This document shows positions 1-40,481 of a stretch of 40,481 nucleotides of DNA, piece after piece. The stretch spans positions 1-40,481 of the forward strand of contig CACIGF010000006.1 of assembly GCA_902586195.1 (NCBI GenBank), written 5' to 3'. The translations under genes were made by a program, and so were the position numbers. This DNA comes from an uncultured beta proteobacterium. GTDB lineage: Bacteria > Pseudomonadota > Gammaproteobacteria > Burkholderiales > Burkholderiaceae_A. Under the pieces are notes generated by a model, which was given only the letters and a program-made list of their open reading frames with translations, had not been told where the DNA came from and did no database searches. Position 1 is the first letter of the stretch. The number at the start of each line of letters is the position of its first letter.

Positions 1-608
1 TTAAAACTGTTTGGAGATTCTTTTTCATATAAGCAAATATCGAGCGGAAGACCTACTGAAATATTGGACCTAATAGTCGAATCCATAGACAGAAGCATAC
101 ATTTAGAAGCAGCCTCGAGACTAATGTCATTCGTCAAAACCCTGTCAAGAATTGGTTTGCCGTATTTTGATTCCCCAATTTGGAAATACAGTGAATCGTC
201 GTCAGACTCAATAAAATTTCCTGCGGAGTATATTTTGAACAATCTTGGATCTTCGCCCAAAATATGACCTCCCAAAATGAAAGAGCAGTTAAAGTCGAGA
301 CCCTCTTGAGAGAGATGCTTTCCATCTCTTTTCTTTACTTCCCTTATACAGTTGCCTACAACTTCAGCAACGGTGTATAACGAACTCGCTTCCCAAAATC
401 GTTGACCTTTGCTGTCAATTAACAGGGTCTTGACACTCTGAGTAATCGCTAAATTACCAGCACAAAGAATAAATATTGTCCTGTCATTTTCTCTTTTATA
501 AATACTCATCTTTTTTGTTATTGAAATATCGTCAACCCCCGCATTAGTTCGAGAATCGCTTAAAAAAACTAAACCTGCAGATAATTTTGCGGCAACACAA
601 TAAGTCAT
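1..608 (-). CDS. Anbu, proteasome-type peptidase (3' end off window)
   Basis: This is an Anbu (ancestral beta subunit, bacterial proteasome homologue) peptidase, a self-compartmentalising Ntn-hydrolase family. The start ATG at 608 is preceded by GAGGGAATAAAAC, a good ribosome site. The protein begins MTYCVAAKLSAGLVFLSDSR. Removing Met exposes Thr1, the family nucleophile; Asp17 lies in LSDSR and a Lys pair at about 31-32 (ITKKM) matches the catalytic lysine. GNLAITQSVKTLL and LGGHILGEDPRLFKIY are also typical. About 202 residues are visible and the stop lies beyond the left edge. It is the last visible gene of a four-gene minus-strand operon with transglutaminase, alpha-E and ATP-grasp genes, the known Anbu neighbourhood. 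Its natural substrate is not established. Confidence 0.92.
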   Translation of the reverse strand, partial: MTYCVAAKLSAGLVFLSDSRTNAGVDDISITKKMSIYKRENDRTIFILCAGNLAITQSVKTLLIDSKGQRFWEASSLYTVAEVVGNCIREVKKRDGKHLSQEGLDFNCSFILGGHILGEDPRLFKIYSAGNFIESDDDSLYFQIGESKYGKPILDRVLTNDISLEAASKCMLLSMDSTIRSNISVGLPLDICLYEKESPNSF

Positions 609-626
609 GTTTTATTCCCTCGGCAC

Positions 627-1442
627 CTATTCAGAAACAGACACTTTGACATACATATGCTCATTTCCACCACCTTGTCTAACGCCCCTAATGGGAGCGA
701 TTGAAAGGTAATCAGTGCCAATTGCTAGACTGAGGAATTTTTCATCAACCAATTTTTTATTGGTAACATCTATGCCAATCCACTTCCCTAACCAAACTTC
801 AACCCAGGCGTGAGTTGCTTGACTAGCATCGCTCTCACCCTGCAAATAACCACTGACGTAACGAGCCGGAATCCCTATCGCTCTAACAGCGGACAGCATT
901 ATATGCGCATGGTCCTGACAAACACCGGCTTTTTGCTCCCATGCTTCGACAGCCGTTGTCTTTACCCCAGTTGCTCCTTTTGTGTATTCAATTCTTTCCT
1001 CTATAGCTTCAGCGATAAGCAATAGGGAATTCACTTGGTCCTTTGCTCTAAATGTTCCATGTGCCAATTCATAGATTTCTTTATTAGGCATAGTCAAATC
1101 AGTAAATTTTTTAAATAGATAATGAAACATTTCTTTTTTTTTGTCTTGTGATGATTGTCGTTCTCCAAATCTAGTTCTGCCCTTATACATATCGACAAGT
1201 CCAGTAATCTCTATGTTGAGGGTTTTAGATGGTTTGCTCATGACAAGTAAGTGCAATTCATTTCCTAACGAATCAACCTGACTAAAACAGTCAAAATTAG
1301 ACTTTATTTTCCAAGAAATAATTCGAACTCCTTTCAACTGCCTGGGTGTGAGGTAAATTCGCTGAATAGCATAACTCAAATCAGTCTCATATTCGTATCT
1401 GGTTTCATGATGAACTTTTATTCTGTTCACCCTTTTATTCAT
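627..1442 (-). CDS. transglutaminase-like cysteine protease family protein
   Basis: This belongs to the bacterial transglutaminase-like superfamily (papain-like fold), the type with an N-terminal Bact_transglu_N beta domain. Residues about 1-80 (KVHHETRYEYETDLSYAIQR) match that N-terminal module. The catalytic core is visible as GVCQDHAHIMLSAVRAIGIP (Cys) and THAWVEVWLGKWIGIDVTN (His, Asp), giving a complete Cys-His-Asp triad. I chose ATG 1442 over GTG 1445 because AGGG lies six bases upstream. It overlaps the end of the alpha-E gene by a few bases, so translation is probably coupled. In the Anbu operon it is thought to process or transfer an amide-linked product, but that role is inference from gene association. 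Confidence 0.93.
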   Translation of the reverse strand: MNKRVNRIKVHHETRYEYETDLSYAIQRIYLTPRQLKGVRIISWKIKSNFDCFSQVDSLGNELHLLVMSKPSKTLNIEITGLVDMYKGRTRFGERQSSQDKKKEMFHYLFKKFTDLTMPNKEIYELAHGTFRAKDQVNSLLLIAEAIEERIEYTKGATGVKTTAVEAWEQKAGVCQDHAHIMLSAVRAIGIPARYVSGYLQGESDASQATHAWVEVWLGKWIGIDVTNKKLVDEKFLSLAIGTDYLSIAPIRGVRQGGGNEHMYVKVSVSE

Positions 1443-2481
1443 CACTATCCCTAATTGTTTTCTGATCGTAATTGACCAATGGATTTATTGGAACCAAAAA
1501 CTCTTGACTTACAATGGTACCGAGATGATTAACTCTTTTTAAGAATTTATCTAAGAATAAACGAATATCCTCTACAAAATCACTATCCACTGTTTCATAC
1601 ATTATGTCTGCAACTAACTTCCCCACTAATTTTACGCTCAAAGAACTATCAGCAATACAAACCCTATTAATATTTTTCTGTATATTTTGTACACAAACCA
1701 GCAAAGACCTGGGCATATCTTTCCTCGTCACTAATAACTCTGCAATTTTTTGAGGCGTGATCTCATCCCTATATACTTGCCTATATATTTCGAATGCAGA
1801 TAAAGACCGTAAAACGGCTAACCAAAAATAATAATCTTTCCCCAATCTATCTATTGAATTATCTGGAGTAAAACCCTTCTTTTCCCAAAGTGACTCTTCT
1901 CGCACATTTTCCCATTTGTTTTCCATCTTATTTAACGAAAAACTCAAGTCTAGGATTCTCGCTGTATTATCAGCGCGTTCCAGAAACATACCGATTTTTG
2001 TAAAATAAAGAGACTCATTTCTAGGCATCGTTGCTTCCAAAACACCACGAAATATATGCGATTTCTGTTTTACCCAGTCTAGAGCTTTCTCGGGGTCTTT
2101 TATCCATGAAGAGTTTTTGAAAATAGTATCAAATTCAAGACATGCAGAATTGATCATTTCCCATAATTCTGTGGGAATACCGCCTCTAACACTCCTAGCG
2201 TTATCACGAGCTTTTCTCAGGCAAGAAAAAATACTAGATTCATTTTTATGCTCCTCGACCATAAACCTTAATACACTTTTCGGTAACAATTGTTTTTCAT
2301 CTATGGCGAATTGGTCTAACTCAAACAAATCAAGAATCGATTTCCATTGCCTATGTGCAGAATCCTCAGCATTTGGTAACATCGAAGAATGATGCTGTGC
2401 GTTAAGCAAGCGCGCAGTATTCTCAGCTCTCTCCATGTGTCTTGCCATCCAATATAGGTTATCTGCTGTTCTGCTTAACAT
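1435..2481 (-). CDS. alpha-E domain protein
   Basis: An alpha-E family protein (DUF403/PF04168), an all-helical family almost always encoded beside circularly permuted ATP-grasp proteins and transglutaminases. The start MLSRTADNLYWMARHMERAE is the family hallmark and lies directly after the ATP-grasp stop (TAG, one base, ATG), so I prefer it to an in-frame start 12 codons earlier. ERADNTARILDLSF later in the protein is a second typical helix repeat. The product is 348 residues. Its biochemical role is unknown; association suggests a carrier or scaffold for the ATP-grasp ligase in peptide or amide synthesis, which is inference. Confidence 0.92.
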   Translation of the reverse strand: MLSRTADNLYWMARHMERAENTARLLNAQHHSSMLPNAEDSAHRQWKSILDLFELDQFAIDEKQLLPKSVLRFMVEEHKNESSIFSCLRKARDNARSVRGGIPTELWEMINSACLEFDTIFKNSSWIKDPEKALDWVKQKSHIFRGVLEATMPRNESLYFTKIGMFLERADNTARILDLSFSLNKMENKWENVREESLWEKKGFTPDNSIDRLGKDYYFWLAVLRSLSAFEIYRQVYRDEITPQKIAELLVTRKDMPRSLLVCVQNIQKNINRVCIADSSLSVKLVGKLVADIMYETVDSDFVEDIRLFLDKFLKRVNHLGTIVSQEFLVPINPLVNYDQKTIRDSDE

Positions 2482-2482
2482 C

Positions 2483-3940
2483 CTACCAAATAACCCAAGT
2501 ATCTTTAGTGCCTCCACCCTGGGAGGAGTTCACAACGACAGACCCTTCTTTGAGAGCAACTCTTGTCAAACCTCCGGGAACAACAACTGGGTTTGGTCCA
2601 TGCAAAACAAATGGTCTTAAGTCGACGTGTCGCGGTACGATTTCTTGGTTGACATAAGTCGGATTTGTAGACAATGCAAGCATGGGCTGAGCAATAAATT
2701 TATCTGGACTTGCTTCTATTCTTGCTTTGAATTTCGCGATCTCATTTTTTGTCGCAAGAGGCCCTACTAGCATGCCAACCCCTCCGGCACCGTGGACTTC
2801 CTTGACAACTAGTTTGTTCAAATTTTTCAACACGTAACTCTTATGTCGTTTATTTCTACAAAGATATGTTTTTACATTGTTTAAAAGCGGCTCCTCCCCA
2901 AGATAAAACTTGATCATCTCAGGGACATAAGGATAAACGGACTTATCGTCTGCAATTCCTGTCCCGACGGCATTACATAAAACAACTCCACCAGATCTAA
3001 TCACTGCTAACAATCCTGGGACACCCAACACTGAGTCCGGTCGAAAAAATAAGGGGTCGATAAAATCATCATCAATCCTTCTGTAAATTACATCTACCCT
3101 AATAGATCCAGCAGTAGTTTTCATGAAAACTCTTTCATTTTCAACAAACAAATCCCTTCCCTCTACAAGTTCTATTCCCATTTGCTGAGCAAGATATGCG
3201 TGTTCGAAATATGCGCTATTAAAAATACCCGGTGTCAGAAGGACCACGTTTGGATCATCTGAAAAAGTCTTAGCCATTGACTTTAAATGTTTTAGCAGTA
3301 AATCCGGGTAATGTTCTATAGGGGATACTTTATTCGTTTCAAATACCTCAGGGAAAAGTCGCATCATTACTTTTCTATTCTCAATCATATAAGATACACC
3401 TGATGGTACCCTTAAATTATCCTCTAAAACAAAAAAGTTATCCTCTTTAGTTCTAACCAAATCAGTCCCGCTAACATGCGCATAAATACCATCCGGTAAT
3501 GTAATACCATGCATTTGAAAACGAAATTGACTATTTTTAAAAATTAGTTCAGCAGGAATGTCTCCATTTGAAAAAATTTTACCTTTGCCATAAACATCAG
3601 CTATAAAATTGTTTAATGCTAATGTTCTTTGCAATAATCCACGCTCGAGAAAGCCCCACTCTTTTTTTGATAAAATTCTAGGTATTAGATCAAATGGAAT
3701 GGTCCTGTCAATTTCTGTCTCCTCGCTAGTGTGATCAGTTGCATGCATGGTAAAGGTAATACCGAATTTCTTGAAAAGCAATTCTGCCTCTGCGTTTGCT
3801 GACCGTAAATCACCCGAGGACTGTTTCAGAAACCATGACCAATATGACTTGCAATGTTCTCGAGGCAGTTTCTTCTTAAAAAACATGCCGAACATTTCGT
3901 CATTGGTATTTTTATAGGGCGCCGGCATTGGTCCAACCAT
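2483..3940 (-). CDS. circularly permuted ATP-grasp type 2 protein
   Basis: A circularly permuted ATP-grasp protein (DUF404/DUF407 type, CP_ATPgrasp_2), predicted to be a peptide or amide ligase. Visible family signatures include YKNTNDEMFG near the N terminus, FSDDPNVVLLTPGIFNSAYF, GRDLFVENERVFMKT, VIYRRIDDDFIDPLFF, NAVGTGIADDKSVYPYVP, VVKEVHGAGGVGMLVG, FIAQPMLALSTNPT and VDLRPFVLHG. Length (485 aa) is normal for the family. It is the first gene of the operon: its stop is one base from the alpha-E start. The N-terminal start is uncertain because no clear ribosome site precedes 3940. The association with Anbu, alpha-E and transglutaminase is well known; the product of the system is not. Confidence 0.92.
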   Translation of the reverse strand: MVGPMPAPYKNTNDEMFGMFFKKKLPREHCKSYWSWFLKQSSGDLRSANAEAELLFKKFGITFTMHATDHTSEETEIDRTIPFDLIPRILSKKEWGFLERGLLQRTLALNNFIADVYGKGKIFSNGDIPAELIFKNSQFRFQMHGITLPDGIYAHVSGTDLVRTKEDNFFVLEDNLRVPSGVSYMIENRKVMMRLFPEVFETNKVSPIEHYPDLLLKHLKSMAKTFSDDPNVVLLTPGIFNSAYFEHAYLAQQMGIELVEGRDLFVENERVFMKTTAGSIRVDVIYRRIDDDFIDPLFFRPDSVLGVPGLLAVIRSGGVVLCNAVGTGIADDKSVYPYVPEMIKFYLGEEPLLNNVKTYLCRNKRHKSYVLKNLNKLVVKEVHGAGGVGMLVGPLATKNEIAKFKARIEASPDKFIAQPMLALSTNPTYVNQEIVPRHVDLRPFVLHGPNPVVVPGGLTRVALKEGSVVVNSSQGGGTKDTWVIW

Positions 3941-4061
3941 ACTTCAAAAATATTTTGCATGAATCGAAATAGAAGCCTGACCTTTTTTTTGCAAAGCGGT
4001 CGTCCACCTTTTCATCTTGACTCACCCAAATGAAAAAATACTCTCCTACTTAAAAGTAAAA

Positions 4062-4084
4062 CGGTAGCCTCAATGAGGCTACCG
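4062..4084 (-). terminator. Rho-independent terminator of the EF-hand lipoprotein gene
   Basis: A perfect 10-bp stem, CGGTAGCCTC paired with GAGGCTACCG around a 3-base loop, is followed on the minus strand by TTTTACTTTT. It sits 60 bases after the stop of the minus-strand lipoprotein gene, and it separates that gene from the Anbu operon promoter region. Confidence 0.85.
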
Positions 4085-4143
4085 CACTGATTATTATTAA
4101 TCTCAATATTCTACTAAAAACCTTTTTGAACGAATCTTTTTAA

Positions 4144-4356
4144 CTATTTGTAGACTCCCTCGTCCTTATAATGCTGCTTCATTTCATCAGGACTGACAGA
4201 ACCATCCTGATCTGAATCCATGTTTTGCCATTCTATTTTGTCATATCCGGTCGTACCACTAGAACTAGATGAAACAGAATCGTTAGAAGAAGTCGTCGCC
4301 TTATCACCACAGCTAGCTAAAATAAATAGAGAAAAAATTATAAGAAGTTGTCTCAA
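4144..4356 (-). CDS. small EF-hand lipoprotein
   Basis: A 70-residue predicted lipoprotein. From TTG 4356, preceded by AGGTGG five bases upstream, it reads MRQLLIIFSLFILASCGDK: a short signal peptide with lipobox LASC and Cys16 as the lipidated residue. After a Ser/Thr-rich linker (about residues 20-37) there is a single EF-hand loop, DSDQDGSVSPDE, with Asp/Asp/Asp/Ser and a terminal Glu at calcium-ligand positions. A longer in-frame extension upstream exists, but its N terminus is not signal-like, so I reject it. It has its own terminator. The function is unknown; a calcium-binding cell-envelope role is inferred. A single EF-hand this small may act as a dimer. Confidence 0.75.
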   Translation of the reverse strand: MRQLLIIFSLFILASCGDKATTSSNDSVSSSSSGTTGYDKIEWQNMDSDQDGSVSPDEMKQHYKDEGVYK

Positions 4357-4588
4357 AATACCCACCTTTCTTTTTTTTTTAAAATAGTTTTCCACGTAAA
4401 TGAAAAAATCTATGCGCGCGTCCGTTACTATCCAAATCAACCGACCTCTATAATTAGAGTCTAATAGCAACCTGGAAGCTTTACCAATACGCCATGCATT
4501 CATAGTTTACCAAAAGATTTACCTCTCAACTATATGAAACGCCCTATTATCTTTCAAAAGTTTGATATACACCCAACTTTAGTAAAAT

Positions 4589-4768
4589 TTACCTAAATTT
4601 TTTACTTTTCCATGTACCCCCGTAGTGATAGCGGTTGTTATCTCTCTTAATATTTTCTAAACAGGAGATACAATAAAAATGCCAATCATTTTTCCCATTG
4701 GGAGAAGCTCTAAATAGCACTGTGAAAAACCGCTCACAGTTAACACATTTTTTTTCCCTAACTCTCAC
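4589..4768 (-). CDS. 59-aa zinc-ribbon-like protein
   Basis: A short reading frame that starts at GTG 4768 because TAG lies four codons upstream in frame. The 59-residue product begins MRVREKKCVNCERFFTVLFR and ends with YHYGGTWKSKK. Two CxxC-type pairs (CVNC at 8-11 and CISC at 33-36) make a compact zinc ribbon, and the WHFYCISCL segment looks like a buried second knuckle. I recognise the pattern MRVR...C..C...W.F.C..CL...YGGTWK as one shared by small uncharacterised bacterial proteins. I have not searched it and no function can be assigned. There is no strong ribosome site, which lowers confidence in the start but not in the frame. Confidence 0.72.
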   Translation of the reverse strand: MRVREKKCVNCERFFTVLFRASPNGKNDWHFYCISCLENIKRDNNRYHYGGTWKSKKFR

Positions 4769-4859
4769 ACAACTTTGCTAAAGACAATTCATTACGCACA
4801 CGACATCCATGTGACACAAAAATCAATGCAATAAACAGGCTTTGTGTTTGCAGACGTTC

Positions 4860-4876
4860 TTTACCTGATCGGTAAA
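4860..4876. promoter_or_regulatory. inverted repeat TTTACC-N5-GGTAAA
   Basis: A symmetric 17-bp element (TTTACC TGATC GGTAAA) between two minus-strand genes, 92 bases upstream of the zinc-ribbon gene and 19 bases after the stop of the 67-aa membrane protein gene. It lacks a T-run, so an operator is as likely as a weak terminator. The cognate regulator is unknown. Confidence 0.3.
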
Positions 4877-4894
4877 TTTCACAGGTCACTTAAA

Positions 4895-5098
4895 TCAACT
4901 CAAAACGGCAATATAGCCCGTTCCAAGAAGAATCAAGGCAGCTAGCACAGATTCTAGGCAAATAAATAAAACAAGTTTGTTGGCACAACTCCGTAATAAG
5001 CTGAACCCAGTTTTCCACCGTTTACTCCGCTTAAGGTAGCTAATTTTTGAAAATACAACGGCGTGGGGTACATGATCAAAACCATGATTTGTTATCAT
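4895..5098 (-). CDS. small membrane protein, 67 aa
   Basis: I do not recognise the family. The start ATG 5098 is preceded by AGGAGATAGTT, a strong ribosome site, and a plausible promoter lies about 95 bases upstream, so I take it as real. The first 35 residues are basic (SYLKRSKRWKTG) and would stay cytoplasmic. The last 25 or so residues form one hydrophobic helix (LVLFICLESVLAALILLGTG). No catalytic motif is visible. It could be a small regulatory membrane protein. Confidence 0.55.
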   Translation of the reverse strand: MITNHGFDHVPHAVVFSKISYLKRSKRWKTGFSLLRSCANKLVLFICLESVLAALILLGTGYIAVLS

Positions 5099-5191
5099 AA
5101 CTATCTCCTAATATGTCACTTGTGATGACAATAGTTAGTGGCAAAAGGCTTTTTGGGCCGTAACTTTTAGAAAAGTTAACCACACCCTAAT

Positions 5192-5219
5192 AGTATACTA
5201 TATTAGTCGGAAATAGCAA
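5192..5219 (-). promoter_or_regulatory. sigma-70-type promoter of the 67-aa membrane protein
   Basis: On the minus strand TTGCTA (5219-5214), a 16-base spacer and TATACT (5197-5192) give a near-consensus promoter. Transcription would begin near 5185, leaving a leader of about 87 bases before ATG 5098. Confidence 0.5.
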
Positions 5220-5396
5220 TTGTATATTTAACAAAAAAATTTTTTTATTTTAAAGGCAGATAGTTCATACTACACTATTTTTGTCCCTATTTAACGTATT
5301 TTAAATGTTTTTACACTTAAGCGTATTTTCTATCAATCCAATAAACTAGTGTAGTTAAGTTTGTTGTATCCTAACAATCAATGTACAGATTTATTT

Positions 5397-5822
5397 CTAA
5401 TCTGGGGGTGCTTTACACAGATCCATGTCAAGGGGAAACTCACTGAAAAATTTTCCTTCCATCGTATAATACGTCCATACTATGGGTACCCTCCTTGCTA
5501 CTCTGTATAACTCGTCCCTCTCACAAAAAGATTTTAATAAACCTCTCAAATGCAACTTTTCACGCACGAGATACTCCCGCCCTGGAGATATTGCAACACT
5601 CACTCGTATTTTTAAATTTTCCCCAGAACCATAACACGCGGAACCTAGTTCAGTTAGGCCATCAGTTTTCGTCTCTAACTGACCAATCAATAATGGGACA
5701 GACCTGCACAATTGGTCAATATTCCCGGTGTATCCAGTTTTCACTGAAAAAAAGAAACTCAAAACCACCAAAAAAAGCCGAACAAGTTGCCTCATTTTTA
5801 GTCTAGAATTGATCAAAATCAT
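5397..5822 (-). CDS. exported protein of unknown function
   Basis: I do not recognise this 141-residue protein. A signal peptide is clear: MRQLVRLFLVVLSFFFSVKT, starting at an internal ATG (5792), which may be the true start. The mature part has four cysteines (LCRSV, SACYG, SFCER, DLCKA), suggesting two disulfides in the periplasm. ATG 5822 lies five bases after the stop of the arsC-like gene, and a tandem 9-bp duplication (AGGTGCTAT twice) spans that junction and supplies an AGGTG just before the ATG. Expression could therefore be coupled to arsC. No domain is assignable. Confidence 0.6.
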   Translation of the reverse strand: MILINSRLKMRQLVRLFLVVLSFFFSVKTGYTGNIDQLCRSVPLLIGQLETKTDGLTELGSACYGSGENLKIRVSVAISPGREYLVREKLHLRGLLKSFCERDELYRVARRVPIVWTYYTMEGKFFSEFPLDMDLCKAPPD

Positions 5823-5827
5823 AGCAC

Positions 5828-6175
5828 CTATAGCACCTGAAGTACTTTCTCAAGCGGCCTCGCAATTACAGCTTTCTTGCCTTTTATGGCAATTGGCCGT
5901 TCAATTAATTTTCTGTTTTTAAGTACAATCTTTATAATATCGTCATCCGTCAGATCCATGTTTAGCTTGTTTTCCAAAGATTATTTTTCTTTTACCCTCA
6001 ATATATCTCGGGGTTTCAGTTTCAAAAGACCTAAAATCCGCAGAAATTCTTCATATGAGATTTCATTTTCTAAATATAAAAAAGTTTCATATTTAACATC
6101 TATCCTATCTAACAAAGCTAAAGTTTGCCGAGATTTACTACACCGTGGATTATGAAAAACTATTACAGGGTTCAT
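5828..6175 (-). pseudogene. arsC: arsC-like reductase with an in-frame TAA
   Basis: The frame reads as a complete 115-codon ArsC/Spx-family protein interrupted by one TAA at codon 65 (5983-5981). The first half, MNPVIVFHNPRCSKSRQTLA, has the redox CxxxR motif with Cys12. After the TAA the same frame continues with SLENKLNMDLTDDDI, KLIERPIAIKGKKAVIARP and the usual C terminus (EKVLQVL). The arginines corresponding to Arg60, Arg94 and Arg107 of plasmid R773 ArsC are present (R60, R93, R106). So only a single nonsense codon breaks it, with no shift of frame. It may be a recent pseudogene, a sequence error or a read-through case. An in-frame N-terminal extension to ATG 6259 overlaps the upstream gene but does not resemble ArsC. 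Confidence 0.85.
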
Positions 6176-6255
6176 GTTTTTTTGTGGATTAACTAAAACA
6201 TCTAAAGTTTGGTGAAAGTGTATTTGAGTTGTGACTACATTTAAAATAGCACATG

Positions 6256-6594
6256 TCATTCATTTAATTTTTTTTCAACAGTCTCTAGTAAAAAATTAAG
6301 TAAGTCAATTTCATAAACAAAAGTTTTAAAACCGTCCTTTGGATGTCTCAAAAGATGTTTCCGCTGGAACACACCTTCCGCAGAATGCTCATAGCCTATT
6401 AATGATGTTGCATTCTTGACAAGATCCATATCTAGTCTAAAAACCTGGTGCGTGTTCGCGAATTTTGTCTTTTTAAGCTCCGCTAATATTGATAAAAGTT
6501 TACCTCGACACTCTTCTTTGATCTTTAACTCCTATATATTAAACAATCTTTTCAGATATGTTGTATCATCATTAAACCAGGGAGGTGCATGCAT
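6256..6594 (-). pseudogene. unknown gene upstream of arsC with an in-frame TAG
   Basis: From ATG 6594 the frame reads MHAPPWFNDDTTYLKRLFNI, then TAG at codon 21 (6534-6532), then 91 more codons to TGA at 6256. The second part looks coding (LLSILAELKKTKFANTHQVF, YEHSAEGVFQRKHLLRHP, YEIDLLNFLLETVEKKL). It has no ATG near its own beginning; the first internal ATG is about 34 codons in. TAGGAG at the stop resembles a ribosome site, so an alternative is translation from a rare start just after it. The end overlaps an ATG of the arsC frame as ATGA. I do not recognise the family and cannot tell pseudogene from unusual start. Confidence 0.45.
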
Positions 6595-6632
6595 ACATTA
6601 TATATTCAATAAATCTAATTTGAACAATTGAA

Positions 6633-6932
6633 ATGAAGCAAGACTTCGAGGAAATGAAAAAACAAGCTGCGGAGGCGAGTGGTGTTCTTAAAGCCATCGC
6701 CAATGAAACCCGCTTGCTGATATTATGCTCTGTTATTGAAGATGATTTTACTGTGAATCAACTCTCAGAAATAACAGGTTCCGGTCAGTCGGCGGTATCA
6801 CAACACTTAAAAGTTCTATCAGAGCAAAATATTGTTAGCTCTAAAAGAATGGGTAAGAAAATTATTTACAAGATTACTGAGCCTAAAGTTAAAGCTATAT
6901 TGGTTCTCATGCACGCATTATATTGCAAATAG
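6633..6932 (+). CDS. ArsR-family regulator, BigR/SqrR-like
   Basis: A 99-residue winged-helix repressor of the ArsR/SmtB superfamily. The recognition region is TVNQLSEITGSGQSAVSQHL and the wing is SKRMGKKIIYKI. It lacks the ArsR CxC metal motif. Instead it has Cys32 in TRLLILC and Cys98 in HALYCK, at the positions of the paired cysteines that sense persulfide in BigR/SqrR/YgaV-type proteins. That sub-family assignment is by motif. No ribosome site lies directly before ATG 6633. A strong GGGAGG at 6580-6585 instead serves a 7-codon frame (6589-6612) just upstream, so expression may depend on re-initiation. It is divergent from the arsC-like pair. Confidence 0.88.
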   Translation: MKQDFEEMKKQAAEASGVLKAIANETRLLILCSVIEDDFTVNQLSEITGSGQSAVSQHLKVLSEQNIVSSKRMGKKIIYKITEPKVKAILVLMHALYCK

Positions 6933-6954
6933 TTTTCGAATATATTAGCAAAAC

Positions 6955-6982
6955 TTGATGTTTTTTCCAAAAAACATATAAT
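6955..6982 (+). promoter_or_regulatory. promoter for a probable leaderless transcript
   Basis: TTGATG (6955-6960), a 16-base spacer and a perfect TATAAT (6977-6982). The ATG of the next gene is at 6989, only six bases after the -10 element. The predicted transcription start therefore coincides with the start codon and no ribosome site is present. Confidence 0.6.
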
Positions 6983-6988
6983 TTAATT

Positions 6989-7360
6989 ATGGAACATCGT
7001 CAGGTTTTTAATTCTGGTTCAATTAAAAGCGCCTCAGAGCAGAAATCTAATATTAGCGGATTGCGCAAAAAAGCTAGTGGGCCTGCCATTGATAATTTGC
7101 TGACCAGCAAATTTGCGGCGATAGATTTTGGCAAAATAAAGCGTATATTTAGGAAGGAATATAAAGTTCCTAAGATAGAGCTGCCAACTGAGCGGCTAGA
7201 TGCTGGCGACCATGATGGAACAATTGATATGGATTCGATCATAAATTCTGCATTGGCCAAACATGAAAAACGCATTCAGCAAAATTTTTTGTTTGATCGA
7301 ATTCGGGCAATATCCAGCGAGACTAAAAGAATTAATGCGAATATTGAACTGGGTAAATAA
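6989..7360 (+). CDS. uncharacterised cytoplasmic protein, 123 aa
   Basis: I do not recognise this protein. It is hydrophilic, with no signal peptide or membrane segment. The middle (FAAIDFGKIKRIFRKEYKVP) is basic, and the last 45 residues (IINSALAKHEKRIQQNFLFD) look helical, possibly coiled coil. The start is fixed by the near-consensus promoter that leaves essentially no leader. It follows the BigR/ArsR-like regulator by 56 bases on the same strand but seems to have its own promoter. No function is inferred. Confidence 0.6.
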   Translation: MEHRQVFNSGSIKSASEQKSNISGLRKKASGPAIDNLLTSKFAAIDFGKIKRIFRKEYKVPKIELPTERLDAGDHDGTIDMDSIINSALAKHEKRIQQNFLFDRIRAISSETKRINANIELGK

Positions 7361-7416
7361 CTCAAGTTACTACCTCTTAACATCACAAAGAACCTCATTA
7401 TAATATTCTCCCAGTT

Positions 7417-8628
7417 TTAATCATTTGAGAAATTGAAATCCTTCTTTCTTATGAGGCCGTGAATTCCTTTGGTCTTATCTACTACCTGCGAGACTTCAAA
7501 AGTGGTAGCTGCTGACATGTAAGCCAAAGCAGTCTGCTTCTGAATTCCATACTTTAGGGATAAAAAATTTATCCCCTGACGTACTGAATTCTTCATAGCG
7601 ATGTCCAGATCCTCGTTTAAGCCAATTGGAATCCAGTATTTTTCATTTTCGGCAAAAGGCGAATCAATTCTCATTCTAGCGAGGACAAAATCTGAGTCTT
7701 TTTTTATCACGTTTATCCTAAACAGAGCCCGTAGGGATTGCTCGAGAGCGGTTAGGGCAACTTCCCCGTCACCTTGTGCAAGATGAGGATCGCCAGTGTA
7801 AAACATTGCTCCAGGAACCTGCACCGGGATGTAGAGGGTTGACCCTGCAACCAACTCATTAATATCTAGATTTCCCCCATGCTTGCCAGGAGGAACTGAA
7901 TGGACCGATGAAGTCGTATCCTTTGCAACACCGATGATTCCCATAAATGGCTTGGCTTCAAAACTAATTCGTTTGCCAGATGAATCATCAATGTATGCTC
8001 CTATTTCATTATCTTTTACAAACGTTTGTGAAAAAATTGAAACATTTTTAAAATCATTTTTAACCGTTGGATCAGGCTTCGGACCCAGTGGAAACTCTCC
8101 TGGTAATGCGCCTTTTCCATGCCGATTAGAAATCACACCGTAGGGTACTCGGGGCACAATGTCGATTATATCTATTTTTAAAATATCACCAGGCTCCGTA
8201 TTTTTTATCTCAATCGGACCAATAACAACATGCGGACCATCTTTATGAAAGTCATGATTAATTTTCGAACGAGCAATAGAAACAGCATCATTCAAAACAT
8301 CCTCTTTTCGCACACCAAAGCCAGAGAAATATTTCAATGGGTCCCTTCCCTGATCCTCCAGTATCCCCTCGTGCGACAATGCGTCTACAACGAGATATGA
8401 CCCAGCTTCCATGGAGGCAACCGGAGTATCGGACGCATTAGGCAAATATCCCCACTTCACTGTTCTTGTTGTTGCAGGGACATATAAAACTTTTTGCCGA
8501 ATTTGAAATTCATTAAATTCAAAAAAATTAGGACTATTAGACTTAGGTTGCAATATTTTAAATTCGTTACTTTCATAACTACAACCAATTAGACAAATAG
8601 AGCATATAAGCGAAAGGAAACTTTTCAT
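7417..8628 (-). CDS. acetamidase/formamidase family lipoprotein
   Basis: A 403-residue member of the FmdA/AmdA family, metal-dependent amidases that release ammonia from formamide or acetamide. Visible family features are the substrate-pocket region GPIEIKNTEPGDILKIDIID, FMGIIGVAKD, the PPGKHGGNLDINELVAGSTL segment, the very conserved GDPHLAQGDGEVALTALE, and the C-terminal AYMSAATTFEVSQVVD. Unusually, the N terminus is a lipoprotein signal, MKSFLSLICSICLIGCSYES with a LIGC lipobox, so the enzyme should be anchored in the envelope. Most characterised members are cytoplasmic. It stands alone, with AT-rich spacers on each side. The true substrate could be another amide. Confidence 0.9.
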   Translation of the reverse strand: MKSFLSLICSICLIGCSYESNEFKILQPKSNSPNFFEFNEFQIRQKVLYVPATTRTVKWGYLPNASDTPVASMEAGSYLVVDALSHEGILEDQGRDPLKYFSGFGVRKEDVLNDAVSIARSKINHDFHKDGPHVVIGPIEIKNTEPGDILKIDIIDIVPRVPYGVISNRHGKGALPGEFPLGPKPDPTVKNDFKNVSIFSQTFVKDNEIGAYIDDSSGKRISFEAKPFMGIIGVAKDTTSSVHSVPPGKHGGNLDINELVAGSTLYIPVQVPGAMFYTGDPHLAQGDGEVALTALEQSLRALFRINVIKKDSDFVLARMRIDSPFAENEKYWIPIGLNEDLDIAMKNSVRQGINFLSLKYGIQKQTALAYMSAATTFEVSQVVDKTKGIHGLIRKKDFNFSND

Positions 8629-8871
8629 AACTATTTCCTAAAAAACATTTGTATTACCCCAAGTATATATAAAGAACCAGATTAATAAATATGATTCTTC
8701 AATAACATTTTCTCCTAGTAACGAATTTTAATTTTGCCGTTTCAATTACAGTTATTTACTCTATAAAGATATTATCAAAATTAAGATACTCCGTGGATTT
8801 TATAACACTTTTCTTTTAAAAAATCACCTTCCCACTAAAGCTGATTATCAAAAAATCAAAGGTGCAAACCA
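8629..8871. other. intergenic spacer
   Basis: AT-rich spacer between the acetamidase and coq7 genes. I see no reading frame with coding character, no strong hairpin and no clear repeat. Confidence 0.5.
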
Positions 8872-9435
8872 CTAAATTTTTTTTGCTACTGATACAGCAA
8901 TATTCGAAAAACTCTCAACAATTGACCCCCAAACAAGCATAAATATATTTTCTTTCGTTTCAGAATAATTATTAGCCGCATCTTTCTTGTGAGCAACTTC
9001 CTCTTCACAGCACACTCTTAGTACATTGGAAAGAGCTAAATTCTCCTTCTTTTCCTCGAGATGCTCAACTTGTTCACCGTAGTGTTTCTCAACGAATGTT
9101 TCTACAACGTTTATCGTAAAACAAAACGTTCTAAACCCAAACATAGAAGAAATAAAACCCAAACTAAAGCCCATTATTTTCCATAAAAATATTAACTTAG
9201 ACTTTTCTTTGTCAGGAAGCAAATGATTCATAACAACTAAATGTTGCTTTTCTGTCTCACCATGCTCAAACGCCATTTTACGAATATTTTCAGACCAGAA
9301 AGCAAGGCTAGCGCCCTTGTAAATCCAAACAGCGCCAGTTTCACCGGCGTGGTCTGAGCGAAGCCACCCTATGAAATCATTACTCACGATAACGTCAGTC
9401 GCGTTGTACTGTTCAATAATTTTATTTTTATCCAT
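8872..9435 (-). CDS. coq7: Coq7-type demethoxyubiquinone hydroxylase
   Basis: A di-iron hydroxylase of ubiquinone biosynthesis, which converts demethoxyubiquinol to demethylubiquinol at the membrane. All six expected carboxylate and histidine ligands are visible: Glu32 in RSDHAGETGAVWIYKG, Glu62 and His65 in GETEKQH, Glu112 in VETFVEKHYGEQ, and Glu146 and His149 in CEEEVAHKKDA. Start ATG 9435 (MDKNKIIEQYNATDV) has AGGAAATTA in front; an upstream in-frame extension of Phe repeats is not credible. The product is 187 aa. It lies seven bases after the DUF4149 gene in the same direction, so the two are likely cotranscribed. Ubiquinone synthesis places the organism in the proteobacteria. Confidence 0.93.
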   Translation of the reverse strand: MDKNKIIEQYNATDVIVSNDFIGWLRSDHAGETGAVWIYKGASLAFWSENIRKMAFEHGETEKQHLVVMNHLLPDKEKSKLIFLWKIMGFSLGFISSMFGFRTFCFTINVVETFVEKHYGEQVEHLEEKKENLALSNVLRVCCEEEVAHKKDAANNYSETKENIFMLVWGSIVESFSNIAVSVAKKI

Positions 9436-9442
9436 TAATTTC

Positions 9443-9823
9443 CTACCAATTGAAAAGAAGAAAAAGAAAGGCACCCAGTTGGCCTACTAATATAAGAACA
9501 CTCAAAGAGTGTAAAACTTTAAATTTAATAGTTTTGCCCGTATCAGTGGCAATATTAATAGCTGGCGTTAAAGGCCAGAACGATACAACAAAGAGAATCG
9601 CGACTGTGATAAGTATTAATTGAGCGGTTTTATCGATGGCGGTGAGAGCAGCGATAAATGTGGTAGCAAATAAAGTAATATACAACCGCGGAAAGAATGC
9701 TCTTAGGTAAGAGCTTGCTTGCTGCGATTCAAGTTTCTTGAAAACAATGGGTGTAACAATACTAGAAAAAAAAATTATAATTCCAATGTTGGCTGCAATT
9801 AAAGCGCTTGATAAAGAGCTCAC
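9443..9823 (-). CDS. DUF4149 membrane protein
   Basis: A 126-residue protein with four predicted membrane segments, of the DUF4149 (TMEM205-like) type. Diagnostic stretches are IIIFFSSIVTPIVFKKL at the N terminus, SYLRAFFPRLYITLF and LTPAINIA...FKVLHSLSVLI. DUF4149 proteins are common in proteobacteria and their role is unknown. It is the first gene of a probable two-gene unit with coq7, with a seven-base gap. A link to quinone metabolism is only a guess from this position. Confidence 0.85.
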   Translation of the reverse strand: MSSLSSALIAANIGIIIFFSSIVTPIVFKKLESQQASSYLRAFFPRLYITLFATTFIAALTAIDKTAQLILITVAILFVVSFWPLTPAINIATDTGKTIKFKVLHSLSVLILVGQLGAFLFLLFNW

Positions 9824-10263
9824 AAGTTTCCCTAAATTTATGTAGATTAACTAAATGTAAAAATGTTCCAATATTTTTCGCAAAATTCTCAGTTTGTTCA
9901 CCACATCTTCAAAACTACAATTGGCCATCCTAAGTACTTGAAACCTATCTGTGAACCAAACTCTAATGCAAATTTCTTTAATCTAAATTGGCTTCGTAAA
10001 TAACTTCAATTTAATCGATTCAATAAATCTTTTTCTCGTTGATAATTTTGCACCAGTTAATGGCAAGAAGATGCCTTCTTTTGCTGTTGCAACGCAAAAA
10101 AAATTCCAACAAAACCTTTGGGCGCAGATAATATTAGTCCACTTTCAAAAAATCATTTTGCACCTTACGGGTTCATTCTGATTGCTAATAAAAAGATTCA
10201 GTGTAAAAATCATGCTACATTTATGACTGGGCAAAATTTAATACTAAAACAGGGAGAGGCTTT
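9824..10263. other. upstream region of the aldehyde dehydrogenase gene
   Basis: A 440-base AT-rich spacer between divergent genes. A minus-strand stretch at about 9855-9985 reads ICIRVWFTDRFQVLRMANCS, then EDVVNKLRILRKILEHFYI, then stop. It faintly recalls the C terminus of DUF559-type nuclease domains, but it has no upstream body and an in-frame stop just before. I take it as at most a gene remnant. A ribosome site (GGGAGAGGCTTT) precedes ATG 10264. Confidence 0.3.
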
Positions 10264-11796
10264 ATGAATGATGTTGCTGAAGCACTAAACTTTGCCGGCC
10301 TAAAGTCGGCTGGGCTAATTCAAGAAACTTATGACAATTTTATTGGCGGGAAATGGGTTAAGCCGGTAGATGGCAAATATTTTGATAATCCAACTCCCGT
10401 AACGGGCGGTGTATTGTGTAAAATAGCCCAATCACAGACTGCTGACATCGAGCTCGCCCTCGATGCAGCATATGCTGCTAAAAACAAATGGGGCTCAACG
10501 TCTGTCGCTGAGAGAGCGAGAATGCTAGAAAAAATTGCTGACAGATTAGAGAGCAATCTTGAAATGATGGCTCTAGTAGAGACATGGGATAACGGAAAAC
10601 CAATTCGAGAAACAAATGCTGCCGATATGCCATTAGCCGTCGAGCATTTTCGATATTTTGCTGCATGTCTTAGGGCTCAGGAAGGCTCGCTTTCTGAAAT
10701 TGATGGCTCAACCATTGCTTATCACTTTCACGAACCATTAGGTGTTGTTGGTCAAATTATTCCATGGAATTTTCCATTGTTAATGGCAGCGTGGAAGCTA
10801 GCACCAGCTCTTGCTGCTGGAAACTGTGTTGTAATCAAACCGGCTGAGCAAACACCTGTGTCCATTTCTGTTTTCGTTAATTTAATTGCAGATCTTGTGC
10901 CTGAGGGTGTTTTGAATATTGTGCATGGTTTTGGTCCTGAAGCTGGAAAACCTCTAGCCAGCAGCTCAAGAATTAATAAAATTGCCTTTACTGGAGAAAC
11001 GACAACGGGTCGATTGATTATGCAATATGCATCAAATAATATTATTCCTGTCACTTTGGAACTCGGTGGCAAGTCTCCGAACATCTTCTTTGAAGATGTT
11101 ATGAATGCAGACGATGAATTCTTTGATAAGTGCCTGGAAGGATTTGCAATGTTTGCCTTAAACCAAGGCGAGGTTTGTACATGTCCATCACGAGCGCTTA
11201 TTCAAGAATCAATATACGACCAATTTATGGAGAGAGCTGTAGATCGAGTTAAAAAAATAACTCAAGGTGATCCATTAGACAGCGGTACCATGGTTGGAGC
11301 TCAAGCATCGGCTGAACAATTTGAAAAAATTATGTCTTACTTAGATGTCGGCAAAAATGAAGGAGCTAAATGTCCGATTGGGGGAGATAAAATGCAACTC
11401 GACGGTGATTTAGCCGGAGGTTACTATATTAAACCTACTATTTTCGAAGGACATAATAAGATGAGAATCTTCCAGGAAGAAATCTTTGGTCCTGTTGTCT
11501 CAGTTGCTAAATTCAAGGATAAGGAGGAAGTATTAGGAATGGCTAACGATACTCTTTACGGATTAGGCGCAGGAGTTTGGAGTAGAGATATGAATACCGC
11601 TTATGAAATGGGGCGAAAAATCGAAGCAGGTAGAGTATGGGTCAATTGTTATCACCTATATCCAGCTCATGCTGCATTTGGTGGATATAAACAATCTGGC
11701 ATTGGAAGAGAAACTCATAAAATGATGCTAGATCATTACCAGCAAACTAAAAACTTGCTTGTGAGTTACAGCCCAAATGCTCTAGGTTTCTTCTAA
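10264..11796 (+). CDS. NAD(P)-dependent aldehyde dehydrogenase, ExaC/AldB type
   Basis: A 510-residue aldehyde dehydrogenase of the acetaldehyde or chloroacetaldehyde type (ExaC/AldB-like), oxidising aldehydes to acids in the cytoplasm. The N-terminal [18 protein letters not shown] is typical. Cofactor and catalytic motifs are complete: [40 protein letters not shown], the general-base Glu in LELGGKSPN and the nucleophilic Cys in [11 protein letters not shown]. The C-terminal [12 protein letters not shown] motif is present. The next gene encodes DUF779, the classic partner of this sub-family, two bases downstream. The reaction partner, such as ethanol or another alcohol pathway, cannot be read from this window. 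Confidence 0.95.
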
Positions 11797-11798
11797 AA

Positions 11799-12158
11799 AT
11801 GGATATTCGTAGAGTTATCGCCACAGATCAAGCAGTTGATCTTATTGAGAAGCTAAAGGTGGAACATGGTCAACTCATGTTCCACCAAAGTGGCGGCTGT
11901 TGTGACGGTAGCTCACCCATGTGTTATCCAAAAGGTGAGTTTATGACTGGAGACAGCGATGTTCTATTGGGAGAAATTGCTGAATGCCAGTTTTTCATGG
12001 GAAAACAACAGTTTGAATATTGGAAGCATACCCAATTAATCATTGATGTTGTAAAAGGTCGCGGTGGAATGTTTTCTGTCGAAGGTCCAACGGGATTTCG
12101 ATTTTTAACTCGATCGCGTATATTTACTGACGAAGAAAATGTAGCCTTAGGATGCTAA
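11799..12158 (+). CDS. DUF779 protein
   Basis: A 119-residue DUF779 family protein. The family signature is visible: LMFHQSGGCCDGSSPMCYP followed by GEFMTGDSDVLLG and FYMG-like FFMGKQQFEYWKHTQLIIDV, then GRGGMFSVEGPTGFRFLTRS. The conserved cysteines (GGCCDG, PMC) could bind a metal. It starts two bases after the aldehyde dehydrogenase stop and must be cotranscribed with it. DUF779 genes nearly always follow ExaC/AldB-type dehydrogenases, so a role in its function or maturation is likely but unproven. Confidence 0.93.
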   Translation: MDIRRVIATDQAVDLIEKLKVEHGQLMFHQSGGCCDGSSPMCYPKGEFMTGDSDVLLGEIAECQFFMGKQQFEYWKHTQLIIDVVKGRGGMFSVEGPTGFRFLTRSRIFTDEENVALGC

Positions 12159-12195
12159 GTTAAGAAATCTGATAACACTTACGGTAAGGGGCAAT

Positions 12196-13035
12196 CTACT
12201 TTATAAATGTACCGTTTTGGTAATCTTGAATTGCCTCTAGAATTTCCTCTCTTGTGTTCATAACAAATGGGCCTCCCCGCACTATTTCTTCGTTAATTGG
12301 CCTTCCGGAAATAAGCAAAAACTTGGCATTTTCAACAGCCTCAACTTGTAATGTTTCTCCCTTTGACAGAATAATTAGAGTTGATCCTTTTAACCTCTCA
12401 TTATCTTTATGGCCCACCTTAATTTCACCTTCATACAAATAAACAAAACTATTTTTTTCTGGGCTAAGAAGGAAACAAAATTTATTACCCTTTGTTAATG
12501 AAATATCAAAATACACCGGCTCCACATTATGATTACTTATCGCTCCATTAATATCCTCAAATCTTCCGGCTATTACTTTCACAGATTTTTCAGGGTCAGC
12601 GTAGTGGTTTATCTCCTTTGAATCGAGGTGTAGATACTCTGGCTTAGCCATTTTAAGATAAGAATGCATATTAATCCAAAGCTGAAAGCCATGAAGTTTT
12701 CCTTCTTTCATGAGAGGCATTTCAGAGTGGATTACTCCACTACCAGTCTTCATCCATTGAACGTCTCCAGCACACATCCGACCGGTAGAGCCTAGACTGT
12801 CTTTATGCTCAAAATCTCCTGCTAACATATAAGTTACAGTCTCGATTCCTCTGTGAGGATGCGGAGGAAACCCAGCAATATAGTCATCTTTATTTTCTGA
12901 GCCGAACTCATCCAACATGAGAAACGGATCAAAGTAATCTGGATTCAAACCGATACTTCGCTTAATTTTTACCCCAGCACCGTCGGTTACAGATACTGGC
13001 TTAATAATTTGGCTTGCTTCAGCAATTGATTTCAT
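12196..13035 (-). CDS. pirin family protein
   Basis: A 279-residue bicupin of the pirin family. The N-terminal cupin carries the metal-binding set: PPHPHRGIETVTYMLAG (two His), SLGSTGRMCAGDVQWM, GSGVIHSEMP (His and Glu) and GFQLWIN. The second domain (about 165-279) has the usual KVIAGRFEDINGA opening and the GGPFVMNT C-terminal signature. Some pirins show quercetinase activity and others bind regulators, so its precise role is open. It converges on the DUF779 gene with a 37-base gap and no evident terminator. It is followed on the same strand, further upstream, by a flavoprotein gene 56 bases away. Confidence 0.93.
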   Translation of the reverse strand: MKSIAEASQIIKPVSVTDGAGVKIKRSIGLNPDYFDPFLMLDEFGSENKDDYIAGFPPHPHRGIETVTYMLAGDFEHKDSLGSTGRMCAGDVQWMKTGSGVIHSEMPLMKEGKLHGFQLWINMHSYLKMAKPEYLHLDSKEINHYADPEKSVKVIAGRFEDINGAISNHNVEPVYFDISLTKGNKFCFLLSPEKNSFVYLYEGEIKVGHKDNERLKGSTLIILSKGETLQVEAVENAKFLLISGRPINEEIVRGGPFVMNTREEILEAIQDYQNGTFIK

Positions 13036-13091
13036 TGAAAAAATCTTTCATGGTTATTTGACCTATAATTTATAAGATATTCAAACCAAGA

Positions 13092-14075
13092 TCAGAAGTA
13101 ATGTTCTCTAAATATTTTTGCTAAGTTGTAGGCTGATAAAAATGCGCCTTCAACGCGTCCTCCACAGCACCAATCACCGCAAACGGCGAGCTTCTCATCG
13201 ATGTCAAAAAACTCTACATTTTTTCCCTGGTCAACTGCATTTGCATATAACCAACCATGGATATTCTTATGTACAGCACTTTTTAGATCCTGGCTAAGAA
13301 CATCACTCGTTTCTTGAATTAAATACTCTATCACATGAGTTTTATCTCTTCTTATATTTTGCGCTGCATATTCAGCAGAAGACTGGGCTATTAATGCAAA
13401 GTAATTATTTCGGAATGGTTTTCTGCTATCAATAGAGATCCAACTGACGTTACTATTTATAATTTTCGCAGCATCAAAATCAATATTAAGTTCTTTTTTA
13501 AAACCTAACATCAAGGAAAAACTCGGGTACATCTCTATTTTTTTAATATCCTCATGATACTTGAATGAATCTGGTAAAAGTTCAGTAACTTGACGAGGCG
13601 GGATCGCTGTAATTACCCAATCGAATTCAGAATACTTATTCCCCTCGTCATCTAGAAGAGACCAGGTTGAACCTTTCTCTAGTTTCTTTATCTTGGTGTT
13701 TACTTTAATTTTCAAATTTCGTGCTAAATATTTGTTGACACTATTCATCTTTGGAACACCGACGTAACGAGGTTCCTCCTTTGCCCAATCTTTATATTTA
13801 ATAATCTTATTTCTATCCAATTCAACATAGTTTGCATTCCATCGTGCAATAACACCTGCATCTAAAAGCGGATGGACAAAAGAACGAAAAGCATCTGTTC
13901 GAACTGTAAAATATTGGGCCCCATGATCGAATAAGTAAGGTTCAGCCATCCTGGTTGACATGCGCCCGCTTACTCCTCTGGCTTTTTCAAAAAGGGTAAT
14001 GTCTGCCTGATCTTTCAACAGAAGAGCAGTCGATATACCAGCTAGTCCTGAACCAATGATTGCAATTTTAATCAT
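13092..14075 (-). CDS. FAD-dependent amine oxidase-like (renalase-like) protein
   Basis: A 327-residue flavoprotein of the NAD(P)/FAD oxidoreductase (renalase-like) group. The N terminus has the Rossmann dinucleotide motif in IAIIGSGLAGISTALLL, followed by LFEKARGVSGRMSTR and the family signature FDHGAQYFTVRTDAF. WVITAIPPRQVTELL marks the substrate-side strand, and CGDWCCGGRVEGAFLSAYNLA near the C terminus is the FAD-binding ending. Bacterial renalase-like proteins oxidise isomeric dihydronicotinamides, but close homologues are uncharacterised, so substrate is unknown. It lies upstream of pirin on the same strand and might share a transcript. Confidence 0.9.
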   Translation of the reverse strand: MIKIAIIGSGLAGISTALLLKDQADITLFEKARGVSGRMSTRMAEPYLFDHGAQYFTVRTDAFRSFVHPLLDAGVIARWNANYVELDRNKIIKYKDWAKEEPRYVGVPKMNSVNKYLARNLKIKVNTKIKKLEKGSTWSLLDDEGNKYSEFDWVITAIPPRQVTELLPDSFKYHEDIKKIEMYPSFSLMLGFKKELNIDFDAAKIINSNVSWISIDSRKPFRNNYFALIAQSSAEYAAQNIRRDKTHVIEYLIQETSDVLSQDLKSAVHKNIHGWLYANAVDQGKNVEFFDIDEKLAVCGDWCCGGRVEGAFLSAYNLAKIFREHYF

Positions 14076-14168
14076 AGTTCCTTATTGTAATAGATATATA
14101 TTGACAGTTATATTCGGTTCTGGTTTCCTTCTTACAGTACTTTTCAATTGTTGACGAGACGAAAATCA

Positions 14169-14585
14169 ATGATTTATATAAAAGCATATTTTGGCGCATT
14201 GCTTACATTTTCAGTTATGGATGCGATTTGGCTAGGATCAGTCGCTACCGATTTTTATTTTGGGCAACTCGGCTCACTCTTACGAGATGAACCCAACTGG
14301 CTTGCCGCAATAATTTTTTATTTATTATATATTTTTGGCATTGTGTATTTTTCGATTAGGCCATCTCTAAAATTAGGGAACTTCAAAACCGTTCTCAGAG
14401 ATGGCTGCCTATTTGGACTCTTAGCATATGCTACTTATGACATGACCAATCTAGCAACGGTGACTAACTGGCCAGTTATCGTAACAATTGTAGATATTAT
14501 TTGGGGCGTGGTTATCACATCTGCTAGCGCGATCTCTGGTTATATCTTTGCAAAAAAATTTGGGGACAGACACACCAAAGAGTGA
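14169..14585 (+). CDS. DUF2177 membrane protein
   Basis: A 138-residue membrane protein of the DUF2177 family. The start MIYIKAYFGALLTFSVMDAI at 14169 fits family N termini; a TTG start seven codons earlier is less likely. FSVMDAIWLG, GCLFGLLAYATYDMTNLATV and NWPVIVTIVDIIWGVV are the family hallmarks, and four helices are predicted. The stop TGA at 14583-14585 is followed in the same frame by a further 31 open codons ending at TAA 14681, which is probably chance because the protein already has full family length. Function is unknown. Confidence 0.88.
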   Translation: MIYIKAYFGALLTFSVMDAIWLGSVATDFYFGQLGSLLRDEPNWLAAIIFYLLYIFGIVYFSIRPSLKLGNFKTVLRDGCLFGLLAYATYDMTNLATVTNWPVIVTIVDIIWGVVITSASAISGYIFAKKFGDRHTKE

Positions 14586-14692
14586 GTTCACGTAAAACAG
14601 AGAAGTAATATGTTGGGATGGATACGAAAATACGTTTGGTTGAGATTTAATTTCGAGAGTAGTATCATTCAAGGCCACTAATACTAGTCTAC

Positions 14693-15163
14693 CTAATAGA
14701 CAATTATTGTCCCGACCATGCCCATTTGTGAATGTGTTTTTCCGGTTTTTTTATCTTTGACATAACAATGTAAATCATCAAATTCGCCGGTTTTGATTGG
14801 AACTAACCACCATTCAACTATACTCTTCGGGAAAATTTCAACATCCGATATATTTCCTTTAATTTCAGCGATCCTCTCACCATTTTTTAAAACCTGAACC
14901 TTTCGTGTAAACACGGCTTTCGAAAACTTTGGAGAGCTAAAATAATGCTTAGCATTTGAATTATTCTTCAAAATAATCTTATAAAGTTTACTTGTTTCGA
15001 GACGGATTGAACTTGGACTAAAAAAATGAGATTCAACACTACTTTTCATATCTATTTTAATTTCTATAGGGTTCTGCCTAGTCAAATCTCCCGCCGCATA
15101 TGTATTATGAAATAACGAAAAAAAAGCTATCCATAGAAAATTGAATTGTTTAGACACCTTCAT
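14693..15163 (-). CDS. exported cupredoxin-like protein
   Basis: A predicted periplasmic protein of about 156 residues with a signal peptide (MKVSKQFNFLWIAFFSLFHN...AA). The mature part looks like a cupredoxin: IRLETSKLYKIILKNNSNAK, then His in KHYFSSPKF, and near the C terminus a Cys (LHCYV), a His (KTHSQ) and a Met (MGMVGTIIV) in the order H-C-H-M expected of a type-1 copper site. Spacing between Cys and His is longer than in plastocyanin because of a KDKKTGK insertion. It follows the CsoR gene by 125 bases on the same strand, consistent with a copper function. Binding is inferred from the ligand pattern only. Confidence 0.7.
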   Translation of the reverse strand: MKVSKQFNFLWIAFFSLFHNTYAAGDLTRQNPIEIKIDMKSSVESHFFSPSSIRLETSKLYKIILKNNSNAKHYFSSPKFSKAVFTRKVQVLKNGERIAEIKGNISDVEIFPKSIVEWWLVPIKTGEFDDLHCYVKDKKTGKTHSQMGMVGTIIVY

Positions 15164-15288
15164 AATAAATAACATATCAAATATTTTTAAAAATAGGTAA
15201 AAATCTCGCTATCCAGGTAACAATTCTACTAACTTATTTTGCAACTTAAAAAAGTGAATGAACGGTTTAGTTCTAAATTTTCTTTAAA

Positions 15289-15552
15289 TCACTTAATTTG
15301 TTTGAAGACTTTTACTAATTCAGAAATTTTTTCTTCCATTTCTTTTTTATTTAAAGCCTGAGTTACGCAACTCCGCAAATGTTTTTCAAGAACCTTGGTT
15401 TCCACTCGAGTTAAAGAGGATTTAATGGCTTTAATTTGGTTCACTATATCCATACAGTATCTCTTATTTTCAATCATTTGATGAATACCACGAACTTGAC
15501 CTTCAATTCTCCTTAAGGCAGTTAAATTATCGCTATGATCAGGGTGACTCAT
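15289..15552 (-). CDS. csoR: CsoR-type copper-sensing repressor
   Basis: An 87-residue all-helical repressor of the CsoR/RcnR family. The N terminus ALRRIEGQVRGIHQMIE is the family DNA-binding helix, and Cys33 (YCMDI), His58 and Cys62 (KHLRSC) make the C-H-C copper(I) site at the usual spacing of CsoR. RcnR and FrmR differ at these sites, so copper is the likely inducer. The gene lies three bases after the MerT-like membrane protein and ends the tight part of the operon. A matching operator (ATACCC-N5-GGGTAT) lies at the operon promoter, so the protein probably autoregulates the whole cluster. Confidence 0.9.
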   Translation of the reverse strand: MSHPDHSDNLTALRRIEGQVRGIHQMIENKRYCMDIVNQIKAIKSSLTRVETKVLEKHLRSCVTQALNKKEMEEKISELVKVFKQIK

Positions 15553-15555
15553 TTC

Positions 15556-15921
15556 TTAAACAAACTCCGGGATTACGTATGTAAAAAATGTTGCGCCTAA
15601 AAGTATACCACTAGATACATAAAAAATAAGCCTAGACCGCTTTCTAAGTAACATACATTTTCTACCCTGTTCCGGGTCAACCGGACACGGGGCAAAAGAT
15701 GCCCTGTAGTTCAAATATCCGGCGACTCCCATCATAGAAAAAGCAAATAATGTCAACTCGATTTTATAAACAGATAGCGTAATTAAAAATGGAAATACAC
15801 TAACGAAGCTCGCAAAACTTGCTCCGGCACCCATCATGACAAAAATCGCTGGTAGTGCACAACAAAAAAGTGTGGATGACGATGTGAATAACGAAAAGAT
15901 ACTGGCTATACTATCTTTCAT
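15556..15921 (-). CDS. MerT-like metal transport membrane protein
   Basis: A 121-residue inner-membrane protein with three to four predicted helices. The first helix carries a vicinal cysteine pair, STLFCCALPAIFVMMGAGAS, as in the mercuric transporter MerT. A second cysteine pair lies in the loop APCPVDPEQGRKC (Cys79 and Cys89). Both fit hand-over of a soft metal across the membrane. Its ATG overlaps the stop of the upstream HMA gene by one base (TAATG), so the two are translationally coupled. There is no merA nearby and CsoR controls the cluster, so copper is likelier than mercury. Direction of transport is unknown. Confidence 0.8.
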   Translation of the reverse strand: MKDSIASIFSLFTSSSTLFCCALPAIFVMMGAGASFASFVSVFPFLITLSVYKIELTLFAFSMMGVAGYLNYRASFAPCPVDPEQGRKCMLLRKRSRLIFYVSSGILLGATFFTYVIPEFV

Positions 15922-16319
15922 TACAATGTGAGCACTTTCATATCTACTGCTGTTTGACCATTTGCAGTAATCTTTTCTTTAATATCTTCAAAACTTATTT
16001 TTGTGCCGCTGGAATACGCAATTAAAACCTTACCTACTTCCAAATCTACGTCTACTTTTTTGACATTTGCGCTCTTCATAAACGTTTTCTCAATTCCACG
16101 CGCACAAAAATCGCATACCATACCATTTACATTCACTACTGCAATTTGTTCACCGCTTGCAAGATCTTTCGTGAATCTCGTATACTTCTGGTTATCAATT
16201 TCAAACCCTTCACCGGAAACAGATTTCATGGGCTGATTATCAGACCCGTGATCATGACAGTTATGAGCAAATCCAATTGATGTTATAGATAGTAAAAATG
16301 CAAATATTATTTTTTTCAT
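15921..16319 (-). CDS. periplasmic heavy-metal-associated (HMA) protein
   Basis: A 132-residue exported HMA-domain protein. The start ATG 16319 has AAGGAG six bases upstream and gives a clean signal peptide, MKKIIFAFLLSITSIGFA. A His-rich segment follows (HNCHDHG), then the HMA domain with GMVCDFCARGIEK (CxxC) and KKVDVDLEVGKVLIAY. This resembles MerP and CopZ-type domains, here placed in the periplasm. It lies between the outer-membrane-like gene (13-base gap) and the MerT-like gene (1-base overlap). A role as a periplasmic metal carrier to the MerT-like transporter is inferred by analogy with MerP-MerT. Confidence 0.88.
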   Translation of the reverse strand: MKKIIFAFLLSITSIGFAHNCHDHGSDNQPMKSVSGEGFEIDNQKYTRFTKDLASGEQIAVVNVNGMVCDFCARGIEKTFMKSANVKKVDVDLEVGKVLIAYSSGTKISFEDIKEKITANGQTAVDMKVLTL

Positions 16320-16332
16320 GTAATTCTCCTTA

Positions 16333-16938
16333 TTAAAAACGTTGAATAAAATGTAAATCGAGTCGCTCTCTATTATCAAAACCTACTTCAAGTAATGTAT
16401 CCCCCTTAAAGAATTTGAGAATAGGATAAGTATGAGTTTCATTCAAATAGCTGTTCTTTCTAGCCTTTAGCATTACCCATGTATGGAGATCACCATACTC
16501 TCCCACATACGGAACCATGCCAGCCATCACATACTGATCATAAAATTCGGAATCAAAAAAACTATTCTGGCTGTGCTTGAACCCCAGAAAATATTCTCTA
16601 GTTTCCCAATCTCCCTGCACTCCATAACTATAATTTGATGTATCATTTAACCCCAAACTTGAAATGAAGTAAAAATTAGCTTGAGAGTTTTTGGTATTCT
16701 TACGCATTAGCAACCGTGTGTATCTAAGTAAACCATAAGAAGTATCAAAGCCTTTATCTTTCAAAACTTCAACTCCAATAGACTGCTTATACGATGGAGA
16801 GTAATGGACGTACGCTGATTCCTTTGTGTAATTAGAAAACGTCATAAATGTGAATGAATCAGTGTAGGACACCGGCCTACCAAACACTGCGCATGTCCAT
16901 ACCAAACTACCCAAAACAGCGAATTTATATATACCCAT
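16333..16938 (-). CDS. exported beta-rich protein at the head of the metal operon
   Basis: I do not recognise the family. The 201-residue protein begins MGIYKFAVLGSLVWTCAVFG, a signal peptide, and the rest alternates aromatic and polar residues in short strands (SAYVHYSPSYK, YGLLRYTRLLM, ANFYFISSLGL, REYFLGFKHS), ending LDLHFIQRF with a terminal Phe. That pattern suits a small outer-membrane beta barrel, which would complete an outer membrane to periplasm to inner membrane route with the next two genes. ATG 16938 lies inside the CsoR-type operator and close to the predicted transcription start, so the message may be leaderless. Confidence 0.7.
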   Translation of the reverse strand: MGIYKFAVLGSLVWTCAVFGRPVSYTDSFTFMTFSNYTKESAYVHYSPSYKQSIGVEVLKDKGFDTSYGLLRYTRLLMRKNTKNSQANFYFISSLGLNDTSNYSYGVQGDWETREYFLGFKHSQNSFFDSEFYDQYVMAGMVPYVGEYGDLHTWVMLKARKNSYLNETHTYPILKFFKGDTLLEVGFDNRERLDLHFIQRF

Positions 16939-16947
16939 CCGGGGTAT
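16931..16947. promoter_or_regulatory. CsoR-type operator
   Basis: ATACCC-ATCCG-GGGTAT, an inverted repeat with a five-base centre, closely matches known CsoR boxes (TACCC/GGGTA type). It overlaps the -10 region and the first codons of the operon's first gene, so binding would block transcription initiation. Confidence 0.75.
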
Positions 16948-16975
16948 GGTATCGCACTTCTATAGGGACAGTCAA
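16946..16975 (-). promoter_or_regulatory. promoter of the CsoR metal operon
   Basis: On the minus strand TTGACT (16975-16970), an 18-base spacer and TACCAT (16951-16946). The start is predicted within a few bases of ATG 16938. The -10 overlaps the CsoR-type operator. Confidence 0.5.
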
Positions 16976-17042
16976 TACTAAGGTAAAAAAAATGGAAAGT
17001 CTCTGATCTGATGGTTCATTTTTGTTTCATCGGAACTAAAAT

Positions 17043-17068
17043 GGGCACTTCAGTAGCATAAAGTGCCC
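17043..17068 (-). terminator. hairpin terminator after the DEAD-box helicase gene
   Basis: GGGCACTT and AAGTGCCC form an 8-bp stem with a 10-base loop, 24 bases after the minus-strand helicase stop. ATTTTAG follows on that strand, a modest T-tract. Confidence 0.6.
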
Positions 17069-17091
17069 CAGGTAAGAGAGATTTAGCCTAG

Positions 17092-18408
17092 TTAAATAGT
17101 ACTTTGGAGGACCTTATTTTCATTACCGCCCCGGTTATCAACAACTAAGTGCAATTTTGCCTGTCTCTTGGCGTTCTTTTTACTACTGCCTGACTTGGGT
17201 TTTCGCGTAAACAAAACAGGCTTTTTCTTATTTGATTTAGAATTAAACCGTTTTTTCTGGTTAGATTTCTTACCGGTTTTTTCTTTTTTAAATCGAGTCG
17301 TCAAAGCACTTTCATCGCTACCGTTTTCGGTCAAATATAGGTTAGTGATGCTAGCCCACATCTTTTTTTCACTACGGGAAACTAAAGACAAAGCATTTCC
17401 GGATGCTCCTGCCCTTCCTGTCCTGCCAATTCTATGTACATAATCCTCTGGACTTTGAGGAAGATGATAATTTACTACGTGCTCTATGTGCGGTATATCA
17501 ATCCCTCTAGATGCAACATCAGTCGCAACTAAAATGCGCACTTTCTCTTCCCTAAAATTGGTTAAAACTCTAGCCCTTCTCGATTGACGCAAGTCCCCAT
17601 GAATAGCTGCGGAGCGGTGCCCCTCTTGTTTTAGCATTTTTGCAAGTTTCTCCGTAAAACTCTTTGTCCTGACAAATATGATAACCGATCCTTCACGCGA
17701 AGATAATTCTGCTAACAGATGTTTGAAGCGATCTTTATCTTCAACGAAAATTTTTTCCTGATTTATTTGAGTATGATTCACCTGTGCGACATGGGCATTG
17801 ATTCTTTTTGGATTACTTAAATAGCGATTTGCTACAGTTTCAACATTTTTTGATATGGTCGCAGAAAACAAGAGTGTTTGTTTGTTTTTCGGCAAATATT
17901 TTTGTATTTCATTTAATTGTTCCACAAATCCCATCTCAAGCATTTTATCCGTTTCATCCAATACAAGTCTCGTAGTATTGTTCAGCATCAAACTGCCAGA
18001 TTGAATATGATCGATCACCCTTCCAGGAGTGGCTACAATTATCTGAGGCTGCTTCTTTAAAGCCTTTTCCTGCCTTGTTTTAGGCTCACCACCAATCAGC
18101 AGGACAGCTTTTGATTTATCGCGATCATCAATTAAGGAAAGTATAGATTCCATGATTTGGGCAGCGAGCTCTCTTGTTGGACTTAAAATGAGCGACCTTT
18201 TGTTGGAGTTAGCCTTCATCGACATCACAATAGGTAATGCAAAGGAGAGTGTTTTTCCTGTTCCAGTTTGGGCCGATGCCAAAATGTCATCTCCTCGCAA
18301 TGCGACCGGTATGGACAACTCTTGAACTTCAGTAGGATTAACTATATTCAGACGATCTAAAACACGGATTAGCTCGGGGGGTACACCGATATCGTGAAAA
18401 TTTTTCAT
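17092..18408 (-). CDS. DEAD-box ATP-dependent RNA helicase
   Basis: A 438-residue RNA helicase of the RhlE/DbpA-like group that remodels RNA in the cytoplasm. Motifs appear in order: the Q-motif region (NPTEVQELSIPVALRG), AQTGTGKT (46-53), SPTRELA, TPGR (127-130), motif II as DETD (151-154) rather than DEAD, SAT, IIFVRTK, VATDVASRGIDIPHI and HRIGRTGRAG. The Ala to Thr change in motif II leaves both acids in place and should be tolerated. The last 70 residues form a Lys/Arg/Ser-rich tail (KKSNQKKRFNSKSNKKKP) that probably binds RNA. It is monocistronic. A 7-bp inverted repeat (TTTGGTT/AACCAAA, 18422-18454) lies in its leader. Confidence 0.95.
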   Translation of the reverse strand: MKNFHDIGVPPELIRVLDRLNIVNPTEVQELSIPVALRGDDILASAQTGTGKTLSFALPIVMSMKANSNKRSLILSPTRELAAQIMESILSLIDDRDKSKAVLLIGGEPKTRQEKALKKQPQIIVATPGRVIDHIQSGSLMLNNTTRLVLDETDKMLEMGFVEQLNEIQKYLPKNKQTLLFSATISKNVETVANRYLSNPKRINAHVAQVNHTQINQEKIFVEDKDRFKHLLAELSSREGSVIIFVRTKSFTEKLAKMLKQEGHRSAAIHGDLRQSRRARVLTNFREEKVRILVATDVASRGIDIPHIEHVVNYHLPQSPEDYVHRIGRTGRAGASGNALSLVSRSEKKMWASITNLYLTENGSDESALTTRFKKEKTGKKSNQKKRFNSKSNKKKPVLFTRKPKSGSSKKNAKRQAKLHLVVDNRGGNENKVLQSTI

Positions 18409-18610
18409 TTTTGCTTTCTAATTTGGTTTGGAAAAGAGGACACAATGAACCAAACTAGATTCGAGTATCAGCTTTATAGTAACCTCGCAGTATCCCTTAA
18501 TTCCATGCTCAAGTCAATTAAATTGAGGTATTTGAACAGTTTTTCAGCGTCATAGACAATAAATTAAGGCATTTCTTTGTCTTTGGCCTTATTTGAATTG
18601 AATTACATCT

Positions 18611-20062
18611 TCACGTGCCACAAAACGTCTTGTAATCTGCTGACCCTGTTTTCAATGGATTTTTATAAGCTTTGAGAACAGCTCGTTCCGTGTAAGGTTC
18701 TTTTAAAATTGAAACAAGGTCTTCAAAAGGTTTCAAATTTCCAATAGTTGCAGACTCTAATGCTTCTTCAACTTTATGATTTCTTGGAATAACGGCAGGA
18801 TTTCTAGATTTCATTAACTCAATACTAGACTCAATTGACTCTGAATTTTTCTGTAATCGATCCTGCCAACGCCTATACCAACTTTGAAACGTTTCACTCT
18901 GATACACTCCGTTGTTAGGCCTTTCTAACTGACTCAGTGATCGAAAAGTGTTTGTATAATCTGCGTTGTTAGCAACCATCCACTCAAGCAAGTCTGAGAT
19001 GATTTGCATATCACTCTCATATGCTTCAAATAACCCTAGTTTGGAGCACATCATATTCAACCATTTCTCTTGATAAACTTCAGGAAATTTATTAACTATT
19101 TCCTCTGCCAGTTCAACCGATTTATTTATATCCTTATCGATAAGTGTTAAAAGCGTTTCAGCAAAACGTGCAAGATTCCATTGTGCAATCTTTGGCTGAT
19201 TTATGTAACTATAACGACCTAAATGATCAATAGAACTGAAAACGGTTTTGGGATCGTATGCATCCATAAAGGCGCAGGGTCCATAATCAATTGTCTCTCC
19301 TGCCAACGACATATTGTCAGTATTCATAACTCCATGAATGAAACCAACACGCATCCAGTGGACTATAAGATCTGCTTGTCTTTCCATCACAGCTTGAATC
19401 AAACTTAAGGATTTGTTTTGTCTTTTTACCTCAGAAAAATGACGATCGAGGGTGTAATCTAAGAGCACCTGGATAACCTCGGGATTTTGCTGTTGGATGG
19501 CAAATTCGAATGTCCCGACACGTATATGAGAACTTGCCACACGAGTTAAAATTGCTCCCGGTAAAACACTTTCTCGAACTACAGAGTCTCCCGTTTTGAC
19601 TACCGCAAGACTTCGCGTAGTTGGAATCCCAAGGTAATGCATTGCCTCTGAAATCAAGTATTCCCTAAGCATAGGTCCCAGTGCTGCTTTTCCGTCGCCA
19701 CCCCGAGAATAAGGAGTGCGACCTGAGCCCTTAAATTGAAGATCGAGCCTAATATTCTGGGGTGTAATGTGTTCTCCTAAAAGATGAGCCCGGCCGTCTC
19801 CTAACATTGTGAAATGCCCAAACTGATGGCCAGCATAAGCCTGTGAAAAAGTTTTTGCTCCAACAGGTAAATGGTTACCTGAAAATAGAGTAGCAAGCTC
19901 TTCATCAGTAAGGATAGATAAATTTAAACCAATAGAATCCCCGAGTACTTTATTGATAACGACTGTCTCTGGTTCAGAAGAAGGACTTACCTTAAGTTCC
20001 GTATAAAACTGTCGTGGCAAATTTGTATACGTAGTTTCAAAATTAAATCCGATATCTTTCAT
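18611..20062 (-). CDS. selO: SelO-type protein AMPylase (YdiU/UPF0061)
   Basis: A 483-residue SelO pseudokinase, which transfers AMP from ATP to protein hydroxyl groups. Start ATG 20062 (MKDIGFNFETTYTNLPRQFY) follows CAGGTAAAATT and agrees with family N termini. Diagnostic segments are AYAGHQFGHFTMLGDGRAHL, RTPYSRGGDGKAALGPMLRE, the catalytic region GFIHGVMNTDNMSLAGETID and YGPCAFMDAYDP. The C terminus ends YKTFCGT, with a Cys close to the position of the redox Cys or selenocysteine found in other SelO proteins. Length is normal. It stands alone with spacers of 200 and 350 bases. Confidence 0.95.
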   Translation of the reverse strand: MKDIGFNFETTYTNLPRQFYTELKVSPSSEPETVVINKVLGDSIGLNLSILTDEELATLFSGNHLPVGAKTFSQAYAGHQFGHFTMLGDGRAHLLGEHITPQNIRLDLQFKGSGRTPYSRGGDGKAALGPMLREYLISEAMHYLGIPTTRSLAVVKTGDSVVRESVLPGAILTRVASSHIRVGTFEFAIQQQNPEVIQVLLDYTLDRHFSEVKRQNKSLSLIQAVMERQADLIVHWMRVGFIHGVMNTDNMSLAGETIDYGPCAFMDAYDPKTVFSSIDHLGRYSYINQPKIAQWNLARFAETLLTLIDKDINKSVELAEEIVNKFPEVYQEKWLNMMCSKLGLFEAYESDMQIISDLLEWMVANNADYTNTFRSLSQLERPNNGVYQSETFQSWYRRWQDRLQKNSESIESSIELMKSRNPAVIPRNHKVEEALESATIGNLKPFEDLVSILKEPYTERAVLKAYKNPLKTGSADYKTFCGT

Positions 20063-20428
20063 AATTTTACCTGACAAGTAAATGATGAGTACAACAGATG
20101 CAGTCTCTTAAATAGCTTACTTTAATTTCTTCCTAATAATTTATTAACATAGTAAATTAAAAAAAATGCTTAAAAAATATTATTCGTTCTTAGAAAAGAA
20201 ACGTAACCATAGCAAAATCCTTATATCAAACCTCCACAAAGAAACACTTGTGGAAGGCCTAGTTACCAATAAGTAACATATTTCAAGAGGACGTCTTCTC
20301 AAGAATTTCTCACAAAAAGGTTACAAAGTTACCCTTATTTATCTTTTTAGGGCTATTGAATGAGTTCATCTGCATTATACTTGAAGGCATCCGCTTTAAA
20401 TTTAATAATGTTAAGGAGTAAAAAAAAA
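20063..20428. other. divergent promoter region of selO and a lipoprotein gene
   Basis: A 366-base AT-rich spacer. It contains a 7-bp hairpin (TCCACAA...TTGTGGA near 20232-20253). The plus-strand gene has AAGGAG at 20413-20418 before a poly-A run and ATG 20429. I see no gene in it. Confidence 0.5.
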
Positions 20429-21301
20429 ATGAATCAAATAAGATTTTTGGCAATATTTTTCAGTATTTTTGTTATTGGTTGTTCCACGGAAACCGATAAG
20501 CAAGTCGTAGTTGTCGACTCAGTAGACGGTATAACAATGCCTGAATCTGCCGCAGTAATGAAAGATGGAGGAATTATTATCTCTGAAATAGGAGAATTTG
20601 GTAAAGATGGTGATGGCAAAATAGTTTTAATAACAGTTGACGGAACCAAAAAGATTATTGCTGATGCCGGATTAAATGATCCTAAAGGACTCATTGTTGA
20701 GTCGGGAGTCATATACGTTACTGATAATCTCGAAGTAAAAAAAGTCAGTATGAATGGCGACGTTGAAATTTGGCTTTCAGCTGAGGACTTCCCACGTAAA
20801 CCTCAATTCTTGAATGACATTGTTAGTGGAAATAATACTATCTATGTATCTGATAGCGGAGACTTATTGAATGGTAAAGGTGGCGGCGCAATTTTTAAAA
20901 TAGACGCGGACAAAAACGTTTCTGTTCTAGTAGACGAATCTAATGATGCTACGATTAGAAGTCCCAATGGCCTTTCTACATTTCAAAAAGGCTTTTTAAC
21001 ATTCAATGATTTTGAAAATGGGTTTCTCTTTAGAGTCAATCTAGAAAACTCCAAAGTTGAAAAAATTGGTGAAGGATACGGAGGAGCTGATGGGCTAGTT
21101 TCGTACGGTGATAACTTATACCTTTCTGATTGGAAGAATGGAAAGGTCTTTAAACTAAATGTTGCGAATCCTGGAAATCAACCTGAACTTTTAAAGGATG
21201 GAATGCAAGGCTCTGCTGACATTGATATTACAGCGGATGGAAAGTACTTGATAATACCTGAAATGAAAGCAAACAGAGTGGTTATTCATCCGTTAAATTG
21301 A
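20429..21301 (+). CDS. SMP-30/NHL-type beta-propeller lipoprotein
   Basis: A 290-residue predicted lipoprotein. From ATG 20429 (AAGGAG upstream) it reads MNQIRFLAIFFSIFVIGCST, with lipobox VIGC. The mature part is a six-bladed beta-propeller of the SMP-30/gluconolactonase-like type: repeated YVTDN, YVSDSGDLLNGKGGGAIFKI, IRSPNGLSTFQKGFLTFND, ADGLVSYGDNLYLSDWKNGK and DGKYLIIPEMKANRV. The DP-KGL and PNGL turns are typical. An upstream in-frame extension of 23 codons lacks a signal peptide and is rejected. Substrate is unknown; it may be a lactonase or a ligand-binding propeller in the envelope. A strong terminator follows. Confidence 0.85.
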   Translation: MNQIRFLAIFFSIFVIGCSTETDKQVVVVDSVDGITMPESAAVMKDGGIIISEIGEFGKDGDGKIVLITVDGTKKIIADAGLNDPKGLIVESGVIYVTDNLEVKKVSMNGDVEIWLSAEDFPRKPQFLNDIVSGNNTIYVSDSGDLLNGKGGGAIFKIDADKNVSVLVDESNDATIRSPNGLSTFQKGFLTFNDFENGFLFRVNLENSKVEKIGEGYGGADGLVSYGDNLYLSDWKNGKVFKLNVANPGNQPELLKDGMQGSADIDITADGKYLIIPEMKANRVVIHPLN

Positions 21302-21326
21302 TTTGATAATGAAATTATCGTAACCA

Positions 21327-21360
21327 AAAGAAAAAGCTACTTTATAGTAGCTTTTTCTTT
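21327..21360. terminator. bidirectional Rho-independent terminator
   Basis: A perfect 14-bp stem, AAAGAAAAAGCTAC with GTAGCTTTTTCTTT, around a six-base loop. It lies between the plus-strand beta-propeller gene and the minus-strand EamA transporter gene and has T-rich flanks on both strands, so it can end both. Confidence 0.9.
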
Positions 21361-21410
21361 ATCTAAGCTTTTTTAAGCTTGCTGTATTACCTAAAAATAA
21401 TACAAGCATT

Positions 21411-22298
21411 TTATTTTTTTACAGGAGCTCTAGAGACGATTAGAGCAATTCCCGAAATTATAATCATTAAACAACCGACCATGCTTAATGCGTCGATCTC
21501 TTCATGAAAAAATATTATCCCAACTACCAATGCAAAAAGAAGTCTCGAATATCTAAAGGGTGAGATGATAGCAATCTCTCCTCCTCTGGTTGCTAAGATA
21601 AGGGTAAAGTACGCTAATGGGGAAAAGACTCCAAGTAATGCTATAAAAGGAATTTGATTTAAAGGTACTGCTTGAAAATTACCAAAAATAGGCATACATA
21701 GAATACCTCCGATCATCAAAGCAAAAAATCCCCAAAAGCAGAGCGTGATTGGAGATACAGTTTCTCTAATATGGTGCGTCGTTAAATCTTTTCCAGCGAG
21801 AAAAAGGACACTTAGTAACGCAAAGATAGAAAATTTATCAAAATGCTCTGTTCCAGGTTTAATAATTAGAACTACTCCGGCTAATCCAGACAATATCATC
21901 AACCAACTTTTGAGGCGTACTTTTTGATCAAAAAAAAGAATGGCACCTAATGCGACAAATATTGGGATTGTTTGCATGATTGCAGAGGAAATTGCAAGAG
22001 AACCAAAAACAATGCTTATCACAAACAATACGGAGGAGAAAAGTTCGCAGAAAAAGCGTATCACAAATGGCAAGCTTTTTAACTCAGGGTAAAATAAAAA
22101 TTGCTTAGAAAAAAGAGCAATAATAAAAAAAAGCGTTGTTCCTATTAATCCAATAATTATTAAGATTTGAGAAATAGGCATTATCTCACTTAGCTGCTTA
22201 CTTATGGCATCACGGACAGTAAAACAAGCCATAGAAACAAGCATAAATAAAATAAATTCTATATTTTTGATTTTCCAAATTTTATTGATTAATTTCAT
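21411..22298 (-). CDS. EamA/DMT-family transporter
   Basis: A 295-residue inner-membrane protein with ten predicted helices in two EamA repeats (drug/metabolite transporter superfamily). The first repeat has MLVSMACFTVRDAISKQLSE and SLAISSAIMQTIPIFVALGA; the second has LLGVFSPLAYFTLILATRGG, AIISPFRYSRLLFALVVGI and FFHEEIDALSMVGCLMIIIS. Such proteins usually export amino acids, metabolites or related small molecules, but substrate cannot be predicted. It shares the bidirectional terminator with the beta-propeller gene. The gene upstream on the same strand is 107 bases away. Confidence 0.88.
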   Translation of the reverse strand: MKLINKIWKIKNIEFILFMLVSMACFTVRDAISKQLSEIMPISQILIIIGLIGTTLFFIIALFSKQFLFYPELKSLPFVIRFFCELFSSVLFVISIVFGSLAISSAIMQTIPIFVALGAILFFDQKVRLKSWLMILSGLAGVVLIIKPGTEHFDKFSIFALLSVLFLAGKDLTTHHIRETVSPITLCFWGFFALMIGGILCMPIFGNFQAVPLNQIPFIALLGVFSPLAYFTLILATRGGEIAIISPFRYSRLLFALVVGIIFFHEEIDALSMVGCLMIIISGIALIVSRAPVKK

Positions 22299-22405
22299 AT
22301 TAATGAAAAACGTTTATCTTCGTATTTATGACAGAATCGATTGAGTATAAATTAATAACGCCAGGGCAAATTGTTTTTTAAGAAAAGGAATCCAATTAAT
22401 ATTTC

Positions 22406-23944
22406 TCAAGGTAGATATAAAGGAATTGCACTGCTAAACGTCAATGACAACATTACTCCGTTTGCCATACCTACAGCAACGAAGCTTCTAACCTTATTAT
22501 TTATAACATTTGATAAGAAACCAAAAACAAGGAAGAAGACTAAAAATAATAAGACTGCATAAGCAAGTAGAAATAAATCTGAAGGATTTAAATAAATAGA
22601 GAATATGAGCGAACAAACGATGGTCACTTTAAATAAATTTGCTAACATTACTCCTCGAGTCGAAGCCTCATACAAAATCTGGATAATTAGGCAAATAGGA
22701 GTAGTTACAGTCAACAAAACTAGAAAAATTTCAACGCGACCAACCGAAATGTAGTAAGTGCTTACATAATAATTAAGTATAAAGCCGAGACCAAACAGAT
22801 AATAAGCTGTTAGACAGCCGAACAACTTCAAACTTAGTGCATGCAACCACCTTTCTTTCATAATTACAGGCGAAATTAAGACCCATAAGATGGTTGCAAA
22901 TAAAAAGGTATTGAAAATATGGTTATGGACGGGAAAATGTAAAAATTCACCATGGAATTTTGTTACAACTAAAGGCAAGAAAATAGTGGTTGCAAAACAA
23001 AAAACTATGTATCGAAAAATAGATATTGAAAAGTTTTCCTTGTCATTTTTTTTTAAAAACGTCGATAAAAGTAATGGCAATAAAAATAAACTTCCAAAAG
23101 CCCCCAAAGCCCATATACCAATGTTGTTTGTTTTTCTTTCAAATTTTTCTTTTGAGCTCGGAATCCAATTTAAAATTTCAAGTTGAGTTTTTTTTGCATA
23201 TAAAATTCCAACATGATCTGCCCCAGGAATTACAATTGTTTTTCTAGCATTATTGCCTAGGATTTTTCCATACAGTTTATCGACTTTAGGGTTATCGATC
23301 CCGATCTTATTAAATAATTCTAATGTTTTATTTGTTAGCCCCTTTTCCCATTCTCCATTTATAACCAATAAATTTGGAAAGTCGTTTTTAGGAATTTCAT
23401 CTGTATAGGAGGATATAGCGATAACCGATTCTATGTCGTCTCTTCCTTGCGTAGCTCGGATTATAATGTCGCTGGCCATCGAATGACCAATCAGAACCAC
23501 TTTTGGGGAGTTATAACGGTCCTTATACTCATTGATAACTTGATTTAGTTGATTGACAAATTGTTTAGTGGGTCCATTTTTACTCTTTACGTCACCTGAA
23601 AAGGGGATTTTGTTCTTACCATGTCCTAGAAAATCAAAACGTATTACAATATGCCCGTCTTTAGCTAGTGCGACTGCTATTGCCTTCATGAATTCTGTGG
23701 AACCCGCAAAACCATGAGCCAGTATTACCAGCTTCCCAGAATGGTCTGTCTTACCAGTAATAGCAACTGGAATTTCATCTAAATACTCTGATGTTGTAAA
23801 TAGAAGGTTTTCTTCACTAAAAAGGTTTTTAATACAAAAACCCAGCAAAACAATTAAGCAAGTTATAACAAAAAGACTAATAACACTTTTTAAAACAATT
23901 TTTTTGTCGGATTGAACAGTTACGAGCTTAATTATATTAATCAC
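22406..23944 (-). CDS. membrane-anchored alpha/beta hydrolase with C-terminal membrane domain
   Basis: A 512-residue two-part protein. After an N-terminal helix (about 18-38) comes an alpha/beta-hydrolase domain with the oxyanion region LVILAHGFAGSTEFMKA, FDFLGHGKNKIPFSGD, the nucleophile elbow GHSMAS (Ser155) and a catalytic His near 247 in VIPGADHVGI. From about 280 to the end there are six or seven membrane helices (YIVFCFATTIFLPLVV, WVLISPVIM, FLVLLTVTTPICLIIQIL). The hydrolase side would face the periplasm if the first helix is a signal anchor. The substrate is unknown; lipid or peptidoglycan-linked esters are possible. The domain arrangement is uncommon. Confidence 0.8.
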   Translation of the reverse strand: MINIIKLVTVQSDKKIVLKSVISLFVITCLIVLLGFCIKNLFSEENLLFTTSEYLDEIPVAITGKTDHSGKLVILAHGFAGSTEFMKAIAVALAKDGHIVIRFDFLGHGKNKIPFSGDVKSKNGPTKQFVNQLNQVINEYKDRYNSPKVVLIGHSMASDIIIRATQGRDDIESVIAISSYTDEIPKNDFPNLLVINGEWEKGLTNKTLELFNKIGIDNPKVDKLYGKILGNNARKTIVIPGADHVGILYAKKTQLEILNWIPSSKEKFERKTNNIGIWALGAFGSLFLLPLLLSTFLKKNDKENFSISIFRYIVFCFATTIFLPLVVTKFHGEFLHFPVHNHIFNTFLFATILWVLISPVIMKERWLHALSLKLFGCLTAYYLFGLGFILNYYVSTYYISVGRVEIFLVLLTVTTPICLIIQILYEASTRGVMLANLFKVTIVCSLIFSIYLNPSDLFLLAYAVLLFLVFFLVFGFLSNVINNKVRSFVAVGMANGVMLSLTFSSAIPLYLP

Positions 23945-23984
23945 AGTAAACTAAAGTAAATTTTTTTTTAACTGAAAGTACGTC

Positions 23985-24203
23985 TTATTTTTTTACGCAT
24001 TCGCGCCATGCCCAAGCATAATATGCATCTCTACTTTTAAACGCGGTGTCAAAATACTCACGCTGTCTTGAATTCGGTTTCGCTTGATCATAAAAGTTCA
24101 TTTGGGCTTCAACACACATTTCTTCGGCTGATTTTGAACAGCCAGATATGAACACAATTAATAGTGAACTCATCAATAAATTCAATTTTAGAATATTAAA
24201 CAT
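23985..24203 (-). CDS. small lipoprotein, 72 aa
   Basis: A predicted outer-membrane or periplasmic lipoprotein. The signal peptide MFNILKLNLLMSSLLIVFIS ends in lipobox ISGC, with the lipidated Cys at about residue 22. The mature part is about 50 residues and contains two further cysteines (AEEMCVEAQ and WRECVKK) that could form a disulfide; its middle (QREYFDTAFKSRDAYYAWAW) is rich in aromatic residues. I do not recognise the family. It is divergent from nothing and lies on the same strand as its neighbours, 40 bases upstream of the hydrolase stop-proximal start region. Confidence 0.7.
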   Translation of the reverse strand: MFNILKLNLLMSSLLIVFISGCSKSAEEMCVEAQMNFYDQAKPNSRQREYFDTAFKSRDAYYAWAWRECVKK

Positions 24204-24260
24204 TTCCGTTATCCGAACTATTTTATTAATGTAAAGATGTATGAGTTAGTCTGTACTTTA

Positions 24261-25247
24261 TCAAAATAATTTTGTGTCTACACCATAATCATTCTTATCC
24301 GTCTTTCTTAATGTGTGCTCATAAAAATTATCAAGCAGATCTTGTCCAAATTCTGGTGTATCTCTGTCAGAGTATTTATTCTCCTCTGAATTCCAGACCA
24401 ACATAGACTCCGTTGCATAATAATGAGCTATCCGCAAAAACTCTCGGTAATCTGCAAGTTTATTCGAAAAAATACAAAATGGTGTCAGAAAATACGAAAA
24501 AAGTAGAAATAGAAAACTTGGAATTTTTGTAATTCTTGTAGGAAGCTGCGCCTTTTCAAAAAGTATTCTCGCTTGATCCAATGGGGTAATCGCAGGACCA
24601 GGACCCCCAATTGGCAAAACTTTGCACTGCATTTCTTGTGTCGTTAGACAATTACAAATAAAAACTGCTAAGTCCTCCCTAGATATAGGTTTACAGGCAG
24701 TATTCAAACCCGAATCAAATACCACAAAAGACTTGCCGTCTTTCACATTTTTTATTTGGCCAGCCAAAGATTTAAAATATGCAGTCGGTCTTACAATACT
24801 ATACTCAAGATTAGAAGCTTTTAATTCTTTTTCAAAAGCTAGTTTTGCCTTCTGGAAACACAGCCTTGGTTTCTGAACACAAATTGCTGACAGTAAAATA
24901 AATTTATTGCACTTAATTTTTTGAGCAAAATTTAAAAGATTTTTGTTTGCAGTGTATTCTATGTTCCACGAATCCTTGATTTCCCCTTTACGACTTCCTA
25001 GACAACTAATAACTGCAAATGCATTTGGTATCTTTTTTTTTAATTCATCTAACTTTAAATTACCAGAGGTCAAATCCAGATCAAAAAAATTCACACCACT
25101 TTGTTGCAAAAATCTTTTATCTTCTAAATTACGGCCAACACAAAAAACTTTGTAACCCCTTTTGACCAACTCGACTAAAACTTGAAAGCCAACATAACCT
25201 GTTGCCCCACTTAAAATTATAACTTTATGTTCTTTCAATTTATCCAT
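24261..25247 (-). CDS. BciA/DVR-like NAD(P)-binding reductase
   Basis: A 328-residue atypical short-chain reductase whose sequence resembles 8-vinyl reductases of chlorophyll synthesis (BciA/DVR). The Rossmann motif is ILSGATGYVGFQVLVEL (GATGYVG, 14-20). Family stretches include ILLSAICVQKPRLCFQKAKL, EYSIVRPTAYFKSLAGQI, FDSGLNTACKPISREDLAVF, VLPIGGPGPAITPLDQARIL and YYATESMLVWN. Most DVR proteins are of this length. There are no other bacteriochlorophyll genes in the window, so either the rest of the pathway lies elsewhere or this is a paralogue with another substrate. A divergent SDR gene starts 75 bases away. Confidence 0.8.
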   Translation of the reverse strand: MDKLKEHKVIILSGATGYVGFQVLVELVKRGYKVFCVGRNLEDKRFLQQSGVNFFDLDLTSGNLKLDELKKKIPNAFAVISCLGSRKGEIKDSWNIEYTANKNLLNFAQKIKCNKFILLSAICVQKPRLCFQKAKLAFEKELKASNLEYSIVRPTAYFKSLAGQIKNVKDGKSFVVFDSGLNTACKPISREDLAVFICNCLTTQEMQCKVLPIGGPGPAITPLDQARILFEKAQLPTRITKIPSFLFLLFSYFLTPFCIFSNKLADYREFLRIAHYYATESMLVWNSEENKYSDRDTPEFGQDLLDNFYEHTLRKTDKNDYGVDTKLF

Positions 25248-25322
25248 TTTTCTCTATCCTAGGATACTGTATAGTATTTAGCTTAGGGTGCAAACAATAA
25301 AACAGGGGACAGTTAGATCAAT

Positions 25323-26120
25323 ATGTCAAAAACGATCTTAATTACTGGAGCTACAGATGGAATTGGGCTCGAAACATCAAAGAAACTGTCGCAACGAGGT
25401 CATATAATTTTAGCTCACGGAAGAAATGAGGAAAAATTAGATAAACTAAAAAAAGAATTAGCGACGACAGGTAGAATCGAAACCTATCTTGCAGACCTAA
25501 GTTCTAAAGATGCAGTCCTATACCTTGCAAAAGAAGTTGCGAAAAATCATAGTAGTATCAATGTGTTGATAAATAATGCTGCAGTCCTAAAAACTAGTGA
25601 TGTCATGACAACCGATGGATTAGATGTACGGTTTGTTGTAAACACTTTAGCCCCCTATCTACTGACAAAAAAATTGCTGCCTTTACTCAAGGGTTCAGGA
25701 AGAGTCATTAATGTAGCTTCGGCAGCACAGGCATCGGTAAATTTTCATGCGCTTAGTGGTAAAAAATTGTCCCTCAACGATATGGAAGCCTACTCACAAA
25801 GTAAGCTTGCCCTAATTATGTGGTCTACTACCATGAGCAAACAAGTTAATCCGAATGAAACTATATTTGTATCAGTAAATCCAGGCTCCTTACTGGGAAC
25901 GAAGATGGTAAGAGATGCTTTTAATATTGAAGGAAAAAGCATTAGCATTGGAGCAAATATTTTGGTAAAACTTGCACTCCATTATAAATCGAATACAATT
26001 TCTGGAAAATATTTTGATAATGATCTCAATCAATTTCGTATTCACCACCCAGATGCTTTAGACAAACAAAAATGCCATGATCTTTTGAAGACTATGAATG
26101 ACATACTAAAACTTTCATGA
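25323..26120 (+). CDS. SDR-family oxidoreductase
   Basis: A 265-residue classical short-chain dehydrogenase/reductase. TGATDGIG (8-15) binds NAD(P), NNAA (84-87) is the central structural motif, and Ser133, Tyr157 and Lys161 (YSQSK) form the catalytic set. HGRNEEKL after beta-2 suggests a preference for NADP through the Arg. The protein resembles retinol-dehydrogenase or WWOX-like SDRs, but substrate is not predictable. It is divergent from the BciA-like gene and the two may share a regulatory region. Only a short GC hairpin lies downstream. Confidence 0.9.
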   Translation: MSKTILITGATDGIGLETSKKLSQRGHIILAHGRNEEKLDKLKKELATTGRIETYLADLSSKDAVLYLAKEVAKNHSSINVLINNAAVLKTSDVMTTDGLDVRFVVNTLAPYLLTKKLLPLLKGSGRVINVASAAQASVNFHALSGKKLSLNDMEAYSQSKLALIMWSTTMSKQVNPNETIFVSVNPGSLLGTKMVRDAFNIEGKSISIGANILVKLALHYKSNTISGKYFDNDLNQFRIHHPDALDKQKCHDLLKTMNDILKLS

Positions 26121-26207
26121 AATATATGTCTGATAAGCGTTTTAGACTTACAACGGAACCCCTAATCTTCGTAAGTATCCCAGCTATACTATTCCTCCGA
26201 CTATAAG

Positions 26208-26222
26208 GCCCCTTTTGGGGGC
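26208..26222. terminator. short GC hairpin in the spacer downstream of the SDR gene
   Basis: GCCCC and GGGGC flank a short T-rich loop, 88 bases after the SDR stop. No T-run follows, so termination is weakly supported. The rest of the 320-base spacer (26121-26440) is AT-rich and I see no gene in it. Confidence 0.35.
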
Positions 26223-26440
26223 GTCTGTAACCTGAAAAAGGAAACCTACAGAAATTAGAAAATAATCTGTGCAAAATAATAATGAGGTAATTGAAATTTC
26301 CTGAAACTTCACTTTACTTCTTTCCCGGAAAAACCGGTTTTTATTTTCTTATTCAATACGTATTACTTGCTTGTTAAATATTAAATCTGCGCTAGCATTC
26401 AAGTATCTCTGAGCTTGTGATAACAAATTTTTTTCTTTAA

Positions 26441-26959
26441 TTATATTAATTTCAAGATATATTGAGGACGGGTAAACTCATAAGGGTCATTTTCACAATT
26501 ATCCTCAAATCCTTCTTCCTCAAACCATTCTTTAACGACACAATTGTGAATTAAAGCAGCATACCTCCAGAATCGAAGACCAAAGGTCAGATTTTTCTTT
26601 TCAACCAACATACCCATCTTCCTGGTAAACTCTCCATTTCCATCAGGTATTAACTTTACATGCTCCAAGTTTTGAGAACGCCCCCAGGCATTCATAACGA
26701 ATGAGTCATTCACAGACAAGCAATAAATTTCATCTACTCCTTTGCTTTTAAAATCTGAAAACATCTTCTCGAAGTCCGGTAGCTGATATGTAGAACAAGT
26801 TGGGGTAAAGGCTCCAGGTAAGGAAAATAGAAGGATTGTTTTGTTGCGAAAAATATCATTACTGGAGACATTCTGCCACCTATAAGGATTATCACCTGTA
26901 ATGGATTCATCTCTAACTCGCACATTGAAGATTGTTTCTGGAATCCTTTTACCTTTCAT
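26441..26959 (-). CDS. peroxiredoxin (Prx5-like)
   Basis: A 172-residue peroxiredoxin of the Prx5/AhpE-like type that reduces peroxides. The peroxidatic Cys is at residue 55 in LPGAFTPTCSTYQLPDFEK. The FTPTCS motif, the KGVDEIYCLSVNDSFVMNAW region and FTRKMGML (arginine-containing loop) are all present. Start ATG 26959 has AAGGAGAGA upstream. A Cys in YCLS and another in IHNCVVKEWF could act as resolving residues. It is 53 bases downstream of the Sel1-repeat gene on the same strand and may be part of the same transcript, possibly under the Fur-type box further upstream. Confidence 0.92.
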   Translation of the reverse strand: MKGKRIPETIFNVRVRDESITGDNPYRWQNVSSNDIFRNKTILLFSLPGAFTPTCSTYQLPDFEKMFSDFKSKGVDEIYCLSVNDSFVMNAWGRSQNLEHVKLIPDGNGEFTRKMGMLVEKKNLTFGLRFWRYAALIHNCVVKEWFEEEGFEDNCENDPYEFTRPQYILKLI

Positions 26960-27011
26960 TCTCTCTCCTTCGTTTAGTTAGTACACCAAAAGTTTCAATT
27001 ATTATTTCTGA

Positions 27012-27689
27012 TTACGGACACACCTTGTAAGCGGACGTTAAACATTTAACCGCTTGTTCCCTAGCTAATTTAAGTTCACTATCGGACAAACGGTTTTCTA
27101 GTTTTTTTCTTTCAGAATTTGCTTTCAGACTACCTTTCGATGAGGCTAAATTCAACCAAACATGGGCTCTAATATAATCCTGTTCAACCCCTTTTCCATG
27201 TAGCGTGAGTAATCCTATCTTATGCTGAGCAAAACTATTTCCCAATTTTGCAGCTTTCCTATACCATTTAAACGCCTCAATATCATCGTGTGGATTTCCC
27301 AAGCTCTCATAAAATCTTCCTACAGTAAATTGAGCATATTCATTTCCTGAATCACCAGCCAATTTATACCATCGAAGAGCCTGATCTTTATCGGCTACGG
27401 AAATGAGACCAACGTAATTACTCATTCCCACCATCATTTGTGCTTCTTCCTGCCCATCGTTAGCTATCCGAGACCAAATCTTAAAAGCTTTCTCATAATC
27501 GCCATTTAAAAATAAAACCTCTTTAGAGTCTGGTGTCCTATTTTGAAAAATCAAAGCTGAAATAAAACAGAGGCTAACGAGTGCAACAGAGAGAAAAAAT
27601 ATATAAGGCGCAACACTGTCAAATACTTGTACAAAAGCCTCTGGAAGGTTTTCCCTTGTTAAAACTGTACTAATATGCTTATTTTTCAT
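27012..27689 (-). CDS. membrane-anchored Sel1-repeat protein
   Basis: A 225-residue protein with one N-terminal membrane helix (about 27-50, PYIFFLSVALVSLCFISALI) and three Sel1-like repeats in the soluble part: YEKAFKIWSRIANDGQEEAQ, QALRWYKLAGDSGNEYAQFT, and EAFKWYRKAAKLGNSFAQHK, followed by YIRAHVWLNLASSKGS. Sel1 repeats mediate protein contacts. It starts 16 bases after the DUF6607 stop, so it must be on the same transcript. Function is unknown. Confidence 0.85.
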   Translation of the reverse strand: MKNKHISTVLTRENLPEAFVQVFDSVAPYIFFLSVALVSLCFISALIFQNRTPDSKEVLFLNGDYEKAFKIWSRIANDGQEEAQMMVGMSNYVGLISVADKDQALRWYKLAGDSGNEYAQFTVGRFYESLGNPHDDIEAFKWYRKAAKLGNSFAQHKIGLLTLHGKGVEQDYIRAHVWLNLASSKGSLKANSERKKLENRLSDSELKLAREQAVKCLTSAYKVCP

Positions 27690-27704
27690 GGTTATATGGG
27701 TAAG

Positions 27705-28871
27705 TTAGCTATTTTTTTTAACGTACTCTAAAATCTTTTTACGAATTTTTGTTCTTTTATCGTTGTTTAACTTTTTTGTGAAATTTGAGTCGGTTGCAAA
27801 TGTAAACATAACTTGAAAGAGTGGGTCGGAATAACCATCTTTCTTCATGGTAACAGTATCATTTTCCTCTAGAATTCTCGTCCATATACTTCTAACAACA
27901 GACCAGAACTCGTTCGTTTCCTTCCAGTATTTCTCGCCAGCTGACCAATCGTGTTCTTTTATTCGTTCATATCTAGCAATCCCCAACTCTTTTGCAACTA
28001 CTGCATTTGACTCCATACGCTGACCTGGAGATAAAAGCTTTACTTTAAGATTTTCCTCCTGCTGTACCCAACCGGAGGGAGTAATTATATGCTCATTGAA
28101 CCCCACTAGAACATCATAGTCATTCCTCACACTAAATTCTCTTCGTGGAAGGGGTCTCCAGGTTTCTTCACTCTTCCATGCAGAGTAATTTGACTTGTGA
28201 ACTCAGAATCCTAAAGATTGGTATCGTGGAGAATCATCCACTTGATAAACTGCCTGAGACCATTTTCCGGTAACAGACTTTGGCGACTTTTTTTCCCTTG
28301 TCCAGGTATTAAATCTTGAAAAGATATTAAGCGTAGTATCTTGAAATTTCCAATCTTGTCTCCAATGTTTCAAAACCATCGGCTGCTCCATATTAACTTT
28401 TCCATCGTCAGCATTTATATTTTTAAAGTACATAACCATGATGTGTTGGAGACTTATGAAATCGTCCGTTACGGTAACAGGGAAAACATATTCCGTACCC
28501 CATGACTGATAAGCCCTTGATGGCACATGAGGATTTTTAAAATTTATCATTTCTATAAAATCAAAAGATACGTGGTATTGCCCCTGCATTGCTAAAATCG
28601 CACGCCTGTCTTGCTCTTTTTTTGTTAAACCGTCCTCATGTATGGCAAACCATTTTTCGTCAGGTTCAGTTTCAAGAGTAACATCTTCTCCTAGTGTAGA
28701 ACCTCCTCGTGGTCGAAGGGAGTCAGCACCACCAAATTGCCAACTGAAAGTGAACCGGTTTTTTTTTGTATTAATAACCTGATCATTTTTTGCAAAAAGA
28801 TGCCCAGCATTAAAACCTATAATGAGGACTAAAAAAAATAAATGAAACATTATTCTTATCGATCTAGTCAT
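27705..28871 (-). pseudogene. DUF6607 protein gene split by an in-frame TGA
   Basis: The same frame reads through one stop, TGA at 28205-28203. The first part (222 codons) has a signal peptide (FHLFFLVLIIGFNAGHLFA) and the DUF6607 region DRRAILAMQGQYHVSFDF and YVFPVTVTDDFISLQHIMVM, ending PRYQSLGF. After the TGA the frame continues VHKSNYSAWKSEETWRPLPR, REFSVRNDYDVLVGFNEHII, GWVQQEENLKV and ends KILEYVKKNS, all DUF6607-like. In relatives, as I recall them, the codon after this Gly-x position is Trp (GRW.H), so TGG has become TGA. The family is linked to iron-regulated loci; a Fur-type box precedes it. Start ATG 28871 has AGGT four bases upstream. Confidence 0.85.
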
Positions 28872-29324
28872 GTTTACCTAACCCATCTAAAGCTTAGAAA
28901 ATCGTTGAAATTCACTATTTTGTTCAAAAGAATACGTTGATTAATTAAAACACATTGATTATAAAAATGCAAATGATTCTCAATTGCATTATAAAATGTT
29001 TTTAATAAAATCTGAGGAAATTACTCTACAGCTTGAAAGTTTGAGATTTTTCAGGAATCGACTTAAAACGAGACAAAGTTTAGTAGTAACAAAGGCTTGA
29101 TCCCCTTATAGTTTGAACTCTCGGCCTACTCCGATTATATTTTCAGATTAAATTTAGATAGCTGTTTGCTAAGTGAACCCCGCTGAGAATCAGTTGGCCA
29201 GCTAGCTATCATTCAAGGATATTCATGTAACCGAATTGGTTTCTTCATACAGAAAAATATCCTTTTAGGTTATAACTCTAAAAATGGGAGTACAACGTTA
29301 GACAGGTGTAATACCAACGTATTT
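28872..29324. other. spacer with regulatory site
   Basis: A 453-base spacer between two minus-strand genes. It holds the Fur-type box and a TATAAT (28963-28958, minus strand) reading toward the DUF6607 gene. Elsewhere I see no gene with coding character. Confidence 0.5.
28966..28990. promoter_or_regulatory. Fur-type operator
   Basis: AATGCAAATGATTCTCAATTGCATT contains an inverted repeat AATGCAA-N11-TTGCATT and the core AATGATTCTCA that resembles the GATAATGAT/ATTATC Fur box. It overlaps the region just upstream of a minus-strand TATAAT for the DUF6607 gene. Assignment is by pattern, without a scored match. Confidence 0.6.
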
Positions 29325-29591
29325 TTATTTAACCATCCAGTGTAGACTACACTTATAGTCACATATAACCGTGTTTTCTTTAGTCTGTTTCCTACATCTA
29401 ATTTGAGCTGTATCAATTCCCGTGTAAGGTTTGCATAGCTTTTTCATCGTTTCGATAGGGTAAAATTCTGTGGTAGATAGCAATCTTCCTTGATATTTGT
29501 TAGAAAGATTAGGTTCATAAAAATCGGCGTCTGTCGTGTCAGCAAAACTTTGATTTAACATAATGCAAAATATCAAAAAAAACTTTTTCAT
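29325..29591 (-). CDS. small exported cysteine-containing protein
   Basis: An 88-residue exported protein. Start ATG 29591 follows AGGTGACACACTT and gives a good signal peptide (MKKFFLIFCIMLNQSFADTT), so I prefer it over the ORF's longer upstream start. The mature chain has four cysteines (KLCKPY, IRCRKQ, VICDYKCSLH) that may pair as two disulfides. The family is not recognised. It lies just after the stop-proximal end of an adhesin-E-like gene, on the same strand. Confidence 0.7.
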   Translation of the reverse strand: MKKFFLIFCIMLNQSFADTTDADFYEPNLSNKYQGRLLSTTEFYPIETMKKLCKPYTGIDTAQIRCRKQTKENTVICDYKCSLHWMVK

Positions 29592-29642
29592 AAGTGTGTC
29601 ACCTTTCTTTTTGATCACAATAACTAATTCAGCTTAATAGAG

Positions 29643-30158
29643 TTATTTCAATTTCGCCAACTCACAAGCAAAAGCATCCGATAAAGCACCTGCCTCTCCC
29701 TTTTTTAACTGTTGGGCTTCATTCGGATTTAATTTCATGATTGGGTTACCCAACCCCATTGCCGATTTGTAGATAAAAAAGCTTTGCCAAACGACTTTTT
29801 CTCCATCACAGTTACTTTTTTTCGATACAACGAGAGAGGTAACATTAGGAGAAATAGCCTTCTTTGCATTAACAAGTTCCACATACGTAATACTATCGCC
29901 ACTTTTTTTTATACTGTCCCCATCTACAAATCTTGAGGCGGAGTAAAAGTATGGCCAAAGATAGGTGTCCCCAGAATCTTCCCCCACCTCAACCTCTACC
30001 CAATTAGCACTGTAAGCTGGGCTTATTGGGAACAAATACATAGATAGCAAACAACAGATAAATGATAGGCACTTTATGCTTACTAAAATAAGTGCATCGG
30101 TTACTTTATAACCACTCATTAAAAAAAACTTTCGTATATACCGTCTTTGTGTAACCAC
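29643..30158 (-). CDS. exported surface-adhesin-E-like protein
   Basis: A 171-residue predicted exported protein. GTG 30158 has CGGAG six bases upstream; an ATG 13 codons later is the alternative start. A hydrophobic signal (LSFICCLLSMYLFPISPAYS) is followed by a beta-rich domain that recalls the surface-adhesin E family: NWVEVEVGEDSGDTYLWPYF, SRFVDGDSIKKSGDSITYVE and CDGEKVVWQSFFIYKS. These match the W..v and D..si...g..v patterns of that family. Function is not known; members are small periplasmic or surface proteins with one disulfide. Confidence 0.7.
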   Translation of the reverse strand: MVTQRRYIRKFFLMSGYKVTDALILVSIKCLSFICCLLSMYLFPISPAYSANWVEVEVGEDSGDTYLWPYFYSASRFVDGDSIKKSGDSITYVELVNAKKAISPNVTSLVVSKKSNCDGEKVVWQSFFIYKSAMGLGNPIMKLNPNEAQQLKKGEAGALSDAFACELAKLK

Positions 30159-30577
30159 CTATAACTCCGAAGAAAAACCAATAAAAATGCAAGATTGTAT
30201 AACTGAGCTTAAACACCCTGGAACATACAAGCTTCAGTCTTGGGAGAGACTGTGCGACTTTAAGTTCCTGACATGCTCTCAACACAAAAGTGAACTTTTT
30301 GATTCAAATCATATAAACCTCTGATTATTATCAGAAAATACGTATTTGCAAAATAACAGGACGAAGGACGTTTTGCCCGAGGAGTCTCCCGATTTATCAC
30401 ACCTCCTATGGTAAAATAACTCGCTCACGGTACTATGTTTATACAAACGAATTGGTTAATTTGTTACTCAACTTTTGCCCATATAAGTGCGTTTAATTTC
30501 TTGATTTTAGTTTGTGGGACATCAGTATAAACAACTTTTTTGAAGGGCAACAACGAAAACAATTTTTTGAGATCACA
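30159..30577. other. upstream region of acnB
   Basis: A 419-base spacer between divergent genes. A plus-strand frame at 30187-30324 (45 codons) is open but has a poor ribosome site and no recognisable features, so it is not called. I see no strong operator. Confidence 0.4.
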
Positions 30578-33370
30578 ATGACATACTATACAGATTACTT
30601 AGAAGAGATATCAACTCGTAAAAAGCAAGGGTTGCATGCGAAACCCATAGACAATTATTCCTTAATGGAAGAGATCATCCAACAGATAAAAGATGAAAAC
30701 AATGTTTACAGAAAAGACTCGTTGCACTTTTTTATTTACAATACATTACCCGGTACTACAGGTGCCGCTAGTGCGAAAGCTAATTTTCTTAAAGATATAG
30801 TACTGAATAAATACAAACTTAAAGAAATTAGCCCGGCATTTGCTTTAGAGCTGTTATCCCATATGAAGGGAGGACCTTCTATAAAGGTGCTTTTAGACAT
30901 TGCATTGGAGCAATCTGGAGCGACAGCGCTTGAAGCATCGAAAGTGTTAGAGACTCAAGTTTTTTTGTACGAGGCTGATATGGAGCGATTAGCGAATGCC
31001 TATCGTAAAGGAAACCAGATCGCCAAGAAGATTCTTGAAAGCTATTCTAATGCTGAATTTTTTACAAAACTACCAGATATCGAAGAAGAAATAAAAGTTG
31101 TAAGCTTTGTAGCTGCCGAAGGAGATATTTCTACAGATCTACTCTCTCCTGGAAATCAGGCGCATTCTCGTTCGGACCGTGAGCTCCACGGAAGATGTAT
31201 GATCTCTGAGGAAGCGCAAGCTGAAATTCAAAAACTTCAATCAGAACATCCAGAGAAGCGAATTATGGTAGTAGCCGAAAAAGGTACTATGGGTGTTGGC
31301 TCTTCAAGAATGTCTGGAGTAAATAATGTTGCCCTATGGACCGGCAAGCAAGCAAGTCCGTATATACCATTTGTCAATTTTGCACCGATTGTGGCAGGAA
31401 CAAACGGTATATCCCCAATATTTTTAACCACGGTTGGAGTTACTGGCGGAATTGGCATCGACTTAAAAAACTGGGTAAATAAAAAAGATAAAAATGGTAA
31501 TTTAATTTCTGACAAAGATGGTAACCCTTTACAGGAACAAGTATTTTCTGTGGAGACCGGCAAAATATTCGTTATTGATACTAGATTGAAAAAATTATTC
31601 GATGGGAAGAGACAAAACGAATTAGTTGATATTTCATCATCCTTTACTCCACAGAAAATAGAATTTATGAAAGCTGGAAGTTCTTATGCAATTGTTTTTG
31701 GAAAAAAACTCCAGAGTTTTGCATCAGTTACCTTAGGCAGAGATGTACACTCTGCCTTTGCTCCTTCAAAGGAAATTTCAAACAGTGATCAAGGGCTTAC
31801 AGCAGTGGAGAAAATTTTTAATAAAAATGGACTTGGAATAGTATCTAAAGATCCGTTACATGCAGGTTCTGATATTCGGGTGAAAGTAAATATTGTTGGT
31901 TCCCAGGATACTACTGGTTTAATGACTTCGCAGGAACTTGAATCTATGGCTGCAACTGTATTGTCACCAACAGTTGATGGAGCTTATCAATCTGGTTGTC
32001 ACACTGCATCTGTGTGGGATGCAAAAGCTAAAGCGAACACTCCTAAGCTTATGGAATTTATGAATAAATTCGGTTTAATTACAGCACGGGATCCAAACGA
32101 AAAATATCATCCAATGACTGACGTAATCCATAAAGTTTTAAATGACCTCACCGTTGATGACTATTCAATAATTATTGGGGGTGATTCTCATACTCGGATG
32201 TCCAAAGGAGTGGCATTCGGGGCAGATTCTGGCACAGTTGCTTTAGCGCTGGCCACAGGAGAGGCTACTATGGTTATCCCAGAATCTGTGAAAGTAACAT
32301 TCAAAGGAACCATGAAGGAGCACATGGATTTCCGAGATGTAGTCCACTCAACACAAGCACAAATGCTCAAAAAATTTGGGGAAAATATTTTTCAAGGAAG
32401 AGTTATTGAAGTTCATATAGGGACTTTACTCGCTGACCAAGCATTTACATTTACTGACTGGACTGCTGAAATGAAGGCAAAGGCTTCCATTTGTATTTCC
32501 AATGACGCCACTCTAATCAAGTCCTTAGAGATTGCAAAAAATAGAATTCAAGTGATGATTGAAAAAGGAATGGATAACACAGATGAAATGCTGAAAGGTC
32601 TGATCTCTATTGCAGAAAGAAGAATCTCCGAAATCAAAACGGGAAAGAATCCAGCCTTAGTTCCTGACACAAACGCAAAATATTTTGCGGAACTGATTGT
32701 GGACTTAGATCAAATTGATGAACCTATGATTGCTGATCCAGACGTGGATAACGAAGATGTTTCTAAACGATACACACACGATACTATTCGCCCCATCTCT
32801 CATTACAATGCAAAGAAAAAGGTAGATTTAGGTTTCGTGGGTTCGTGTATGGTTCACAAGGGGGACATGAAAATCATCGCCCAGATGTTAAAAAATATCG
32901 AAAAAGAATCGGGTACAGTAAAATTTAAAGCACCACTAGTTATCGCTCCACCGACCTACAATATCATTGATGAATTAAAAAAAGAGGGTGACTGGACAGT
33001 ATTGCAAAAATATGCAGGATTTGAGTTTGACGATGAAAACCCAAAAAGTGTTGCTCGAGTAGATTATGAAAATATTATGTATCTTGAACGACCAGGGTGT
33101 AACTTGTGTATGGGAAATCAGGAAAAAGCATCCCAAGGAGATACGGTCATGGCAACATCTACACGACTATTTAAGGGAAGAGTGGTGGAAGATTCCGATG
33201 AAAAAAAAGGGGAATCATTACTTGCATCGACGCCCGTTGTTGTTTTGTCTTCAATTCTGGGAAGAACACCAAATATCGATGAGTACAAAGCTGCGGTTAG
33301 AAATATTGATTTAACCAAGTTTGCTCCTCCTAACAAGGAAGATAAGCAAGAAATGCCTATTAATTTCTAA
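30578..33370 (+). CDS. acnB: aconitase B (bifunctional aconitate hydratase 2/2-methylisocitrate dehydratase)
   Basis: A 930-residue aconitase B, which interconverts citrate and isocitrate in the TCA cycle and may hydrate 2-methylaconitate. The start at ATG 30578 (MTYYTDYLEEISTRKKQGLH) fits the HEAT-like N-terminal domain of AcnB. Cluster-binding cysteines are visible in YQSGCHTASVWD and in ERPGCNLCMGNQ (CxxC), and catalytic-domain stretches include DYSIIIGGDSHTRMSKGVAF and GFVGSCMVHKGDM. It is about 65 residues longer than E. coli AcnB (865), as in a longer AcnB variety that I associate with some other phyla. A TTG start 22 codons upstream is less likely. It stands alone. Confidence 0.95.
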   Translation: MTYYTDYLEEISTRKKQGLHAKPIDNYSLMEEIIQQIKDENNVYRKDSLHFFIYNTLPGTTGAASAKANFLKDIVLNKYKLKEISPAFALELLSHMKGGPSIKVLLDIALEQSGATALEASKVLETQVFLYEADMERLANAYRKGNQIAKKILESYSNAEFFTKLPDIEEEIKVVSFVAAEGDISTDLLSPGNQAHSRSDRELHGRCMISEEAQAEIQKLQSEHPEKRIMVVAEKGTMGVGSSRMSGVNNVALWTGKQASPYIPFVNFAPIVAGTNGISPIFLTTVGVTGGIGIDLKNWVNKKDKNGNLISDKDGNPLQEQVFSVETGKIFVIDTRLKKLFDGKRQNELVDISSSFTPQKIEFMKAGSSYAIVFGKKLQSFASVTLGRDVHSAFAPSKEISNSDQGLTAVEKIFNKNGLGIVSKDPLHAGSDIRVKVNIVGSQDTTGLMTSQELESMAATVLSPTVDGAYQSGCHTASVWDAKAKANTPKLMEFMNKFGLITARDPNEKYHPMTDVIHKVLNDLTVDDYSIIIGGDSHTRMSKGVAFGADSGTVALALATGEATMVIPESVKVTFKGTMKEHMDFRDVVHSTQAQMLKKFGENIFQGRVIEVHIGTLLADQAFTFTDWTAEMKAKASICISNDATLIKSLEIAKNRIQVMIEKGMDNTDEMLKGLISIAERRISEIKTGKNPALVPDTNAKYFAELIVDLDQIDEPMIADPDVDNEDVSKRYTHDTIRPISHYNAKKKVDLGFVGSCMVHKGDMKIIAQMLKNIEKESGTVKFKAPLVIAPPTYNIIDELKKEGDWTVLQKYAGFEFDDENPKSVARVDYENIMYLERPGCNLCMGNQEKASQGDTVMATSTRLFKGRVVEDSDEKKGESLLASTPVVVLSSILGRTPNIDEYKAAVRNIDLTKFAPPNKEDKQEMPINF

Positions 33371-33411
33371 TTTGGTTGAGACAAATCGTAGTACTAAGGT
33401 CTCCTAAACAG

Positions 33412-33430
33412 ACCATAATCACGTTATGGT
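33412..33430 (+). terminator. possible acnB terminator hairpin
   Basis: ACCATAA and TTATGGT form a 7-bp stem with a five-base loop, 41 bases after the acnB stop. No T-run follows, so support is weak. Confidence 0.3.
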
Positions 33431-33513
33431 AATAATGTTCCATTAATTCCGAGATTATTACGGCCCTCACGGAGCCATGCGAATTAGTTAGTAGTAAATA
33501 TAATCTACTGGAT

Positions 33514-34188
33514 TTATTTAATTATTGGAAGTTTTCTAAAAAAATGGGTCATCCCTGTCACACCTAAAATAGGCGCTAAGAAGTTTATGATTGGGATAGT
33601 AAAAAGAAAAGTTGTTACTGACCCAAAAAGAAATAATTTCAACCTGTTAGCTTGTCGTATCGATGGGATATCTTCCATTTTTATATGTCGCAAGGCGACA
33701 AGCTCAAAATACTCACGGCCTAAAAGATAACCGTTTAAACAATAAAAAACAAAAATTCCTAGCGGGGGGAACCAAATGGTAAAAAAATAAAATGGAATTG
33801 CCAAAATATTTAGAAAGAGTGCAATTGCCGTAAATCGTAAGGAGATTATATACGTCGCCGATGGGTTGTTAGTTTTTTCCAATAAAGCACCAGAGTAATG
33901 ACGACTTTCAACAGCCTCAACAATGTCTTCAAGGAATAAAGTTATAAAAAAGCTTGCGAGCGTTGGAAATAAAAGCCACGCAATAACAATAGCAGTGATT
34001 CCCCCAAATATATCAGCAAAAGCTTCAAATAACCAAAAAGTGAAAAAATTAGTCTCAGAAAGAACAAACCAGACAATTATAGCGAGAAATACAAAAACGA
34101 AAACCGATAGCAAAATAGCCTTTATAATGACTCGCCGAAAAGCTGGATCAGGTAACTGACTGAAAGAAATTAAAAACAAGTTAATCAT
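33514..34188 (-). CDS. EI24/CysZ-like membrane protein
   Basis: A 224-residue protein of the EI24 domain family (CysZ-like) with four to five helices. Family features are AFADIFGGITAIVIAWLLFP, LASFFITLFLEDIVEAVE, AIPFYFFTIWFPPLGIFVFY, NGYLLGREYFELVALRHI and PIINFLAPILGVTGMTHFFR. CysZ proteins import sulfate for cysteine synthesis, but many EI24 proteins lack known substrates, so I give the family name only. It is divergent from the DNA methyltransferase pair. Confidence 0.88.
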   Translation of the reverse strand: MINLFLISFSQLPDPAFRRVIIKAILLSVFVFVFLAIIVWFVLSETNFFTFWLFEAFADIFGGITAIVIAWLLFPTLASFFITLFLEDIVEAVESRHYSGALLEKTNNPSATYIISLRFTAIALFLNILAIPFYFFTIWFPPLGIFVFYCLNGYLLGREYFELVALRHIKMEDIPSIRQANRLKLFLFGSVTTFLFTIPIINFLAPILGVTGMTHFFRKLPIIK

Positions 34189-34349
34189 TTTGAAAGTTCG
34201 AATTCATTATTAATATGTAAATTAGAAGAAAGTACCAATTCCATAGAAAACTATGTTGGTGAATTCAATTAGTATAAACTTCTATAGATCAAAAAATTCT
34301 CTATGTCAGGTACTATTGATAATAACATCAAATATCTATATTCTTTCAA

Positions 34350-35165
34350 ATGCTCAATGGCACGTCAGTAAAACCTTTTCTTAAATGGGCAGGAGGTAAA
34401 GCTCAATTACTACATGAGCTAGCAAAATTATGTCCAAATAACATAAGGAAATACTACGAACCTTTCTTAGGAGGCGGGGCTTTATTTTTTTTTCTCGGGC
34501 CTAAAAACTATCTTTTATCTGATAACAACCCAGAACTAATAAATCTCTATAAATGCGTTGCGGATCACCCAAAGGAGATCGTTCATAATTTAGAGACCAT
34601 GAAAAATGAAGAGTCATATTTTTATAACATTCGTAATAAGAGCTTTTTTGAACTAGACAAAATTTATGCCGCAGCAAGGACTATTTATTTAAATAGAACG
34701 TGCTTCAACGGTCTGTACAGAGTGAATAAAAAAGGACATTTTAATGTGCCTTATGGAAAATATAAAAACCCTAATATAATTCAGAAAGAAAAGATTCTTA
34801 TTGCTAGTAAACTCCTGAGCTCACATAAAATAAAATTAATGGATTTTAGAGAAATAGAAAAAATAAAATTTTCTAAAGATGATTTTATTTTTTTTGACCC
34901 TCCATACGTTCCCGCAGAGGGATATGCAGACTTTAAGAGATATACACGAAAACAATTTACCTACGACGATCATCTTGAACTTGCAGAAATTTTTACAAAA
35001 CTGGCAACAAATAAACTGCGATTGATTTTGACAAATTCCGATACTCATTTTGTAAGAAGTCTGTACAAAAGGCATAAAATTATTACGGTGCAATCAAAAA
35101 GGCTAATCAATATCAAAAGTGATAAAAGAATAAGCCGTGATGTAATCATATATGCCAATATCTAA
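34350..35165 (+). CDS. Dam-like DNA adenine N6-methyltransferase
   Basis: A 271-residue class D12 adenine methyltransferase. Motif X is FLKWAGGK (10-17), motif I is YYEPFLGGGALFFFL (about 35-49) and motif IV is DPPY (183-186). Residues 115-141 (NRTCFNGLYRVNKKGHFNVP) match the Dam/DpnII-type DNA-contact region, so GATC or a related site is possible, not shown. The gene is markedly AT- and Lys/Asn/Ile-rich compared with its neighbours, hinting at transfer. Its last 14 bases overlap the next methyltransferase gene, so the two are coupled. No endonuclease gene lies on either side (EI24 and GST flank them). Confidence 0.92.
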   Translation: MLNGTSVKPFLKWAGGKAQLLHELAKLCPNNIRKYYEPFLGGGALFFFLGPKNYLLSDNNPELINLYKCVADHPKEIVHNLETMKNEESYFYNIRNKSFFELDKIYAAARTIYLNRTCFNGLYRVNKKGHFNVPYGKYKNPNIIQKEKILIASKLLSSHKIKLMDFREIEKIKFSKDDFIFFDPPYVPAEGYADFKRYTRKQFTYDDHLELAEIFTKLATNKLRLILTNSDTHFVRSLYKRHKIITVQSKRLINIKSDKRISRDVIIYANI

Positions 35166-36201
35166 AAAATCTGTTTTTGACCAATTCAATCTTTTCCCAC
35201 CAACAAGGTATATGGGTTCAAAAGAAAAACTAGTCCCTCATCTTTATGATATCTTCGTTAGTTTGAATTTTGAATCAGCTCTCGATCTGATGTCGGGAAC
35301 AAGCGCTATATCCTATCTCTTAAAATGTATGGGCAAAGAAACCATTTCGAATGACTATATGCATATGAATTATTTAGCTGCAAAGTGCTTAATTGAAAAT
35401 GGTACTACCCGGCTAGAAAAATCATTCGCAGAAACATTTATTAGACAAAATAGAAGGTCGAATTTTATTTCAAAAAAATTTGAGGGATTATATTTTGACA
35501 AAATTAATTCTGAAATGATAGATAATATTAATAATAATATTCAATTATTAGATAACTCAGTCGAAAAGGTTATTGCACAGACAGCTTTAATTAGAGCATG
35601 TATAAAGAAAAGGCATAGAGGAGTATTTGCATACACCGGCCTAAATCATGATGACGGCAGAAAAGATTTGCGACTTTCCATAAACGAGCATTTTATACAA
35701 AATATCGACATTATCAATAAAGCCATATTTAATAATGATAAAAATAATAAAGTTTTCATGAAAAATTGTGCAGAAGTCTCATATATACCTGATTTGGTGT
35801 ACATCGATCCTCCGTACTTCTCCCCGTTTTCTGATAACGAATATGTAAGGAGGTATCATTTTGTAGAAGGGTTATCAAGAAACTGGAAAGGCATCCAATT
35901 TCAAGAAGATACCAAAACTAAAAAGTTTAAAAGTTATCCGAGTCAATTCACAAAACTTAGTACAGCAACTGATGCCTTCGATTTACTTATCAAAAAATAT
36001 GCAGAAAGTGACATCGTAATATCATATTCCTCGAACGCTAAGCCAGATAAATTATTTTTTTTAAAAAAGTTAAAAAAATATAAAAGACATGTAGAAATGG
36101 TTTCTGTTAACTACAGGTATAGTTTTTCAAATCAAGGTTTTGCAAAAAATAGAAATAAAAACAAAGTGAGAGAGTATATATTCATAGGGACAAACAGATA
36201 A
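35152..36201 (+). CDS. second D12-class DNA adenine methyltransferase
   Basis: A 349-residue methyltransferase of the D12 class but a different branch. Motif X is RYMGSKEKLVPHL (19-31), motif I is ALDLMSGTSAISYLL (about 43-57) and motif IV is DPPYFSPFSDNEYVRRYHF (219-237). SYSSNAKP near 285-300 resembles the late helix of the family. It overlaps the first methyltransferase by 14 bases. Two adenine methyltransferases in tandem are typical of systems with an asymmetric site, each modifying one strand, or of DpnII-like sets, but no restriction enzyme is visible. The DNA shares the AT-rich, Lys/Asn-rich composition of the first gene. Confidence 0.9.
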   Translation: MPISKKSVFDQFNLFPPTRYMGSKEKLVPHLYDIFVSLNFESALDLMSGTSAISYLLKCMGKETISNDYMHMNYLAAKCLIENGTTRLEKSFAETFIRQNRRSNFISKKFEGLYFDKINSEMIDNINNNIQLLDNSVEKVIAQTALIRACIKKRHRGVFAYTGLNHDDGRKDLRLSINEHFIQNIDIINKAIFNNDKNNKVFMKNCAEVSYIPDLVYIDPPYFSPFSDNEYVRRYHFVEGLSRNWKGIQFQEDTKTKKFKSYPSQFTKLSTATDAFDLLIKKYAESDIVISYSSNAKPDKLFFLKKLKKYKRHVEMVSVNYRYSFSNQGFAKNRNKNKVREYIFIGTNR

Positions 36202-36255
36202 TCAACATTTTACTTACACATTGAACTAAAAAATGCGGCGTCATCTCTCCCAATA

Positions 36256-36843
36256 CTATCGCAGAGCATAGGCCTTTTGGTAAGCAGGACGCTCTTTTAA
36301 TCTATTTGAATATTCTATCAATTCTTCACATATTGAAAAATTCATACTTTCAGCCCAAACCAAACAATGGCCTAATAAAATATCTGGGATTAAAAATTTT
36401 TCGCCACAGACATTTTTCCTTAAAGGAAATTCCGTTATGAACTTTTCTTGATTATTAGCAAACTCCCATTTAAGTACATTGATTATGTCCGGGACCTTTT
36501 TTTCATCTGAAAAAACGTAAGAATGTTTTGCCGCAACCCATATAAGCGCCTCAAACTCATCAAGAATTCTAAATGTTATTGAATCTTGCTTAGCCCTTTC
36601 GATGCTACCAGCCTCCTCCGTAAACGATTTATGTTTATCAGATAAATAGGTAAGGATAGCTACAGAGTCACTTATGAGCACATCATCATCCAAAACAAAA
36701 GGGATTTTCCCATTTTTATATACTTTTTTCGCTTCTTCAGACCTCGGAGCTATCTCTGTTAAGTCGTAAGGAATTTCTAGTTCTTCTAAAAGCCAAACTA
36801 CCCTAAAGGCTCTGGATTTAACCCGGCCAAAAACTTTCAACAT
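36256..36843 (-). CDS. glutathione S-transferase family protein
   Basis: A 195-residue GST. The N-terminal thioredoxin-like domain begins MLKVFGRVKSRAFRVVWLLE, with the KIPFVLDDDVLISDSVAIL glutathione-binding segment (cis-Pro and Ser/Asp). The C-terminal helical domain follows (LDEFEALIWVAAKHSYVF, ILLGHCLVWAE, YSNRLKERPAYQKAYA). The catalytic residue near the N terminus is Ser (VKSRAF). Reaction and substrate are not predictable. It converges on the methyltransferase pair with a 54-base gap and no obvious terminator. Confidence 0.88.
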   Translation of the reverse strand: MLKVFGRVKSRAFRVVWLLEELEIPYDLTEIAPRSEEAKKVYKNGKIPFVLDDDVLISDSVAILTYLSDKHKSFTEEAGSIERAKQDSITFRILDEFEALIWVAAKHSYVFSDEKKVPDIINVLKWEFANNQEKFITEFPLRKNVCGEKFLIPDILLGHCLVWAESMNFSICEELIEYSNRLKERPAYQKAYALR

Positions 36844-37039
36844 TTATTTCCTCCTACCATTGGTTTACACCAAATCAATGATTTTAAATTTTTGCACTAT
36901 CGTAAATAAGCTTGAACAAACCCTAAATTGAACCCCGTTAAAACAAGATAACAATTTTTCGCCTGATTTGAAAATAAAATGATTTTCCTTTACCTTTTAT
37001 AGTAGTTCAAAGATAATCATAATCAGTTTGAGCTTTTTT

Positions 37040-37204
37040 TTAAAAACGTACCTTATTTCCATTCAATCCCGGTGCTAAATAGCACGCCGGCGTACACCCA
37101 ACTTTAGATGGAAGACAATATTCTTTGCACCGTTCTATCTTTTTATTGGGCAAAGTACAAGACCCCAGCACTGCTATGATACTAATTAAAGAAAGCCACT
37201 TCAC
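37040..37204 (-). CDS. small cysteine-rich lipoprotein, 54 aa
   Basis: A short frame starting GTG 37204 and ending TAA 37040. The product begins MKWLSLISIIAVLGSCTLPN, a lipoprotein signal with lipobox LGSC. The mature part of about 38 residues has five more cysteines (ERCKEYC, VGCTPACY). No close family is recognised, and the ribosome site (AAGTGA) is weak. The clean lipobox, length and cysteine spacing make it more than a chance frame. It lies in an otherwise empty spacer between the GST gene and a small membrane protein gene. Confidence 0.62.
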   Translation of the reverse strand: MKWLSLISIIAVLGSCTLPNKKIERCKEYCLPSKVGCTPACYLAPGLNGNKVRF

Positions 37205-37279
37205 TATAATTCACTTTAAGTTCTATTTAAAAAAATCGCGCAACAAAGAAAACAACCTTTAAATCTACGGTTTCGATTT

Positions 37280-37537
37280 TTATTTTCTAAAAAACCGTGT
37301 GTAGATATAAACGAGGGGGATTACTACCAAACATCCAACAACAATATTAAAAGTAATCAACCACCCGAAGTCCAAAATTGCCCCTATTCCGTCTGATAAA
37401 GCGTTTCCAAATAGCGCACCGTACAAGGCTCCATTAATTCCCTGTCCCGCAAACTTCTTATCAAGATCGATTCCGAGTAATGCACAAATTGCAAGCACTC
37501 CGTTATCGATAAAGCCAAACAATAATCCATCAAACAT
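37280..37537 (-). CDS. small two-helix membrane protein, 85 aa
   Basis: An 85-residue protein with two or three hydrophobic stretches: LLFGFIDNGVLAICALLG, the Gly/Ala-rich INGALYGALFGNALSDGIGA and the C-terminal ITFNIVVGCLVVIPLVYIY. The start ATG 37537 follows GGAGG five bases upstream, a strong site. I have a loose recollection of similar small membrane proteins in marine bacteria but cannot name a family. Function is unknown. Confidence 0.68.
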   Translation of the reverse strand: MFDGLLFGFIDNGVLAICALLGIDLDKKFAGQGINGALYGALFGNALSDGIGAILDFGWLITFNIVVGCLVVIPLVYIYTRFFRK

Positions 37538-37717
37538 TGGAACCTCCAGGAGAAAATAAAAGGGACTTTAGTATTTGTTCTACGAACTTCTTTCATATTC
37601 AAAGAAGCAACCCGCCAACCCCGCAGTGTTCCATTTTACGATAGAAAAACTGATTAGGGAAAACTAAATTTTGCCTATTAATCTCCCTAATACGTAAAAA
37701 ATAAATTAAAAGGTTTT

Positions 37718-38218
37718 TCATTTAGTATCTTTAATTTTACAATCGTAGTGAGTATCGTAAGCACTAATTACACTTATATAAGAACGAGTTAGAGTTGTTC
37801 TTGTCCAGGTTGCGAGCGCAAAAACACTAACTTGACCATCATAAACACCTTTTTTCCCAAGAGTCTCCTCATGCCAGTAAATTAGCTTATTGGGAACCTC
37901 CAGATCTCTACTTGCTTTAGAAACCGGAGAGGTAATCTCTTTTTTTTCCCTTACATTTTTCTCACCATCCCACCTATCATAAGAATATACTCTAGTTACT
38001 TTTTCCTTTTTTAAATTTACGATTATATTTTGCTTGTAATTTGCCAACTTGGGGTTTTTTTCTACATGAACTTTATTATCATACGGATTTGTTTGGATGG
38101 TCTTTTTATAACTGCAAACGTATTCAATAGTCTCACTAATCCCAGTGTCACAAAATACAATAGTAAGTGTTAGGAGAAAGATTTTTTTTACTTTATTTAG
38201 ACTAAAAAATGTATACAT
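37718..38218 (-). CDS. exported protein of unknown function
   Basis: A 166-residue exported protein. I place the start at ATG 38218 (MYTFFSLNKVKKIFLLTLTI), which begins a signal peptide; a GTG start nine codons earlier overlaps the hxlR remnant. The mature part is hydrophilic (SYKKTIQTNPYDNKVHVEKN; VTRVYSYDRWDGEKNVREKK) and has two cysteines (YVCSYK and HYDCKIK) near the ends that could pair. No family is recognised. It lies just downstream of the hxlR remnant on the same strand. Confidence 0.65.
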   Translation of the reverse strand: MYTFFSLNKVKKIFLLTLTIVFCDTGISETIEYVCSYKKTIQTNPYDNKVHVEKNPKLANYKQNIIVNLKKEKVTRVYSYDRWDGEKNVREKKEITSPVSKASRDLEVPNKLIYWHEETLGKKGVYDGQVSVFALATWTRTTLTRSYISVISAYDTHYDCKIKDTK

Positions 38219-38241
38219 ATATACTCTTGTAGTTGAGACAT

Positions 38242-38574
38242 TCACCCAATTGCATTAACAGCGATGATCTTCTTTTTATGTTTTTTTCCTAGTTCTTGAA
38301 ATTGACTGATAATGGGCGTGAAAGATCTTCCAAAATCTGTTAGCAAGCACTCAACTTTTGCAGGAACTGTTTTGTAATCTTTTCGTTCATTAGGGTTGTG
38401 TTTTTCTGACTTTCTCAATTGTTTTGTAAGCATTTGCACCGTAATAGGCTTAAGAGCCCTTTTTTATTTGTCTAAAACGCATTGGACACCTTGAATTACA
38501 AATATTAGCGGCATTTTCCACTTGCCTCCTAAAAACCGCGTGACTCCATGAATAGGACAAAAGTTTTGATTCAT
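38242..38574 (-). pseudogene. HxlR-family regulator with two compensating frameshifts
   Basis: The reading frame from ATG 38574 gives MNQNFCPIHGVTRFLGGKWK and MPLIFVIQG, the N-terminal half of an HxlR-type regulator. It hits TAA at 38466-38464. The middle reads RFRQIKK in another frame, and the original frame resumes with ALKPITVQMLTKQLRKSEKH and VECLLTDFGRSFTPIISQFQ to stop at 38242. Total length is 111 codons, normal for the family. Thus about two indels lie near 38478-38484 and 38457-38466, in or beside homopolymer runs (TTTTTT, CCC). HxlR regulators sense redox or electrophile stress and usually control divergent genes. Here the divergent gene is DoxX-like. Confidence 0.82.
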
Positions 38575-38592
38575 ATAGTTTGTTTTATAATT

Positions 38593-38641
38593 GTACTCAT
38601 AAATTTAATAGTACTTGTAACAATCGTTGTGAACAAGTACT
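38593..38641. promoter_or_regulatory. operator-like repeats upstream of the DoxX gene
   Basis: Three copies of GTACT/AGTAC occur. GTACT (38593-38597) and AGTAC (38610-38614) are an inverted pair with a 12-base centre. AGTACTTGT (38610-38618) and ACAAGTACT (38633-38641) are a perfect 9-bp inverted repeat with 14 bases between. They lie between the hxlR remnant and the doxX gene, where an HxlR operator would be expected. Confidence 0.6.
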
Positions 38642-38672
38642 GTCCATATATCTTCACAAGGAGGGTATGACC

Positions 38673-39119
38673 ATGAATAAATTAGATTTGTTATTAAATA
38701 AATTTTTTGATAATTTTGAATTTCTTGGGCCAGTAGTATTGAAATCCTTACTCGGAATAGCATTCATTTTGTATGGTTCTCAAAAATTTCCATTACCGGC
38801 TGATGGACTGTTATCTATGGGATTCACTCCGGGCATGGCAACAATCGTCCCTTTAATCGAAGTGGGGTCAGGACTTGGGATACTTGTATCCATCTTCCTT
38901 AAGGGAGTATCTAAAAGACTACTGACACGAATTTCTGCATTAGTAATTTTTTGCTTCATGGTTGCTGCAATTTTTATTGCCCATCAAGATTGGCTAGTTA
39001 ATGCAAAATTATTTAAAAGTGTTCAAATTTTTCTTTTGGGGGTTTCTTTTTATTTCATAGTCTCTCCAGGTACAATATTAGAGCGGAGAAAAAATAAGAT
39101 AGGGGAGGAAATGTCATGA
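38673..39119 (+). CDS. DoxX-family membrane protein
   Basis: A 148-residue DoxX-family protein with four predicted helices. The start ATG 38673 follows AAGGAGG with an eight-base gap; an ATG two codons earlier is too close to it. VVLKSLLGIAFILYGSQKFP, LLSMGFTPGMATIVPLIEVG, LGILVSIFLKG and FLLGVSFYFIVSPGTI are family features. DoxX proteins are often controlled by HxlR regulators and respond to redox stress, but no general function is proved. The stop overlaps the ATG of the next gene (ATGTCATGA). Confidence 0.85.
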   Translation: MNKLDLLLNKFFDNFEFLGPVVLKSLLGIAFILYGSQKFPLPADGLLSMGFTPGMATIVPLIEVGSGLGILVSIFLKGVSKRLLTRISALVIFCFMVAAIFIAHQDWLVNAKLFKSVQIFLLGVSFYFIVSPGTILERRKNKIGEEMS

Positions 39120-39265
39120 GTTGTGGCTGCGGAAGAAGTCCAACCGGTGAGTGCATAGGTTGGCATGATTTGACAGAAGAGGAATATCAATTAGCTCTTA
39201 AGGAGTACAATAGCCAAAATAATGATTTTGAAGACTCGGATACGAATGGGGAATCAGATAATTAG
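39116..39265 (+). CDS. small CGCG-type cysteine protein, 49 aa
   Basis: A 49-residue protein beginning MSCGCGRSPTGECIGWHDLT, with EEEYQLALKEYNS after it and an acidic tail. Its ATG overlaps the doxX stop (ATGTCATGA), with GGGGAGG seven bases upstream, a strong ribosome site. The cysteines (CGC at 3-5 and Cys13) plus CIGWH look like a metal or redox site. The CGCGRSPTG..IGWH..SEEEY pattern is one I recall in small conserved hypothetical proteins, but I have not searched. It is too short for most gene finders and is cotranscribed with DoxX. Confidence 0.75.
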   Translation: MSCGCGRSPTGECIGWHDLTEEEYQLALKEYNSQNNDFEDSDTNGESDN

Positions 39266-39417
39266 ATTGTGGTTAACCGGATTAATCTAGGTTACAGCCA
39301 AAGAATGTGTAATTACTATACAAAACGATTGTTTTCTATTAGGAAAACTCTGTTTCGTTGCGGATTTGACATCGTGATTTGGACTTGTAGCCCACTTTTA
39401 TTTAGAAGAAAAAAGAT

Positions 39418-40452
39418 ATGAATAAGGATATAGGAATATATTTAGTAATCTTTCTTCTTACAACCGTATTACTGGCTGTCTCAAAAGATACTCTTTCGAA
39501 AAGAAATCAAAATACCGGCGTCCAATTATATGATAAATTTTTAAGTAATTACAAATATCCGTTTGAAGTTTATACATACAGCTTTTCTTCACAAGGGAGA
39601 GATATGAAGATGGCTTACATGTACCTCAGGCCTAAAAAACCACAAATGGGTTTCATCACTCTACTACATGGAAAAAATTTTAATGGAGCATATTGGGAAG
39701 AAACAGCAAACCTTCTTCATGAAAAAGGCTTTGGTATTCTCATTCCAGATCAAATAGGTTTCGGAAAATCGTCTAAGCCAGTCGATTATCAGTACACTTT
39801 TGAAGTCTTAGCACACAATACGAAACGCTTATTAGAATTTTTAAAAATTCAATCTACCCATGTCATTGGACATTCTATGGGAGGAATGCTCGGCTCAAGA
39901 TTTGCCCTGCTATATCCTAAACTTACAAGGCACCTCATCCTAGTCAATCCAATAGGATTAGAAAACTACCTACTTTACTCTGAATACAAAGATGTTGATT
40001 TCTTTTATCAAAACGAGTTAAAGCTAACGTCAGCAGACATAATTTCATATCAAAAAAAATACTATTATGATGGAAACTGGAACAAAGAATACGCTAAGTT
40101 CGCAAATCCTTTAATAGGTTTGATTAATGGTCCAGATTGGAAAGAAATAGCAAAAATTAGTGCTCGTGTATACGATATGATTTTCACTGGCTCTGTAATT
40201 GAAGACTTTCCTTACTTTCAAATACCAGTAACTCTTATTTTGGGTACCAGAGATCGTACTGGCCCTGGGCGTAATTGGATGAAACCTAATATTAATTATG
40301 AACTGGGTCGTTATGACAAGTTAGGAAATAAAGTCAAAAACTATAACAGCAAAATTAAAGTGATTGAACTAAAGAATATTGGGCATGCTCCGCAGATAGA
40401 GGACTTTGGTAGATTTAGAAAAGTATTAGAGGGTATTATTATACAAAAGTAA
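39418..40452 (+). CDS. membrane-anchored alpha/beta hydrolase
   Basis: A 344-residue alpha/beta hydrolase with an N-terminal signal anchor (IGIYLVIFLLTTVLLAVS). The oxyanion region FITLLHGKNFNGAYWEE and the nucleophile elbow GHSMGG (Ser153) are present, along with a catalytic acid in LILGTRDRTGP and the His in KNIGHAPQIEDF. The hydrolase domain would lie outside the cytoplasm. These are typical of esterases or epoxide-hydrolase-like enzymes; substrate is unknown. It lies 150 bases after the CGCG-type gene, with its own AT-rich leader. The window ends 29 bases after its stop. Confidence 0.9.
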   Translation: MNKDIGIYLVIFLLTTVLLAVSKDTLSKRNQNTGVQLYDKFLSNYKYPFEVYTYSFSSQGRDMKMAYMYLRPKKPQMGFITLLHGKNFNGAYWEETANLLHEKGFGILIPDQIGFGKSSKPVDYQYTFEVLAHNTKRLLEFLKIQSTHVIGHSMGGMLGSRFALLYPKLTRHLILVNPIGLENYLLYSEYKDVDFFYQNELKLTSADIISYQKKYYYDGNWNKEYAKFANPLIGLINGPDWKEIAKISARVYDMIFTGSVIEDFPYFQIPVTLILGTRDRTGPGRNWMKPNINYELGRYDKLGNKVKNYNSKIKVIELKNIGHAPQIEDFGRFRKVLEGIIIQK

Positions 40453-40481
40453 AAAAAAAATTATAATCGATTACCCGGTCA

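Follow-up and report, generated by a model that had tools for sequence, protein, structure and literature searches.

MerP and MerT handle mercury by periplasmic capture, after which MerT passes the metal to the cytoplasm; the hallmark of MerT is a Cys-Cys pair in its first helix, together with two further cysteines before or at the start of its last helix. Repressors of the CsoR type normally let go of their target DNA when copper is in excess, and InrS is a nickel sensor. The CsoR family is described as controlling copper efflux systems (PMC3902906). Other copper genes are headed by small leader ORFs. CruR of Bordetella pertussis heads a copper-import operon encoding a TonB transporter (PMC9426467, PMC12914433), which copper is described as turning off (PMC9426467), and for CutF of Rhodobacter, copper is described as turning cutO on (PMC9973294, PMC8456105). 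Outer-membrane copper entry and exit are both poorly understood, and the three-gene set analysed here offers a concrete test object. It was found in a stretch of 40,481 nucleotides from an uncultured beta proteobacterium, hereafter the window.

A sequence-only reading had proposed a run of five genes for a barrel-like exported protein, an HMA protein, a MerT-like protein, CsoR and a cupredoxin-like protein. Checking the ORFs and their translations placed all five on the minus strand in this arrangement (Table 1). The barrel and HMA genes are 13 nt apart, the HMA and MerT-like genes overlap by 1 base, and 3 nt separate the MerT-like and CsoR genes. A gap of at least 113 nt precedes the cupredoxin-like gene, which may possibly share the same transcript. 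Its product carries the candidate ligands H, C, H and M, as read by eye, and the gene is present in G000 and G001, two genomes of the window's genus. Between the upstream helicase gene and the operon sits a terminator-like hairpin (read 17068–17043), which is weak evidence because one was found where 1.5 are expected by shuffling.

Table 1 Features of the locus, with positions in the window
Feature	Position	Strand	Basis
201-aa exported 12-strand outer-membrane β-barrel (predicted)	16333..16938	-	AlphaFold2 and structural matches
Exported HMA protein, GMVCDFC motif, MerP-like role	15921..16319	-	Pfam HMA, 34.4 bits (cut-off 24.8)
MerT-like inner-membrane protein, C20-C21, C79, C89	15556..15921	-	Motif and AlphaFold2 helices
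CsoR-family repressor, C33-H59-C63	15289..15552	-	Pfam PF02583, 95.6 bits (cut-off 22.8)
Cupredoxin-like exported protein	14693..15163	-	Pfam Cupredoxin_1, 22.3 bits (cut-off 27), sub-threshold
Candidate CsoR-type operator ATACCC-N5-GGGTAT over -10 box and start codon	16931..16947	.	Pattern search
Sigma-70-like promoter TTGACT - 18 nt - TACCAT	16946..16975	-	Consensus scan only
Terminator-like hairpin after upstream helicase gene	17043..17068	-	Weak; 1 found vs 1.5 expected

Against the NCBIfam MerP model (TIGR02052), the HMA protein scored 18.5 bits for the window and 38.4 bits for locus L085, both below the cut-off of 92.55. The MerT-like protein scored 19.8 bits against Pfam MerT (PF02411), below the cut-off of 32.9, and despite this score it matches the MerT cysteine layout. 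AlphaFold2 predicts helices at residues 2–29, 33–42, 45–74 and 83–120 (mean pLDDT 84.0). On this model, C20-C21 belongs to the first helix, C79 to the loop preceding the last helix, and C89 sits close to where the last helix begins. All four residues are invariant in alignments of 28 and 39 sequences, and the cysteines of the HMA and MerT-like proteins are conserved in relatives. The MerP–MerT-like logic suggested for the locus is supported, and the three-gene core is widely recurrent, as described below.

The 201-aa protein had no Pfam or NCBIfam match at E values up to 1, and a sequence search of solved structures returned no barrel relative worth the name. AlphaFold2 predicts a barrel of 12 strands with a mean pLDDT of 88.7 (block means of 89–97 from residue 31 on), whose first strand starts at residue 28, shortly past the signal peptide. 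The best structural matches of this model are mostly outer-membrane barrels with low sequence identity, with a Z score of 17.6 for the BrkA β-domain (3qq2; 2.4 Å over 169 residues) and of near 15–16 for VhGalP, KdgM and EspP. The outer-membrane member postulated from the sequence is supported. PcoB is absent among the structural matches listed, to which we attach no weight as evidence.

Five methionines (window positions 30, 32, 162, 173 and 198) are conserved at 86–99% across 73 rows of the family. Inward or outward orientation was assigned from hydropathy phase rather than coordinates (weak for the strand at 66–81), and with Met and His left out of the phase call, all five of these methionines were assigned to the inward face. 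Phase derived from the window sequence alone agreed in 12 of 12 strands. H132 (81%) is inward by the same measure and the His at 178 (55%) outward; M23 (93%) precedes the first strand, and a sixth Met, conserved in 62 of 74 rows, aligns with a gap in the window barrel. The window's own barrel retains just M32 of the five. Its ten strand Met and His residues divide into inward M32, H45, M138, H152, M156, H169 and H196 and outward M78, H122 and M141.

To follow the set across genomes, we used samples of 250 genomes from the order and 398 from the phylum, scoring a limited number of candidates per genome. Among the candidates scored, the barrel profile matched 20 of the 250 order genomes, with one copy each and the same 20 whether a 4-row or a 74-row profile was used, and HMA and MerT-like genes lie directly downstream in 20/20. 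Four of the 398 phylum genomes carry the barrel among the candidates scored, namely the window's genome and three others; HMA and MerT-like genes are present in 3/3 of these non-order genomes. In one locus, L130, a CusF-like gene and, by eye, an apparent multicopper oxidase end directly precede the module.

A scan anchored on the HMA gene instead covered the best 80 of 291 relatives and used the single motif GMVC[AS]FCA, so that it would miss GLVC types as well as the GMVCD type to which the window's HMA protein belongs. In these best 80 loci, the barrel gene was just upstream in 80 and the MerT-like gene downstream in 77; contig ends truncate L056 and L090, and the gene is missing from L099. 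The 80 loci are mostly from Burkholderiales and do not amount to 80 independent events because close kin are among them, and L037, L038 and L070 are apparently contigs of genomes also in the order sample, which makes Burkholderiales the likely order of the window. Starting from the MerT-like protein, we found matches in 26 of 250 order genomes, 23 of them strong, and 20 of the 23 have the barrel. The remaining strong matches are a fragment (L149) and two loci (L155 and L156) in which HMA and MerT-like genes accompany an outer-membrane channel of PF13557 (Phenol_MetA_deg), so an outer-membrane partner recurs even when it belongs to a different family. Kinship between the barrel and these channels is not supported by sequence comparison: the barrel has no Pfam match to PF13557, and hhalign of the barrel against the L156 channel gave 12.5% probability, although the L155 channel did match the barrel model weakly (14.7 bits). 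One query of plasmids returned no barrel relative.

In each of the barrel, HMA and MerT-like trees, the window groups with G001, L026, L132 and L133 (support 0.999, 0.978 and 0.958), the pattern expected of genes that move as a unit; L025 shifts position between the three trees. A phmmer search of ORFs in the 80 loci, which reach at most 6 kb to either side, matched neither CsoR nor the cupredoxin at E values up to 0.01. The conserved set is therefore the barrel, HMA and MerT-like genes, and CsoR appears to be a feature of the window's genus rather than of the set in general. The expectation that the gene set recurs in other genomes held for these three and, in these loci, was not supported for CsoR.

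The proposed operator, ATACCC-N5-GGGTAT, does overlap the promoter and is the sole exact match within the window; with two mismatches allowed, two sites were found compared with 0.84 expected. It shares bases with the -10 box (TACCAT, 16951–16946) and covers the ATG (16938). The promoter itself comes from a consensus scan that found 13 sites in the region where 9.7 were expected. The ATG begins only 7 nt past the -10-like box, and box and spacing are kept in all four genus genomes compared, so the operon transcript may be leaderless.

Our genus sample comprises eight genomes, of which G000, G001, G002 and G007 have a barrel match. The operator lies exactly over the barrel ATG in G000, G001 and G007, with three different N5 cores (CGGAT, CCCAT and CTTAT), and with one mismatch in G002. 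No exact operator site occurs in the four genus genomes without a barrel match, and a backwards control pattern had no exact occurrence in the eight genomes; with one mismatch allowed, the control pattern occurred once in G000 and the operator four times. The operator thus occurs more often than chance predicts. Its right half doubles as codons for the first residues of the barrel, whereas its left half is noncoding yet conserved. An exact copy at C10:22877 in G000 was rejected as a second regulated site because it is inside a coding sequence (I-P-V-E-G-M), with the same 17 letters again in G001. An operator-like palindrome ahead of a DoxX gene is a weak observation: it is exact in G000 and absent from G002, and the copies in G006 and G001 are degraded.

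C33, H59 and C63 of the CsoR protein align with the same residues of the solved CsoR 4m1p, its best solved relative (68.2 bits). InrS, also among its solved relatives, carries the same C-H-C in the alignment, so copper is the likely metal, short of proof. With C-H-C ligands and a G-tract pseudopalindrome as operator, the system has what marks a copper-type CsoR, and a Cu(I) response is predicted. Downstream of the MerT-like gene, csoR is found in G000, in G001 and, broken, in G002 (an assembly with Ns); the G007 contig stops after the HMA gene.

Outside the genus, a different switch appears. A leader-like ORF was defined by CxxC or CxxxC plus a PP close to the C terminus, at a near-fixed distance from the cysteines (mostly 37–42). 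Of the 74 loci that offer enough upstream sequence, 56 carry such an ORF just before the barrel gene, compared with 7 of 470 control genes under the same rule. This count is not blind, because the rule allowing CxxxC was set after the sequences had been seen; a looser leader count gave 43 of 74 loci and 11 of 470 control genes. The controls were ORFs of at least 150 aa from the same loci, chosen by length and perhaps not all genes, and three of the seven control matches (L043, L069 and L079) precede an outer-membrane efflux gene. Leaders were called from the Cys motif, PP and position, with neither a signal-peptide program nor a length filter. Two representatives scored 15.2 and 16.1 bits against DUF2946 (PF11162), below its cut-off of 23.7, a third representative and the L099 leader had no DUF2946 match, and the representatives tested were also below the CopL cut-off; we therefore call these ORFs CutF/CruR-like by layout alone. 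Taken with the conserved operator and the C-H-C CsoR in the window's genus, the leader-like ORFs elsewhere support the copper-type control that had been proposed.

Genes for CusF, a multicopper oxidase, a CopI-like cupredoxin or DUF411 are in the flanks of 24 of the 80 loci, a raw count, uncorrected for background, with family names taken from a single representative of each. Among the loci without a leader, L043, L045, L057, L079 and L096 have CusF, a multicopper oxidase or RND genes nearby, and others have neither a leader nor such genes.

We also looked for copper exporters in the carrier genomes. Among the candidates scored, the copper P1B-ATPase model (E up to 0.001) matched none of the eight genus genomes, with the control found in 14 of 14; it matched 242 of 250 order genomes at E 0.001 and 227 of 250 at the curated cut-off. 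At the E 0.001 level, the module is present in four of eight genomes without an ATPase match compared with 16 of 242 with one (Fisher P = 0.0017, uncorrected for kinship). Two of the four module-bearing genomes without the ATPase (G205 and G264) belong to one genus, of which G042 and G131 lack both. The window's genome is 70.7% complete. RND pumps matching the CusA/CzcA model were found in seven of the eight genus genomes, above the cut-off only in G007. The set is relevant also to bacteria in which no copper-exporting ATPase is found.

On balance, and with confidence only a little better than even, we propose that the three core genes form one copper-responsive relay spanning the envelope, probably for copper tolerance. 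In this relay, Cu(I) would pass between the cysteines of the MerT-like protein and the periplasmic HMA protein, and between the latter and the outer-membrane barrel, whose lumen is predicted to bear Met side chains, partly His in the window's branch. Expression would track copper, with CsoR as the sensor in the window's genus and the leader ORF in most of the other loci examined. The net effect would most likely be tolerance, with copper moved outward or cleared from the inner compartments. What the analysis establishes is the co-occurrence, the predicted fold, the motifs, the conservation of the operator and the leader association; the identity of the metal, its physical hand-over and the direction of transport are inferences, and no energy source was seen. 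A more far-reaching version, which we regard as unlikely, would have a Cys-to-Met relay across both membranes replace P1B-ATPase export, with the MerT-like protein working outward and the Met/His-lined barrel as the exit, as the main CsoR-controlled copper defence of the window's genus, the leader peptide having been swapped for CsoR.

The original suggestion was of an undescribed route for copper uptake or handling. In open-licence literature we found neither the barrel, HMA and MerT-like genes described as a set nor any account of CsoR taking the place of a leader switch; uptake would be only one possible direction. Tolerance rather than acquisition is indicated, because CsoR normally releases its targets at copper excess, the flanks of 24 of 80 loci are of copper type and the genus has no P1B-ATPase match. 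We rank tolerance over uptake, as roughly twice as probable.

The strongest rival, copper acquisition, would have copper enter by the barrel, be bound in the periplasm by the HMA protein and reach the cytoplasm by way of the MerT-like protein. It would keep the known direction of MerT, since MerP and MerT likewise carry mercury inward, and is compatible with the conserved cysteines of the HMA and MerT-like proteins. It also has a precedent in the CruR leader of a copper-import TonB operon (as described in PMC9426467 and PMC12914433), with which the leader-like ORFs share the Cys motif and C-terminal PP. However, control by CsoR would then switch import on at copper excess, in a genus without a P1B-ATPase match, and the neighbours at other loci are of tolerance type. 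We consider acquisition rather unlikely and retain the tolerance relay as the preferred reading.

The cupredoxin-like gene that follows the operon, the DoxX and azurin genes just before the module in G002 and the presence of CopI-like cupredoxin genes around 7 of the 80 loci point to periplasmic supply, in which the HMA, MerT-like and cupredoxin proteins would hand copper to cuproenzymes (azurin or an oxidase) and the barrel would be an unrelated porin-like partner. We hold this to be improbable, as the linkage of barrel, HMA and MerT-like genes persists in the 56 of 80 loci with no CusF, multicopper oxidase, CopI-like or DUF411 cluster within the DNA examined. Very improbable is another soft metal (mercury, silver, gold or nickel) with incidental links to copper: the resemblance to MerT, the MerR-family regulator that immediately precedes the L025 barrel gene (best models MerR, ZntR and CueR, all under cut-off) and the nickel sensor InrS among the solved relatives of the window's CsoR are set against two unrelated copper-type control systems, copper-type neighbours and no mercuric reductase noticed by eye among 45 listed flanking clusters.

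The proposed tolerance relay centres on a small barrel family, without a functional annotation, that is locked to HMA and MerT-like genes under two unrelated copper-type switches. Its other parts are known, namely MerP–MerT-like transport, CsoR and copper leaders. With MerP–MerT it shares an exported HMA protein and a small inner-membrane protein with Cys-Cys in the first helix and two cysteines around the start of the last helix, but the proteins here score under the curated MerT and MerP cut-offs, the control is of copper type and a conserved barrel gene stands ahead of the HMA gene. As in CruR–bfrG/crtA (a copper TonB transporter behind a DUF2946 leader) and CutF–cutO, a leader with a Cys motif and C-terminal PP precedes copper genes, whereas here a 12-strand barrel, an HMA protein and a MerT-like protein are encoded downstream and the Cys-to-PP spacing is mostly shorter than the 45 of CruR. 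PcoB/CopB is likewise an outer-membrane barrel tied to copper gene sets, but the barrel here lacks a Pfam match and has HMA and MerT-like partners, not PcoA; PcoB is described as having a Met/His-rich disordered N-terminal domain (PMC12509749), of which this barrel has none. Finally, the window's locus resembles CsoR copper operons in its C-H-C CsoR and G-tract pseudopalindrome operator, but in a genus with no P1B-ATPase match, the apparent target of this CsoR is the relay module.

In genome G000, of the window's genus, a perfect operator-like palindrome is followed by a DoxX gene that begins about 60 bp further on (coordinates in the table); this DoxX-side palindrome degenerates among relatives. 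An azurin-like gene comes after DoxX in genomes G001, G002 and G006 (Pfam test in G002 only), and G002 carries this pair, the module and CsoR in a single row, within which Ns and frameshifts may be assembly errors.

Features of the compared loci
Locus	Coordinates	Strand	Content
L011 (G000)	12025-12041 (C10:28024-28040)		perfect operator-like palindrome
L015 (G002)	5869-8720		DoxX, azurin, barrel, HMA, MerT-like, CsoR
L025 (G264)	2178-2750	minus	MerR-family regulator, immediately 5' of barrel
L099 (record titled Spartobacteria)	5333-6708		leader-like ORF, barrel, HMA
L156	99-3125		consecutive MerR-family regulator, thioredoxin-like, DsbD-like, MerT-like, HMA, PF13557 outer-membrane channel

The MerT-like gene is absent from the L099 set, its slot being filled by an unrelated 135-aa exported-looking protein. 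At L016 and L017, from two genomes, the module adjoins genes which, judged by eye, resemble those for ArsR, for a phosphatase like arsenate reductase and for an aquaporin. The genome with a MerR-family regulator beside the barrel, G264, gave no match to the copper P1B-ATPase in the model search.

On the minus strand of L155, a PF13557 outer-membrane channel gene immediately precedes HMA and MerT-like genes. The L156 gene row is a second three-compartment set, distinct from the barrel module.
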